From Massariosphaeria phaeospora (Eukaryota; Ascomycota; Dothideomycetes; Pleosporales): DNA of 64,000 nt. Every line of letters begins with the position of its first letter. Position 1 is the first letter of the stretch. A program made the translations under genes and the position numbers. Under the pieces are notes generated by a model that ran no database searches, had not been told where the DNA came from, and worked only from the letters and a program-made list of their open reading frames with translations. The DNA lies in contig JAADJZ010000018.1 in assembly GCA_011032825.1 (NCBI GenBank), forward strand, positions 558,001 through 622,000, in the 5' to 3' direction. This document shows, in pieces, positions 1 to 64,000 of this stretch.

Positions 1-1379
1 TCGTTAACTGTTAAAATATCTAGGCGAAAATTTCCGTCTGCGTTAAAACACTACCTCGGCTTCGGCCCTGCGTAACATCACGAAGTGACTTGGAAGTTGG
101 GACATGACTCACAATGTGACTCACGACATCCATCAGTAGGTACCACCTAGTGGCGGCTCTCGCGCGTTCAGTCCTTCCAACCTCGCCTGTCTTCTTGTCA
201 GCGTTCTAGCCACTGTGTTCAAAGTACAGCGCCGCGACTGTTCCATCCCAAAACGTTGGCCACCGCCATGCCTTCAACTCATAGATTTCTCGTTCTCTAC
301 AAGTACGCTGGCCGCTTCTGCCTTATCGGGTGATCATAGATCGGGCGAGCCAAGTTTCTGCAACCTCTCGAGAACCATTAGTGCCTTTGTAAGATCGCAT
401 TGAAAGTCGATGAGGGTTCGTCAATGGAGTTCATCATTGGTAGCCTGCGTGGTGCCTCTGTGGCTATTTCTGTATCAGGTGTCATATTCGTAGAGCGCGC
501 CCTGTGTTGGTGCCGGAAGTCCTGTACTGGATTGGAATCCGGAGCTTAATTGCCTTCGGGTTGTCCATTGCTGGATCTGTTTGGAGCTCGCCGGCTGTCC
601 GGATTTCACAGCTGCGACCTTCGCAACCTCTTGTTCTACCTTAGCACCAAGCACCTGTGGCGCCATGATGCGGTGCTATGCATTCGCAGTGTAGTAGGAT
701 CGGGCAGCGCAAGTGATGCAAGTAGCACAAAGAGGAAAGAGGGTGGGTTGAGTGAGAGGGCGGTTGAGGTCAAGGAACGAGGTTAGGTGGGAGGACTCTT
801 TTCGGACTAGGCCCGATGCCGGGCACATCATCCCGAGGTCGATATCGGCGCTAGACTTCATTCATATCATGAGGCAATTCACGGTTCAATTAATTGATGA
901 CTGGGTATGGAGTACATGTTCAGAAGTCGAGAAGGTATTTCCGCTCAGCGATATCAATGGAAATACTTTTGGTCACTATCTCGTCGCCCCACTCTTTTGT
1001 GTGTGGGGTAGCGATAATCGAGTACCGTTACCACCTTCCACCTCGCACGGGACCTTGCCTCACTACCACGTCCTCTGACTGCCAGTCCATCCCGTCACGC
1101 TTGATCTGAGTCCAGTTCCTCGAAGACCGGCGTAGCGGAAGATTCTTCGCTCCCATCAGACCAGAAAAACCCCCCTTTGATCTCCCAGTCTAGCAAGCTA
1201 CTTCGTATACGACACAGCGGGTATGTTCATGATCCTCGCAGAACGCCTCGGACCAGAAATAGCCCCTATTGATGTGCTAAGCGCCTTGCCCTTACCCTTG
1301 CGCCGGGTACCCTTTGTTGTGCTCTTACGTTGGTCCGGATCGCCCAGATGGCGTTCGTCCCCAACGAAGTCTGCAACTG
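1..1379. other. Gene-free left edge
   Basis: No convincing coding region on either strand. The open frames here are short, lack a coherent composition and overlap one another on both strands. I see no tRNA, no simple-sequence tract and no recognisable element. Confidence 0.4.
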
Positions 1380-2507
1380 CTATCTGCTTGGTTTTTTATG
1401 TCTGTATCGACGATCTTGAACTGGATCGGAATGTGAATCTTCATCGCCTTCGGGTTCAGACGGCTCTTTCAGTTGAACCCATTTCCCTCCTCTGGCCCCT
1501 CTACGTCCACTCTTCGGTTCTCTGGTTATTGGCTGTGCTCGTTGTTCGTCTTGGGGTTCAGCTATAGACGATGCCTCATCCATACTCGATTGGGTTTGAT
1601 CGATTGCGCTTCGGGTGTCATTCTGAGGCGCGAGATCTAGTGCCTCGTCGTCGGCTTCGGCTGGGGTTGTGGCGACTGCATCCATTTGTACGGTATTGTC
1701 CTGTTCGCTATTCTCGGTAATCATTGTGTAGTCAGTATGAGATAATTCGATGGGAGCGATGTAGTTGACGGTATGGGGTGCATCGCCGGGTCGCTGATCC
1801 TCTCGTGTCACGTCATCCGCCACCATGCTGTTGCCATCCTGCCTCTTGTCTTGCGTATGCGTCGGGGTTGACAGCGGTTCATGGTCGTCACCATCTCTGT
1901 CCGAATCGGAATCGTCCCCAATTGATGATGCATCCGACGCTATAGCCAAAGAGCTATTGTTTGTTGCACTCCCTAGGTGACCAATGCGGTACAGGTTTTG
2001 TTCAAGAGCTATTATTGCGATTACTACCCCTACTTTCTTCTTGTGTTGATTAAGGGCATTTTGTTTGCCTATATTGGCCCAGGGAAATTCGTTCGAGTCA
2101 AGTTGTCCGATGAATACTCTCCTGGCATCCTTGATCGATTTGTACCAAGGTCGGAAAGTGAGCGTTGCGAGACCCTGCTGTGCTACTCGCCGGATAAACT
2201 CTGTGCTTGTTAGTAATTGGCATAATAAGTAGTCTAGCTAGTCTGACTCTTCGTAGACTTGACCCTGGGTTTCTTGACCCTCTCGGCATCCTGCCTGCGA
2301 CGCTTCTCTTCGCGCTTCCGCTTCGATGCCGCTATTTTCTTCATATTGGTTGATGCCAGGTTTGTCGGGCGTGTCTGGAGTTGGTGTTCGTCTAGCTGGC
2401 GAGACGTATACGTCGGCCAACTGGCCGGATGACGTTGGCGTCCGTTGTTGAGGAAGTCGCGACGGGCTGCCGCGGCGACGTTCGAAAATCGCTGCCCACC
2501 GACACGA
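1380..2507 (-). CDS. Partial or decayed hypothetical gene with acidic C-terminal half
   Basis: I do not recognise this protein. From 2200 down to a stop at 1380 one minus-strand frame is open for about 273 codons but has no ATG at its head. It begins with a globular-looking stretch (FIRRVAQQGL, then RPWYKSIKDARR) and continues into a very acidic, Asp/Ser/Gln-rich tail ending in a basic cluster. A candidate intron at 2263-2201 (63 nt, branch TACTAAC, acceptor CACAG) joins it in phase to a second open frame at 2507-2264. That upstream frame also lacks an ATG, so the start lies in a further exon or is lost. It could be a low-expression species-specific gene or a relic. The exon pairing is inference from splice signals only. 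Confidence 0.33.
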
Positions 2508-2635
2508 CTAATGTTCCCACTCTCTCCACGCTTATACCCCCATTCCCTCTACGCTTCTGCTCTGGATATTCATTGCATTCCCGTATAAATGCTGACGTTG
2601 AAATAGGAACGCGTCTCGCGTCTGCCCTGGTTCGT

Positions 2636-2860
2636 CCGGTCACAAGGCCCTTGTTTGTGTCTACCTCAGACGAGTACTGACGATAGGTAACTGTGTGACT
2701 GCCTTTGTTAGCGGAATGGTCTCACGGCCCTCGTTCATGTTTACCAAGAAGGAGCACTGCTCATTGGCGACTGTACTGCAACGGACTGGTCTCACTGCCC
2801 TCGTTCATGTCCACCATGAACAGGTACTGCCTGTTAGCAGCTACGTTGATTGCGGAGCGA
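2636..2860. repeat. Degenerate tandem repeat, about 70-80 bp units
   Basis: Two clear units (beginning at 2718 and 2788, period 70) share GGTCTCAC, GCCCTCGTTCATGT and CACCA/TACCA blocks, followed by a GAGCACTGC- or CAGGTACTGC-like block and GTTAGC/ATTGGC. A more diverged unit starts near 2638. Because the period is not a multiple of three, no single frame repeats the same peptide, so it is probably non-coding. Confidence 0.55.
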
Positions 2861-4368
2861 TTGATCTATGTGCAGGCATTAGGACAGTAAGCTAGAGTCT
2901 CAGCGAGCATAGTTTTAGTAAGTTGCGACTTTTCCTCTTTCCTGTGCTCCCAGCCTATTCCCTCTATTGCAGACTTTTCATATGCAGTTAGTTAAGTGTC
3001 TCTCAGCCAATGTCAAATTCAATAGCAGGACTAGGGAATAGAGAAGCAAATAAGTAAGTAACAAACATTCTCTTACTCTATAGTACATTATCTTCGTTTA
3101 CCTAAGGAAGAGGATTATGTCGTGTTTACGCGCGAGGGTGAAATTAGCATACAGCTACCTGCTTAGCTTCTGCTAGAATCAGTTAATGCGGCCTCCTTGG
3201 AAGTTCGAGCTTGCGCAGACTTCTCACCTACTCGGCCTAAACTAGGATCGCCTGAGGCTCCCTCACTGAAATATTTGAGTATGCAGAAACTTCTTATCTG
3301 TTCAGCCCACGCTGAACTGAACGATGCTCTGCCTTCTCTGTTAGCAGCAGCCATCACGTAACACAAGAACAATCTCACCTATGTCATATCTTGTCTTGTT
3401 CTGGGAGAGCTGTTTACCAGGCTCTGTTGGAGGGGAGGGTTGCTGGGACGAGCCTGACGTTGAAGACCCTCCAGCTGACGGGAGTTCTAGACACCCACGT
3501 CGGGTCGCCGGATGTCTTTCATGGACCGTCATCGCTTGTAAGAGATCTCGCGGGAAAGACACTCCGATATATCCGGACAAGAAGTCTAAGAGTTAGTTGT
3601 AGGAAGAAGAGCAGAGAAAATGGATTGGAGAACTCCTGCGCTCAAGTATACCTTAGTGGGGATTTGCCATGGGAAGGGCATCCCCAAAAGATGCAATGTA
3701 TGTTGTTCGACAAGACACGTTGACGTCTATGTACGCCCACAAAAAAGGGCGGTCTAACGAGCGTTGAACCGTGGTTGCATCATCACGTAATCTCAACCTC
3801 CCCATCGATCGTTCTCATCGCTACCTCAAGACATCTCGCCAGCATCGTAACAAAAAGGCGCGTCACAGATTCCGACGCACTGCGCTCACTTTTCCACTCG
3901 TTTTCAGTTCCGGTCGCAAGGATTCACTGGTAGCACGATGCCCGCGGAAGGTTGACCCAACGTCACAAAGAATTCTTCTGACTGTGCAAATCATAGTATG
4001 CCGCTGGTAATTTCAAACGGGACGTATATGTCACAGTCAGGACACTTCACTAATTTGGCGTTTGGAAATTAGGATGTTTTCAATTGTATCGTTCTCCCTG
4101 GGGACATTGGTACTTTCAGTCCTTCCCCTTTCCAAGAAGAGATCTTAAAGATGCAGTGCCCAAACCATATAGTTCCACGAGTAAATCAGAGTAGGTATGC
4201 ATCATCCCCGTAAATTCGTCGGAACCGAGCCGAGAAGCACCAATTTTGGCGACGGCAACTCCGTAGGCAGGTGAGTTGCACAGTCTTCGTAAAGATCTTT
4301 CTGTACTTATTAGTGGACATCATTAACACCGATATGGGGCTATAGTGACTTACTCGGAGCACGTAGCA
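2861..4368. other. Gene-free stretch, possibly transposon-derived
   Basis: No gene is supported. A minus-strand ORF of 71 codons at 3163-3378 and overlapping plus-strand ORFs at 3381-3723 are short and have no recognisable motifs. The region could be an old mobile-element fragment, but I found no terminal repeats and no reverse-transcriptase or transposase motif. Confidence 0.3.
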
Positions 4369-5150
4369 CTAAGACGTAGCTTGCTTGTCGGAGTGATCGT
4401 GATAGTCGCATATGTGGGACGCGCCGAATGTGGCCCATTCTGAAGCCCTGAACCGGTTGCCTGGCACACATTCCAATTTCCTAGTTTGTATAACGGTTTC
4501 CATCAAGAAATCGTAAGGCACATCACGATATGATGTCCAACCGTAGCGCGCAATGGCTTCGTCGACCAGGAACTTTCGGAGCTTGGATCCTGGCAGCGTG
4601 TTCGTGTAGACATAGTGAAGCACACTAGTGACAAAAACACGCTCCTGGCCCATCTTTTGGAACAGTACGTTGATGACCGTATTGCATAGTTCCAGTACAC
4701 CGCGTGCATCACCGAAAACATAGATCTGGCAGAGAAGGCTATAGCTTAGGGGGATACGTCCGTCGGAGGCAAGGCTAGTATGTAGTTTGTAGGTATAAAG
4801 CTAGCGGAAGAAGACCGTAAAGACCTCCGGATTATCCTCGTGTAAGTTGACTGTCCTCGTGGCACCTTCTTCCCAGACTTCTTTCAGTGCCGCGCGAAAG
4901 TAGGACGAGTAATCCGTGAGTAATCCGTGGTACGTGTAGAATTTTCGCTGGGTATCCCCAGTGCCCACGACCACAGTGATGATAGGGCCGTAATTGTCTC
5001 TTATGTACTGTTAACCGACGAAAACGTCATTGCATGAGAGTGTGTAACATACGGAGAGGGTGGCTCAGAAGCGTGTGGACATTTGGGAACATCGACCAGA
5101 GGCTTGACCTTCTTGACCGCCTGTTTGGCGTCGCTGCCTGCATCCGCCAT
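4369..5150 (-). pseudogene. BTB/POZ domain protein, paralog 1, interrupted by one stop codon
   Basis: First of three BTB/POZ paralogs on this strand. BTB domains mediate dimerisation and often recruit cullin-3 ligases; the role of this fungal family is unknown. Exon 1 (5150-5053, 98 nt) ends in phase 2. The intron is 53 nt (donor GTATGT, branch-like GTTAAC, acceptor AAG), and exon 2 is 4999-4369. Exon 2 reads TYHGLLTDYSSYFRAALK, matching the other two copies, but has an in-frame TAG at 4803-4801 where the paralogs carry Trp in an F-F/H-x-W context. The frame is otherwise intact for 242 codons, including the conserved C-terminal half. A TGG to TAG change is a single G-to-A step (C-to-T on the plus strand), compatible with repeat-induced or ordinary mutation. 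It is a very young pseudogene, a polymorphic null allele or a base-call error. Confidence 0.7.
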
Positions 5151-5933
5151 CTCGAGCTCTTGCGGAGGTTGGAGTCGTTGTAGGTTGGGTAAAGTCTGGT
5201 GTTTGTGTGAGAGCGGAGATCGGGTAGTTGCATAGTTTCTTGGCTGACTAAGGTAAAGGGCAAAAGAGTCTCAACTCAAAAAGGGCGGTGAAGAGGCCTG
5301 TAAAACAGTCTTGACGAGCCATGGTTTTGAGAGTGCGCTCCACATAACGAACCACCCACTCAGCTTACGCCAGAAACAAATGAGGTTTCTTGCTATGAGC
5401 TTGCGAAAACTTTCTTGAGTAATCACTCATTCCCGACAAGGACACCTCCGCCACACCAACACTTCCAATGCTCTAGATGGTGTAAGTAATTCTGGCGCGA
5501 AGCGAGAGAACTTAATATCTAGGTAGCAAAGCTCGTTGTATTTAGCACACAAGGTAATACATAAATAGAGCAGTTCGAGTGCGAGGGTGTAATCAATGCT
5601 GCTCAGTATTGGCAAAGCATTCTGTCATGGCAGTAATGCCGCACAATCAGGGATATTGTGGAAGAGATAGCAGAATCAGAACTAAAGCAGTAGAATTGAG
5701 GAGCCCGACGATCGGCAGCCTGTCACTAGCTAGAGTACCATGAGTCGCAATGCGCGTTGTGCTTCCCTCGTTCTACAAATCCTCAAGCATCTGAAGAACC
5801 ATCTGTTTCCTCGAAGTAATTTTGATCCTCAGGCGTGGGTATTGTGTAATGTCTGGTCGAAGATACCTTGTTCGTTAGTGGACTAAGTATAGTACGCAAG
5901 TAGACAGCAACCTTTACCTGTTGCAATGCACAC
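5151..5933. other. Intergenic between BTB paralogs 1 and 2
   Basis: Only short, uncharacteristic ORFs (for example 62 codons at 5427-5615, minus). Nothing is supported here. Confidence 0.4.
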
Positions 5934-6845
5934 CTACGACACTTTCTTGGGCGCTTCGGCAGAGTGTTTGTGTACATGATATTTATTGCAGAACGTATGC
6001 TTCTCCCGAGTGGCATATGCCTCCCGTGACAGGGGCACCCCACCTATGATGATCCTCTGTTCCACAGCGCTTGTTATGAGGTCGAATAGAAAGTCCCTTG
6101 GATAGGTGTCGGCCCTGGAGTTGAGCTTTGAGAAACCGAAGAAGTGCAAACCGAAATCCACAAGAAATCGTCGCAAAGCTGCATCCACTGGTGTATCGCG
6201 ATATGCTTGCTCGATGTTGAAGGCCAGCCACACCCACATCTGGAAGATTTTCGCGAAAACATTGTCGAGTGCAGCGTTAGCAAGCTCAGCAATACCTCTC
6301 CGATCGGCGAAGGCATATGTCTTGAAGAGAAGTTCGTATGACAATGGGATATCACCGTTCTTCTTTAACTCGTCTTCTGTCGGTGTGGAGGCATAGTTAA
6401 GTCTTTTGGAGAAGAGCCAGTAATGGAATGCATGGAAGACGTCCGGGTGCTCATCCGGCAGATCTACGGAATTGTCTTCCCTTTCTTGCCAACAGTTCTT
6501 CAAGGCAGCTCTGAAGTAATCCGAATGATAGGTGAGTAGGCCCTTGTAGACAAAGAAGCTCTTCTTTTCGGTGTCCTTGCCGACCGTGACTTTGACCATA
6601 GGCGCCGCGTAAGCTTCGCTGGTTTGGATCAGTTGGTGCTTTAAACTGGGTATTATTTGATCAATTTGAGTCGTTCAGTCATTGCTGACTATGTTGACTA
6701 CCCATTAATTACAAACGCAACAGAAATGATTCGCAACGATATTAAACTGGGTATAGGGCAATCTGGCGACGTACGGGGGAGGTGCGTTCCTGTTTCGCTG
6801 CACGCATTGCGGAAACTGCAGCTTCGGACGCTGCATTTCGGCCAT
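5934..6845 (-). CDS. BTB/POZ domain protein, paralog 2
   Basis: Predicted 260-residue BTB/POZ protein. Exon 2 alone, starting at an internal Met (6599), carries the BTB fold: VYKGLLTYHSDYFRAALKNC, then the FHYWLF helix and a C-terminal helical part with ADRRGIAELANAALD and a conserved tail (TFCNKYHVHKH). I extend the gene with a 71-nt exon 1 (6845-6775, starting MAEMQRPKLQ) joined through a 129-nt intron (donor GTACGT, acceptor ACCCAG) in phase 2. This is favoured because exon 1 of paralog 3 is also exactly 71 nt and all three copies split the same phase-2 position after a proline. If that exon is wrong, translation would start at 6599. The family is common in Dothideomycetes and is usually annotated only as BTB domain protein. 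Substrate and partners are unknown. Confidence 0.72.
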
Positions 6846-7016
6846 GACGCAATTCCTGAGGAAGGGTAGGGTGTGGAATGGTGCGAGGTGCGAGGTGCGT
6901 TTGAAGTAGCCAGTGCCAAATGTGGCGAATAGTTGTTCCGTGCCGTGCGGAGGCAGGCACCGGACAGGAAGTGGCGGTGAGAGGTGAGAGCAACCCAATA
7001 GCCTTGTTGTTACCGC

Positions 7017-7130
7017 CTGACAGAATTCATTGCCGATAAAGACAGGCGTTAGGCGATCCTCTTGACAGTATAGAATATTCCAGTAATAGTTAAATAGTTT
7101 ACCCCTACCTTCGCAAAGCTCTGTTGCATC
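7017..7130. repeat. Dispersed repeat fragment, copy A
   Basis: Resembles 31657-31770 over roughly 75-110 bp. Shared blocks include CTGACA-AATTC-TTGC-GAT, TAGGC-ATCCTCTTGACAGT and ATTCCA-TA. The divergence looks scattered along the length, as expected for an old or mutated mobile-element relic. The following segment (TTCGCAAAGCTC) is weakly similar to 33945-33990. Confidence 0.5.
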
Positions 7131-7421
7131 TAGCATAATCTATGATGTAAAATTTGCAGACGTAATAGACCGTAGCCACCTAGGTGCAAAGTAGCATCAG
7201 AAACCCTAGTCTAGGGTTAGAAGTTTAAATGTATTCGTAGAAATTGTGTGGAGGACCTGTATAAGTCCCTCATACAGCGAGACCGGGGACGAGCTGGTAC
7301 TTCTGAATGGCAATTGTAGTGCAAGAGAGCGGCCTGCCTCGATTGTGTATGGAACGGTTAGCTTTTTTGCTATGTTAGCTGAGTATATGTTGTCTTATAA
7401 GGGATTCACTCACCTGAGGCA

Positions 7422-7765
7422 TCATAGAAGATTTGCAGTCGGCTCTTCGTGGTTGTGATAGGCGCACAGTTGTGATCTCTTCTTTGTGGTCCAGTTGTCC
7501 CTCGACACACCTTGGCCTATCGTCACAACTTTGCTTTGGATCTCCTCATGAACGTCGAGGAGGACATCCTTGCGGGCTGCCTCCTTAGATTATTTGATAA
7601 TCGACCCCACGGCGAAATCAACCACGAGTTTTCGTAATAGGCTACCATCGGTCACACTTGCAGTAGAGGGATCGCCGCTTGGAACTCGCATTTGGCCTGC
7701 CTTGCCATGTTGACGAGGCAACGCGAGTTGGGGGTCGAGAGGCAAGTTGCTGTTGATAAACGCCT
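7422..7765 (-). pseudogene. Short coding relic with an in-frame stop
   Basis: A minus-strand frame reads through two blocks of protein-like composition: GDPSTASVTDGSLLRKLVVD ahead of a TAA at 7592-7590, and KEAARKDVLLDVHEEIQSKV plus about 30 more residues after it, ending at 7422. The Leu/Val/Glu pattern on both sides of one stop suggests a formerly continuous gene, or exons of a gene whose splice sites I cannot place. I do not recognise the family. It sits between two BTB paralogs, a decayed neighbourhood. Confidence 0.3.
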
Positions 7766-8120
7766 ACGGCTACGATGAAGCGACCAAGCGCGATTCTTCC
7801 TAGTGAAATACCAGCCAAACCTTACCTGGCTCGTAACGCTTACATATTAAGCCTGTTATCAGGCAAGCACATGGAATGAAGTGTTTACGTTTGACAGCTG
7901 GAAATGCGGAGCAAGAAGAGATGGACTAATTGTTATACGGTACTCTTCTGAATGAGATCACTAACAGCCGTACGCATTCTTCTGACGCCAGAGACTACAG
8001 CAAAGAAACTGCCACGCTCAGTGAGGTTTGAAAGGAAAGGCTGCCCTATGGCGTAACTTTTGAAACTTTTGAGTGAGGGAAGACAGCAAGTGCAGACAAG
8101 CTAGCGCCACTCCGTTCTTC

Positions 8121-8986
8121 TTATCCAGATTCGTTTTCGGGACTAAACCACTTTGTCAGTATTCGATTAATCCAGGGTCTTGATGAGGAGCCCAACAATG
8201 CAAGGACTTTCTTGTCGAGGTCGTCACATCCATGAACGTGGTACTCTGTGCAAAGATAGCCTCTCTTCCATGTCACCCAGCTGTGAGACTCATCCCGCTC
8301 GACATGAACACGCCGAGGCGCCTCATCGGTAGCTAGGAACCGAGCTAGAACGTCGGCTAGGAACTTTGCCGGATAGTACTCGCTCTCGCGCGGAAAGTCT
8401 CCAAAGCCCATATTATCAGCGCAGATATCCACCACCAGATCCCGGAGAGTGCAGCCTTGTTCAGTCATGTCGTAGAGCTCTGTGATGAAAGGCATCGGGA
8501 AGACCCAGATTTGAACCAACTTCTCGAAGAACGCGTCGATGATGTCGTTTCGGAGCGCGACGATGCGGTACTCTTCAGCGAAAAGGAACACGCGAATGAG
8601 CATGAACCAGCCTGGGCTATTGTAGCTCTGGTCGACCGGGACATTAATGGTGTTCGTTGTCATCCAAGTGAAGAAGACCGAGAACACCTCCACGTCAACT
8701 TTGTTAAGGACCAGCGAGGAGGACGAGGAAGCCCCATTGTTGTTGATCATGCCAGCGAAGACATTCGAGTGATGACACATGAGGCCATGATAGACGTGAA
8801 ATCGCTTCTGATCGTTCTTTGGTCCAACTGTCACAGCGGTAAAGTGTCCAAACGCGTCGCTGCTGTCTTGCCGTAAGTCTCGAAACGAGGATCGCAATTG
8901 GTCCGTTAAACTTACGGCGCGGCGACCGGCCTGGCCGTGTGCTTGGTCGTACAAGGGATTCTTGGAGTCGATGCGATGGCCGCCAT
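8121..8986 (-). CDS. BTB/POZ domain protein, paralog 3
   Basis: Third BTB/POZ paralog and the best-preserved one. Exon 1 is 8986-8916 (71 nt, starting MAAIASTPRIP, phase 2). The intron is 8915-8863 (53 nt, donor GTAAGT, branch-like CTTAC, acceptor GACAG with an NAGNAG alternative 3 nt on), and exon 2 is 8862-8121. The protein has about 270 residues. The BTB core is visible as FHVYHGLMCHHSNVFAGMIN and VFSVFFTWMTTNTI, followed by a helical C-terminal region (FAEEYRIVALRNDIIDAFFE) and a YLCTEYHVHG tail like that of paralog 2. An uninterrupted reading frame also runs through the intron, so a naive call would start at 8954. The spliced model is preferred because its phase, intron length and exon length match the sister genes. 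Function unknown beyond protein-protein interaction. Confidence 0.75.
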
Positions 8987-9355
8987 TGTCGATGCGCGGA
9001 GGTATGTTGATGAAGGGAAAAAGGTTGAGTGGCGACCTCGAAATTTGAGGACCGGTAACCGCGGCGGGTCGGCAGATATATATTCCGAAGACGAAGTGAA
9101 TGCGGAGAGGTTGTCATGCGACAGAGATTGAGAGTGCCGTGAAAGAGTGAAAATAATCAAGTCGCCTGTGAAACAATGACTGGACTCAAGCAAACGATCT
9201 CGCGTCGATCTCGCGACCGCCGCACTCAAGTTATTGTCGCCGTAGGAGGCATGATGTAGGAGCAGTTGTGAGTCGGAGATCCGATGCTTAGCGGGGGAGT
9301 AGTCATAGACAAGAATATACACGATAGTATAGACATGCCCTGCCACATGTGTAAC

Positions 9356-11029
9356 TTATATGTATCCATCAACTAGACCCTCAAAGTACTTTCTCGCAGT
9401 GCCAGCATCCAACCCCACAGCGATCCGGCCTTTCACCCAATCACTGTCTTGCATAGCTCTCCCTACTGTACTCTCCAAGACCCGTTGCGAGGCAGCGCTG
9501 TTTGGCTGATTCACCACTTCAAGCTTAAGGCGGCCAGTCTCGACCTCTTTCGGTCCAACAACAATTACGTGATTATACTTCTTGCTTTGAGCTTCCGCAA
9601 TTTTCTTCCCTAAAGAACGCGCTGAGGTATCAACGTCTATAGGAAGATGAATGGTGGAAAGTGGCTGAGGCTTTGCTCTCGCCGTGAAGTCCTGGGGTGA
9701 ATCAAATGATATCGGTTCTGAATCTGGAGTCCGAAGTCCAGCCAGTACAGCTTGAAGATGAGCGACATGGTCGAGAACCTTGGGATCCTGGTTGAGGGAG
9801 AGAATTATTGCTGGTCGCGGCGAGATCCAAAACGGGTATTTCCCGGCATAGTGCTCGATAAGAAGAGCCATGAAACGTTCGAGAGACCCGTAGATGGCGC
9901 GGTGCACAATAACAGGTCGGCGGTTTGCAGTGTCTAATGTTTCACCTTCCCGCGGTGGCATGTCTAACTTCAGCTCTTCGGGTGATGCCTGGTATTGCAA
10001 GTCAAAGCGTTGCGGAAGCTGGAAGTCGAGCTGTATGGTGGCTGTCTGATGCTCTTTACCGTTCGCATCCTTCAAAATGATGTCAATCTTCGGCCCATAG
10101 AAAGCACCATCTCCTTCATTGAGCGCCCACTCTCTCCCACTGTTGCCCAAAGCAGCGGTGAGCTGCTGTTCTGCACGATCCCACTCATCGACTGTTCCAA
10201 TGAAATGTTCCTCGGGACGAGTGGAGAGCAGCAGCTTGTACGGTCCCAAGCCAAATGTATCGTACACCATCCCCACAAACTTGAGAGTCTGTTCGATCTC
10301 GGATAGAATCTGGTCAGGGCGGCAGAAGATATGCGCGTCGTCTTGATGAAACCGTCTCACACGGGTCAGACCGGTCAAGGCACCTGAGATTTCGTTCCGA
10401 TGAAGCGCGCTGAAATCAGCATAACGTATCGGCAGATCTCTATAGCTCATTATATTATCCTTGAAAAGCAGGCAATGACCTGGGCAGTTCATAGGCTTCA
10501 AGCCAAACTCCTCGTCCTGACCCGTTCCTGCATTGTCGGTATGTCCAGTTGTGCCCCGGCCCTGCACACTGAACATATCTTCAGCATAGTTCTCCCAATG
10601 TCCAGAGGTTTCCCATAACGACTTCTTGTAGATAGTCGGAGTGATGACTTCTCGAAAGCCGAATTGCGGATACTGCGCACGGAGGAAGGACTGTAGTCTC
10701 TGGAAAATGTATGCCCCATTGGGAAGGAGGAGGGGTGATCCAGGGCTGAAGGGTGAGGTTATGAAGAGGTCGTGTGTCTGGGCGAGGATTCGATGGTCCG
10801 TAGGAGGCGTAGGAGGGTCGGACGTGGTGGGATTGAGCTGGGCATTCTTGTCCGAGGCTTGCGCCACAAAGTTCACCGACTTCTGTAGTCTCTGAGGCAC
10901 GGAGCAGGAACAAGATCTGAGAAAGAGCCGAGAATATGGTGGCGCATATCTAGATGTCAATTGACGTCGCCCTGCGCTTTTCACGAGAGAATTAAACGAG
11001 CGTGGAAGTGGCATCGAGACGTCTGACAT
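9356..11029 (-). CDS. MST1: Threonyl-tRNA synthetase, mitochondrial
   Basis: Class II aminoacyl-tRNA synthetase of 557 residues in one exon. It charges mitochondrial tRNA-Thr with threonine using ATP. The first roughly 60 residues are Arg/Ser/Leu-rich and nearly free of acids, as expected of a matrix targeting signal. There is no TGS or editing domain, which fits the short mitochondrial Mst1 type and not the cytosolic Ths1 type. Motif 2 is visible near residue 223 (TRVRRFHQDDAHIFC), motif 3 near residue 383 (GSLERFMALLIEHYAG) and a zinc-ligand region at MNCPGHC. The anticodon-binding domain fills the last 150 residues. Start: the ATG at 11029, with a second in-frame Met five codons later. It is divergent from the membrane-protein gene at 11480. 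Confidence 0.93.
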   Translation of the reverse strand: MSDVSMPLPRSFNSLVKSAGRRQLTSRYAPPYSRLFLRSCSCSVPQRLQKSVNFVAQASDKNAQLNPTTSDPPTPPTDHRILAQTHDLFITSPFSPGSPLLLPNGAYIFQRLQSFLRAQYPQFGFREVITPTIYKKSLWETSGHWENYAEDMFSVQGRGTTGHTDNAGTGQDEEFGLKPMNCPGHCLLFKDNIMSYRDLPIRYADFSALHRNEISGALTGLTRVRRFHQDDAHIFCRPDQILSEIEQTLKFVGMVYDTFGLGPYKLLLSTRPEEHFIGTVDEWDRAEQQLTAALGNSGREWALNEGDGAFYGPKIDIILKDANGKEHQTATIQLDFQLPQRFDLQYQASPEELKLDMPPREGETLDTANRRPVIVHRAIYGSLERFMALLIEHYAGKYPFWISPRPAIILSLNQDPKVLDHVAHLQAVLAGLRTPDSEPISFDSPQDFTARAKPQPLSTIHLPIDVDTSARSLGKKIAEAQSKKYNHVIVVGPKEVETGRLKLEVVNQPNSAASQRVLESTVGRAMQDSDWVKGRIAVGLDAGTARKYFEGLVDGYI

Positions 11030-11479
11030 CTTTCAAGCGATGAATCGAAGACGGAGATGCAACAATGTCTTGGCATGGGTTCCAGCCACAGCGCATCAGC
11101 CACAACCCCGAGCCCCGAGCCGGAGACTCTAGACTGGAGACTCAACATGACGTCAGAGGACAGCTGCAACTAATATCAGGCAATGAGTTCTTCTTGTTAA
11201 CCAATATATTCACTATACATATACCACCTACATGATTCTCCCCGATCCCAACCACATGACTTTGGCTGCATCGCCACTTGGACTAGGCAACCACGTCACA
11301 GTTGTGCATCAGGGATAGGCAAGTACAACCCCAACCACCTTCAACGCCGGTTATACGAGCGACTTCTGAATTATCTTGAATCTTCCTACCACCCTTGTCC
11401 TCATTCATAACCCAACTGTTTGTTTTTGTTTGTGTGTTTGATTTGTCCTGTCCAACACTATTAAGGCGCTTTTTGCTCC
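11030..11479. promoter_or_regulatory. Divergent intergenic promoter region, MST1 and membrane-protein gene
   Basis: A 450-bp gap between two divergently transcribed start codons, so it should carry both promoters. Pyrimidine-rich tracts occur near 11390-11460, just upstream of the plus-strand start, as is usual for filamentous-fungal promoters. No specific factor site is claimed. Confidence 0.45.
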
Positions 11480-13267
11480 ATGAGCGCGCGATCGCGAAGA
11501 TTGGGGGGTAGCCTAGGGGATTCCTGGGGAGATGCAGAGTACTCCTCGGATGCTGACCGCTCTATTTATACTGCCTCGGACCTCTCTGGAGTAGGTAGCG
11601 AAAGCGAGTTGGAGGAAGACGAAGATTACACGCAGGAGCGCCCCGACGTAGCCATGCCTCTACCATCCAGGACCACGAGAGCCACGTCAAAAACACCACA
11701 AGATACTGCTGTAAACACCCCAACACGCCGTGGGAAACCCCAAACACCTACATCGAGTGGAATGCAGTCAAGAACATCCCATTCGACACCAGAGACTGGG
11801 ACAGAGTCGCTCGAGCCTAGCCTGGTGATGCCTTCACTATACGACTCGCAAGATGGTTTCCGTCAAGGCTCACCATTGCGGAAATCACAACTTCGAATTC
11901 GTAAAACGAGCCAATCATCAATGAAAAGGCGACCAGACAGTACACGCTCCTCTCAACGTATACCAAGCCAGCGAGCACCCACCCGAACGGCCCCTCGTGC
12001 AAGCGAAGCAAAAGAGGAACAGCCAGAAGTGAGTCCGTGGTATTACCTGAACATCCTCTTACAACACGTTTTTTGGCCCCTTGTGCGGTACCTCATCGAC
12101 GTCTTGTCCTACGCCATGGTCCACTTTATGAAGCCCATTCTCGCTACTGCCTTGGTCATCTTCTTGGGAGTTTCTGCTGCTCAGATGACATCGGGATTTC
12201 TGGCGAACAAGATCCACACAGCACTGACGCCGCTCTGTTTTGTACCTGGCTCCTCCTACATCCTACCTTTCTGCGCCGCACCTCAGTACGACAGCAACAA
12301 CGCCAATTTCGAAGAGCTTGTCAATGTGCAAGCTAGCTTTGAAGACATCCTCGACGCCTCCAAAGACTCATTCGCTCTCCCTGCCACTATGAAGAGCTCG
12401 GAAATGGCGATTCGCGATCTACGAACACTTGTCAAATGGTCTCGTCTACCTTCGAGAAGTCAGCTAGAAGTCGAATTCGGATCGTTCATTGAGCTAGCTC
12501 GCGAGGCATCTGCAGACCTCGCCAAATACAACTCCAAGATCGGTGCTACAATCGACAGAGTCATATCCACCAATTCTTGGACTATGAACGTGCTGGAGGG
12601 CCTTGCCGAGAAAGAAACACAAGTAGGCGGCCTCTCGCGTCTACTGGGCACATTCATCACAACCGCTCCAACACTGCAGGAACGCATTTTCGACCAATAC
12701 ATTCTACACGTTGGCAAGAACAAAGAGGATATTGCGGGCTTGATCCAAGCCGCGGAGGCCCTCTTGCAGCTTCTCAACCATCTCGAAGAACGCCTTGACC
12801 TCATCGCTGACATCGCAATCCGAGACGACCATTCTATAACCAAGAACCGTGAGGAGCTCCTTTCCCTGCTCTGGACGAAGCTCGGCGGCAATTCGGCCAC
12901 GCGCAAGGGCTTCGACAAATCATTGACGCTACTCAAACAAGTGAGCATGTACAGGAAAGAAGCTATCAAGCACGTCGGCGAGACGCTTCTCAAGCTTCAG
13001 GAGATTTCAGCAGGCCTGGAAACTTTGCGGGATGGTGTCGCCGCGCCGGAGGTTCTTGGCTACAGAGAGGAGGTTCCGTTGACGTACTACCTCGACGTTG
13101 TGGAGAAGGGAGTGGAGAGATTGAGAGACGCTAGGGGCGAGTCGTTGAGAGTTGAGGGCGATTCGTACAGGAGGGCTGTCCGCGGCGGCGGCGGCGGCGC
13201 TGATGATCGAGGACTGCCCGGGCAGGAAATGCCGATCGTATATGCGAAGAGTTCGGGAAAGAATTAG
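11480..13267 (+). CDS. Conserved-looking membrane protein with long coiled-coil-like region, unknown function
   Basis: Single-exon ORF of 595 residues. Residues 1-180 are Ser/Thr/Arg-rich and look disordered (probable phosphoregion, with repeated TPxR and SxxR elements). About residues 188-245 form one or two hydrophobic segments (YLIDVLSYAMVHFMKP, then ILATALVIFLGVSAAQM). The remainder is long, charged and heptad-like (ETLLKLQEISAGLETLRDGV), ending in a short Gly-rich tail. The plan of a disordered basic N-terminus, membrane anchor and helical domain resembles nuclear-envelope or ER-anchored proteins, but I see no SUN, KASH or other named domain. Start: first ATG, no upstream in-frame ATG. 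Confidence 0.8.
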   Translation: MSARSRRLGGSLGDSWGDAEYSSDADRSIYTASDLSGVGSESELEEDEDYTQERPDVAMPLPSRTTRATSKTPQDTAVNTPTRRGKPQTPTSSGMQSRTSHSTPETGTESLEPSLVMPSLYDSQDGFRQGSPLRKSQLRIRKTSQSSMKRRPDSTRSSQRIPSQRAPTRTAPRASEAKEEQPEVSPWYYLNILLQHVFWPLVRYLIDVLSYAMVHFMKPILATALVIFLGVSAAQMTSGFLANKIHTALTPLCFVPGSSYILPFCAAPQYDSNNANFEELVNVQASFEDILDASKDSFALPATMKSSEMAIRDLRTLVKWSRLPSRSQLEVEFGSFIELAREASADLAKYNSKIGATIDRVISTNSWTMNVLEGLAEKETQVGGLSRLLGTFITTAPTLQERIFDQYILHVGKNKEDIAGLIQAAEALLQLLNHLEERLDLIADIAIRDDHSITKNREELLSLLWTKLGGNSATRKGFDKSLTLLKQVSMYRKEAIKHVGETLLKLQEISAGLETLRDGVAAPEVLGYREEVPLTYYLDVVEKGVERLRDARGESLRVEGDSYRRAVRGGGGGADDRGLPGQEMPIVYAKSSGKN

Positions 13268-13503
13268 GGTGGTTTGGCAAGAGAATGGCTTGTATTGAGG
13301 CCTAGGTGCACCTTTATTGAGTTTGGATAGTAGTCGCGCAGGTTGTCTTGTGACATCAGAGGCGGAGAAGCTTTTGGTCTGGGTAGTTGGATATTTTCTT
13401 TGGGTCCGCCACACATCCTTATATACCCCTCCAACCCCTCCATAGTACATTATTAACCTCACTCTTTTCTCTCTTTGGGTCTTGCAGAACGTGCGCTTGG
13501 GCA

Positions 13504-14716
13504 TCAGTACATCTGCACTTCGACCAGACATCTTCTAACCCCTTGACTCTCCAGCCCTTCAAACTCCATCTCATACGCCACACACCCTCTCTTCGCGCAC
13601 TCTTCGCGGAAACCATCCACGCTCCCCCCAACTCCGAAATACACCCTCTTAGCCGCCACAATCGCCTTCCCGCTCTTGACCCTCTTCATCAGCTCCACCA
13701 TCGCCTCTGTGAATGCCGTCAGCGACGCAGGACTGTATATCGTCTCCGACCCGATGATGAACGTATTCAGCTCTGGCGCGCTCGGAATCAAGGACAGTAG
13801 GTGCGGAACCGGAGCCCAAGACCCCGATATCAGCGTAACGACAATTCCCTGTGCCGTAAGCGCACTCTTGAACGCCGCCAGGATCTCCGGCGAGAGATAC
13901 AAATCCCCATCCTCAGCCGCCTCATCCGCCAACGGATTGGGATTCTCGTCTGAGAACGGCGCCGCGGTCGCGTCCACGGTCGCCGCCCACGCCAACACCA
14001 GATTCGGCACCGTCACCAACCGCAACACGTCCGCATTGTAGTCCGTCAGCGAGAAGTACAGCGGCAGCTTGTTCCGTAGCGCGTACTGCCACAGCAGCAG
14101 ACTCGGCAGCGCAGTGCCGCAGCCCATCTCCACGACGTGGTTGACGCGGACGAGGTCGTCGAGGTCTTTGCGCGGGCCGCGGTCAAGCAGGTATTTAACG
14201 AGGTCGATGCTGCATTCCCACGTCTTGTAGCCGCCTTCGTAGATGTTGGGGAGCAGGTCCAAGGAGTCGTGGGGGTCGAGCCCCGTGAGCGGCGCGGGGT
14301 TGCTGTTGTCGTCTTCGGCCATGAGCTGCAGGCGCACGTCGAAGAGGTCGCGGCGGGGGAGGCGCGCGGTGAAGCCTTTGGGGGAGGTGGTGGTGAGGGT
14401 TGAGTAGGAGAGTTGGGAGGGGAGGGTGGAGAGCTGGGGAGGTTTAGGTCAGATCGGTGATGGGTTGGGTTCGACATCATTGGGAGAAACGTTGAAGAAG
14501 AAACAGAAGGAGTTAATCGCAAAGACGGAAACAAGACGTGAAGAGATAGGATTCAAAACGAGACATCTTACCCACCAATTCATCTAGATCGTGGGTCCTT
14601 GCCTCGATTGGCGGGGGCGCATCCCGTGCGTCTCCCACTTCGACCTGCCCCGGATCTTGGACATCGCTCGTATCTTGCTCTATGTCGTCGCCCGAGAACC
14701 CAAAGCTGAAGGCCAT
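13504..14716 (-). CDS. HPM1: Protein-histidine N-methyltransferase, Hpm1/METTL18 type
   Basis: SAM-dependent seven-beta-strand methyltransferase of 356 residues. In yeast Hpm1 methylates a histidine of ribosomal protein Rpl3. Exon 1 is 14716-14576 (47 codons, ending HDLDEL). The intron is 14575-14434 (142 nt), and exon 2 is 14433-13504. The family signature appears before the SAM fold as GGYKTWECSIDLVKYL, followed by motif I EMGCGTALPSLLL near residue 150, the acidic post-motif LTDYNADVL, and IIGSETIYSP in the C-terminal half. The phase-closing donor is GTGGGT; a stronger-looking GTAAGA four bases on would break the frame, so the weaker site is chosen. The fusion LDEL-LSTLPSQLSYSTL is what homologs are expected to show. 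Convergent with the 11480 gene. Confidence 0.88.
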
Positions 14717-15401
14717 ATTATGCTGTAGAAAGTCTCCCGTTAGAGGGAGGATTGATTGACAGGGCTGCATGACATGTCCCTCTCGGCGTTGAAAAACCTC
14801 CTCGGTTAGATCACCACTAAGATAATTCCGATATTATTATTGGATACAGCCCACCTAGCTCCAGCTTGCCGATTGGTGTGTTGAGTGTACTCTTTTAGCT
14901 TTCTTATCGATAAGTGATATGCGTCATAGACCCGTACTTGAGTGAATGTCGACTGGCAGCTACTAGTGAACCTCAACCTGGCTTGTGTGGTGCACACAAT
15001 GAGGGCTTTGTAGTGGTGCTGTGGACCCTTACATGTTATGGTAGTAGGTCCTGTAAGCTCTGGACTGTCAACGACAGAGAGCCTCCATTCGCAATTGGAT
15101 TGTACAAGCGGACAATATTCATTTTGCTGTAGACATTACCTAATGTGGCCTCAAGCTGAGCGGACAATATTCATCATGCTGGATACATTATCTGATGTGG
15201 CCTCAATCTGAGTGGAGCCATCTGTCTCGAGAGCCTCCATAATGGACATTGTCGTATCCTCCATACTCGTCGTGCATTCGTCCCGCACTCGTCCATGACC
15301 GCAAGCCAGTGCTGGGCGACACAGCTGCTGCTCTATGTCCTACTGCTGAAGCTAGTGATGTTGGCTTGGAAACATGTCTGTTTCTATAATGTCTCGGGTT
15401 G
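14717..15401. other. Intergenic, contains a tandem duplication
   Basis: No gene seen. Holds the two-copy 52-bp repeat at 15108-15211 and otherwise unremarkable sequence downstream of the bHLH gene and upstream of HPM1. Confidence 0.45.
15108..15211. repeat. Two-copy 52-bp tandem duplication
   Basis: Units at 15108-15159 and 15160-15211 share GCGGACAATATTCAT, a variable middle (GCTGTAGACATTACCTAA versus GCTGGATACATTATCTGA) and TGTGGCCTCAA-CTGA. Differences are mainly transitions. Confidence 0.75.
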
Positions 15402-15758
15402 CTATACTTCCCCCAGTCGGCGCTCCCCCTCGATCCTAGCCAACTGAGCCTTGCATGCCTCCACTGTCGCTCTCGGTAGTTCCATCTTGCTCGTGTCAAA
15501 GCCTTTGGCCCTCGCCTCCTCCATTAGCTCCTCCCGCTCCACTATCTGCTCCCGCATGTACTTTAGGGTAGCTTCGAGTACGAGAGCCTCGCTTCGTCCT
15601 TGGCCTGCCATGCCGGGCACGATGGAAGCGAGTCTGTCATAGCCTGCCCGGATAGCCTCCCGCCGCTTCTTTTCGGAGCGGATGTGATTGTTTTTCTTCT
15701 CGGCCTCTGTTAGGCGCGGGCGGTCGTTTCCGTTCTTCGAAGGGCTTTGGGAAGCCAT
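15402..15758 (-). CDS. Basic helix-loop-helix transcription factor, Ino4-like
   Basis: Compact 118-residue bHLH protein in one exon. The basic region and helix 1 read NNHIRSEKKRREAIRAGYDR, then a loop with SIVPGMAGQGRS, helix 2 LVLEATLKYMREQIVEREEL and a short coiled-coil extension. The His-x-x-x-Glu-x-x-Arg pattern predicts E-box (CANNTG) binding as a dimer. Yeast Ino4, which with Ino2 activates phospholipid genes, has the same short build and a very similar NH-SSEKKRRE basic region. Assignment to Ino4 is by motif resemblance, so MAX-like alternatives remain. Start is the first ATG. It is divergent from the Ync13 gene with a 690-bp GC-rich spacer. Confidence 0.8.
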   Translation of the reverse strand: MASQSPSKNGNDRPRLTEAEKKNNHIRSEKKRREAIRAGYDRLASIVPGMAGQGRSEALVLEATLKYMREQIVEREELMEEARAKGFDTSKMELPRATVEACKAQLARIEGERRLGEV

Positions 15759-16448
15759 TGGGTGGGTTTAGTGTATCGCGAGGGGGCTCGGAGTCGTGTT
15801 GGGCGAAGAAGCTGGTGCGAAAAGGATGTCGATATTGATGTTGATGTCAATGTGTTGCGTGCGGCCCTGAAACGGAGGTCTTGTGAGGGGCAACGATGCG
15901 CCCGAAACAAACAGCTCCTTCGGGTGCTGCGTCGATTTAACCCCCGAATCGACCTTGCAGGAGGCGTGCAGGGAGCGCAGGGAGGGGCGTCGCAGCAATC
16001 AGCAGCAGCGGGTTGCCTTGTTGCAATCTCAGCGCGAGGGTCAGCAGCGCCCGGGCCCAGGAAACAGCACCAGCACACCTGCGCTCGACGTTGTGTGACG
16101 CACCATCGGCGACGCTCCCGCCACCAACGAGCCCCATACCCAACCCCAACGCCGCGCCGCCGTCTGACCGCCGTTGCTGTGGGCCAGCCCTGTCTGCAGA
16201 CGGCAGCATTTCACGCTCACGACAACGGCCCTCGCCTGCACACGAGCAATACACGAAGCGCAGCAGAAAGAGCGGGATCGCGGCTGTGGGCGTACCGTCA
16301 GAGCAGCAGGCGCAACCCCACTATTGACCGCCGTGCTGGGCAGCCGTCACGACTGCCAGCGTTGCTATACGCAGCCCCCTCTGACCTTTGCACCCACCTC
16401 CCACCACTGCTGCACCGCAGCAATTGACCCTCGACGCCGCCGTCTGCA
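15759..16448. promoter_or_regulatory. GC-rich divergent promoter, bHLH factor and Ync13
   Basis: 690 bp between two divergent start codons. It is GC-rich with overlapping open frames on both strands (up to 226 codons, 15747-16427), but these are low-complexity Arg/Ala/Pro translations and are rejected as genes. Confidence 0.45.
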
Positions 16449-19400
16449 ATGGACCAGGCCCGCGGCAGCAACCGGCGCCTGAACAACGTCCACGCCCAGG
16501 AACGCCTGCAGCGACACGGCTCTGCGTCGTCCCGCAAGGCCAAACACCCCGTCGTCGCCCAAGACGCCTACCTCTATGCCCTCCGCGTAGCCTACCTCTC
16601 GTACCTCCTGCAGCCGCGCCAGAAACGCGTCCAGCATGTACCCGCGCCAGCTCGCCCCATCCAGCGGTCGTCGACCTCGGTGACCGATCTCGTCAAGGAC
16701 TTCTCCCTCATCCGAGACTCGAAGAGCACACGCTTCCCTCATGGATTCATGGCCGAGCTGGACAAGCGGATAACGGGGGTGCTGATTGGTAAAGAGAAGT
16801 CGCCCGAGTTCAAGGAGGCATTGGTGAAGCGGACCTTCGCTGTGTTCCTGAACGAGTTCAAGGCACCTCAGTTTCGGAAATCCATGGAGAAGGACAGACG
16901 AATCGAGGATCTCCTGCTCATCTTCTTCTCCAACGCTACAAAAGAACTCCAAAAGGGCAAAGCCCCGGGCGACGATAGCTGGAAGCGGCTGGTGGACCGC
17001 CACGTCGCGCTTTTCATTCGGCTAATCAGTGCCACTCTGCGAGACCACGACTGGGTACGAGACAGGCCAGAACTGAGTCACCGGCTCACCACCATGGAAA
17101 AGAAGCTGCTCTCTGGCGACCAAGACCTAGCTTCCGAAAACCAGCGCAATGGGGGACAAGGGGGTTCGACAGTTGAGGTCGAGGTGCCCCGCACCTACGA
17201 GGTCAAAGACATGCCGCTAGTCCTGGTGGTTTCCCGCATATTCGGCATCTCCTATTCAGACGTCCAAGCCGACATCAACAGGTACAAGGCCGTGTGGACT
17301 GAGAAAGCCGCGTTGCAGGATCTCAAGACGTATCAGGCCCACCTGAGTCTTATGAGTAAAAAGACCCTAAACAGTGATGATTTTGATCTGGATGATGCGT
17401 ACGAATCGTGGAAAAACCAAGAGGTCCCTGATTTATCGCAGATGATCTTAGCCATCGTTCAGGCGAACCCTGAGCTAGCGAAGAGCACGCCCGGCGGCTC
17501 TATGCCCCAGTTTAGACCAAACGCACCTCTAGAATCGGGTTACGTCGATCGATCGCGGACGATGTCGGACGCATCGGCGCAGAATGCATCTTCATACGTG
17601 ATAGACCAGCCAGTCGATATGAGTGGCTTGAATATCCGCGATGATTCGGTTGATGACAATGCATCGTATACGTTCATTCCGCCAGACCCACGGAACTATT
17701 ATCGTGCTGTGCTGAAGGAAGCACTAACGTATGACCTGGCAGATACTGAACTCGAGCCCACTGAAGCGACAAGCGAGAGTCCTTCCATCAAACTACTGTC
17801 AAAGCAGTCGGCTGAACTTCTGAATGAGATCGGACTGAGATGGAGGCTACCACAGTTCTCGAGGCTAGTTTTATTTCTGGACGTGATTGGGGAGAAATAT
17901 CAGGAGCAGGAAATCAGCCTTGACACCCTTGATGCCGCCTTCAATTACGTGAAGGAGCCACCACCAACTGATAAAAAGTCACATCGGATGAGCCAGGCCC
18001 AGGCACAAGAATCACTCTTCGATCGCACCAAATGGACCATCGCTGACTATGCCCTAAATCAGCATATTCTGGCTTCTCTGCATGAAGCTCTTCTACGGGA
18101 GCTCTTCGAGATCATGCTGCTTGTATTTGACACAAAAGCGCCTCCACTTGGTCCCATCATGTACGTCCTTAATAATCATATCTACGAGGATTCTTTATTC
18201 TCAGCTACGCCAGAAGAGCTCGATCGGTTTACAGAACAGTTGCGACAAGGACTACGACACCGAGCAGCCGATGTATACCGTGAACTCCTTGCCAAGCACA
18301 TACCCGAGACTAAGGAGCAATGGGAGTTCTACCATGTCATCGAACTTGGGCGGGCTGTAGTGAAACTGTGTGAAAGGATTCAGAAGCGCTATCGCAAAAA
18401 CCCCGAAATCATGGGCGTTAGCCCGATGATGTGTCTCGTCGAGGAGATGTTCCCAGCATATGCTGCAGATGCAAGAGACCTTGTAGCTCGCATCATGGAG
18501 GTCGCCCAAGCCAGAGGGGATGAGGTGCCCGTTCAAGACGGATTCGATCTTTACAAAGAGCTTGTAGAGATACGCAGGATTCACACAGATGCGTTACCCA
18601 AGCGCAAATTTGGATTCCATATCGAGGGGATGTTGCAGGAGTTCGTGTGGAGGTGGATTGAGATGACTGATACCAGTCTCATTGGTTGGGTGGAAAACGC
18701 ATTCAAAGCGGATCAGTTCCAGATCGAGTCACAGAATCCAATCCCTGCCGACGATGAGAGGCACAGCATCTCGGTAGTCGATATATTCCGATCGTTCAAG
18801 CAAAGTATCGAGCAAATCACTGCTTTGAACTGGGACGATGACCTCCAATATGCCCGCTTCATGACGAGCGTGTCGAAGTCGATCGGTCTCGGCCTGGCCA
18901 GATATTGCGAGCTTTTGGAGCAAAAGTTCAGCAAGGAGATGGACCGAATGACGCCCGAACAAGAGGCTGCCGCTCGACAGACGAGACAGGAAAAATGGAT
19001 ATCCATGGCCAAAGACTTCTATACGGGAAAAGAAAAGATCGAGCCGTTCCAGTTTTGGCCTGAAGTGAGTTAATTGCGCGCAATGGACTAATATGTTACT
19101 AATAATTACTGTAGTCGCTTGTCAAACTCAACAACGTCGAATATGCAATGCTCCAACTCGACAAGCTCGAGCATGAAATCAATGTTGATGCCTGTGCTGA
19201 AGTCATCCAGAAGAACACGGCACCACCTGCACAACGTGTTCGCAAGCCCGATAACTACGTCTTCACCATTAAGATCATTGAAGCCGAAGACCTCAAAGCT
19301 TGTGACATCAATGGTCTTAGCGATCCATATGTCGTTCTCGGCGATGAATACCAGAAGCGCCTCGCGAAAACTCGCGTTGTCTACGGGAACCTCAATCCTC

Positions 19401-20710
19401 GATGGGAAGAAACTATTGATATAACTACCAGTGGTCCTCTCAACATCATCGCGACCATATGGGATTGGGATACTTTAGGCGATCACGACTGTGTTGGCCG
19501 GACGTCGCTTAAGCTTGATCCTTCTCATTTTAGAGATTTCATGCCTCGTGAGTACTGGCTGGATCTCGACACTCAAGGGCGACTGCTGTTACGCGTGAGC
19601 ATGGAAGGCGAACGAGATGACATCCAGTTCTATTTCGGCAAAGCTTTCAGAACCCTGAAGAGGACGGAGCGGGAAATGACTCGGAACATCACAGATAAGG
19701 TAAGTCTTTTACGCAATGCGCGCAAATACAGCCACTGACGGTTCATAGCTTTCGAACTTCATTCATCATTGTCTATCGCGCCGAGCACTCAAGGCCATGC
19801 TCAATAAGGGCATTACTGTTTCTTCGGTCACATCTTACTTCCGCTCTACCCGCCCACAGTCTGTCGTTCAAGCTCCAACACAGCAAGATGCCACGAATGC
19901 TCTCGAGCCCCTATTCGATTACTTCAATGAGAACTTCGCCATCATGAAGCAAACACTAACTGACCCAGCCATGGTCATGGTTATGACGCGTTTATGGAAA
20001 GAAGTCCTTTCAACTGTCGAATCCCTTCTCGTCCCGCCTCTTTCCGATAAGCCCTCCCAGCAGAGACCGCTCACTCAGCAGGAGTTGGACATTGTGTTCA
20101 AATGGCTGAAGCTTCTCTTTGACTTCTTCCATGCAGCAGACGAAGACGGCAACTCTGATGGTGTACCTCTTGACATCCTCAAATCTCCCAAATACCATGA
20201 GCTCCAGAACCTAAATTTCTTCTATTTCGAGACTACGGAGGATTTAATTCGCACATCGGAGTCCATGGCCGCAGCAAACGCTATGCGTCAGCAAGAACAA
20301 GCAGCCCGCCTCAACCGCATGTCTGCTCCAGCAGCCATGGGCCACCAATTCGGCGGCGCAGCTGGGCTCCTAGGAATGCCGACCCGCAAGCACAAGACTA
20401 TCATGCTAAGTCGAAACTTAGGCACGATGAAGAAAGCGAAGGAAGATAAGAGGAAGGATGCCCAGGCTGATCCGAACGACGACATGATATTGAGGATTCT
20501 GAGAATGAGACCCGAGGCTGAGAGGTATCTCAAGGATCGCAGCAGGCAAAAGGTACGTCATGGTGATCTTTTTCTCCTTACCGTGATGATGCTAATGTGT
20601 CGGTATAGGAACGTTTGGCAGCTGCGCAGGCCGCAGAAATGATTGTTCGCCAAAGCCTAAACTCCGGCGGTAATCGCATGACAGGAACCGGCTTGATTCC
20701 GAGACGCTGA
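16449..20710 (+). CDS. Ync13/Git1-type Munc13-like protein with C2 domain
   Basis: Predicted 1,368-residue protein in four exons: 16449-19064, 19115-19699, 19749-20552 and 20609-20710, all junctions in phase 0 with good donors (GTGAGT, GTAAGT, GTACGT) and TAG acceptors. Munc13 relatives prime vesicles for exocytosis; in fission yeast Ync13 works in cytokinesis and Git1 in cAMP signalling. The long first exon is the MUN/MHD1-like helical region (FSLIRDSKSTRFPHGFMAEL near the start, VENAFKADQFQIES late). Exon 2 holds a C2 domain (FTIKIIEAEDLKACDINGLS, DPYVVL, NPRWEE, IWDWD) with several Asp residues suited to calcium. Exon 3 has the MHD2-like segment (ALEPLFDYFNENFAIMKQTL). Divergent from the bHLH gene. 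Confidence 0.9.
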
Positions 20711-22593
20711 ACCTTCAGATCCACAACGGCTTTCGCGTTCCTCGCGTGTACTGACTGACCGATGGTCTCACGGCTCGATATCCATCTCTTTTTCACTGCG
20801 TTTTCTATCACGAAAGGATACCTCTGCATCATGGTTTATAACTTTCGTTGCTCTTCGCACATCTCAGCAGGTATTCCGGTGGTGGGCTAGGGCTTTCGCG
20901 CACGGGTCTATCTATCTAATACTAATGTACGGCGCCATGGAGTTTCACGGGTAACGGCTTTAAGGCGTCCCTTTGGGCGGCTCGGCAGGGCGTAGGGTCG
21001 CGCATGAGGAGGGTCCGGGCTCGGAGTGCTTGATCGATCGATCTTATGGCGGGCTAGGCGGGGTTAGTTAGGCAGGTAGATTAATTACGTGGATATGTCA
21101 AATTGTAGAACAGAACAGAATGCTACTACCTCTGTGCATGAATTCGTGGCCGCGTTGAGATTGCTTTGGGCGATGCTCTTAGTAGTGTAAGAGATTCTAG
21201 CAATACCTAGATAGGCTACTTTTATCTTTACAATGTACTATAGAAAGACCCGTACCTCCCGCAGTGTGAAAAAGCCGATTTGATTCGACATCTCGGCGAC
21301 CTGGATTCCGCAGCTTGTTCGTTTGAAGATCTTTGAGGTTATAGGGAAGCGGAAACACATCGTGTGAAGAAGAATAAGACTGTGCTAGCGTCTCTGGGGG
21401 CACTAGATGCTTATGAATTTTATTGGAACTGGTGTTATTGATAGTTGGGTTTGACCTAATTTTCAGTTGGAGTATGTGGAGAGGGCGCTGTATTCTAGAA
21501 CGGAGAAGTAGGTAGTAGGAGACGTTGGGACTCTTCCTGCGCGTTGGAGCGGAGCCGAGCCGAGCCGCCCTGCTAGGTAGGTAGGTATAGGGGGCATGTC
21601 TGGTCTGGTCTGGATGGATGGCACTAGACTTGATATATGCTGCTTGCTTGTGTGCGTGTTTGCTAAAGCTCCCAAGGAAGAACTTGTTGAAAGCAACTTA
21701 CGCGAGCTTCGTCTGTTGCCTACTCTACTTACGAGACATTCTCTTACAGGACACAGACACAACATTTAAAGTATTAGAAGAGAAGGATAACAACTCTCTT
21801 ATCGCGAAAGGGATGTTGTAAAAAGTCTTTGCGGAGCAGGATGGCATAGTTAATGCAAACCAACAGTTAGCATTATATCTTCGATGATGCGACATTACAT
21901 ACCGCTATTCGGATGCGACGTTCGTGTCAAGTGTTAATATGGCATGAGGATGTATGACGGAAAGGTGAAGAGTAAGAAAGGTGGGAAGAAGGGGGAAAGA
22001 GGGGCTAGAAAGAAAGGTGTAGGGAACAGAAAGAATAAGTGGAGTATATGATATTGGGATCTGTCTGCGAAGATTTAGATAGTGGTGGGTTTTGGAATGT
22101 AGGTAGTAAGGATGGATTGTTAGCTGATGAAGATGGGGACGAAGATGGGGACGAAGATGGGGATGTTGGTGAAGACCAATCTGATCTCCCGCATGTAGGG
22201 TATGTCGATAGATAATGCTAATGATCAGGATGAAGATGGAGATAGTGGTCGAGCCTAGTTCTATAGGTTTGATTAAAAACTCTACGCGAATAAATAACCG
22301 CACTCTGAAGACTGCATCGGATTGCCCGATATTTCGACAGCCACGGTATACATGCATATGCCATCCATGCATGCATGCGTGCCACCCAGTGCCAAAGCTA
22401 CTTGTACACACTTTGCTGCCTGCATTAAAACGCCTAACAGCCCCCGATATGCATGCCCGGATATCCAACCTGCCTCAACGCCGACATCCGTCCGTGCGTC
22501 CGTCCGCTCGCCGTGAAAGCACATAACCGCCATTATTCTAACTAGTAATACAACGGGCCCGATTCGGGCTTTTTTCCAGGAATATAATTATTG
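20711..22593. other. Intergenic between convergent Ync13 and SWR1, with simple repeats
   Basis: About 1.9 kb with no supported gene. It contains short AT-rich runs and GGTAGGTAGGTA near 21575, a 12-bp tandem at 22129-22164 and CATGCATGCATG near 22368-22378. ORFs such as 21905-22468 (minus, 187 codons) are His/Leu/Pro low-complexity translations of these repeats. Both flanking genes end here, so only terminators are expected. Confidence 0.5.
22129..22164. repeat. 12-bp tandem repeat, three copies
   Basis: GAAGATGGGGAC at 22129 and 22141 and a final GAAGATGGGGAT at 22153. Confidence 0.85.
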
Positions 22594-25500
22594 CTAGTAC
22601 TTCTTCTTCCTTGAAGTCCGATGCACGTCCTGGCCCTTGCGGTTCCTCTTCTGGCGGTCCGTAGGCGGCCGGTACGGCTCCTTGCCGTGTTCCTCGCGGT
22701 ACCACTCGAGCATGTATTCGTCGACATGTCTGCGCTCCTCATCAAATGCAGCGTCTTCTTCTTCGACTTCGTCTCCGGCGGCGCGCGACGCGGCGCTCGC
22801 CGCGTTTGCGGGCGTGGCAGCCGAGCTCTCGCTGAAGTCGACCTGGTCGTCGTGGATCTCGTCGACGATTTCCTTTTGCGCGATCGAGGCCGCGGTGCGG
22901 TCTTCCGTGTCTTCGACGGTGCCCATGACGCGGGCGTCGCCGAGGAGACCGGCTTTCTCGCCCAGGACGCGGTCCATGGCCGCGCCGGCTTCGTCGCCAA
23001 CGGCTACGGCGGCGCCGTCGTCTAGGGCGTCACGGTAGGTCATTTTGTTGAAGGTGTCTGTGGTGAAGTCGCCTTTCTGGATGATGACGTCGTCGAGGAG
23101 CCGCTTTTGGTTGCTCTTGCGGAGAATGTTGGCTTCGATGGTGTATTCGGATACGAATTTGTAGATGTGCACGTCTCGCGTTTGGCCAATGCGATGACTC
23201 CGGTCTTGACATTGCTTGTCCATGGCGGGGTTCCAGTCCAAATCGTAAAAGATCACAGTGTCTGCGCCCGTTAAGTTGATTCCGAGACCACCAGATCGAG
23301 AGGATAAGATGAAGCAAAGAATCCTGGGGTCATTGTTGAATCTGTCGGTCAAAATCTGGCGGCTTTCCACCTTGGTCGCGCCGTCCAAGCGTAGGTATCG
23401 ATGACCATGGATATTCAGAAACTGTTCTAGAAGGTCTAAAACCTTGGTCATTTGGGTGAATATCAACGCTCGATGGCCGCCCGCTTGTAAGTCTCTAAGT
23501 AGTACTGCGAGACGCTGTAACTTTCCGCAGTCGTATTGAAGAAGACGTTTATCAGGGAAAGCGATGGATTGACGCAAGCGGGACTCGTGGAAGGCATCTC
23601 GGTTTTGCGCTACTGTGGATGCCCGAATTAGGTTGACGACGGGCCTCGACAAAGTGAGCGGAGCGATCTCCTCTGCCGCAACTGCCGGGGTTACGCAAGT
23701 GAACTTGGTAATGATCGTTTCAAGACTTTCAGCACGTTGCTCTAGGGTTGGAACCATGGGCTGGAAAATGGAGATCTGGTTTTGACACCATGTCGAGGCC
23801 AGGCCAGGCGTGCGGGGCCCTCTAAAACCCAATACGCCTCTTTTGCCCATCTGGAGCGGCGAAATCGGATCAGTACGCATAGGTCGTAATGACCTAGGCG
23901 CAAATGGCAAAGTTGAATGGAAAGGCGCGACATGGAAAGATGGTAGTCGCAGCTTTGATGTGTTCTTCTCTGGCTCCTCTTCCATGTCCTCCTGAGCTCC
24001 GAAAATATAATCCTCATAACTCATCGTCAATAGCTCGATTAGAGATTTCCCGTAGATGGGAAGGAACTGCGTCCGAGCCCGAGTTAAGTTGAGACAGAGT
24101 TGAAGATGATTTCGCACCGCAGTATTTTCCCGATTAGCCATTGCCGAGAGAGCAGACTGCACAGACGATGTGCCCGAATCGGTTGTTTGTTTGATACGCC
24201 GAGTCTGCCGCTCGATGAGGTCCTCCAAGGGACGAGTTGCTCGTATTTGCCGCGCACGTCTAGCATGGAGCTTGGAAGTCTGTTCTTGGCGGACGAACAC
24301 TAGGTTCAAAGCATCCATATTTACCCGTGAACTTTCAATGCCCTCATGTAACCGTTTGCGAATGAACAGATCTTTAATCTCGTATTCGGCGGCAACGGAC
24401 TTTGGCATAGCCATTGATGTTACAATGGCTCGTGTTTCGAACAAGTCTGGATGGTTGCAGACTTTTCGGAGAGACATCAAGCAATTGATGATAGACATAT
24501 AGTTGCCCGAAGAGAGTATTTCTTTAGTCGACGCTCGTCCCATGAAACCATCGTAAAGTTGCCGCTGGCGCTTTGAAAGCTTACAGTACACGACGTGCTC
24601 ATACTTGCCAGGCATCTGTTTCTCGACGTCTGCTTTCAGCCGCCGAAGTAGATACGGCCGTAAAACTTCATGCAACTTCCTAACAATCTTCTGGGCTTCC
24701 ACGTCGAGTTGTTGTCGACCTTGATCTAAGATTTGCGATGTTGGGTTTTTCAAAGCCATCGTAAACTCCTCTAGCCCAGCAATCCGACCTTCTCCCGCGA
24801 AGCCGGCAGGCATAAGGAAATAGAGCAAAGACCAAAGCTCGTCGAGATTGTTCTGCAGGGGGGTTCCGGTCAAGAGCAGTCGTCGCTCGGTACGAAGGGT
24901 AAGCATGGTTTGCCATCTTTGCGATTTGAAGTTCTTGATGTTGTGTGCCTCGTCCAAGACGAGATATTGCCAGGCACGCATCTTGAACGCCGCCGCGTCC
25001 TGCAGAATAAGCTGATAGGATGTTATAACGACGTTGTACATATCGCGTCCTGTCGTGCGCCAGCCCGTTCGCTTCCTTTTCCGCTCATTGATGTCACCAT
25101 AATAGGTCAAGATCTTGAAGCCGGGACACCATTTTTTGAACTCCATCTCCCAGTTGAGTATGACGCTGGTGGGAACAACGACAAGATGCGGTCCCCATTT
25201 CTGTCTATAAACAGCTATGTAAGCGAGAAGCGAGATTGTTTGGATAGTTTTGCCAAGACCCATTTCATCGGCGAGGATTCCATTGGTGTCAGAGTCGTAT
25301 AAGTTCGCCAGCCAATCCAATCCATCATGCTGGTACTCTCGAAGCGTTCCTCGAAGTAGTGACGGAATCTCTGTATGCGCCGGGGCAGATCCATGACGTG
25401 ACCGATTTCGTGAATCTATTTTTTCAGGATAGATACTTTCATCTGGTTCAGACTCTCTAGCCTCAATCGAAGTTGCTAGCTCTGCAGGTACGGAATCGCC

Positions 25501-27678
25501 ATTGACGTGGCTGCGATCTTCGAATGGTGCGAGCGATTCGCCGTTGAGCTCAGGCATTTCAGTGTCGTCACCTGCTTCCGAATGATGCTCATGCCCATTG
25601 ACACCATTAGTAGTCGGGGCAGGGGGGTCTGCGAGTCTGTGTTCCATCTCGGATTTCGCTGATTGTTTGATCTTTTCGATCTCACTCGCTCCAAGAAAGC
25701 CCATAACACCAATATCTTCACCTTCTTCAGAATCGGAGTCGGATTGTTCAACTTCTTCAGACTCGCCATCACTAGGCCATTCCTCACTACCGGATTGAGA
25801 GGCCTTCGAGTCATTCTCTTCGGAGTCTAAAAGTGCATCATCAATTTGATCGAGTTCGACCGTAGCCGGGTCAATGTACTCAGGTTTCTGTTCGTCTTCA
25901 CCCATCTCATCATCGTGGAAACCGTTAGCTTGGGCGAAAGGATCCTCGGGTAGATTGCTGTGGCCTTCCATTTCGATGTCAGGGTCAAGGCCGGGTTCTG
26001 GTGTGCGCTCGTCTTCTTCCGAGTCCTCCGAGTCCTCGCCGCTCCCAGACTTTTCACTCGGAAGGTCTGGCAACTGTTCATACTTTGCCCGTAGTTGCTC
26101 GGCTGTTAAGTTGGCATCTTCATCATTGTCGTGATCGCCATCACTGTCCGAGCTCGAGGACATGTTCGCGTCCTGGTCTTCAATCCTAGAAGCATGGGAT
26201 CCCACACTTCGGAAGTCTTCCTCGTCGCCTTCAGACTCGCGATCATCGCTGACCAACGACGAAGCAGAGTCCACGGCATTCCGGCCGAGGATCTCCTGTG
26301 CCTGGTTGAACATGTCGTCCATGGCTTTATGGCCCAGCTGGAGTTGCTCTTCCTCCCACTTGGCCACTCGCTCTTTGTCGATTTCGATTTTGACGTTTGA
26401 CCAGGAGTCCTTCAGATCTTTCACCAGCTGCTTGTAGCGAAGCATCGCACGGTCGGCCTCGTCTTGTTCAATCTCATCCTGTGTCTTCCTCTTGTATTTG
26501 TTTTTCCAGTACTCAAGAGCTTCCCTGGCCACGAGCTTCGCCCTTCTTTTATGCTCGGCATTCTCAGCCTTTAAGAGTTTGTTGAAGTGTAATGCGTGCG
26601 TAACAATATGGTCCCAGTGGCGATACCGAGGTGGCGGTTCCTCGGCCGGCTCTGGGGCAAATACGCTGCATTGTGCCTCGCTCAACGCTCCATGTTCGGC
26701 AGCATCAACTATCTTCAAGCGACGCTGCGCTTCCTCTTGTGCCTTCTCCTGGGTGACTCTCTGTCCTTCTTCCCCCTCGAGAGGGTCATCGCTCTGTAGC
26801 CAGTCCGTAAACGTAGGGAAGTTGGGTGGGGCGGCCGTATGTTGGGGATGGCGGTTAGGAGGATCGGGTTTGCGCAGTCGGAGGCGGAGGCGGGGCGCGG
26901 GGCCAGAGGCATTCGCATCGTCTAGAGGGTTATAGACGTCGCTAGACGCATCGTAACCGTTGCCATAATATGACACAGGCGCGATGTGGCTGTCAACGGT
27001 CTGGTCTATCGATACTTGAGTTGACTTCCGGGGCCGTCCAGGGCGCCTCCGCACGCTTTCGGGCGAGTTCAGCTTGGGCAAAGGCGAGGGAGGCACAGCG
27101 GTCGTGGTGGACGCCTTCCGCTGGCGCTCTGACTTCCGCGAAGGAGACTGCAATGACGCAATAGACGCTTTCTTCGCAACAGCGTGGGTAGTCTTACCCT
27201 TTGATGACGCTGCACTGCTCGACACGGTGCGGGAGCCGTTCTGTCTCATGCCGTTTTTCGGTGCGCCGTTTGTCTGCGTTGCCTTCGTCGCGTGGCGCGA
27301 GCTCCGCTTGGAGGGTCCAGGCGGCGGCGGTGGGGGTGCGTCCTTACTCACGCGCGACGATTTGCGGACGCCGTTGTCGAATACCGTCGTCGGCCCATCG
27401 GCAGCAAACGACTTCCACGGCGGCGATGGGGCGCGAGACGCAGACGGGCGCGGTGTGAAGTTGTCAAGCCGACGGCGTTTGGCCGGGCGCTGCGTGCCGC
27501 TGCCGTCCTCCTCATTTTCTGTTGCATGCTCGTCCTCTGATGCAATTGCCGGCACGTTGTCGAGCACGAGTGCAGCATCGTCGTGGGCGGCGGCGGACTC
27601 GTTGGGGGCGATGGCGGCGTCGTTGTGCGGTGGAGGGTTGGGGTCGGCGTCCCGGTTCACGAGCGTGACTTGCTCCAT
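22594..27678 (-). CDS. SWR1: Helicase SWR1, catalytic ATPase of the SWR1 chromatin-remodelling complex
   Basis: Uninterrupted ORF of 1,694 residues. Swr1 exchanges nucleosomal H2A-H2B for H2A.Z-H2B using ATP. N-terminal 330 residues are Pro/Ser/Arg-rich and basic. An HSA domain (RYRHWDHIVTHALHFNKLLK, about 345-420) binds actin and actin-related proteins. It is followed by a roughly 350-residue acidic tract typical of the histone-binding region. The Snf2 ATPase begins near residue 780 (LREYQHDGLDWLANLYD), with Walker A ADEMGLGKTIQ near 805 and DEAH near 906 (LVLDEAHNIKNFKS). A long insertion of roughly 350 residues separates the lobes, the hallmark of the INO80/SWR1 class. Lobe 2 has LIFTQMTKVLDLLEQFL near 1406 and CQDRSHRIGQTRDVHIYKF near 1495. 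Divergent from NDUFB8. Confidence 0.96.
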   Translation of the reverse strand: MEQVTLVNRDADPNPPPHNDAAIAPNESAAAHDDAALVLDNVPAIASEDEHATENEEDGSGTQRPAKRRRLDNFTPRPSASRAPSPPWKSFAADGPTTVFDNGVRKSSRVSKDAPPPPPPGPSKRSSRHATKATQTNGAPKNGMRQNGSRTVSSSAASSKGKTTHAVAKKASIASLQSPSRKSERQRKASTTTAVPPSPLPKLNSPESVRRRPGRPRKSTQVSIDQTVDSHIAPVSYYGNGYDASSDVYNPLDDANASGPAPRLRLRLRKPDPPNRHPQHTAAPPNFPTFTDWLQSDDPLEGEEGQRVTQEKAQEEAQRRLKIVDAAEHGALSEAQCSVFAPEPAEEPPPRYRHWDHIVTHALHFNKLLKAENAEHKRRAKLVAREALEYWKNKYKRKTQDEIEQDEADRAMLRYKQLVKDLKDSWSNVKIEIDKERVAKWEEEQLQLGHKAMDDMFNQAQEILGRNAVDSASSLVSDDRESEGDEEDFRSVGSHASRIEDQDANMSSSSDSDGDHDNDEDANLTAEQLRAKYEQLPDLPSEKSGSGEDSEDSEEDERTPEPGLDPDIEMEGHSNLPEDPFAQANGFHDDEMGEDEQKPEYIDPATVELDQIDDALLDSEENDSKASQSGSEEWPSDGESEEVEQSDSDSEEGEDIGVMGFLGASEIEKIKQSAKSEMEHRLADPPAPTTNGVNGHEHHSEAGDDTEMPELNGESLAPFEDRSHVNGDSVPAELATSIEARESEPDESIYPEKIDSRNRSRHGSAPAHTEIPSLLRGTLREYQHDGLDWLANLYDSDTNGILADEMGLGKTIQTISLLAYIAVYRQKWGPHLVVVPTSVILNWEMEFKKWCPGFKILTYYGDINERKRKRTGWRTTGRDMYNVVITSYQLILQDAAAFKMRAWQYLVLDEAHNIKNFKSQRWQTMLTLRTERRLLLTGTPLQNNLDELWSLLYFLMPAGFAGEGRIAGLEEFTMALKNPTSQILDQGRQQLDVEAQKIVRKLHEVLRPYLLRRLKADVEKQMPGKYEHVVYCKLSKRQRQLYDGFMGRASTKEILSSGNYMSIINCLMSLRKVCNHPDLFETRAIVTSMAMPKSVAAEYEIKDLFIRKRLHEGIESSRVNMDALNLVFVRQEQTSKLHARRARQIRATRPLEDLIERQTRRIKQTTDSGTSSVQSALSAMANRENTAVRNHLQLCLNLTRARTQFLPIYGKSLIELLTMSYEDYIFGAQEDMEEEPEKNTSKLRLPSFHVAPFHSTLPFAPRSLRPMRTDPISPLQMGKRGVLGFRGPRTPGLASTWCQNQISIFQPMVPTLEQRAESLETIITKFTCVTPAVAAEEIAPLTLSRPVVNLIRASTVAQNRDAFHESRLRQSIAFPDKRLLQYDCGKLQRLAVLLRDLQAGGHRALIFTQMTKVLDLLEQFLNIHGHRYLRLDGATKVESRQILTDRFNNDPRILCFILSSRSGGLGINLTGADTVIFYDLDWNPAMDKQCQDRSHRIGQTRDVHIYKFVSEYTIEANILRKSNQKRLLDDVIIQKGDFTTDTFNKMTYRDALDDGAAVAVGDEAGAAMDRVLGEKAGLLGDARVMGTVEDTEDRTAASIAQKEIVDEIHDDQVDFSESSAATPANAASAASRAAGDEVEEEDAAFDEERRHVDEYMLEWYREEHGKEPYRPPTDRQKRNRKGQDVHRTSRKKKY

Positions 27679-28080
27679 TCAAAGGAGCGAGGCAGGGGAC
27701 CACCCGGGAGACCACCGGTCCCGCCGCCAAACCGACATAAATCGGCTCAAATGCAGCGTCAAAAGATGCGCTCGAGCTTGGTGATTATCGTGAAGTGGTC
27801 GGATTTCGGCTTGCGAGTCGTCGGGGCGTGTTAAGGGCTGATTAGTGGTCCGGTGTCGTGTGTCGTTGATCGGCTCGAAAACCGAAAGTTAGAGTATGTT
27901 TTCAAACGCCCGGTCCAGTCCAAAAGAGGCAAGGCGGGGTTAGTCATCAGCCCGCCTTGCATCACGAACCTCACCGCGCGCATCATACGTCGTCTATCAG
28001 CACCGAAATCCCAGCAATTGCGCCACAACGTACGTTCCTGCTCTGAACCGCTATTCTAGCGCTACTGATAGATACGCAGC
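27679..28080. promoter_or_regulatory. Divergent promoter, SWR1 and NDUFB8
   Basis: 402 bp between the two start codons; must serve both genes if neither has a remote promoter. No individual site is claimed. Confidence 0.45.
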
Positions 28081-28659
28081 ATGCTTTCCAGGCGCATTGT
28101 AGCGGCGCGCCCGCTCACTCGCGTCGTGGTCCCTACCGCTGCCGCTCGACTTCGCCCGCAGTTCCTCCAGGTCCGAACCGCCCTCACGCAAGCCGAGGAT
28201 CTCGAAATCACCGATCCAGATATGGTCAGCAGCTACAGGCCCATCTACAACACTACGTACTAATTGCCTCAGAACGGTGGCTACATAAATCCCCCGATGG
28301 AGAAGCGATCAAAGCGCGATCCGTACGCCGACTGGTGGGACAAACAGGATCGGCGCAACTATGGCGAGCCATGCCACGAAGACCACGATATTCTTGGGCC
28401 CCTGTCTCTGCACGATTACGACCACTTCACACCTGCCTGGGGAGCCGCCTTGTTGGGCACCTTCGTTGCGAGCGTGTTGGGCTTATGCGGAGTGGTCAGC
28501 CTGATCTATCCTGACAAGATCAGCGCGCCGAGGACTTTTGAGGGAGGTCTCGAGGCGGAACTAGGTGGACCACGGGCGGTTCGGGTAAGTTCCATATTCC
28601 ATTAGGAGGACAGACGCTGACGAGACTAGACACGGGCCCACGGCGAGGAGTTATCATAG
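28081..28659 (+). CDS. NDUFB8: NADH:ubiquinone oxidoreductase subunit NDUFB8 (ASHI)
   Basis: Accessory subunit of the membrane arm of respiratory complex I, inner mitochondrial membrane. Three exons, 28081-28224, 28273-28584 and 28630-28659, give 161 residues. The first intron (48 nt, donor GTCAGC, branch TACTAAT, acceptor CTCAG) is essential: reading through it meets a TAA at 28261, which would falsely suggest a broken gene. Exon 1 carries an Arg/Ala-rich mitochondrial presequence. Family motifs are RDPYADWWDKQDRRNYGEP and a single membrane helix (LLGTFVASVLGLCGVVSLIY). The final exon is only 30 nt. Start is the first ATG, 402 bp from SWR1. Confidence 0.9.
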
Positions 28660-29219
28660 ATTGATGTAAGGCAAGTGCCAGATGCGTCTTTTATGTGAAT
28701 GCGCACGACCCAATGTCATATTTCAAGTTCCTGTGCATTGCTCTAATAGCCAAAACTCGTGCACAAGTGCTAGTCTACATATATGTCCTTCTGTCTCCAA
28801 GCATTTCTATCAATGCACTCGCTGTTGCTATAGCAAGCACTAGCTTCAGAATACTTTTATGTGTGTGAGGTAGGATATTATTAGGCTAGATACACTTCTA
28901 TTATATTCTATGTATCCTTCTATGGTCCTTATGTGCTCCTTCTATTGCCTGCTTCAGCTGTAGTTAGCGTGTACACGGTACAGGAACATGATTTCTGCTG
29001 GCAGTACTCCTAGTAGGCGGATAGAGCGCGTGCTTGGTCGTTTGCGTGATCTGTTTCCCTCGCGCTCCACCAAATCTCACAATGCTGTCACATGGCCCAT
29101 CAATCTCTCGGTATCAGTCTGTCCATCTAACTCTCTGTCTCTCTATGCCTGTGCCTCTATCTGTAGTGTGCGTATACAGCCACCTCCTTCGCACCCTACT
29201 ACCCTGACCCCCACCAGCA
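28660..29219. other. Gene-free, AT-richer stretch
   Basis: No supported gene. An ORF of 86 codons (28988-29248, plus) has Ser/Cys-rich low-complexity composition and runs into the tRNA-like element, so it is not called. Confidence 0.4.
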
Positions 29220-29492
29220 AAAAAGAAACAGCAAAAAAAGAGTTCTAAGGTGGTTCGTCTTGTATTATAACACCCCATGGGGAATACTTAACCAGTTAAC
29301 AGCTCAGCGGGCCAGGCTGGAGCTAGTGGCAGACTTGGTGTTCGCCCTGAGACCCATTAGGTCCTTAACCGTTGTACAGCCAAAGTACCCAACTTTGGCC
29401 AGCGGCAGACTCGAACTCGGGACTTGTTTGATTGGTCTGGAATGTTCGTACTAGAATAATGGCTCGGGTTAAACCACTAGACTAAGGCCATT
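29220..29492 (-). repeat. tRNA-derived element (SINE-like or decayed tRNA gene)
   Basis: On the minus strand the sequence TAGTCTAGTGG (29484-29474) matches the A box of the RNA polymerase III internal promoter. GTTCGAGTC (within 29418-29408) matches the B box, 56 nt downstream of it. The TGGCC just upstream of the A box can pair with GGCCA after the B box, as in an acceptor stem, but the T-arm stem pairs only at its two innermost bases, so this is not a functional tRNA. A non-tRNA body follows and then T runs (29240-29220), usual for polymerase III termination. The combination is that of a tRNA-derived SINE. Only one copy is visible in this window, so a single decayed tRNA gene remains possible. 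Confidence 0.45.
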
Positions 29493-29802
29493 CCTCTCGC
29501 TCGCGAAGTCCCTAAATTATGAAAGTTTGGCTCTTTGAAAAATATATATAGACTGTTAAAAAGGTTGGGGATCTCCCAGGTTGCCCCGAGGATTAGCCCG
29601 CGCCTGAGTGGGGCCAAGGAAAGTGACCGTGGCAACGCCGGCGTCATCGCAGCTCCGCTCCGCTACCGGAGTTACTCTTTTTCCGTTGCGGAGCGTCTGC
29701 TCGCCGGCTGCTATTCTTTCTGACTGTCTGGGCTCTTCCACGACCTATCCTCCGGTGCCATTCTGCCCGCCCGCGGTTTGCAGCGCTTCTCAAGCTACCG
29801 TC

Positions 29803-30510
29803 TCACCAACGAGGTGGGGTCGCTGTCGCCTTTGAGGGTTCTGGGTGCAGCACATCGCACGCCTCGACAATCTGCCTGCCAGGCGTCTCGGTCTCGGGAT
29901 CTGCTGCAGAAACATGCCACCATCCGAACTTCACGTCCAACATTAGCAGCATGGTGCCGAGCGAGACAGGTAAAGGATGGCTGGAGTAATCTTTTCGTTG
30001 ATTTGGTCCATCAAGATATGTGTCTCTTGTCTCTCCTTCTCCTACGATGCGCATGGCTAACCCGTTGAGTTGCCAGCGAATAACACCACATCCAAGAGCG
30101 AGGTCGTCCGCATCGTTTGTCTCTAGACCTGCGAAAGGCTCGGCCGTATCGACTGAAGCGAAACGCGTGGGGGATGAGTGCACCTGGTTCCGGCATGCCA
30201 TTATCTTTCGGACGAATATACCACGATCGAACTGTACTAATTTGACGACCGGTGCATATTTCGGGCCGTGCGGAAAACCATGGATGGCCGTGTTCCTCGT
30301 ACTCGAAGTCATATCTCTTATAGGCAAGCTGCCGCTTTGCCTTATTGTCGACCTCTTTAACGCTCTTGATCGGCATGGTCTTGACGGAGCCAGCCCCATC
30401 AGGAATGTTTCTATCCAGTGTTAACCCGAGCCAGCAAGTGTGGCCATTGAAAGTCAAGCCTAAGGAAGTGGTATCTGGTCTGCATTGCAAGTGCTCGGGG
30501 TCCTGAGCTC
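29803..30510 (-). pseudogene. Frame-broken relic of an unidentified gene
   Basis: Two overlapping minus-strand frames each look coding in a different part. The upstream one (30510 to about 30250) reads SLGLTFNGHTCWLGLTLDRN and YKRYDFEYEEHGHPWFSARP. The downstream one (about 30250 to 29803) reads AEPFAGLETNDADDLALGCG and SLGTMLLMLDVKFGWWHVSA. A change of frame near 30240 would join them, and I find no canonical intron there, so a frameshifted relic is the simplest reading. No ATG is evident at the head. Family not recognised. Confidence 0.33.
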
Positions 30511-31849
30511 TAGTAGCTCTAGGACAACGACTTTGAGATCCGCGTACTCTGCAGCGTTTGTTGCAGGTTCAATACGCTTGCACTAGTCTTCACTAAGATG
30601 CCGGCGCTAATATCAACTTCGTCTGACGGGCGTTTCTGGCACCCCCGCTCGGCACATGCTGGCTCAAGACAATGACACGACTAAGGAGATAACAAACCGT
30701 TCCAATAGTAGACCAGTCGAGGTGGGGTAATATTGATGTACAAGAACGCAGTCGAGAAGGTCTTCAAGTAAAGGCGGCCGTCAAGACATGTGTCCGGCAG
30801 AAGCGGTGTGACGTTATCTAGACTTACTTACGTACGGTCGAACTAGACCACATATACTTGATCTCTTTTGTTCTGCTTCGTAATCTAGTTAGCGAAACTG
30901 TATATGTGATATGATTTGGCTATACGTACTTTCCATGCGATTTCCCCAATATTCACAGCACAGTCGACCGTTTTACAAGTGTTGCATGAACATAGTGATA
31001 GTTTACAATCTGAAGCCCTACATTTCCAATCTCTATACAGCCGCCCCTGTAAATCAATGCTCTTGTAGCCCTGGCTTTGAGATACTGGGTACGGCGGCCG
31101 TAGCCCGCTCCTCGCCCTCCTTGCTTTTTTGTAACCTCATTCTAGTCTCAATGTTCCTCTGAATGGTATGTGCCTAACACTTCCTTCTATTACTCGTGCG
31201 GCGGACTCGTGCGGCGAAGCGATCTACGTGTCGCAGGTTTTGGCCGAGATCTTACGAGGTAATTGCGACGTGGAGGACTACAGTCATATATTCAACATAA
31301 GTGGGAAATAGTGGTAAAGCGAAAAATGAAGACAACTTCGAGTTTCCCGAAGATGAAAGGGGATAGCAAGCGGTGTACGTGAGCCTCGAGGTCAAAATCT
31401 CTCCCGGCTCTCCGTGTTCACGCCAAGCCAAGGCCCACATGTGGCTTACATAGGACGTGGATGTGGATTCCGAGCCGTCTCGCCCCACTTCCGACGACAC
31501 CTGCACGACCTGCACCTGCATTATTTCCCAACACCTCGATTGGCAATGTTGTCAGTATCTACGCTCAATACACCAAGAGCACGACAAAAGCAAGGAGCTG
31601 CAATTGTTCTCAAGTCAATAAACTTGATTGGATGTTCTACCAACGACGCAGCCTCTCTGACATAATTCGTTGCGGATTCAAGATAGCTTTTAGGCAATCC
31701 TCTTGACAGTGTAGACGATTCCAATAGTAAGTAAACTTGTTACCTTCAATTATACGAAACTCTATCGGGTATGGTGACTAGGTGCGCGCATCGGCAACGA
31801 AGGGTGACGCAGCCTCCAGCCTCCAGCCTCCAGCCTTACCTTACCCGCC
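30511..31849. other. Gene-free stretch with a dispersed repeat copy
   Basis: No supported gene. Carries the repeat fragment at 31657-31770. Other ORFs are under 90 codons and lack protein-like composition. Confidence 0.4.
31657..31770. repeat. Dispersed repeat fragment, copy B
   Basis: Second copy of the element at 7017-7130, in the same orientation. The best-conserved block is ATCCTCTTGACAGT followed by TAGA-ATTCCA. It lies just upstream of the 3' end of the GH43 gene. Confidence 0.5.
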
Positions 31850-33600
31850 TTATCCCTCCGGCGGAAACACCACAATCCGGTCAATATCCGCACTCTTAAC
31901 GTCGAGTTCGTTATGTAGACCTCCGATCGTAATCGTGTTCTTGCCTTCCTCCAGGTTCAGTAAAAGCGGCGTACTCAGGATGATACCTTTATGCGTATCG
32001 CGCTGGTATAGCGTCTCAATGTTCTCTACGTCGTCGTTCACAACAACACTGGCGATGCGACGCAGCTGCCAGGTACCACCAAAGCGATTCGGACTCCCTC
32101 CAGGCTGATCACCAAATCCCATGTCATCTGTGTTCTGGTAATAGAAAGACACCCATTGTGGTTTGCCAGTGCCGGTGATGTTGTTGAACGTCACGGTACT
32201 AGCATTGCCATAGATGTTGGTCAGGATAATACCGTCGCTTCCAAAGGTCGAAGGTGCATGTTAGTCGAGATACTTAGTCCCTGAGCTTGTCACTTACTGC
32301 TTCCTGCTTATATGCGTCGCCTTGTGTCGTCGCGTCTTTGCCATAGTAAGTCTCCCCTTCAATCGGCTTCCACTCTCCTGTCTTACTGCTCAAAGGTTAC
32401 TTAGTGAACTCCAGCCGCTGAGGGACAAGAAATTACACGTTCAAGTCATAGATATCATGCCAGACCACCTCGAGCGACTTCTTATCCTCATCAATCTCAA
32501 TTGGGAGCCAGATGTACCGACTTTCCCATAGAGAATTCGAGTCCCACTGAATCATGTTAATACGGCGGTAACAAATCAACGTGTGCACATGCCTGATCGC
32601 CAAGATATAGATAGGTGGTCTTTTCAGTACCATTGATCCGGAGAGAGAATCCTGACTGGGAATTGAAGGTACGCGTGTTTAGTGGCGCAACAATGAACGG
32701 CTGTGACCAAGGCCCGCTCAGAGAGTCCGCCCGAAAAGCGACAACGTCTGGCTGAAGTCAGCACCACAGCGCTGGTCTTCAATCACAACCCTACTATTCG
32801 GCCTGTATCCTGTCTTGTGGCTCATAAAAGCAAAATAACTTTGCTCCGTCTGGATGATCGTTGGCGCCTCCAGGTCGTACTTGTCGAATCGATGAACAAC
32901 CTCGGTCAGGTTCGTAATGTTCTCGTTGTAGCTGGTAAGATACACGTCGCGCCCTTCCCTCCGATCCCCGTTTGAGTACATTGCATACGACCTGCCATCC
33001 TTGTAGTCGGCAAAGAGTCCAAAATCCTGAGACCAGTTTCCCAGGGGTGAAGTGGCACCTACGAAGCTGTAGGGCCCAATGATGTTGTCTGACTGAGCAA
33101 GACCTTGGAGTAACCAGCCGTATGTGGAGTTATCTGCGTGCCACCACATCTGATGGTTGTCAGAGCCATATCAGCAACCACGAACAACTCACATACGTGG
33201 TACTTGCTTGCGCCTCGGCTGTAGACCACTTTTGGTCTCTGGATGATGTGTTCCGGCGAAATATACGGATGGCCTTTGATTGGTTCTGTCCGTCCACCAT
33301 TAACTCCAGCAAAGCCGACAGGACGATTAAACGCATACCCAAAGCCATTCCATGATGTTCCCAAGTCGCCAAATCCTCCGAACTGTACACCGACACGCCG
33401 CCACCTTCTTCTTGGCCCTCGATCTTGTACTCGCCAAACCACCAGAACTTCCCCGTCTCGTGATCAACAGTAACGCCACCTGCGTGCGCGTTCACAAAAT
33501 TGCCCTCTGTGTCCCGCCATCGAGCGCCAGGTACGATCCATTTTGCCGACACTGTAGCTACAGCCAGCAATACTTGGCTCAGAGTCGCGCGGAAAGACAT
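31850..33600 (-). CDS. GH43 exo-beta-1,3-galactanase with CBM35-like module, last junction damaged
   Basis: Secreted glycoside hydrolase family 43 enzyme that should release galactose from beta-1,3-galactan of arabinogalactan proteins. It has a signal peptide (FRATLSQVLLAVATVSA). Exons are 33600-33339, 33285-33197, 33149-32795, 32747-32593, 32546-32437, 32385-32298 and about 32248-31850. The catalytic propeller is evident (GKFWWFGEYKIEG, GHPYISPEHIIQRPKVVYS, MWWHADNSTYGWLLQGLAQS). The last exon is a CBM35-like beta-sandwich (WVSFYYQNTDDMGFGDQPGG). Intron 4 starts with GC instead of GT. For the last intron (donor GTAAGT, branch CTAAC), homology-guided joining needs an acceptor at TTCG/ACC, where no AG exists; the only nearby AG (GGAAG) shifts the frame and meets a TAG at 32201-32199. 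The catalytic domain would survive either way. Confidence 0.82.
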
Positions 33601-34642
33601 GGTAATGAAGTGGAGGAATCGTCAAAGTGGGTTTTGGAAGTTTATAGCTACTAGCTAGATGGTATATAGTAGGCCAAGACAAGCAAATGATCTCGGTGTC
33701 GATTGTCCCGAGATCCAGGTTCTGTGAATTGGTCCTGGGGCCCCGCAGTGCTAGCGCTACTATGACCATCGACATCATCCTAGCCCAGATTTCAGTCTGC
33801 GGTTGTTCCTGATGGCCTTTGTCCAAAGTCGCTCGTGGATCGCATTGGAACACACCCCTAGCGGGTATTATCGCCGATAATGAAAACCTTGGGTGATGCC
33901 CTTGACAGCCTAGGAGTTTTTAGCAGTAGGTAGATAGTATACTTCTATCTTTACAAAGCTCCATTGTATGTAGTATACAATTATTGTCTACGTAGACTTT
34001 GTAGAGGTAAGAGGGTACTCGCCACACCTGTAGTCTCAGATACAACCTACACCAAGATATTTCCACCAACATAAGGTGTGCTATGCACCTAGTAGGCATT
34101 GAAATTGTCTAGTACCTGATTATATAAACTCGTACTCCAGCTAATGCAAGAGGAGGGGTAGTAGTTTGAACACAATGCGAAAACCTTCCACAGTGCTTTT
34201 CCAACTAGGGACGTACAGTAGTCTATGCCCTGTTAGGAAACATTTTGCGCCGCTAACAAACCGCTGCGGCGATTTTCGCTCTCTATTCCTACATGCTGAC
34301 CTCTTACTCTAGCCCTCTGGCTGTGAGATCGTTCGGGGCCGAGTATTGTAATCAACGCGAAAAGAGAGCTGGAAGGTCGAGACGCTGGGAGCCTTGTAGT
34401 TAATGCCAAGCTTGGCTTTTCGACCGGCTTTTCCTAACACTTCTCACTTGAGAGGGCGCTTCGTTCACCTGGGGACCGGAGGAATCACGCAAAAGGTTCA
34501 GATGAACACGTGTGAGCTTACAAAGCGAAGTGGCACAGTTCCTGGTATTTAAGTTGGTTCTTACCTGGTATTTGATACCAAACCGACAGACCGATCTGCA
34601 ATATTCCGCAACCTCCAGTTACTCGAGCCAGCATCTCCAAAC
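33601..34642. other. Gene-free, AT-rich spacer with repeat-like fragments
   Basis: Upstream region of the GH43 gene and of the ABM gene. 33945-33990 (ATCTTTACAAAGCTCCATTG) is weakly similar to the tail of the 7017-7130 repeat. No gene supported. Confidence 0.4.
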
Positions 34643-35036
34643 ATGGCATACACCGGCCCTTCTTTCTCCCTCCACGTCAAGATCACCATAGCACCAGAGA
34701 ACGTGCAAAAGTTCCTGGACGCGGCCGAAGTTGCTTTCGGGCTCCTGGCTGACGAGCCAGAGCTCACTTTCTTCCAAATGTACCAATCGGCGGATGAGCC
34801 GGGTGTGTTCAAGTGGGTGGAGAATTGGAATGCCACCCGAGAGTGGTTCCTGACTGTGAGTAGCGACGATGGGCGGTAGACGGAAAACTGAGGCTGTGCA
34901 GGTGCAAATCCAGAAGGAGTACTACAAGCCCTATATGGCTGCCACGGAACCGTTGTTCATCAAGCCAAGGGAGGTGGAGTTCTATGAGAGGATGCAGGGC
35001 AAGACGTGGAATGTATACAAGGAAGGGTCAGCGTAG
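34643..35036 (+). CDS. ABM-domain (antibiotic biosynthesis monooxygenase-like) protein
   Basis: Small alpha/beta-barrel protein of 115 residues in two exons (34643-34855 and 34902-35036, phase 0, donor GTGAGT, acceptor GTGCAG). The dimeric ferredoxin-like ABM fold is suggested by SFSLHVKITIAPENVQKFLD at the start, LTFFQMYQSADEPGVFKWVE in the middle and a helix YYKPYMAATEPLF in exon 2. Such proteins include quinol monooxygenases and many of unknown function. No biosynthetic cluster surrounds it, so a role in secondary metabolism is not implied. No signal peptide. Confidence 0.8.
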
Positions 35037-35282
35037 CAGGATACACCGGTGTCTAGGACGGGGTGGAGGGTAGGACGTGGAAGGCCTAGAAGAGCATACC
35101 TAGGTAGCTAAGCTTGTTGGCGCGGGACATGTGACGCGAGCGTTGCAGGCCGGGGTGCAAGGTTTTGGTGGGACCTAGATAAACCGCGCTAGACCACAAT
35201 CAATCAATCGCGGGTTTGTTTACGAAACTCGGTCGCAAGCCTCGACACTAACAACCGCAACAACACGCATTCGCCGCCCAAC

Positions 35283-37294
35283 ATGGAGACGTTCAACCTG
35301 AAGACTGCGTCGACTTACATCAACAATCTCCTGCTTGCGCGCGGTCTACTGCGCGATGGCAAGCCCATCGAGTTCGCGCACCCTTCGCGGAGCGAGGGCG
35401 GCAAGGAAGTGACGATGGCGCAGATCATCAATCTGGTGCACGACCTGATTCTCAAGCGGGATGTATGTAGGACCTTGCCAGCGGCTCTGCTGGCCCCCTC
35501 AGACATGGCCTGCTAAACCATACACAGCGCGACCAAGAGCACCGCGAGTCCCTGGCCGCGGCCCTGGGCAGCATCCGCACCGAAGCCACTCGCCAGACAA
35601 TTGCGCTCGAGAGAGCCCAGACGCGCAACGCCGACCTCGCCCGCCAGCTGTCGCTCGCACAATCGCAGGAGCGCTCTGCCCGCGCCGCACTCCGCGCCGC
35701 CGAATCCTCAGCGCGTGGCCTGCGCGAGGAAATGCTGCGGCTGAAGACTACGGTCCAGCAAGTGCGCACGAGCTGTGCGAACGACATACGGAAACGCGAT
35801 GTGCAGATCCAGAGGCTCAAGAGCCATTTGACCAGCCAGCAGCGGGGCAACAAGACCGGCCTGATCGGCGCGAGCATCACCATCAACCCGGGCACCACGG
35901 GACTGGGCGCCGTGGCTAGTGGGGTGGGAGAGGACGTGCTGGATGTCGAAGATCCCGAATACAGCTTAAAACAGGAGACAACCGAGTTTCTGACACAATT
36001 GAGCCAGAGTTTGAGCGATGAGAACGACAACCTCATCGGTCTCGTCCGGAGCACGCTCACCACGCTGAAGGACCTGCAAGGCATGCCAGAGGATCAGCGA
36101 CACCATGGCGGCGAGGATCTCTCTACGATCGGGGAGGAGAACGAGGCCATGCAACAGGGGATGCTGCACGCTCTGCCGACCAGCTACGAAACGCTGGCCG
36201 GCGATATGGACACAGTCCTGGATAACTTGAAGAATCTCCTGACGAATCCCAATTTTGTGTCTGTCGACGAGGTCGAGCTGCGCGAAGAAGAGATCGTCAG
36301 GCTGAGAGCTGGCTGGGAGAAGATGGAGACACGGTGGAGGGACACACTGTCCCTCATGGAGAGTTGGAGAAAGCGGATAGTCGACGGCGGTGACACAATC
36401 AATCTCGAAGAACTCAAGGTCGGTCTAGGGTTTGGCGCCGGTCTGGAGACAGTCAATGAAGAGGAGGTATCTGTGTTGACTGAAGCCGATGACGAGGCTG
36501 CGAGTTCTGTCTTTGACGAGGAGCTCGCGCAGGCAGACGATCTCGAAGATCCTCCTTCACCAGAAGCAGACGAGGTTCCCGAGAAGACAACAGGCTCAGA
36601 CATCTTCAAGTTGAAGCTTCCAGCCAACCCACCGGCGCTTAGGGAGAGCAGTGGGAACATCAAGTCCCCCACCAAGTCTCCACGGAAAGTCGCATTTTCA
36701 GCGTCTATTCCTAATACTCCGTCTCAGATGGATGATGAGAATAAAGAAAGCTCCGAGATCGACCTCGTTGGCGCGGGAGAGCGAACTCATCCAACATCTC
36801 TCGCGAAAGCATTACCTCAACCAGAGGAGCGAGTATCTAGACCTGTAGGTCAAGACGGTCGCACGCCCCGACAAGTACGTTGCGACGATATTGCAGACCA
36901 AATTACTAGAATGGCGAGCAAAGTCACTTTTTCTTCGTCCCCTTCCACTCTTGACTCACCAACAGCGCCCTATTCTAACGACGACTGGCAGGCGGGAAAG
37001 CGGCTCTCCAGCCCACATGCACACCCCGAGGAGCGATCACCGAAACTATCGGTACATGATAAGCTCCAGGCAGCGCAAGCGGAAGCCGAGGTAGCTGCTG
37101 TCGCTGAGGGCTTAAGGGCAATCAAGTCGTCGCGCCATGACAGGAGTGCGAACCATGATGCAGATGCAGGCGTAGACAGAAAACAGAAGCGCACCGGTCG
37201 GGGCTCACCGGTCAAGACACGGATTACCGGGCGCCCGAGAAGGAGACAGAGCACTTTGACACCCGACGAACTGCAGGCTATCCTTGGGGAGTGA
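35283..37294 (+). CDS. ADIP-domain coiled-coil protein, Msd1/SSX2IP/TINA-like
   Basis: Predicted 648-residue protein in two exons (35283-35462 and 35528-37294; donor GTATGT, acceptor CACAG, phase 0). The N-terminal segment TASTYINNLLLARGLLRDGK resembles the start of the afadin/alpha-actinin-binding (ADIP) domain. A long coiled coil follows (ARQLSLAQSQERSARAALRA and on), then acidic and Ser/Pro-rich disordered regions and a basic C-terminus. Fungal members such as Aspergillus TINA and fission yeast Msd1 anchor microtubule minus ends at spindle pole bodies with a WD40 partner (Wdr8). That role is inferred from family resemblance. The 65-nt intron splits the ADIP domain. Confidence 0.75.
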
Positions 37295-39611
37295 GCGGGC
37301 CTTGCGATGCAAATCTGCATGTGGGGTTGTTCCTGCTTCGTGGTTGCCTAGCGTTGCTTTTTTGTTGTATGATTGATGTCTCCCGGTGTTCACGCGGTGG
37401 GTCTGGGTAGCGTGCCGGTTGGGAGTTGGATGGACGAGTAACGAATAATATCTCCTACTGCGGCGATCCACCAGCGAGCTGCATCAACGCTCGACCGGGG
37501 TGTGGCGCTTAGGTACGTCTGATCCTGCCACTATCGGCTTGATAGCGCAGTCTCCACCGCTAGAAAACATGTCTTGCTGTGCACCGGTGGGGGCGGAATA
37601 TCAGGTTGCAGTCGAAGGTTCAGCTCGGGGAGACGCGACTGCGACTACGCTCATGTGGCACCGTCTTTCGATCATGCGTGGAAGGGGGATGGGGAAACGG
37701 TAACACAAGCGAATGTATTCGAAGTGCCAGAAAAGCGTGAGCTGAACAGAATTTGCGCGATTTGTTAGAAACAAGGAAGCTTTGAGACTATTATCTAAGA
37801 GAGGGACATAGGAGTGCTATAACCTGTCCTATCGTCTGGCAGAGTCGAGGTGTAAAAACGGGCATTTACTAGCCGAAGAGACATGTATATGCTTGCACAC
37901 CTTTCCATCTCAAGGATCATGGAGTATGACGAAGCTCATAGCTGACATCCGACCATTGCAATAACAGGGAGATGGTCGTACGGTGGACATCTGGATCCGT
38001 CTCCTGCCGTATACTTACTCTTGGGGGCTGAAGTAATATCTCGCAGCCAGCAAATCAACCTCGCCAAACAGGGAAGAGTGGTTTTGACTGACTGAGGAAA
38101 GTCCTATCACACTTTATTCACAGCGAATTTAGAGGCTGAGTGGCAAGCGAGCCACACGGGTTGCCAACTCCCTTCTCTCCTAGCTTCGGTGCTACGATGT
38201 GATATCGGCCGACGTGAGATCGGGACGGGGAGAGCGCTCAACGGTGCATGCGGCACAGGACAGATACAGCTTTGCAAGCCACCATGACCACCGTCTCAAA
38301 TGGACTGACAGCTCGAGCCGCTGTGCCTCGCTCGTCCGGTGAGGTTGGTCGTCTTTGTCGACGCCGCCGTCCTCGTGGACCTGCACATGGCTGCACATCA
38401 TCAAGCCTATCTTCCTGCTGTGAAGACTGATAACCTGTTCGCGAGCTCACGCTGCACCGAAGCAGCAGGTGGTGGACGGGCTGCACACCCACCCTTGGAC
38501 GCCAACGAGTCTATTAGCCGCCGAGTCCCACTGAGGTGCATTTTGTGTCCAGATGACAGCCCGCCGCCGCCGCTGATTGGGCCGTGGCATGTTGCTCGGG
38601 CGGGGCGAGGTGTGAAAGTGCTGCAAATTGCTACGGATGCGGGCGGGGAGAGCGGCCGCGAGGCATAAGACTGCTCGCTGGGTCGATTGCGGGTTAGTTT
38701 TGCTGCCGTTTCTGCAGCGTGATGGGCCGCGAGGGTGCGTGCGGCCGCTCGTTGGCTGCGTGTTTTCACTGGCGGCCCGTGCGCGCTGCAGCCCCACTTG
38801 CGCTCCCCCGCCTCGGGCAGCCAATCAGCGCCGCGCTGCCTGGCGCCGGCGGCGGCCCGGCCACACCGACGTCGCTCCCCACCACTGAGGCCGCGACGTC
38901 AAGCGCTGGGCTGGCTTTTCGATAGACTGCAACCCACCACCGCTCCTTGCCTGCTCCCTGCGAGCATGGCGTGTGTTGCTGCGCAAGCAATCAATCCCAC
39001 CCGGGACCAGCCAGCCCTCTCCCGAAGCTGCATAGTGCAGCCTGCTCCAATATGCCGGCTGGTAAGCCAAGCCGCCCACCGGTCCAGCCCTCGAGATGCA
39101 ATAAATACAGGCGCCCCGGCCCCTCCTCAGCTCTTCTTCTTCAGCAAGCGTGTGAAGTTCAGAGCTGTGTATTGTGCTTTCTTTGTATCCTTTTTTCCTC
39201 TCTTCGTTTCTTCCCCTACCCATTTCCTCGATATCCGACTTCAGGCCTGGTGCCATAATTCCATCACTGCCGCCGATACCCTTTTTACCTTAATCCGGAC
39301 ATCTCTGTACTCGAAAGAGAGACATACTTCCTTTTCCAACTAATTCAATTCGATACCCGTGGCCGGCCCACGTTTACAACACACTACCAGCTCTCTTGCT
39401 CAAGACGACAACCAGCATTGCTCCAGTCTTTCCGTTGTAGGACACGCCTCGACCCGACTTACTTCTGCGCAACCTCGTTCTCACGACTCCCTTTACGCTT
39501 TGATCAGCAATCTACGTCTATCCATTCACTTGGCCGGGACGAAAGGAAAGAAACATATTACAGTAATCTCATAGTTCGACTAGAAGGATCGAAATCGAAC
39601 ATCCAACAACA
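37295..39611. other. Long intergenic region, probable long 5' leader of the next gene
   Basis: About 2.3 kb without a supported gene. GC-rich between 38300 and 39100, where ORFs on both strands are Arg/Ala/Pro-rich shadows (largest 202 codons at 38735-39343). From about 39130 it becomes CT-rich, as in fungal core promoters and leaders, ahead of the start at 39612. Confidence 0.45.
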
Positions 39612-40489
39612 ATGGCAGCTATCCAGCTCAACTTTACGCTCCGCACTTCAAGTGGCTGCAAAACGGTGCATCTTCTCGGCTCTTGGGACAACTATTCCGG
39701 ACAGCTTCCGCTCTCAAAGGACCCCAAGAAAAGCGGCGGATGGGTGGGATGCTTCAAGTTCCAGGGCGGAACTTTGCAGCAGGGCCAGCGGTATTGGTAT
39801 TATGTATGTCATCAATCCTCTTGTGTCAGGCAAGACCAAAACTAACAGTTGCACAGTACATCATCGACGGGTACCACGTCTCGCATGACCCAGCCAAAGA
39901 CCATACCACTGAACCAACCACGGGCCGCAAACTCAACATCCTCGACATTCCCGGAAAAGGCAAGAGCACATCTTCATCATCGTCGTCGTCGCAGTCAACT
40001 TCACGCGCAGACCGTGCCGCCCGCCGCGTAAGCACCGCATCGATACCGAAAGGCCGCGCACTCTCCCCCTCCAAAATCATCGCGCCGCGCCCAGAACGTC
40101 CCAATCAAACCCGGCAGGTCATCCACACGCAATACGACAAGGCCACCCTTGAAGCGCTCACAGCCCAGTTCGCACGGCAGACCGTCTCTCCCGCCTCGTC
40201 ATCATCCGTTTCAGACGACGACTCATACTTCGAATCCGACGAAGAGTCCGATGTACCGTCTCTCACATCGCGGTCGACCAACTCGTCGTCGCCATCAAGT
40301 GTGAGCTCGGGCAGTAGCTGCTGCACATGCGAACGGTACGGCATCACGCGCGGCGGCGACAGAGTGAAGCTGGACTGTGGCGGCGCTCGCTGCGGCTACA
40401 GCGACGATTCGTCCGAGTGCTCTTCCGAAGACGAGTTCGCCCACGAGAATAAGACCACACGGCGGCAAGGCGTCGTCATCCGCACCTAG
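39612..40489 (+). CDS. AMPK glycogen-binding-like (CBM48-type) protein with Ser-rich and Cys-containing tail
   Basis: Predicted 274 residues from two exons (39612-39803, 39857-40489; donor GTATGT, acceptor CACAG, phase 0). The first 75 residues resemble the carbohydrate-binding beta-sandwich of AMPK beta subunits: CKTVHLLGSWDNYSGQLPLS, then GGWVGCFKFQGG and QRYWYYYIIDGYHVSHDP. The middle is Ser/Arg-rich and disordered. The tail has a small Cys/Gly cluster (SSCCTCERYGITRGGDRV, GGARCGYSDDSSECSSEDE) that could bind metal but fits no named finger. There is no kinase-associated C-terminal domain, so it is not the Snf1 beta subunit itself. Function unknown. Confidence 0.75.
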
Positions 40490-41787
40490 CCCACCCCACC
40501 CCACCACCACGCGCCATTGTTTCAATACCTTTCCCGCCCAATATCTTCGATTTCCATTCTTCTGTCCATATTACTCTTTTTACTTTTCTTTTCCCTTTCT
40601 TCCCTTAGTCCGCTTTCCATTCCACACTCTCACGACGACAAGACGACGACCATGTACCACGCTCTTTGGATAGACGTTTATTTTATTTTCTATTGCTGCT
40701 GGGGAGAAACTTGGGAGCATGGATAAGGGGCTATATATCCATGAGCGCGCTTTTTGCTCAATCGACACCGCCCACCGCTACACGGGTGTCGGCCGCTTTT
40801 CAAGGCACGTTATGTATATGCGCCACTGAGGCTGCTATATAGCTAGAACAATATATACATGCCGCGTGCGCGATAACGTAATAATGGCTTCTTCTTCTGC
40901 TGCGTGTGTTGGTGATGTATGTGGTGGTGGTGGCATGCGATGTTGACGTTTCGAATTTGCTGATTGCTGGGCGTCGATGCTGTGACAGTGTGAGTGAGTG
41001 AGTGAGTGCGCGGTTACTTATGTTCACGTCGTTGCGATGGCATATGTGTGTATGTATGTATGTATGTATGTATGTATGTATGTATGTATGTATGTATGTA
41101 TGTATGTATGTATGTATGTACGTTGTTCCTGTTGCCTGTCTATCCAAGCTGGGCATAGAACCGAACCGATGCGCAGCCTTGCTTCCATTCCAATCTATTC
41201 CCATCCATTCCCTCTGCCGTGCGTGTTGCGCTGGGCGGCAAGGCAAGGCAAGGCCAACCAAACGGGCGAGAAAGCACTCCTGGAGAAGAGAGAAGAGAGA
41301 GAGAGTCCAGACTGGGTACCGATTGATAGATAGATGCCCATCCATGTCCATGATACTAGCTAGTCCGGACGTGGGATTGATTTTTCTTTTCTTTTCTTCG
41401 TGCTTGGGTCTTTCAAGGCTTCAGCTTTAAAACCTACCTTTTGAGGACATGGGAATTCGGATAAAAAGACAAAACACTCCGGACGCGACAGTCGCGAATA
41501 GAATAGAATAGAATAGTGATGCTTTCTACTCTTCACGCCTGACCATCCTGACACGGACCAATGCATGTCATGTTTCACCGCCGACGACGGTTGTCCTGGG
41601 ATAGGATAGCTGACCATCTCCACATGTCCACCTCGTCGAAGTAGGCTTGCTCGTTATGATTACTGAACCGACCTAACGCCCACTCACTCACTCACTAGCT
41701 ACGACCGTTGAACTCGTCCATGAATCCGTCTTAGCCAGAACACGCTCTGCCTCATCGCACGTCCCACCCGTCCCCCCTTCAAGCGCC
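40490..41787. other. Intergenic with simple repeats
   Basis: Lies between convergent ends of the 39612 gene and the histidine kinase. Holds GTGAGTGAGTGAGTG near 40989 and the TATG microsatellite. ORFs of 111-183 codons across it translate the microsatellite (Tyr-Val-Cys-Met repeats) and are rejected. Confidence 0.5.
41049..41120. repeat. TATG microsatellite, about 18 units
   Basis: Perfect tetranucleotide TATG repeated without interruption for about 72 bp. Likely length-polymorphic. Confidence 0.95.
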
Positions 41788-44700
41788 CTAACCCTTTTCT
41801 TCCTCCTCATCTCTCTCCCTCTGTCCTCCCTCCTGACACCGCTGCAACAGTGATGACAACTCGCCAAACTTTACAGGCTTAGTAATGAACATGTCGACGC
41901 CAGCTTTGAAAGCGTCGTCTTCGTCCCTTGCACTCGCCAGGCCGGTCAGCGCCACTATGACGGCCGTCTCCGCGCCTTTCGGGCGGTTCCGCTCAGCCTC
42001 GAGGCGACGGATGCGGCGGGTTGCCTCGAAGCCATTCATGATGGGCATGGAAAGATCTATAGTCCTGGTTAGTACTTATCTTTTGCGCAGGAATGCCAGC
42101 GAGGGAAGCTAAATACCCATAAAGATTATGTCGAAACCCGGCGCATGCTTCTGAAACGCCCCGACTGCTTCCGCCCCGTCGTGAGCCTGTTGGATGTCGA
42201 GATATCCACTCTTCTTGAGAAAAGCTTCGAGTAGTTTGAGATTGAGAACATTATCGTCTACTAGGAGCACGTGAAGGTCGGATGGTGCTTTGGCGACATG
42301 TCTATCAAATGGTTGTTTGGAAGCGGATACCGACAGCGCTTCCGGTGGTGCCGTCGGCGGCGGTGCCTTCGATGGTTCTGCTTCCGTCGTACGAGTACGT
42401 GGTGTATCGGCGTTCTTAGTAGATTCTGCGGACAGTTGCGACTCTTTCTTGGGTGGTGTACATGACTTCTCCGATGCATCTGTGTCGACACGCGACTCTT
42501 GCTGGTTATCTGGTTCATTCTCAACACTCTGTCTTCCATCGTGTGTGGAGGACCCGAACTTGTCTCCACCCCCTTCAATTTTGTCCAGCTCTGCCAGACA
42601 AGCCAACATACCTTTGGCCATACTGACAGGCCCCATAGGGCGTGGGACTCTCTTCCATTTCTTGTACCCACTAATGAGGCGCATGGGCGTACCCAACTGA
42701 CCCGCCGCTCTGGTTATACTCAAGAGCACACCATGACGACCATAGGAGTGGGCTGTTTTACGAACGGCTTCCAAAACCTTCTCGTTGCCTTCGTCCACTA
42801 GTACCACGTCGGGATTGGCATCGTCTGTAGCCTCGAGAATCGTGCATTTGAACCAGTCGCGGAGATAGGATACAAGCGCAGTGTGAATCGGCGCTGGGAA
42901 GCTAAAGAGAACCACTGCTAGATGGCGGTTGCGTAGTATTTGTATGTTTTGATCCATTTCTGGAATTGAGACGGCCCCCTCGTCAGGTTCGGAGCGCGCC
43001 ATCGGAATCTTGACACACATCTCTGTTCCTTTGCCGACTTCGCTCTGCACATCTATCTCACCGCCGAGCAAGGAAACGAGACTCTTCACGATAGACATCC
43101 CGAGTCCCACACCGTGTGATGTTGCGGTGTTCTCCTGGGTGAAAGGAACAAATAGCTGATTCTCCATGAAGTCTTTCGATATACCTTTGCCGGTATCCTT
43201 GACAGTTAAGATGACTGTGCGACCAGATCCAAGATCGTTGCGGACAACATCTTTGTCGTTGAGGATTTGGCACGCTGTCAGGGTGACTGTGACTGAGCCT
43301 CTATATGTGTACTTCAAGGCATTGCCAAGTAGATTGGCTGCGACACGCCGTAGGGCGCCAGGTTCTGTGTTGAAAAACCAATTCTCGTTGTATTGCACAG
43401 TAAACGTGACAATGAGTTTCTCACTATCGTGAGATTTGTTGAATAATTGCCCTGCATCCAGCACACCGATAATCTCCTCGCAGAGCATGGCGATATTGGT
43501 GCGTATGTATAGGCCCTCAAAGTCCCGATCGGGGCCCTCGATAAGACCACGCTTGCCGGCGAGGCCCCATATGGAGCCCGGTGGACGCTGATGGCGGTAT
43601 TTGTGCTGTCGGCGTTCAAGCTGATTGATCTTCGCGTAAGACAAGACACTGATCAGTGTTTCGTGTAGAGTTGAGCCGCAAGAGGAGATTGTGTCAACAA
43701 GAGAACTATGCAAAGGATTCAGGTCAGCGCTGTCAAAGAGTTGTACAGCTCCCAGGATACCATGAAGCGGAGTTCCTGGACAATTAGCTTAGAAGTCAGA
43801 AGGAAGCGCAGGTCAGCGTACTTAGCTCGTGGCTTACGGAAGAGACAAATCTCTCTTGCTGCTTGACAGCTGCCGCTGCATCGAATCTAGCAATCTCGGA
43901 TTCTACGACGTGGAGAAACCCCTTCACAGATGACAGATCGACCCTGTCTGTGAAAAGTGGAAGCGTTTCGTTCCTCCACGCAAAGCATCCAGCAAGGCGC
44001 TTCGAAGATGTAGGATCAGAGAGTGGCTGAAAGAGGAGCTGTTTGGAGCCAGGAATGGCTTTTCTCAGTCGCTCCAGTTCTTCCCGGTGATTACTTTCTT
44101 CTAGCGTCTCACCCTCCACTTGCGTGGCTAAGTCACCATCAAAATACCACACAGCGCCAGCGGGGTGGCGATCCATGAGCCGCTGGAGAAAGCCCTCGTC
44201 CACTCCAACTAACCCAACGGTGGATTGAGTTACGAGCTTGGTTCTTAGCTGGCTGATTCGAGGAGAAACACCAAGCACTTCCGCAGGGCGCTCGAGGTAA
44301 TATCCTTTCTGGTACTCTGCACTCGTGTATTGTCTCGCAGTCTTCTCCTGTGGCGGAGGCGCTTCCCCAGGACCTGTATAGGCATTCTCCCAGGAGGGTG
44401 AAGCGACAATCTCGCGCTCCAACTCTTGCTCAGTTTCTGCCGCAGGCTGGTCCCCTCCATGGAAGGCGACAAGACCATCAACGAAGAGCACACCGTCGAC
44501 TTTCATGCCTTCCTGCAAACATTGCGCAGCCCTCCGAAAGACTTTATGATACACTGTCTCCCCGCCCGACGAGGAGCGCTTCTCGTCTTCGGTAGCTTCC
44601 GCGGTTAACGTCCCTGCGTCCGCATCTTTGTCTTCCTCAACGATGCGTCTGTCGCGTTCTAGTTCAGCTTGTAGCACCCGCTTTGACTCCTGACCCTCCA

Positions 44701-45611
44701 CTTTTAGACCTACCACCGCTTCAAGCGAATCTGCAGCAATTTCGTCGGGTTCTTCGCGTTCCGGTTTACGTTGTGAGTGTGTCTCCGTGGCCACCTTTTG
44801 TATCATGCCGGACGGTTCTTCAAGCATCTGAGTGACGAGGGAGCGTGACTGGATGAATACATCAAGCTGCACCTGTATATTCGCCCACCTTTCGTGAAAT
44901 TGGCGTTCCCGTGCAAACTCGAGCAGTGCCTTGCATTTATCGGCTGTCCTGACCAAGTAACCTGTTTCTGATGCTGACAACTGATTTCGCCCTGAATTAT
45001 CAAGTACAAATAGAGTGCCGATGTTTTGACCGATTGCTGAAACCATTGGAGTACCGGCAAAAAAAGTTAGATGTGGAAACTCTTTGACGCATCCAAGCGT
45101 CGAGGTGGGGTCCACATCTCTTAGGTCTGGTACGACAAAGGTTCTCTGAGTTGTCGATGTGGTCGATGAGTCAATAGCGAGGGTTTTTTGTAAGAGCCAA
45201 TACCGGGCCGGTCGATCTTCCTCGGACACTCGTAACCAAGCTGTATCGAATTCGAATTCGACATCCGAACAGCTCTGGGACCTGTGTCTATGACCGCCTG
45301 CGAGAAGCATTTCGGTATCACCATCGCTCAGTACGACACAGGAAGCGAACACACCTGCATGAACCCATTAGCACGCAGTTCGACGGTCCTTCGGCTCACA
45401 TACATACCGAGACGGACAATTGCAAGCTCCACCAAGTTGCTGAGGGCATCGCGCAGAGGCGAGGCCTCGGCCAGAATATCAGAGCCACTGCCCGCGAAGA
45501 GTTGGAGATACCTGGGTGGAAGATGAGTATGTTGTCAGATCTGAAAGGCCTCCATACTGCTACTCACTTGTTGTATTCGTACTCGGAGCAAAGCTGCTGC
45601 AGCGATGTCAT
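41788..45611 (-). CDS. Soluble hybrid sensor histidine kinase (GAF-HisKA-HATPase-REC)
   Basis: Five exons (45611-45568, 45511-45408, 45354-43822, 43775-42117, 42056-41788) give 1,202 residues with all phases closing. A GAF-like sensor lies about residues 90-200 (IGQNIGTLFVLDNSG). A charged linker follows. The H box SHELRTPLHGILG has phospho-acceptor His558; its Arg codon is split by intron 3. HATPase motifs are NLLGNALKYTYRG, DTGKGIS and GVGLGMSIVKSLVSLLGGE. The receiver domain has LLVDDNVLNLKLL, phospho-acceptor Asp1114 (codon split by intron 4, DLSMPIMNGFEATR) and FITKPVKFGEL. No transmembrane segment or HAMP is seen, so it should sense a cytosolic signal and feed a His-Asp phosphorelay (Ypd1 to Ssk1/Skn7). 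The fungal HHK group is not assigned with certainty. Confidence 0.9.
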
Positions 45612-46144
45612 TTCGGAGGCTGCGCTCGGAGCATGGGCCTGATTGTGGAATTTCGGTGATGTTTGGCGACCTTCATCGTCACTTCGCGCTCTTTGCCAGA
45701 TGACGTTAGAATGCGTATAGCAGCTTCTCGTTACGATGCCTCGCGACTGCTGTCTTGGCAACGCCGTTTCCTGCCGCCGGGTGCAACTATGTCCATGTTG
45801 TTCGCGGGGGGCAAGAACGTGATTGTTGACGCAGTCAGAAATCCATCAGCTATTGACCGAGAGAGAATCGAGTCTTAGAACAGGAGTAACGAGGGCTACT
45901 AACTCCCGCACCTACAAATTAATTACCCGATGCAGATCAAATTGCTCCACAGAGACCTAGCCCGCAGCCCATTGGCGCTGCCCCATCCTCCATATCACCG
46001 CGGATAGTGATCAAGCCTATCTTTTCCTTACAAGCGCTTGGTTCTGTCGAGGTTAGAAGTCGAAAAGGACTGCGTATAAGACAACAGGCCCGCCGCCCAT
46101 CTAAACACTCGTGCAAACCTTCCGCATCACCCACTCATCCAAAC
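45612..46144. promoter_or_regulatory. Divergent promoter, histidine kinase and secreted protein
   Basis: 533 bp between divergent starts. No individual regulatory site is claimed and no gene is seen. Confidence 0.4.
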
Positions 46145-46729
46145 ATGAAGCCCCTCCGCACAGCCCTCCCAACACTCCTGCTCGCCAACCTCTCCCTCGC
46201 CGCCCCCCACATGCGCCGCCAAACCCCTTCCGCCGTCATCTTCACAGTGACCAACTTCGCCGCCTTCTTCGCGGACACGACCCTCGAGGACGCGCAGTCG
46301 AACCTAACCTTCCACGTCGCCGACACGCGCCCAGGCCTCGAAGCCGAAGCCGACTGCGTGATCCCGAACACGTATTTCAACCTGTATGCCATCAGCGCGC
46401 TGTTCGACTACTGTGGGGCGCGGGCGCTGGATGTCAGTTATCGGTTCACGGAGACGGGGTTGACGGTCAGGAGGGGGTGGAGTGTGAATGGGTGAGTGGG
46501 ATTTTTCTGCCGGTTGCGGCGGTTGCGAGGGCGGCCCGGGTTATGTTTGAGTATATGCTAATTGCGAGGTAGGACGACGTATATGACGGGATCCGGGACC
46601 CAGGACACGTACTGGACGGAGGAAGGGCCGGGCGCCAATGTAACGGTGCATCCGAATGGGAAACTGTATGCGCGAAAGGAGGAGTGGTTGTTTCCAGTGA
46701 CTAGACTGCAGCCCGGCACTCCGCCATGA
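46145..46729 (+). CDS. Small secreted protein, possibly AA1/Alt a 1-like fold
   Basis: 167 residues in two exons (46145-46491, 46573-46729). The intron donor is GTGAGT. Of the possible acceptors only AGGTAG keeps the frame, giving the junction NG-TTYMTGSGTQ. A signal peptide is clear (LRTALPTLLLANLSLAAP), followed by a possible dibasic processing site (MRRQ). The mature part is beta-rich with two cysteines (EADCVIP and FDYCGA) that could form one disulfide. The plan and the phrase TFHVADTRPGLEAEADC are reminiscent of AA1-like effector candidates, but the classical Alt a 1 cysteine set is absent, so this is a weak call. Convergent with the SCP-2 gene, 88 bp away. Confidence 0.72.
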
Positions 46730-46817
46730 GGAAGGGGACCGACTGTGGTATGTTGCGCAGAGTAACAGGGTACACAGATACTGTTACAATACATATCTCT
46801 TTATCAGCCGTTGCATT

Positions 46818-47287
46818 CTACAGTTTAGCCTTGGGCACAGCCTGCGCCTTCTTCAGAATGGGCTCCATCTTGGTAGCCTTCATGACATCCCCCTTGATCT
46901 TCAGCTTGCCGCCCATGTACAGCTTCTGCGCGTTTGCCTTGCCAGCCACCAGCTGGCCGAAGTCCTTGTCGCTCAGTATCAGCGTGACGGGTGTGGCAGA
47001 TCCCTTGATCTCTTCAGGTACGTCGCCCTGGCCAACGGTGCCGGTCTTTTTCAGGTCAATGTACCATGACTGCTGCTTGCTGTTGTTCTTGAGCGTGAAG
47101 GCGAAGATGGCGCCGGCCTTCTTTACAGCGTCTTTGCGGTCGGCGTCGTTGGATGCGAGGGACTGGGCGATCGTGTCGAAGGCGACTGACGAGGGGAAGT
47201 CGGCTGTGGAAAGACGTGTGTAAGCGATGCGACTGCTCTGAAGCTTCCTTGGGGTTGCTCATGAGACTGACCGTGTGCAAGAGACAT
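46818..47287 (-). CDS. Peroxisomal SCP-2 sterol/lipid-transfer protein, Pox18-like
   Basis: 133 residues in two exons (47287-47272, 47203-46818; donor GTCAGT, acceptor CCACAG, phase 1). It is a single SCP-2 domain with the lipid-binding half-barrel: GAIFAFTLKNNSKQQSWYID, TPVTLILSDKDFGQLVAGKA and GGKLKIKGDVMKATKMEPI. It ends in Ala-Lys-Leu, a peroxisomal targeting signal type 1. Yeast-type Pox18 proteins of this build are oleate-induced and bind acyl-CoA or sterols in the peroxisome. The first coding exon is only 16 nt, so a start-codon call inside exon 2 would lose the N-terminus. Confidence 0.9.
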
Positions 47288-48003
47288 GGTGGCTGCAGCT
47301 GTCTCCTGTCTTCTATTGTAGTATGGATGGGTGGATGGAGTTGAATATGTAAACAGGGCAAGAGGATGCCTATTTGGAGGTTGTCGACGCTGATGGTGGC
47401 CGTGTCAACCAGACGAATCCGGGGAACATGTGAATGCAGGTGGAGCAGCCGTGCCAAATGCGCTAACGAGATGCCGAGGCAGTGTCAAAGACGGCACGTG
47501 CCGTTACGCTACACTTGAAGCCAGACCATTGTTCATCAGCTGCACGAGCAAGCAAAGAGAATCGGGCATGCCTCAAAATCCGCACGTGAGAGATGTTACA
47601 ATGACTAGAAAATGACATAATGATCGTGGCTATGCTGTTCATCGCATCGTATCTACAAGTGATCGTTTCGTTGCAATCAACATGAGTCGTAACACCATCT
47701 GCCGGCCGTAATGCTACAAATAGAAAGACAGACAAGAAGAAAGGAAATACCCAGACCGAACCCGTACCATGGCCTCGACTCTGAGCAACATCGCCAGAGG
47801 AAGCCGGCACTTGCGCCATCCACCCTACCCTCCCTTTTCCATGGCCACCCAATGCATGATGCACTCCCCCGAACCCATGTTTGATTTTCTGATGTCGCCA
47901 AAACTCCGTGACATGGGTATACCGTCCTGCCGAAGCGTGCGTGATATTGACAAAGCGACCGTACTCCGAACAACTCCTGACCTGGAACCCGAGACGCTCG
48001 ACT
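47288..48003. other. Intergenic between SCP-2 gene and F-box-like gene
   Basis: 716 bp, promoter side of the SCP-2 gene and terminator side of the next. No gene supported. Confidence 0.4.
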
Positions 48004-49682
48004 TTATTTCCATGTCGAGAACATGGAGCCGCGCAGGAAGCGCTTCATATGGTCGCCTCCGCCCCAGAAACTGTCTTTTGCTCCTGGGCTCTTCTTCTGC
48101 ATTCCCTTTGGCTTGCTCAACCATCTCGACAGCGTATGTGAGCTCCTTTCTTTTCCGCTGACTTGGTCAATGGCTTCGTCGACTTCCTCCAGCAGCGGGC
48201 CCATGATTCTTGGTTCCATGTCAACAGGCGACAATATGATTGGGACATCCATGACCTCTTCCTGCTTCTTCTTCCAGCTGTCGTTGCCAGCGATCTTGGT
48301 CAGAGGCTCCAATGCGTCATCCCAGTTTCCTTGCCGCAGTTTCACGTCTTCGAAGACAAACTCTACAAGTGTGCGCCGGTGCTTGTATATAAACTCGGAG
48401 ATCTGGGCTGAGTCCATGACAGCATTCTCCAACTCCATATGGCGCATACGTGTGAACTTCAAGGGCCTAGGGCCTCTGACCTCACCGCGCATGGAAGGGT
48501 GCATGCACTCTTCTTCGATAGGCAGCATGCAGGGTTCTCTATGTAGACTTAGAGGTGAGGGGCCGCGTTCTCCTTTCCAGCGGAAGAACAAACGCGTCAG
48601 ACCGCGGGAGAGAGTGCGAAGGTAAGCGTGCAATATGCGGAGGTGCTCGAGGGATTGTTGCTGAGCTTGGGCTGAGGTAGGATGGAAGGGGATAGACTCC
48701 ATGCAGATGGCTAGTTGTCGGATCTGACCCCAGCGCTTTGCTGACGAAGGTGTGCTACCGAATCCAAGCATGGGATGGAGGTAGAGTAGTCCACCAGGGT
48801 GTATTGGAAGGAGAGAGAGTGAGTGTAAGCTGTATGTGGGTGCGCGCTCAACCGCGATCCGAAGAGAAATGAGGGCATAGTCTACAGCGCTGTGACGATG
48901 TCGGGGGGCGCTGTCAAAGCCGGGACAGGAGATCTTTAGATGTACCAGGTTGATCAACTCAGTGAAGGCGGAGACAAATGCAGGCACGTTGGTAGCAGCA
49001 TGGAAAAGCGGGGGGTACTGCTTGACTAGGAGATCGGTCATCTCCCAAGAACCATACTTGGGCGCCTTCTCTTTGCCCACGACGTTTTGCGGAACCTGAA
49101 CCTGGGGTTCGTAGATGAACGGCTTCTCCTGGCCGGTTTGAGGGTCTATGATGGGTGGTAGGAAGGTGTCCCGGCTGTGGGGCATGTGGAATGTGAATGT
49201 CTTGACATGTTTACCTATCCTGGAGAGGGCCTCAAGTCGAGCTGGCTTTGTGAAGGTCGAAGGCTTGAAGGTGACGGTCATGGACTCGAACAGATATGGC
49301 GCAGCGCGGGTGGCGAAGTCATGGCACACCAGACGGGCATTTGGCAAGTCCTCCTGGTCGAAGTGGGCTAGGAGATTCTCGCGACAATTGTCGTTCAGCC
49401 AGAAGCGCAGAAAAGCCGAGCTGGTCGACAGGACCAGATTGCAGATGGAGCTGTTTGAGCGGATGGCTAGCTGTAGTCAATATCGAGGATGCCAGGCGAC
49501 GCATGTGCAAAGGGTGTCTCACATCTTCCTTCCACCGTAGTCGCAGGCGTCAGTGGAATCTCACCAAACAAGAGCTTCGAGCTGGAGCGCGAGGCGGTGG
49601 TCGCCTGGCTCGCATGGCTGCTCTGACTCTCGCCGGACACGGTTCGCTTGAGCACGGGGGGTGGTGGTCGCTGTGAATACAT
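48004..49682 (-). CDS. F-box-like protein of unknown target
   Basis: About 540 residues from two exons (49682-49523, 49466-48004). The donor GTGAGA and acceptor GCTAG close the frame in phase 1; a TACAG acceptor 4 nt earlier does not. The N-terminal 55 residues are Ser/Pro-rich. Exon 2 begins with a helical segment (LRFWLNDNCRENLLAHFDQE) and then LPNARLVCHDFATRAAPYLF, the layout of a fungal F-box or F-box-associated region (LPxARLVC..F..aApyLF). The remainder is Leu-rich with many HLxIL-type strands, as in degenerate leucine-rich-repeat F-box proteins. No clear LPxE F-box core is visible, so the name is tentative. Confidence 0.68.
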
Positions 49683-51039
49683 GCGCAATTCTTTTCAGAC
49701 AAAAGGTAGACAATGTGGACAATGTTTCAATCTCGATGGCAAGAGCGAAACGACGGAAACCTTAGGGGCATCAGGCATCGCGACTGGCTGGGGCATCGCT
49801 ATGTACCGTAGCCGGGCAGATGTGGGGTTCGGGGACACGTGAGACGCAGGTGTGAGTCAAAGGACGGTCGTCTGGGCGTGTCTAGCTGTGCGTCTTTTGC
49901 GACTCTGCTGGATGCGGGCAGAGTATTGAGCGGAAAGGCAGAAAACACGACTATGTCGCGGTCGTGGGAGTCGCGTTGTTCTTGTATCCGTCATGATGAC
50001 TGGGCCGACTGGAGGGCGAGCGGGAGCCTAGAGCCGGCGCTGAAACGTTTCGACGGCAGTGGCCTATCGGGTGAATGTCTGCGGTGCTCTTGTCGTCGTC
50101 TCGTGCATAGACTACTGCAGGCCGTGAGAAACATGGTGGCTGGGCGGGCGGCGATGGGTGGCCAGTGGAGCCAAGCCGCTGCAGCTCGCTGGATAGCGCA
50201 TCCTCCGGTCGCGTGTCTGGACGGGGTGACGCGCCGGGGGTACACCGGCCCAAACGCGATTCGAGGACGCAAACAGATTTAAACAAAACAAGTCGCTATC
50301 GGTCTGTTTTGACGCAGGGCCTGGTCGATGTCGATGAAACAGGTGCGTGTTTATCGATGTCGCTTGTTGTTATCGTTATCGCGTATCGATAGCTGGCCGG
50401 TATCAGGCTCAACATCTATCGAGTATCAAACCCCCAGCGCCCACCAGCTTCCTGCGCCCTCTGGACGCCGATCACTCATCAGATGCTACTCTCGAGCTGC
50501 AATATCTCTTCTAGCTGTCGACCACAACGGAGTTTTTTGGGCAAAAGCGCTATCTCGTCGCGTCGTCGCATCGCCTCCAGCCCGTAGTAACACTATCTTC
50601 ACCACGCACGCGCTCTGCTTACCCCTCACACAACAGTCCATCTCCTGGGTAACCAGCCAGCCCAGCCAGCCCAGCCCAGGAAACCGGCGCGAACTTCGCT
50701 CGCACCACGACCGCGTTAATGCCTCACCTGCAGACTCTCGCGACCTTTCTCGTGCTCCCGAGTCGCCACCCGAATGGACTCTCTTGGGGCCATGGATGGA
50801 GGAACAAACAGTTAAGAAACATGGTCATTATTGGTCTGCAGCTAGTCGCAGGCCGTATCTCGTTTCAAGCTCCTCCGCCAGTCGCAGAACACTATCAGGG
50901 TATACGTGTGGGTGGATACAAACTGTCCGTCCGCCTGCCTGCATCTTGCTCTCTGTGACCTGCACGACACACTTTTCGCCACGCTTCATCGAAGCCCAAC
51001 CACCGCCCTTTCCCAGACTCTAGCCTCCCCGCCCATCAC
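49683..51039. other. Intergenic, GC-rich, no gene
   Basis: 1.36 kb between the F-box-like gene (upstream side) and the arrestin gene (3' side). ORFs such as 50328-51023 (plus, 231 codons) have random Ser/Arg/Pro composition and no family features. Confidence 0.45.
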
Positions 51040-52713
51040 TCATCGCCGTTTCTCGTCGGAGAACCTGGGCGCGCCTTCGGGCACAGGCGGGGGCTGGTAA
51101 CTGCCGCGATATCCGTTGATCGGTGGGAGATCCTGGCCGATCGCGTCCTCGTAGCTCGGTGGCGCCTCTTCGTACGATGGCGGCTGGGCGGATGCGGACG
51201 CGCCTTGTTGTGGCGGGAACGCGTTCGGACCCGGGAACCCATGCGCACCTGTTGGTGTTGTGGGCGTGTACGGCATTTGAGCCTGAGAAGGCGGCTGGAG
51301 CTTGCCCGAGTCCCCTCCCGTCAGCGTAGCCTCTAAGAGAGCTTGAGGAGGCTCGATGCCTGAATAGACTTTGACTGGTAGCCTGAGGGGAAGAACGACA
51401 AGCTGGTCTTCGCCGTGCTTGTAAGACCCGTAGCCGATGCCCACGCGGATCTCGAGCTCATAGGACCGTCCGAGGTTGCACGTCTGGAAAGACGGCGCAA
51501 CAGTATTCGGGACGGGGTTGTCAGACCAGTACTCTGGGTTTATGGGCACCTCTGTTCCTACTGCGTCTGTTATGGCACCTATTGGGATGGCCATGTTGCT
51601 CATGCTGACCAACGGCCAACTGTTTGACTCTGTGCGATCAAACTCGTGCGCTCGAACTTTAGTGTAGCCGATCAACTCGATCTGCAGCATCTGTAGGTAG
51701 ATGTTCTGCGTGCGTTCGCTCACATTTTTCACGAGTAGCCGCAACGGGATGTCCTTGTTGCACGTCAAAGTAGCGGGGTTTGGTAATCGAGCATCGACGG
51801 ATACACGTGGAGGCGTGCCCGTGGCAGGTGTAGATGGTGAAGTGGGGATGACGGCGGGCGAATCCTTTCTGTCGAAGAAACTCTTCTTCTTGCTTGCCGA
51901 TTTCTGCACATTCTCCAAGAACTGGTGTTGCCTCCTCGCATATGCTTCCCCATCGGCGTGTGTTCTGGGCGGCTCGATCGGAAGAAAGGTAAAGTTCGCA
52001 AGAGCGCGCGGGTTCTCTTTGAAAAACTGCGGCCGATTGACCGTGACCTTAACGAAGTATTTGACCTCCGCCTCCCCAGGGAAGCCGGTCAGCGAGGGAG
52101 GGAGCGGTCCCTTCAGGTGCTTAGTAGGAGTTTTCGCTACCTCGGGTACGAGGTTCGAGAAGGATACGTTCGTCGTCAGACTGTTGGATTGTTGGCAGGC
52201 CGTGTTCAAGGGAAGCTGGCCACTATTAGCGGACTACGGTTTTATAGCAAAGAAGTACAAACCTTGAATTGGAAAGGATATTCATACTGGCCCGTGTTCA
52301 AGGTGTGGCTTGCCTTCGGGTTTGCGAGAACGTCTTCCGGAGTCTGGTTTGGCGGCCACACCACCTGCGTCTTGTACAGAACCTGATTTCTGCGTTAGCA
52401 CACGAGTTGTAAATCTAGAAAGTACTTCATGATGTAATGGTCCCGGGCGAACGACAGGTACCTCCTGCTAAGTAAAGAATAGCATATCCGTTTGTGTGTG
52501 ACTAACCTTGTGCACTTCAAGAACTGGTCTCTGTCGGTCGGGCCTGTCTGGCCTTATCGCCGCAAGCAGTCGTGTTCTCGATTCGCCCTCGAGCTTCACC
52601 AAGATGCTGCTCACGTTGCCGGGGTTTGGAACGCGAAGCACCACCTTCCCTTGTATGAGATCGAGATTGGTATAGTGGCTGTGGGGATGTTCGAGGCTAA
52701 GTGAAACGAGCAT
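51040..52713 (-). CDS. Alpha-arrestin (ART-type ubiquitin-ligase adaptor)
   Basis: Predicted 500 residues in three exons (52713-52507, 52382-52263, 52215-51040), phase 0 throughout, with donors GTTAGT and GTTTGT. The arrestin N-lobe is seen as YTNLDLIQGKVVLRVPNPGN, then YEYPFQFKLPLNTACQQSN across intron 2, then VKYFVKVTVNRPQFFKENPR. The C-lobe contains IPLRLLVKNVSERTQNIYL. The tail has two PPSY motifs (PPSYEEAPPSYEDAIG), the binding sites for WW domains of Rsp5/Nedd4-type ligases. It is therefore likely to direct ubiquitylation and endocytosis of plasma-membrane permeases or receptors. The 5' leader just upstream is rich in CAA/GAC repeats. Confidence 0.9.
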
Positions 52714-53392
52714 CTTTGCTGCAGCGTCTCTGGCGCAGTCACTATTGTCAGCTGTTATTGTCGCTATTTCTTCCGTTGTCGTTGTCGTTGTTGTTGTTCT
52801 TGTCGCTCGAGTGGTAGCGTGAGAAAATGATGGTGGTTAGGTACAAAGGGTAGGAAATCAACGTGGCGGCGTCTCAGCGCACTTATTAACATGCCACGGA
52901 CGCTCCTGCTTTCCGAATCGGCTTCCGCTTGGCCACGTTCGGTTTGCGCGCTGAACAGTGTCACTGTTGTTCAAAGTTGACACAGCCCGAGCCGCGTGTC
53001 CGTTATGTGCCTCTGGCGGGACTGTCAGAGAGAGTACCCGGTTGTCTACGGAGGGGCTCTTTTCGCTCCCCGCCAAACCAACGTCATAGTGCATCTTGCA
53101 ACAACAACTTCATCGTGTCGCGCCACATTCCACTAGCATCTCACCCGAATTACCATCGTTTATTTATGTTTTAGTTGCCTGTGTCTACCTCTAGAACCCA
53201 GCGATTTCACAGATCCTAGGTTTAGGCATGACCAAGACTGCCACAGCCACAGCCACAGCCGGTTTAGTGCCCGTTTCCACCACCAATAGGCACCAACATT
53301 GTTCAGGTAAGGCTGAATCATACGAAGTGTTTGCGCGTTGTTTTACGTGTATTACAGGGGTGGAAGTATCCTTTTGAGATGATTGCATGCAA
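52714..53392. other. Arrestin promoter and lipase 3' flank
   Basis: 679 bp without a gene. A trinucleotide-like tract (GTCGTTGTCGTTGTTGTTG) lies near 52775-52796, just upstream of the arrestin start. Confidence 0.45.
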
Positions 53393-54992
53393 TTAAAGAC
53401 CCTCTTTAGCCAGCATGTCTAATTCCAACACCATTAGCAAAGGCAAGGATAAATGCGCATGCAGCAACTAGACGTACCTGTGATGTCGAGGTAGAATGCA
53501 ATAGCGTTGAAGCTGTTTTGTCGTTAGTAAAAGCTCGGATGCAAGAGCAAAAGTGGATACCTACGTCCTCTTGCTTCCCGTAAGCTCCCAAAAGAACCAC
53601 TTCAAACGGTTCGTCCAGTTGATTAAATCTAGGTGACTGACGCCAATCAGGGTACCTTTATAATCCCCCCATTGACTGGAGGACACACTGAGATCTCAGT
53701 AAGTATGATCCGGGTCGAAGTAATGGATTGTTTACCTGACTAGTCCGTCATTGGCGCCCCCTTCAATCCTTTTGATGATACTGTGGGATGCCGCAAAAAC
53801 AGACCAAAACGACGGTTCGAGCGATGCACCGTAGGAGTAATATCTAGAGCAGATCAGAACGACTCATGCCGCATTGGTATATCCGGGCTGGACAAGCAGC
53901 CTCATGACCAGAAGATGACGCCGGACTCGGACCGAACGCCAACGGGTGTAACTCACCTTATCCCCTCAACATTGGGCGTTTTCGCGTTGAAGTTTTTGGT
54001 CATATAGTCACGGGTCAATTGGGAGAATGCTCCTGTCTCGAATCCAAAGTACTCCATAACTTTATATATCCTCTTGATTGCCCGGGCTGGACACCTGTTA
54101 ACAGACCGTAACGTCGATGGCGGCTTTGACTTACGTCCTATGGACTCGAACATGTAATCTGCGAATGCAGAGCCTCGATGGGGGGAAGCTATTGTCGTAA
54201 GAGACAAGATAGTGAACTCTGTTGGCTTGATGCAGCTAATCATATAACGCGAATCAAGTCCACTGGAAACTTTAATCAGTGTTGCTGGATCCGAAGGTGT
54301 GGCTTACCCCTATCATCAAGTCAGTAAACATAAAACGTGAAACCCTCTGTGTAAATGCGACTGTACCATGCTATGCCTGCACGCGTGTTAGTGGCCGTTC
54401 TAGACATGCGAAAAGAATCATAGCGAATATGCTGAGCGATTATACGGTTGAGCTTGATCACCAAGTAGGAATGCAACTTACGCGATAATATTCACATTCT
54501 TTCCCTTGGCCTTTGCAGCGATACTTCCCGCTAGTTTCTCTGCCCTGGCCTCAATGCTTCCACTTGGCGGAACAGCCGCCACTATGACCTCGATACCCCT
54601 CTCACTCAATGCTTCCGTGATCCCTCGCCAGTAGTGTAAGCCTGGGAATTTGCTTCCCGCAAGCCGCAGTTCGTCAAAGCCTAGGAGTCCATGCGCGAGG
54701 ATAATGGTATGTTTCTAGGTGTAGTCGTTAACACGGTATCGTAGGGATGGACGGGTGGCGCGTACTGGGACTTCTATATCATGATTAGTATCACAGATAT
54801 ATCCAATGCGAGCTCCAGAGAGGACTTACCATACTTCTCCCTCATCACGGCGAATTCATCTTTTATGACGCGCCCGAACCTATTCAGCCGGGGATCTTCC
54901 ACTTCAGTAGAAGCCTTTCGATAGGTATAAGTTACGAGCGGAAATGGTCGATAGCAGGAGCGAGCAGTCGCTCGGGAGGAAAGGCGTATCAT
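53393..54992 (-). CDS. Alpha/beta-hydrolase lipase with eleven exons including 8-, 10- and 2-nt exons
   Basis: Predicted 321-residue triacylglycerol lipase-like serine hydrolase. The N-terminus (ATG at 54992) is Arg/Ser-rich like a mitochondrial signal. Exons are 54992-54830, 54773-54766, 54714-54482, 54376-54367, 54309-54308, 54262-54135, 54086-53957, 53843-53736, 53687-53565, 53512-53478 and 53418-53393. They total 966 nt, exactly 322 codons with the stop. Landmarks are ILAHGLLGFDELRLAG (oxyanion side), AHSMGGLDSRYMISCIKP with nucleophile Ser137, TTIASPHRGSAFADYMFE, the putative catalytic Asp in GGANDGLV and His in GVSHLDLINW. The 2-nt exon GG supplies two thirds of Gly139 in the elbow. Each flanking intron has a donor, branch and AG. 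The alternative without it destroys the GxSxG elbow. Confidence 0.82.
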
Positions 54993-55498
54993 GAGTTGTG
55001 GCACATGGGTGAAGTTAGAGTGTTCATGTTGATGTTGAAGTTCGAGCTGCCGCGGAAATCATACCGCGTCGGGTCTGTGACGTAGACCCGGAGATGTGAT
55101 AGGGTTCATGCCCGTCAACGAGAATACAACGACTCTGAAAAAGCATTTGATCTATATGATTATTTCATATCTCTGCAATTATAGCAAATGGTCAGAGCTT
55201 CTAAATGGCATTATGATGTTCTCTACCAAGAGATCTGGTTCTAGGCAGTGTAGACACAAGCACGATCATGATATTGCACAGTGAATTAAAGAGCACGTAC
55301 AACAAGTATCATAAATTGTTAGACTGGTGGTATATTTGCAATCGGTATAGGTCTGTACACTGGTCGATTTCGAGAGTACAAGGTCTTGGGCCTCATGGAG
55401 CATATGACCCGTCGCCCTGAACAGTGAACTGCTCATCCCTAGACCATGCTCTCAAGCTCCGTCCTGCTCATAGTATACTTGGAAGCACCCTAGACCCT
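54993..55498. other. Intergenic between lipase start and VMA10 stop
   Basis: 506 bp, lipase promoter side; no gene supported. Confidence 0.4.
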
Positions 55499-56112
55499 TC
55501 ATCGTGGCGGTTCAGGCTTGGCGGTTGTGACGGCTGTAAGCAGCTGCTCGACGACCTTGCTGCCTGACTTGTCCCCTATAGCATCAATCTCCTTGACCTT
55601 CACGTCGGCCTCCTTGCCCGCATCTTCCTCCGATTTCTTGTTCCCGGAGCTGTGCTGTACCACAATTAATACGTGTGGAGGATTTCAGGCCACTGTGGCT
55701 TGCGACAACGCACCTCCGTCTCAAACTTCTTGAACTCGTCTTCCTTCTGCGTCCGGTACTCGTCAATTTCCTTTTGCGCTTCGTCTCGGGCAGCTTTTAC
55801 GCGCTTGGTGCGGTCTTCGATAGTTAGAACAGGGTCGTTGCAGGATACTGGGACGGTATTTACATTCTCGTGCTACAAGGCCTGTTAATCAGTGTGTTTC
55901 ATAACCTCGCTGCCAGACATACCTTGCTGGACAGTTTTCTGAGCTTCTCGCTCGGCCTGGAAAGGTGGATGAGTATGGCGGCCTCTGGAAGCGGGCTGTG
56001 TGTCTTACATCGAGCAGCGTTTGGATTCCCACGGAGTTCTGAGCGGACTTGACGAGTGTTAGCTACCGAATGCACAGCAAGCGCAGCGGCTGCTTCTGCA
56101 GATACATACCAT
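55499..56112 (-). CDS. VMA10: V-type proton ATPase subunit G
   Basis: Peripheral-stalk subunit of the vacuolar H+-ATPase, 113 residues, the normal length of fungal Vma10. Six exons: 56112-56110 (just ATG), 56047-56009, 55956-55923, 55872-55864 (9 nt), 55814-55714 and 55654-55499. The spliced start reads MSAQNSVGIQTLLDAEREAQ and the core ARE-Y-RTKRVKAARDEAQKE, the invariant family sequence. Skipping the 9-nt exon would delete three residues from this core (most of A-R-E-Y). The C-terminal half is charged and helical with an acidic insert after KKSEEDAGKE. The divergent PET117 start lies 246 bp away. Confidence 0.9.
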
Positions 56113-56358
56113 CTTGGAGTCAGTGGAGGCTGTTGGTGCAGGTGGCTGTTGTCGCTGTGCAGAGGTGCGGGACGCTGGGGAGCTGCTGGAAGACGCCCGG
56201 GCATGACGGCGGCGGCAGCTTGGCATATGGCCCAAGCTCGATATCAAGTGCCCGGGCCCAGGCTGCGGGCAGCTGCAAAAGTCAACCAGCCGCCCGTGAA
56301 CTGCTGGCAAGTGGCGCAAACACCAGTTTCCGGCGATTTCAGAGCTCCAGTGGTCGAA
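56113..56358. promoter_or_regulatory. Bidirectional promoter, VMA10 and PET117
   Basis: Only 246 bp separate the two start codons, so the two genes almost certainly share promoter elements. It is GC-rich and no TATA box stands out. Confidence 0.55.
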
Positions 56359-56666
56359 ATGTCGCGCACATCCAAACTCACGCTCGCGGTGACTTCGCTA
56401 GGCGCCATTGGCATCGTTGTATTCGTGCATTCAGCACAGCGCGCAGAGAAAGCTGTGGGTCCTTCCCTTCCCCATCCACCCATCTACAACGGAGCTAACG
56501 AGCACAGGCGATGCACGCAGGCGTTATCCGCGACTTTGAGCAGCAGCGAGTGAAGAGAGAACGGCAAGCCGACTTTGAGATGCAAAAGGCACTAGAAGAG
56601 GAATACCGGAAGGTGCAAACCGTCTCAGATGGCGGAGGCCCAGCGCAACAACAGGACGGTCGCTAG
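56359..56666 (+). CDS. PET117: Cytochrome c oxidase assembly protein Pet117
   Basis: 84 residues in two exons (56359-56454, 56508-56666; donor GTGGGT, acceptor CACAG, phase 0). Pet117 helps haem a synthesis and complex IV assembly at the mitochondrial inner membrane. The N-terminal MSRTSKLTLAVTSLGAIGIV is the family's membrane anchor with the MSR-SK start. It is followed by HSAQRAEKAAMHAGVIRDFE and a charged helix with EEEYRKVQ. The short Gly/Gln tail is normal. Divergently paired with VMA10. Confidence 0.9.
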
Positions 56667-58402
56667 CAAGAAGGGCAGGCCCGAGGCGACACTGGTCGTC
56701 GACGGAGGATCACAGGCTCACTTCACCATCACGATCTCGACGACGGGTTTACTGCCACGATACTCGGTGCCCCTTGCGGTCCGTCAGCCTTGCGCTGCAC
56801 CGCTCAGCCTCGGCTCGTGTTGGCCATGTCGGCATCGAGATAGCCTTACTGTAGGCTTAGCGGGCTTACAATTCTCCGGTGAAACGGGGAATGTGCTAGG
56901 CAGATCGAACACCACATTTCATTCCATGGTGCGCGACCATTCCCATGAACACTTGGAGGACCAATGCCACCGGTATTTCATCCCAACTGGAGAAGACTGT
57001 CGGTTGCCTTCGCAGTGAACATGAGCACTAGTGGGGTCGCATTTGAGGAGCACTGCTGAGGAAGGACTTTGGCAGCCTCTGGGGTCACGTCGGGCAAGTC
57101 GACGGCGGGAAAAGGAAGGTACAATGAAGTATTTGGCAGTCTATGGGTATCGGAATCTAGTCTGTGGTTCCTCAACCCCCGGAATGTGCTGATGGAGGAC
57201 CGTGGGTCCCACAGCCACGACCGATCCTCCGGTAGATAGCACATTCTCGCGGCGTTGCGTTTGGACGGCGCAGGCAACAAATGTCGATTAGGAGGTTCAT
57301 ATTTCTTTTACCACTGTATCTGCCACGTAGCGCGCAGCACTCCAAAGCAGTACTAGTTGGAGGTCGTACCAATCTCCCCACATCCATCCATCGCTCGCTA
57401 CCCGGCCCCAATATCTAACTAACGTGCATACTTGAACCCACGGATACATGCATACAAACAAGTATGGTACACCTCGCAATCCAAGGCACAAACGAACACA
57501 TCAGATGCCAAAAGCAGTAGTCAAGATAGAACTATTGCCACCACTACTAGCAAATTTGAGTTGATTACAAAGACCGCACTGCCTTCGTGGGCCGCGTTCG
57601 CCCGATCTGAAGGGCCATGTCGTCAGGATAGGGCATGCGGTTGGCCACCTCGCTCTTCTACAAGGACTGCACTGAAAGCCCTTTGTCGTGCAGATCCATG
57701 TCCCCCGCAGCGCCGGGCCGATGAGGTCATTACCTTGGTATTACGCCTTGACAATGCGCCGTTGAGGAGCGGGGCGGGTTATCCGCAAGCGTGAGCATGC
57801 CGCCGATTGACCATCGAGAGACAGAGAAGTTCGTCGAGAATGCGCAGTCTGCATGGCCTCAAATCTGGCATTCTCTAGCGTGGCAGTTGCCTCTGTGCTG
57901 GTGCTGTGGTTGTGTTTCCCGGCGAGGCGGAAATTGGGAACTGCAGGAACAACGGGATGGTGAACAGCCACAGCATGCCTCTCATTCCAGCGTCCCCATT
58001 GGGCAGGCACCCGCACCGATCTTTGTGGCGGAGGCTGGCAATCACACCGGTGCGGGTTCCGCCAAGCCAAGCCAGCCCAGGCATTCCGCCGGCTGTGTTT
58101 GGCCCGCAGTCGGGCGCGCATCATCATTCATTGTGAAGGCCTCTTTAAAGACCCGCTTGTCCTCCCCGCCACCGTTTCCCTCGCCACAAACACACAAACG
58201 CCCTACCCGCCCTATCACCTATCGCCCTATCCCGCAAGTTTTCCATCAAAGGCTGCTTGCAGCAAACTTGCCGGCTCGTAAAACCACACACAGTCCCATC
58301 CACATCCCATTCCATCCCATCCGGCGAGACCTACATTTCGCCTCGCGCTCTGCGCTACTTTCTCTGTTGCGGAACGTCATACACTATAGTCACAGTCCGA
58401 GC
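56667..58402. other. Intergenic, no gene seen
   Basis: 1.7 kb. Mixed composition; ORFs of 60-130 codons on both strands have no family features. The last 200 bp before 58403 are C/T-rich with CATCCCATTCCATCCCATCC-like runs, as in fungal promoters. Confidence 0.4.
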
Positions 58403-59328
58403 ATGAGGGTGTCGCAGCTTTACGCGTGCCTGGTCGCCATCCATGCGGTGCATGCGGTGTCGCTGCCGAACACCAATGCGCTCGATCTTCTTGAGGAACA
58501 CGCCGGCAGCGCGCCGCGCTCGGACGTCTTCTCTCCGGAGCACCCTCTAGAAAAGCGGAAAGGTGGAGGTGGAGGAGGAGGCAAAGGAGGCGGCGGAGGT
58601 GGAAGTTCAGGAGGTGGGTCACATCATGCCGACATCCAACGTGGAACGTGGATTTAGTTGTCGCGCGCATTTCTGTGAATCGTTGACTGACATTCTTGGC
58701 AGGTGGTGGAAGATCGAGTAGCGGCACCTCGTCCAGTGGAAGAACAAATCCCAGCAGCAACGTGGGCGGAGCAACAAGATCAGGATCTGGTCCAGCACGC
58801 TCATTTGGCGGTGGCGGTTTCTACGGCGGAGGTGCCTCAACTCCCTATGCGTCGGGACAGAACTCTCCCAGACGGGGCCTACCTGCAAGAGCATTGCTCG
58901 CACCAGCGTTAATGCTTGCCATCTTCCCCGGAATCTGGCTATGGAGCGTCTACCCATACTACCTCAATAACCAATATCGATTCGTCAACGAGACCGTTCG
59001 GAATGCAACCAATCCTAATGGTCTCAACACCACCCTCCCGGTCATTTGTCTTTGCCAGCAGTTCGCCGTCTGCGGGTGCGATGAGAACGACAACGACCAG
59101 TACTTCAAGGATCTCGTGGGAAATGGCGACTACAACAAGCTCAACAAATCACTTGTCACTGTTTCCGACGTCGAGGGCAAAAGAAGTCTAGTCATCAATG
59201 GCACGCTCCCCAACGGCACGACCGCCCCGGGGGGCACCGACGACGCGGGCGCCTCTCTCGCTCTCAGCAAATACACCGGTTGCTGGATGATGGGCATACT
59301 TGCCCTATACGCAGTTGTTCTCCTTTAA
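58403..59328 (+). CDS. Secreted, probably GPI-anchored Gly-rich protein (DUF7732-like)
   Basis: 278 residues, two exons (58403-58613, 58703-59328; 89-nt intron, donor GTGGGT, acceptor GGCAG, phase 1). A signal peptide (SQLYACLVAIHAVHAV) is followed by a dibasic KR and a strongly Gly/Ser-rich segment, which the intron splits. Next comes a hydrophobic stretch (LLAPALMLAIFPGIWLWSVY) leading into YPYYLNNQYRFVN, then PVICLCQQFAVCGCDENDND with a CxCxxxxxxCxC cysteine cluster, several N-glycosylation sites and a terminal hydrophobic tail (GILALYAVVLL) suitable for GPI attachment. This layout matches a fungal family usually listed as DUF7732. The biochemical role is unknown. Confidence 0.8.
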
Positions 59329-62300
59329 ATTGCCGCAAAGTCGGCGAAAAGCTCGATTCCCGTCTGCGTCGGGCCTCAGGCTACGATGTTGGGAACAAGC
59401 GTCCAAACAGAAGTAAGGCAGCAGGCTCCATCTTTCGATCCTTCTCTAGGATGTAATTGTAACGATTGTATGACACGGGGTTTTTAGACTCGAGGCGCAA
59501 TGCATCAACTGGCGTTTTGGTGGTAGCATATCTATGCTCACGGGTGGTGCACTTGGGCCGGTCTTTGGATTTGGTTATACCCAGTTCGACTCCCATCAGT
59601 CTTACATGCAACAATAGATCTCTTTCATGTGCCTGTACTTCCAGGTATCAACTGCTTGCAGACTAATCTCTTCTAATCCAGTCAGCTTCGCCACGTTGCT
59701 ACGTTCATCACTGCCCTTTTACTCACCAGTAATCTCTACGTTTCGCCCTGCTCTTGCATAATGGCGGTCAGCGGGGTGAGGTTAGTCAGTCATTCCCCGG
59801 TTCGCGACAGGGGTCTGATCCATAACCAAGTTCGTTGCGCTCGAATGAGTGAATTGTGTCCTGGCTCGAAAGTGGATATTCAGCAAGTCCCTCTGACACC
59901 TTCAATCTGCACCAGTTCAATTGTGTGTGAGCAAGTAAATCCTCATTGTCCCCAACCCCCACGATCCAGGCCGAGATTGAACACTGTTTATAGACTCTCT
60001 TCATCTTGTCGGATGCAACATGGCATGGCCCAGTTCCGGCGGCTACCTAGAACCCAGTACGTGCCCGGGTGTCGAGTTATGTTATTGCAGATTGTCGGAC
60101 ACCGGGCGATCAAGAGTTTCTGAATTTCTGGTCGCATAGAAGGTCGGTTTGAGTCCGTCATGACTGATCGTGAGAGGCCATATCTGTTTTTTCAGCTAGG
60201 CCAGTGCTAAGTTCTGCCTTACCGATATATGTGTACCCATGGACTATTCAAGGAACATGAAGGTCATATATTTGTCCAAATCCAGTGTACGGAGTACAAG
60301 AAGAGGACATATCTGCCCCTGGGGGAGAAGGCACAGGGGCTCGGCTTCAAGTCGAGACGCCATGAAGTCTGCCTTAATCACTAAGGGGCCGAATTCTGAC
60401 AGAGAGGCTGCTCTAGACGTGAGACAAGCATTTTCTGAAACGAGAAGTGAGGTGGTCATGGCCGTTGCTCTCGTCCGCCCCTGAAGTGTTCTAGTAAGCA
60501 GATTGATGTTTACTACACACACGTCACCGCTACATGAACCACAGCGCGGAGGATTCGAAAAGGGGAGTAAGACATGCGGACCGTCGCCACGTGGAGCTAG
60601 GCACGGGACGGTGCATAGGGCTGCATGGTGAGGTGTTCCCAAGTTCCCAACGGTGTCAAAGTAAGCTTACCGGCGCAACAAGTGCCAGCCTGGGGACCGT
60701 CAAACTCCCGGTACCCAGATGGTACGACGTGAAGTGGGGAAATCTGGCGATCCTGGCGATTCAAGAGAATCTCCGAGAGGAGTATGAGTCTGTGTGGTGG
60801 CGCGGAGGCTTCTAGTCATCGACCGTCGGTGCAGATGTGCGGTGAAGTGGGTAGAGACTTGAGAGCATGCTACGACGTCCGGATCGGAATGAGAAGGATT
60901 CCAGAACCGCAATTCGCGAGGACGAGCGTGGAGGTGCCGATGCCGTCGGGCGCACCAGCTTGCAGCGCCCAACGCTCAGCTCGTCAGCCCGGATGCGCCT
61001 CGAATGGGGGTGCAGACTTTGATCAGCGGAGCGGCAGCGACGAGGGGAGGATGACGGCGACGCGGATGATGAAGCAAGCTGCCGGCTACGAAGGGAGAAC
61101 GGTGGGCAGCGCAGGCAGACGCCAGCAGCTGCATCATATTCCCGATTCTGCTGCAGCGCGTCTGTCTGCGGCGGCGAGGTCGAGCTGTCGCAGGGCGTCG
61201 TGCGGCGGTGGTTGACTGGTGGAGCTGGCGGGCTGGCTGGCGTCGCGATTCTGGGGGAAAAATGGGTGGTGCGTCCGGATCGGGGTAGATACGCGAAGCC
61301 GCTAGCGGATGGTGCCACCTGGGCATTTTCCATTCCCGGGACGGTTTGAGCAGCAACCAGCGCTGCTTCACGGCGCACTCGACGCATCGACGCACTCCCC
61401 CCATGGCTTCGCTGTCTCGGATCGTGAGAAACACACGGCGCACACGCTCCGGCATGCAAGATGCACGATGCACGATGCAAGATGCAGCGCAGGGCACGGC
61501 AACCGCAGCCGGGGGGGTGGTGTGCCGTGTGCAGTAGCTGTGCAGCTGGCAGTTGCGCAGACACGCAAAGGCTATCGGCCGGCGAAGACTCACGAGCGGG
61601 ATGCAACAGCGAGGCGCGAGTAGTCCGCGTCAGAGTCCCCCCCTCTGTTGCTCCCACTACTGCGTCTCCTCTGCTGCGCACCGCACCGTACCGCATCCGT
61701 GCAGTCCCAGGAGATCCCAGAAGAGCGGCTGGCCCCGAATCGACTAGCAGTCAGATGCGCGCAGACGTCGTCGAGAGACGGTGGCTGCTCCGTGGACGTG
61801 GACGTTATGGGCTACACGACATGTACCGTGGTACAGTTTCACGCACACCCCAGACACCGCGCCAGAGCAGTTCGCCGGGGCCTCGCGATACCCTTCGCCC
61901 AAGGCGAACTGGCCGGCGATAGCAATTGCTGCGCTGCGCACTTCACCCCATCGCTCGCGGGAACCAGGTCCTGCACCGCACCCGCCGACCAATCGCACTG
62001 CCGCATGCACCGATCCGGGGCCAGCTGAAGAGCCTCCGCGAACGACGCACCCCATTGTGCCGCAGCCGAAATGGATCACGCCTGCCGTCTCTCTGAACAT
62101 GTCGACTCACTGTTATTCAAGGGCTGTGCTAACTCCAATCTGCTCCCGTCTTAGCAGCAGCACCCGTGCTGACTGTATACCGTTCCTTCCATGAGATTTC
62201 CGGTTGTCTTGCCTTGACTGGCCTGCAGATACACGACCATATGCCTTCGACGTCCTCTACACATCGTCCTCCTCTGCTACTATATATTCCTGCTACCCGT

Positions 62301-62483
62301 CCTCTAGGATCCGTAGTTCATCCTGCAGTCTCAAGTCTCAAGTCAAGTCTCATTCACTATTCTACTATCGTCCAGTCTGTTTTGCATCGTTGGCGCCTCC
62401 TACGCTCTTACCAGTTTCATCATTATCATCGTACGCGGTTCTTGTGGGCTTTCTCAGCAAACCTTCCTCCAACTCCTGTCGCC
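59329..62483. other. 3.1-kb gene-free region upstream of the small cysteine-rich gene
   Basis: No supported gene. The largest ORFs (60812-61696 and 60976-61593, minus) are overlapping Ser/Arg/Pro translations of GC-rich sequence. A short GATGCAC/GATGCAA tandem sits at about 61460-61490. From 62200 on the sequence is CT-rich, which looks like a core promoter and leader for the gene at 62484. A long non-coding transcript or an extended regulatory region is possible. Confidence 0.45.
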
Positions 62484-62714
62484 ATGTGCTATCAAGTCAT
62501 CGAGCGCTATTCCGTCTGCCGGTGCCTCTACTACAAGCACGCCATCGACCCATGCCCCTCCCATGGACAGCGCGGCCATGGTGTCCAAGAGAAGACGGTC
62601 CTAGTGGGCTACACATGCAGCAGTCATAGCAGCCATCGACCCGAGACTGCGTATGCCGGCGTGCTTCCAGATTCTGGCTACGGCAGCGGGGCATATCCCC
62701 CAGCACAACAATAG
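62484..62714 (+). CDS. Small conserved cysteine-rich protein
   Basis: 76 residues in one exon. The N-terminal half has Cys at positions 2, 12, 14, 24 and 45 (MCYQVIERYSVCRCLYYKHA, then DPCPSHG, and VLVGYTCSSHSSH), with CxC and well-spaced histidines that suggest metal binding. The C-terminal third is Gly/Ser/Pro-rich. No signal peptide. I recall near-identical N-termini in uncharacterised proteins of many Pezizomycotina, so the core appears under strong selection, but no function is known to me. Start: the ATG at 62484 in GCCATGTGC context; the same frame is open upstream but that part is compositionally unlike protein. Confidence 0.7.
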   Translation: MCYQVIERYSVCRCLYYKHAIDPCPSHGQRGHGVQEKTVLVGYTCSSHSSHRPETAYAGVLPDSGYGSGAYPPAQQ

Positions 62715-64000
62715 CGCCCTCACTGCTTCACGACGGACCATATACAACGCTCAGTGCACTGCAACTGCTGTCAATCGCATCACCCAAGCATGACCTTCCG
62801 ACGTCTTCTTTGGTTGGGTCTCACAAAACACTTCACTTCTTCGAGCTGGCCTCATCCATATGCTGCGATGCAGCACCCTTTCGGTGGGATCCTTTCGTTT
62901 GTTCTTTTGGTGCGCCGCATCGCAATGGAGTTCTGATATGGCTATGGTCTGGCATGACCGGGATGGCTAGACATGTATGCACACGAGGCCGTAGAGGCTG
63001 CTCTTGGCTTGTACGATTATGGTGGGTGGGACTGCATGGCACACTGGTCATGGGGGTGGCCGCATGATGCCGCAGTGTGCGGTTTCTTTGGCCTGTATTT
63101 CATCTCTTTTTTCTTCTTCTTTTCTTCTCCGGTTTAGGGTACGTCGAGTGGGGTGCCAGCCAACCGATGCGTGGACTTTCGTAGCTGGAAATAATCTCAC
63201 ATCTGCATTTCTGCCTTGCGCGGGCCGGGTCTATCCCCAATTAGTCGTCATACGCCAGAATCACACGCGCTTTCCGGATGTCGTCTGGCCAGGTGCAGCG
63301 TGCGCGTGCGTCCGTGAAGCCGTCGAGTGCCGATTTGACTCATGAGGCCGTGCCGGTGGAGACGGTCGTGCAATCGCACAGATGGCTTCACCTTGCCTGC
63401 AGTGTCGTCCTTGTGCCCAATCCTGTCGCGGCTCATCAACTGTGCCACGGGCGTCACCGCGCTCGGGTGTGGCTAGTGCCGCAGCAGCCCCACGCCCATC
63501 ACCGCTTCTTCCCAGTGGCGCTCCCCTCACCACCTCGTTGATTCACGTCCGGACGTCGGTGTGAGACGCATCACTCTGCCGCCAGCGCGCGTTGACCATG
63601 ATGTATGCTGATACTGCGGCGCTGCTCTCCGCGCGTGCTGTCGGCCATCGCCGTTGTGGCTCCGTCCTCCAGATACCAAATACCAGCCCTGCTGTGGCGA
63701 GCTGGTTTCGAAACATCCACACTACCGCGAACCATCCCATCCAGCACGGCCGGACGGACATGATGCAGACCGAGTCTTCCGCGCCGTCCGCGCCGTCCGC
63801 TCTTTGCAGCACTGCAGCGGACGCCGAGAGCCCTTTACGACAATCACCCCAACACAATGTCCCGCAACCAACTAGGACCACGGGCTTCAACAAGCGTTGC
63901 AGTATCTATTTTTGGCCGAGGGCAAGGCCTACTCTCCAACTCACTCTCTATCGCGCGATGGACGTCTATGGCCTCCACCAGCCTCACTTCGCCAAAATCA
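62715..64000. other. Right edge, no gene seen
   Basis: 1.29 kb with ORFs up to 116 codons (63543-63893, minus) that lack any recognisable motif. It may be the 3' flank of the small gene plus the flank of a gene beyond the window. Confidence 0.4.

Follow-up and report, generated by a model that had tools for sequence, protein, structure and literature searches.

The lipase gene on the minus strand of the window (the whole 64,000-nt stretch of DNA that was analysed) appears to contain an exon of only two bases, GG, which lies between two complete introns at 54309-54308. Taking the evidence together, we consider it very probable that the nucleophile motif of the enzyme is assembled from four exons, this GG exon among them, that the two flanking introns are removed sequentially, and that the arrangement is an old one which is often mis-modelled in deposited annotations.

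Structure of the lipase gene

The gene spans 54992-53393 and comprises 11 exons with 321 codons plus the stop codon. This agrees with the initial annotation, in which retention of GG gave the motif AHSMGG within a single frame of 322 codons. The lipase is 99% identical over its full length to the deposited protein P0001 of Massariosphaeria phaeospora, a member of the Pleosporales within the Dothideomycetes. It matched a single locus in the genome of origin (42.1 Mb in 51 contigs), and there is no second copy for comparison. Three exons of the gene are tiny, with lengths of 8, 10 and 2 nt, and the coordinates of all exons and of the relevant introns are collected in the table below.

Exons and selected introns of the lipase gene. 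Positions are those of the window; donor, branch-like site and total scores are from the splice-site matrices described in the text.
Feature	Position	Strand	Remarks
Exon 1	54830..54992	-	163 nt; ATG at 54992; protein match to P0001
Exon 2, 8-nt microexon AAGTCCCA	54766..54773	-	retained in deposited P0001
Intron 2	54765-54715	-	follows the 8-nt exon; branch-like site weak (2.7); total 14.0, lower than intron 4
Exon 3	54482..54714	-	233 nt; ends in phase 2, within the Ala135 codon
Intron 3	54377..54481	-	105 nt; GTAAGT...CACTAAC...GCAG; score 21.9
Exon 4, 10-nt microexon GCATAGCATG	54367..54376	-	His136, Ser137 (nucleophile by alignment), Met138
Intron 4	54310..54366	-	57 nt; GTACAG...TACTGAC...GATAG; donor 2.3 (weak), branch 8.7 (strong), total 14.8
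Exon 5, GG	54308..54309	-	2 nt; bases 1-2 of the Gly139 codon
Intron 5	54263..54307	-	45 nt; GTAAGC...CACTGAT...CCAG; branch 7.7, total 18.7
Exon 6, start TGGACTTGAT	54135..54262	-	128 nt; opens with the third base of the Gly139 codon (GG/T)
Exon 7	53957..54086	-	130 nt
Exon 8	53736..53843	-	108 nt; Asp257 codon, aligned to the Asp of the bacterial-lipase NDG
Exon 9	53565..53687	-	123 nt; His279 codon (SHLD), aligned to the His of the bacterial-lipase HLD
Exon 10	53478..53512	-	35 nt
Exon 11	53393..53418	-	26 nt, stop codon included

Both introns that flank GG, of 57 nt and 45 nt, were found exactly where the initial annotation had placed them and with the donors, branch site and acceptors it had named. 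At the borders of exon 5 the sequence reads ATAG/GG/GTAAGC (slashes mark splice junctions), with a complete AG before the two bases and a complete GT after them, and each of the two introns carries its own branch-like site, TACTGAC in the first (8.7) and CACTGAT in the second (7.7). Spliced between exons 3 and 6, exons 4 and 5 contribute GCATAGCATGGG.

When compared with solved structures, the protein encoded by the GG-containing model matched Burkholderia-type lipases (1hqd, E 6e-20). Most of the 16 solved sequences matched at E ≤0.001 are true lipases; one is the ribosomal protein mS79. Alignment to the bacterial lipases places AHSMGG over GHSQGG, NDG over NDG, and SHLD over NHLD, and Ser137, Asp257 and His279 are thus likely to form the putative catalytic triad. 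The serine of this triad is present only when both the 10-nt and the 2-nt microexons are included. The matches in Pfam were all weak and general (DUF676, E 3e-6). We predict that the gene product is a bacterial-like triacylglycerol lipase; the label TGL2-type is taken from the names of near relatives, some of which are called triacylglycerol lipase or related to TGL2.

Enumerated splicings and splice-site scores

Splicings with zero to three GT-AG or GC-AG introns were enumerated over the interval bounded by VNII and GLD, both conserved, with each intron at least 40 nt long and with upper limits of 240 nt for the first and 130 nt for later ones. This yielded 254 open in-frame splicings, a single one of which gave HSMG/G: the combination of introns of 105, 57 and 45 nt with the GG exon. 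Enumeration and motif columns alike show that GG is required both for the reading frame and for the conserved HSMGG motif. Without GG the product runs into HSMWT and then a stop. Including GG but not the 10-nt exon leads to a stop as well, and so does retention of either intron 4 or intron 5. The weak donor GTCGCA (-5.9, versus 2.3 for GTACAG), which had been named as the only in-frame alternative, does exist and yields HSMVHG. Single-intron models were also considered and rejected; none of those enumerated restores HSMGG. Exons 4 and 5 are linked, in that the frame is kept with both or with neither: joining exon 3 directly to exon 6 by means of one 219-nt intron is in frame (VNIIA/GLDSR) and scores 21.4. 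The proposal that GG is a genuine 2-nt exon is therefore supported, as this is the sole enumerated canonical splicing that restores the nucleophile motif, and the patterns in homologous proteins described below fit it.

Splice sites were scored using a training set of 94 introns (93 used), which a rule had selected in 264 kb of genomic sequence. The rule demanded a G at donor position +5, good branch sites and a length below 130 nt. As it forced the G at +5, the values for that position in the donor matrix were entered by hand, and as the introns were selected for good sites, low percentiles are overstated. The set has a median score of 20.1 (n=93) and a median length of 58.5 nt, with 5th and 1st percentiles of length at 46 and 43 nt. 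Intron 4 falls at the 4th percentile of this small set selected for good sites, its weakness being due to its donor (2.3); introns 8 and 2 of the same gene, with scores of 11.3 and 14.0, both lie below it (14.8). Intron 5, at 45 nt, is just below the 5th percentile of training length and is thus short and within range. The gene has two further introns of 48 nt each.

The chance of such an arrangement was estimated by 50,000 rounds of dinucleotide shuffling, in which both ends of the 104-nt region were kept in place. None of the 50,000 contained a 2-nt AG/NN/GT exon with both introns scoring as observed, and 3516 held any AG/NN/GT at all. A relaxed cut-off, which demanded at least 11.3 for both introns (the score of the weakest other intron of the lipase gene), was passed by 68 of the 50,000, 12 of these 68 with GG. 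Across 264 kb, on both strands, flanking introns this good were found at two of 2068 AG/NN/GT sites, namely the GG exon and L027:590. The latter, AG/GA/GTAAGC on the minus strand, is surrounded by broken frames and appears intergenic. The 19 single training introns of 88-130 nt contained seven AG/NN/GT sites, none with both halves scoring at least 11.3.

These results bear on three other explanations of the two bases, to each of which we give hardly any weight. A single 102-nt intron with TA...CA ends, keeping the G at either end of the 104-nt region and involving no GG exon, would produce an mRNA that is the same letter for letter. Since the products are identical, cDNA alone cannot separate or exclude this intron, and the Ser/Arg pattern in relatives (see below) does not discriminate between the two either. 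To our knowledge, however, TA-CA is not a known class of spliceosomal intron, and it would leave both AG/GG/GTAAGC and the branch-like site preceding it unexplained; we regard such an intron as extremely improbable. The initial annotation had raised the possibility of a recursive-splice point. That the introns are removed consecutively is probably correct, and complex introns of such a sort are known in Ascomycota, as far as the accessible portions of the literature show. A recursive site in the strict sense (AG/GT) retains zero bases, however; here GG intervenes, and the frame excludes its loss. A stwintron, in which an internal intron interrupts the donor, branch or acceptor of another, fares no better: both introns are complete, with these elements uninterrupted, and enumeration of nested introns with intron 3 pre-removed returned zero solutions giving HSMGG. 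We therefore think there is very little chance that either process takes the place of an exon here. Equally hard to credit is a decayed gene or a sequence error that left a plausible GG by accident. The single matched locus offers no copy against which this could be compared, but the rest of the lipase gene is intact and conserved, and P0001 matches the model along its whole length. The GG exon remains the preferred reading.

The nucleophile motif in homologous proteins

We further examined a list of 282 proteins, P0001 included, which represents the best 120 of each of three homologue searches, and extracted the motif with a text pattern. In deposited P0001, VNIIA passes straight to GLDSR and HSMG, catalytic serine included, is missing; both the 10-nt and the 2-nt exons must therefore have been dropped, while the 8-nt exon was kept. 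Among the matches listed, HSMGG was read in 142 of 282; exactly HSMG is missing in 78 (P0001 being one of them), 38 keep HSM and lack GG, and 14 have an otherwise garbled motif, with 10 of the 14 ending in Ser or Arg. The remaining 10 of the 282 are unclassified and were kept in the denominators; six of them keep HSM and lack both GG and the GLD block.

The 38 listed proteins that keep HSM share a pattern: in 37 of them the second Gly is preceded by Ser (23) or Arg (14), the exception being P0142, which has Thr. The sequences look as if the acceptor AG and the last base of the Gly codon had been translated. If a gene-finding program cannot place a 2-nt exon, it may begin the next exon slightly early, and the acceptor AG would then be translated. 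The exact forms AHSMSG and AHSMRG occur in 13 and 10 of the listed homologues, respectively, and require a further AG, two bases before that of the true acceptor. As true proteins these forms were rejected, given that the glycine two residues after the nucleophile is lost in them and that near-identical Aspergillus niger/A. phoenicis records disagree at this place. Odd labels or extra domains were seen in P0075, P0186 and P0240 (a Venturia 'T-complex protein 1 subunit gamma', and two with Pfam PF03179); these may be gene-model fusions.

Classes were assigned from genus names for the 219 named homologues, with five fungi looked up. Among the matches listed, GG is present in 15 of 72 annotated proteins from Dothideomycetes and 23 of 101 from Eurotiomycetes, compared with 28 of 28 from Leotiomycetes and 8 of 8 from Sordariomycetes. 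Lecanoromycetes, in which Piccolia and Vezdaea were counted although their class is uncertain, have GG in 5 of 8 listed proteins, and Xylonomycetes and Candelariomycetes in 0 of 1 each. Within this list the trouble thus affects only certain classes, which is what one would expect of a shared intron arrangement. HSMGG is present in all 63 listed proteins whose sources do not name an organism. The nearest named listed protein has GG for 49 of these 63, which suggests that most come from lineages without the trouble; for the other 14 it lacks HSMG (6), keeps HSM with Ser or Arg (6) or is unclassified (2). By hand count, 28 of the 63 lie on contigs of at most 2.3 kb, and three (P0077, P0261 and P0275) have product names given by their source. 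The 'lgn' source of the no-organism proteins is, we presume, an assembly of public read sets, and its short intron-free contigs may be transcript-like. Searches for relatives elsewhere found no fungal relative in viral contigs (19 pattern matches, zero relatives) and no fungal contig in bacterial or archaeal genomes, where 10 bacterial relatives were matched.

Near-identical records of the same gene differ at the motif. The open frame of P0009 is full-length and encodes HSMGG; it comes from a no-organism source, with 4.2 kb as the length of its longest contig. Outside the four residues missing from P0032 of Pyrenochaeta sp., which is annotated with the skip, P0009 and P0032 share 99.4% identity. 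In Parastagonospora nodorum, P0010 has GG and P0027 the skip, at 99.5% identity. Records named A. niger or A. phoenicis include GG (P0169, P0134), skip (P0164) and CSSG (P0136) versions that elsewhere align at 99.4% identity or more; for A. niger, P0169 (GG) is identical to P0164 (skip) where aligned and 99.6% identical to P0136 (CSSG).

Traces of intron read-through were sought in a hand-picked set of insertions of at least 16 residues ending in Ser or Arg, which comprises nine records, eight of them independent (P0208 was counted with P0153, both being from close Aspergillus relatives, and the equally long P0138, which ends in Gly, was left out). Back-translation to AG/GG/GT with an intron 5 of 53-64 nt was possible for four of the eight, from Pycnora, Teratosphaeria and two Aspergillus species, and the other four do not fit. 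Residue shuffles give a summed expectation of about 0.55 of eight, and a rate of 0.23 for the longest (Pycnora) alone. In P0116, P0125 and P0153 the fitting site follows soon after Met, and these models must therefore have removed most of intron 4; P0114 is the only record that fits read-through of both introns. The traces are suggestive of AG/GG/GT in relatives. Many deposited proteins for this lipase in related fungi seem to omit the GG exon or to replace it wrongly.

Could the deposited model be right, with exon 3 joined to exon 6 across a 219-nt intron and a protein truly without HSMG? The skip is in frame, uses strong outer sites and corresponds to the database model not only of P0001 but of other fungi as well, as the 78 of 282 listed matches show. 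It would, however, cost the lipase its catalytic serine, although the protein is otherwise conserved and retains Asp and His. HSMGG is read in each of the 63 no-organism proteins and in 36 of 36 from Leotiomycetes and Sordariomycetes among the matches listed, and the near-identical records show one and the same gene annotated both with and without the four residues. In addition, an intron of 219 nt would greatly exceed the median length of 58.5 nt in the training set, which was limited to introns below 130 nt. We consider this explanation quite unlikely, and prefer the GG exon.

Probable order of splicing, related systems and implications

In the splicing that we propose, the nucleophile motif A-HSM-G-G would be built from exons 3, 4, 5 and 6. 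The Ala codon would take its first two bases from exon 3 and its third from exon 4, which would also encode His-Ser-Met. For the first Gly codon, exon 5 would contribute two bases and exon 6 the last. An exon of 2 nt hardly offers room for the factors at its AG and those at its GT to bind at once, which suggests that the introns are removed singly, by intron definition. The stronger intron 5 would leave first, creating ATAG/GGTGGACTT, an ordinary acceptor, and intron 4, with its weak donor, would leave second; we infer this order from the better donor of intron 5. Inclusion of one of exons 4 and 5 alone would lead to an early stop, inclusion of both to the enzyme, and inclusion of neither to an in-frame protein without the catalytic serine. 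Judging from the homologous proteins, the GG-exon arrangement is probably old, common to many Dothideomycetes and Eurotiomycetes, and often mis-modelled.

Since the skip uses two strong sites (21.4) and stays in frame, some skip isoform may exist. A further reading goes beyond this and takes the 10-nt and 2-nt exons as a linked 12-nt cassette that acts as an ancient in-frame on/off switch. With both exons in, an active lipase would be made; with both out, a stable protein without the nucleophile; a half-splice would give an early stop, and the ratio would be governed by intron 4 with its weak donor. We think such a switch unlikely. Were it true, the widely deposited skip model would in part be a real isoform.

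Ultra-short exons are already known, and the initial annotation went too far in calling 2-nt exons close to unprecedented, as 1-nt exons have been published for APC11, VPS55 and CYP621A. The comparisons that follow draw on the accessible parts of the cited papers. The closest parallel is Fusarium CYP621A, in which a 1-nt exon is backed by RNA reads for two species and deposited transcripts are, with one exception, wrong at that exon (PMC12940212). Both cases concern an ascomycete and an ultra-short exon that lies in a conserved motif (PKG in CYP621A), has a complete AG and GT and is required for the frame; unlike the single, RNA-backed 1-nt exon of the P450, the exon described here is 2 nt long, is paired with a 10-nt exon and belongs to a lipase (PMC12940212). 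The same paper credits exons of 2-5 bp to earlier work in Arabidopsis, Drosophila and humans (PMC12940212), and we therefore make no claim to the first 2-nt exon.

Arabidopsis APC11 contains a constitutive 1-nt exon within a 422-nt intronic stretch that was tested with reporter constructs (PMC4674806). Its authors consider intron definition with consecutive removal more plausible and simultaneous splicing unlikely, and they cite the 9-nt exon of potato invertase, for which the second intron is removed first (PMC4674806). Like the GG exon, the APC11 exon is shorter than 3 nt and mis-annotated, but it is a plant exon of 1 nt (PMC4674806). Across land plants, the 1-nt microexons of APC11 and VPS55 have been verified by RNA-seq and RT-PCR (PMC8831610). 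These are deeply conserved and, as in the lipase gene, missing from reference annotations, the difference again being that they are from plants (PMC8831610); the term '2-nt' is absent from the accessible text of that paper. Pezizomycotina stwintrons resemble the present case in having two introns at one place that are removed in consecutive reactions (PMC12403724, PMC5639578). In a stwintron, however, the internal intron interrupts a splice element, whereas the introns on either side of GG are complete, with two coding bases left between them. A term search of the accessible text of PMC5639578 found no mention of microexons. The 20-nt microexon of Trichoderma Xlr2 is also from a filamentous ascomycete, but it is ten times longer and glucose-regulated (PMC11121469).

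In the open-access literature, to which our search was confined, we found no description of a 2-nt exon; phrase matches were unrelated (a splice-prediction rule and a table of deletions). Titles and abstracts on this lipase exon were likewise not found there. What stands out in the present case is the position at the active site, the adjacent 10-nt partner and the apparent breadth of the arrangement.

The GG exon indicates that exon size may fall to two bases at the codon of an active site in a fungus with short introns, and this probably extends to at least two large classes of fungi. The lipase gene offers a clean natural substrate for studying the order in which two introns that share a 2-nt exon are removed. 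Deposited proteins in which the catalytic-serine region is absent or garbled would mislead both enzyme annotation and structure prediction.
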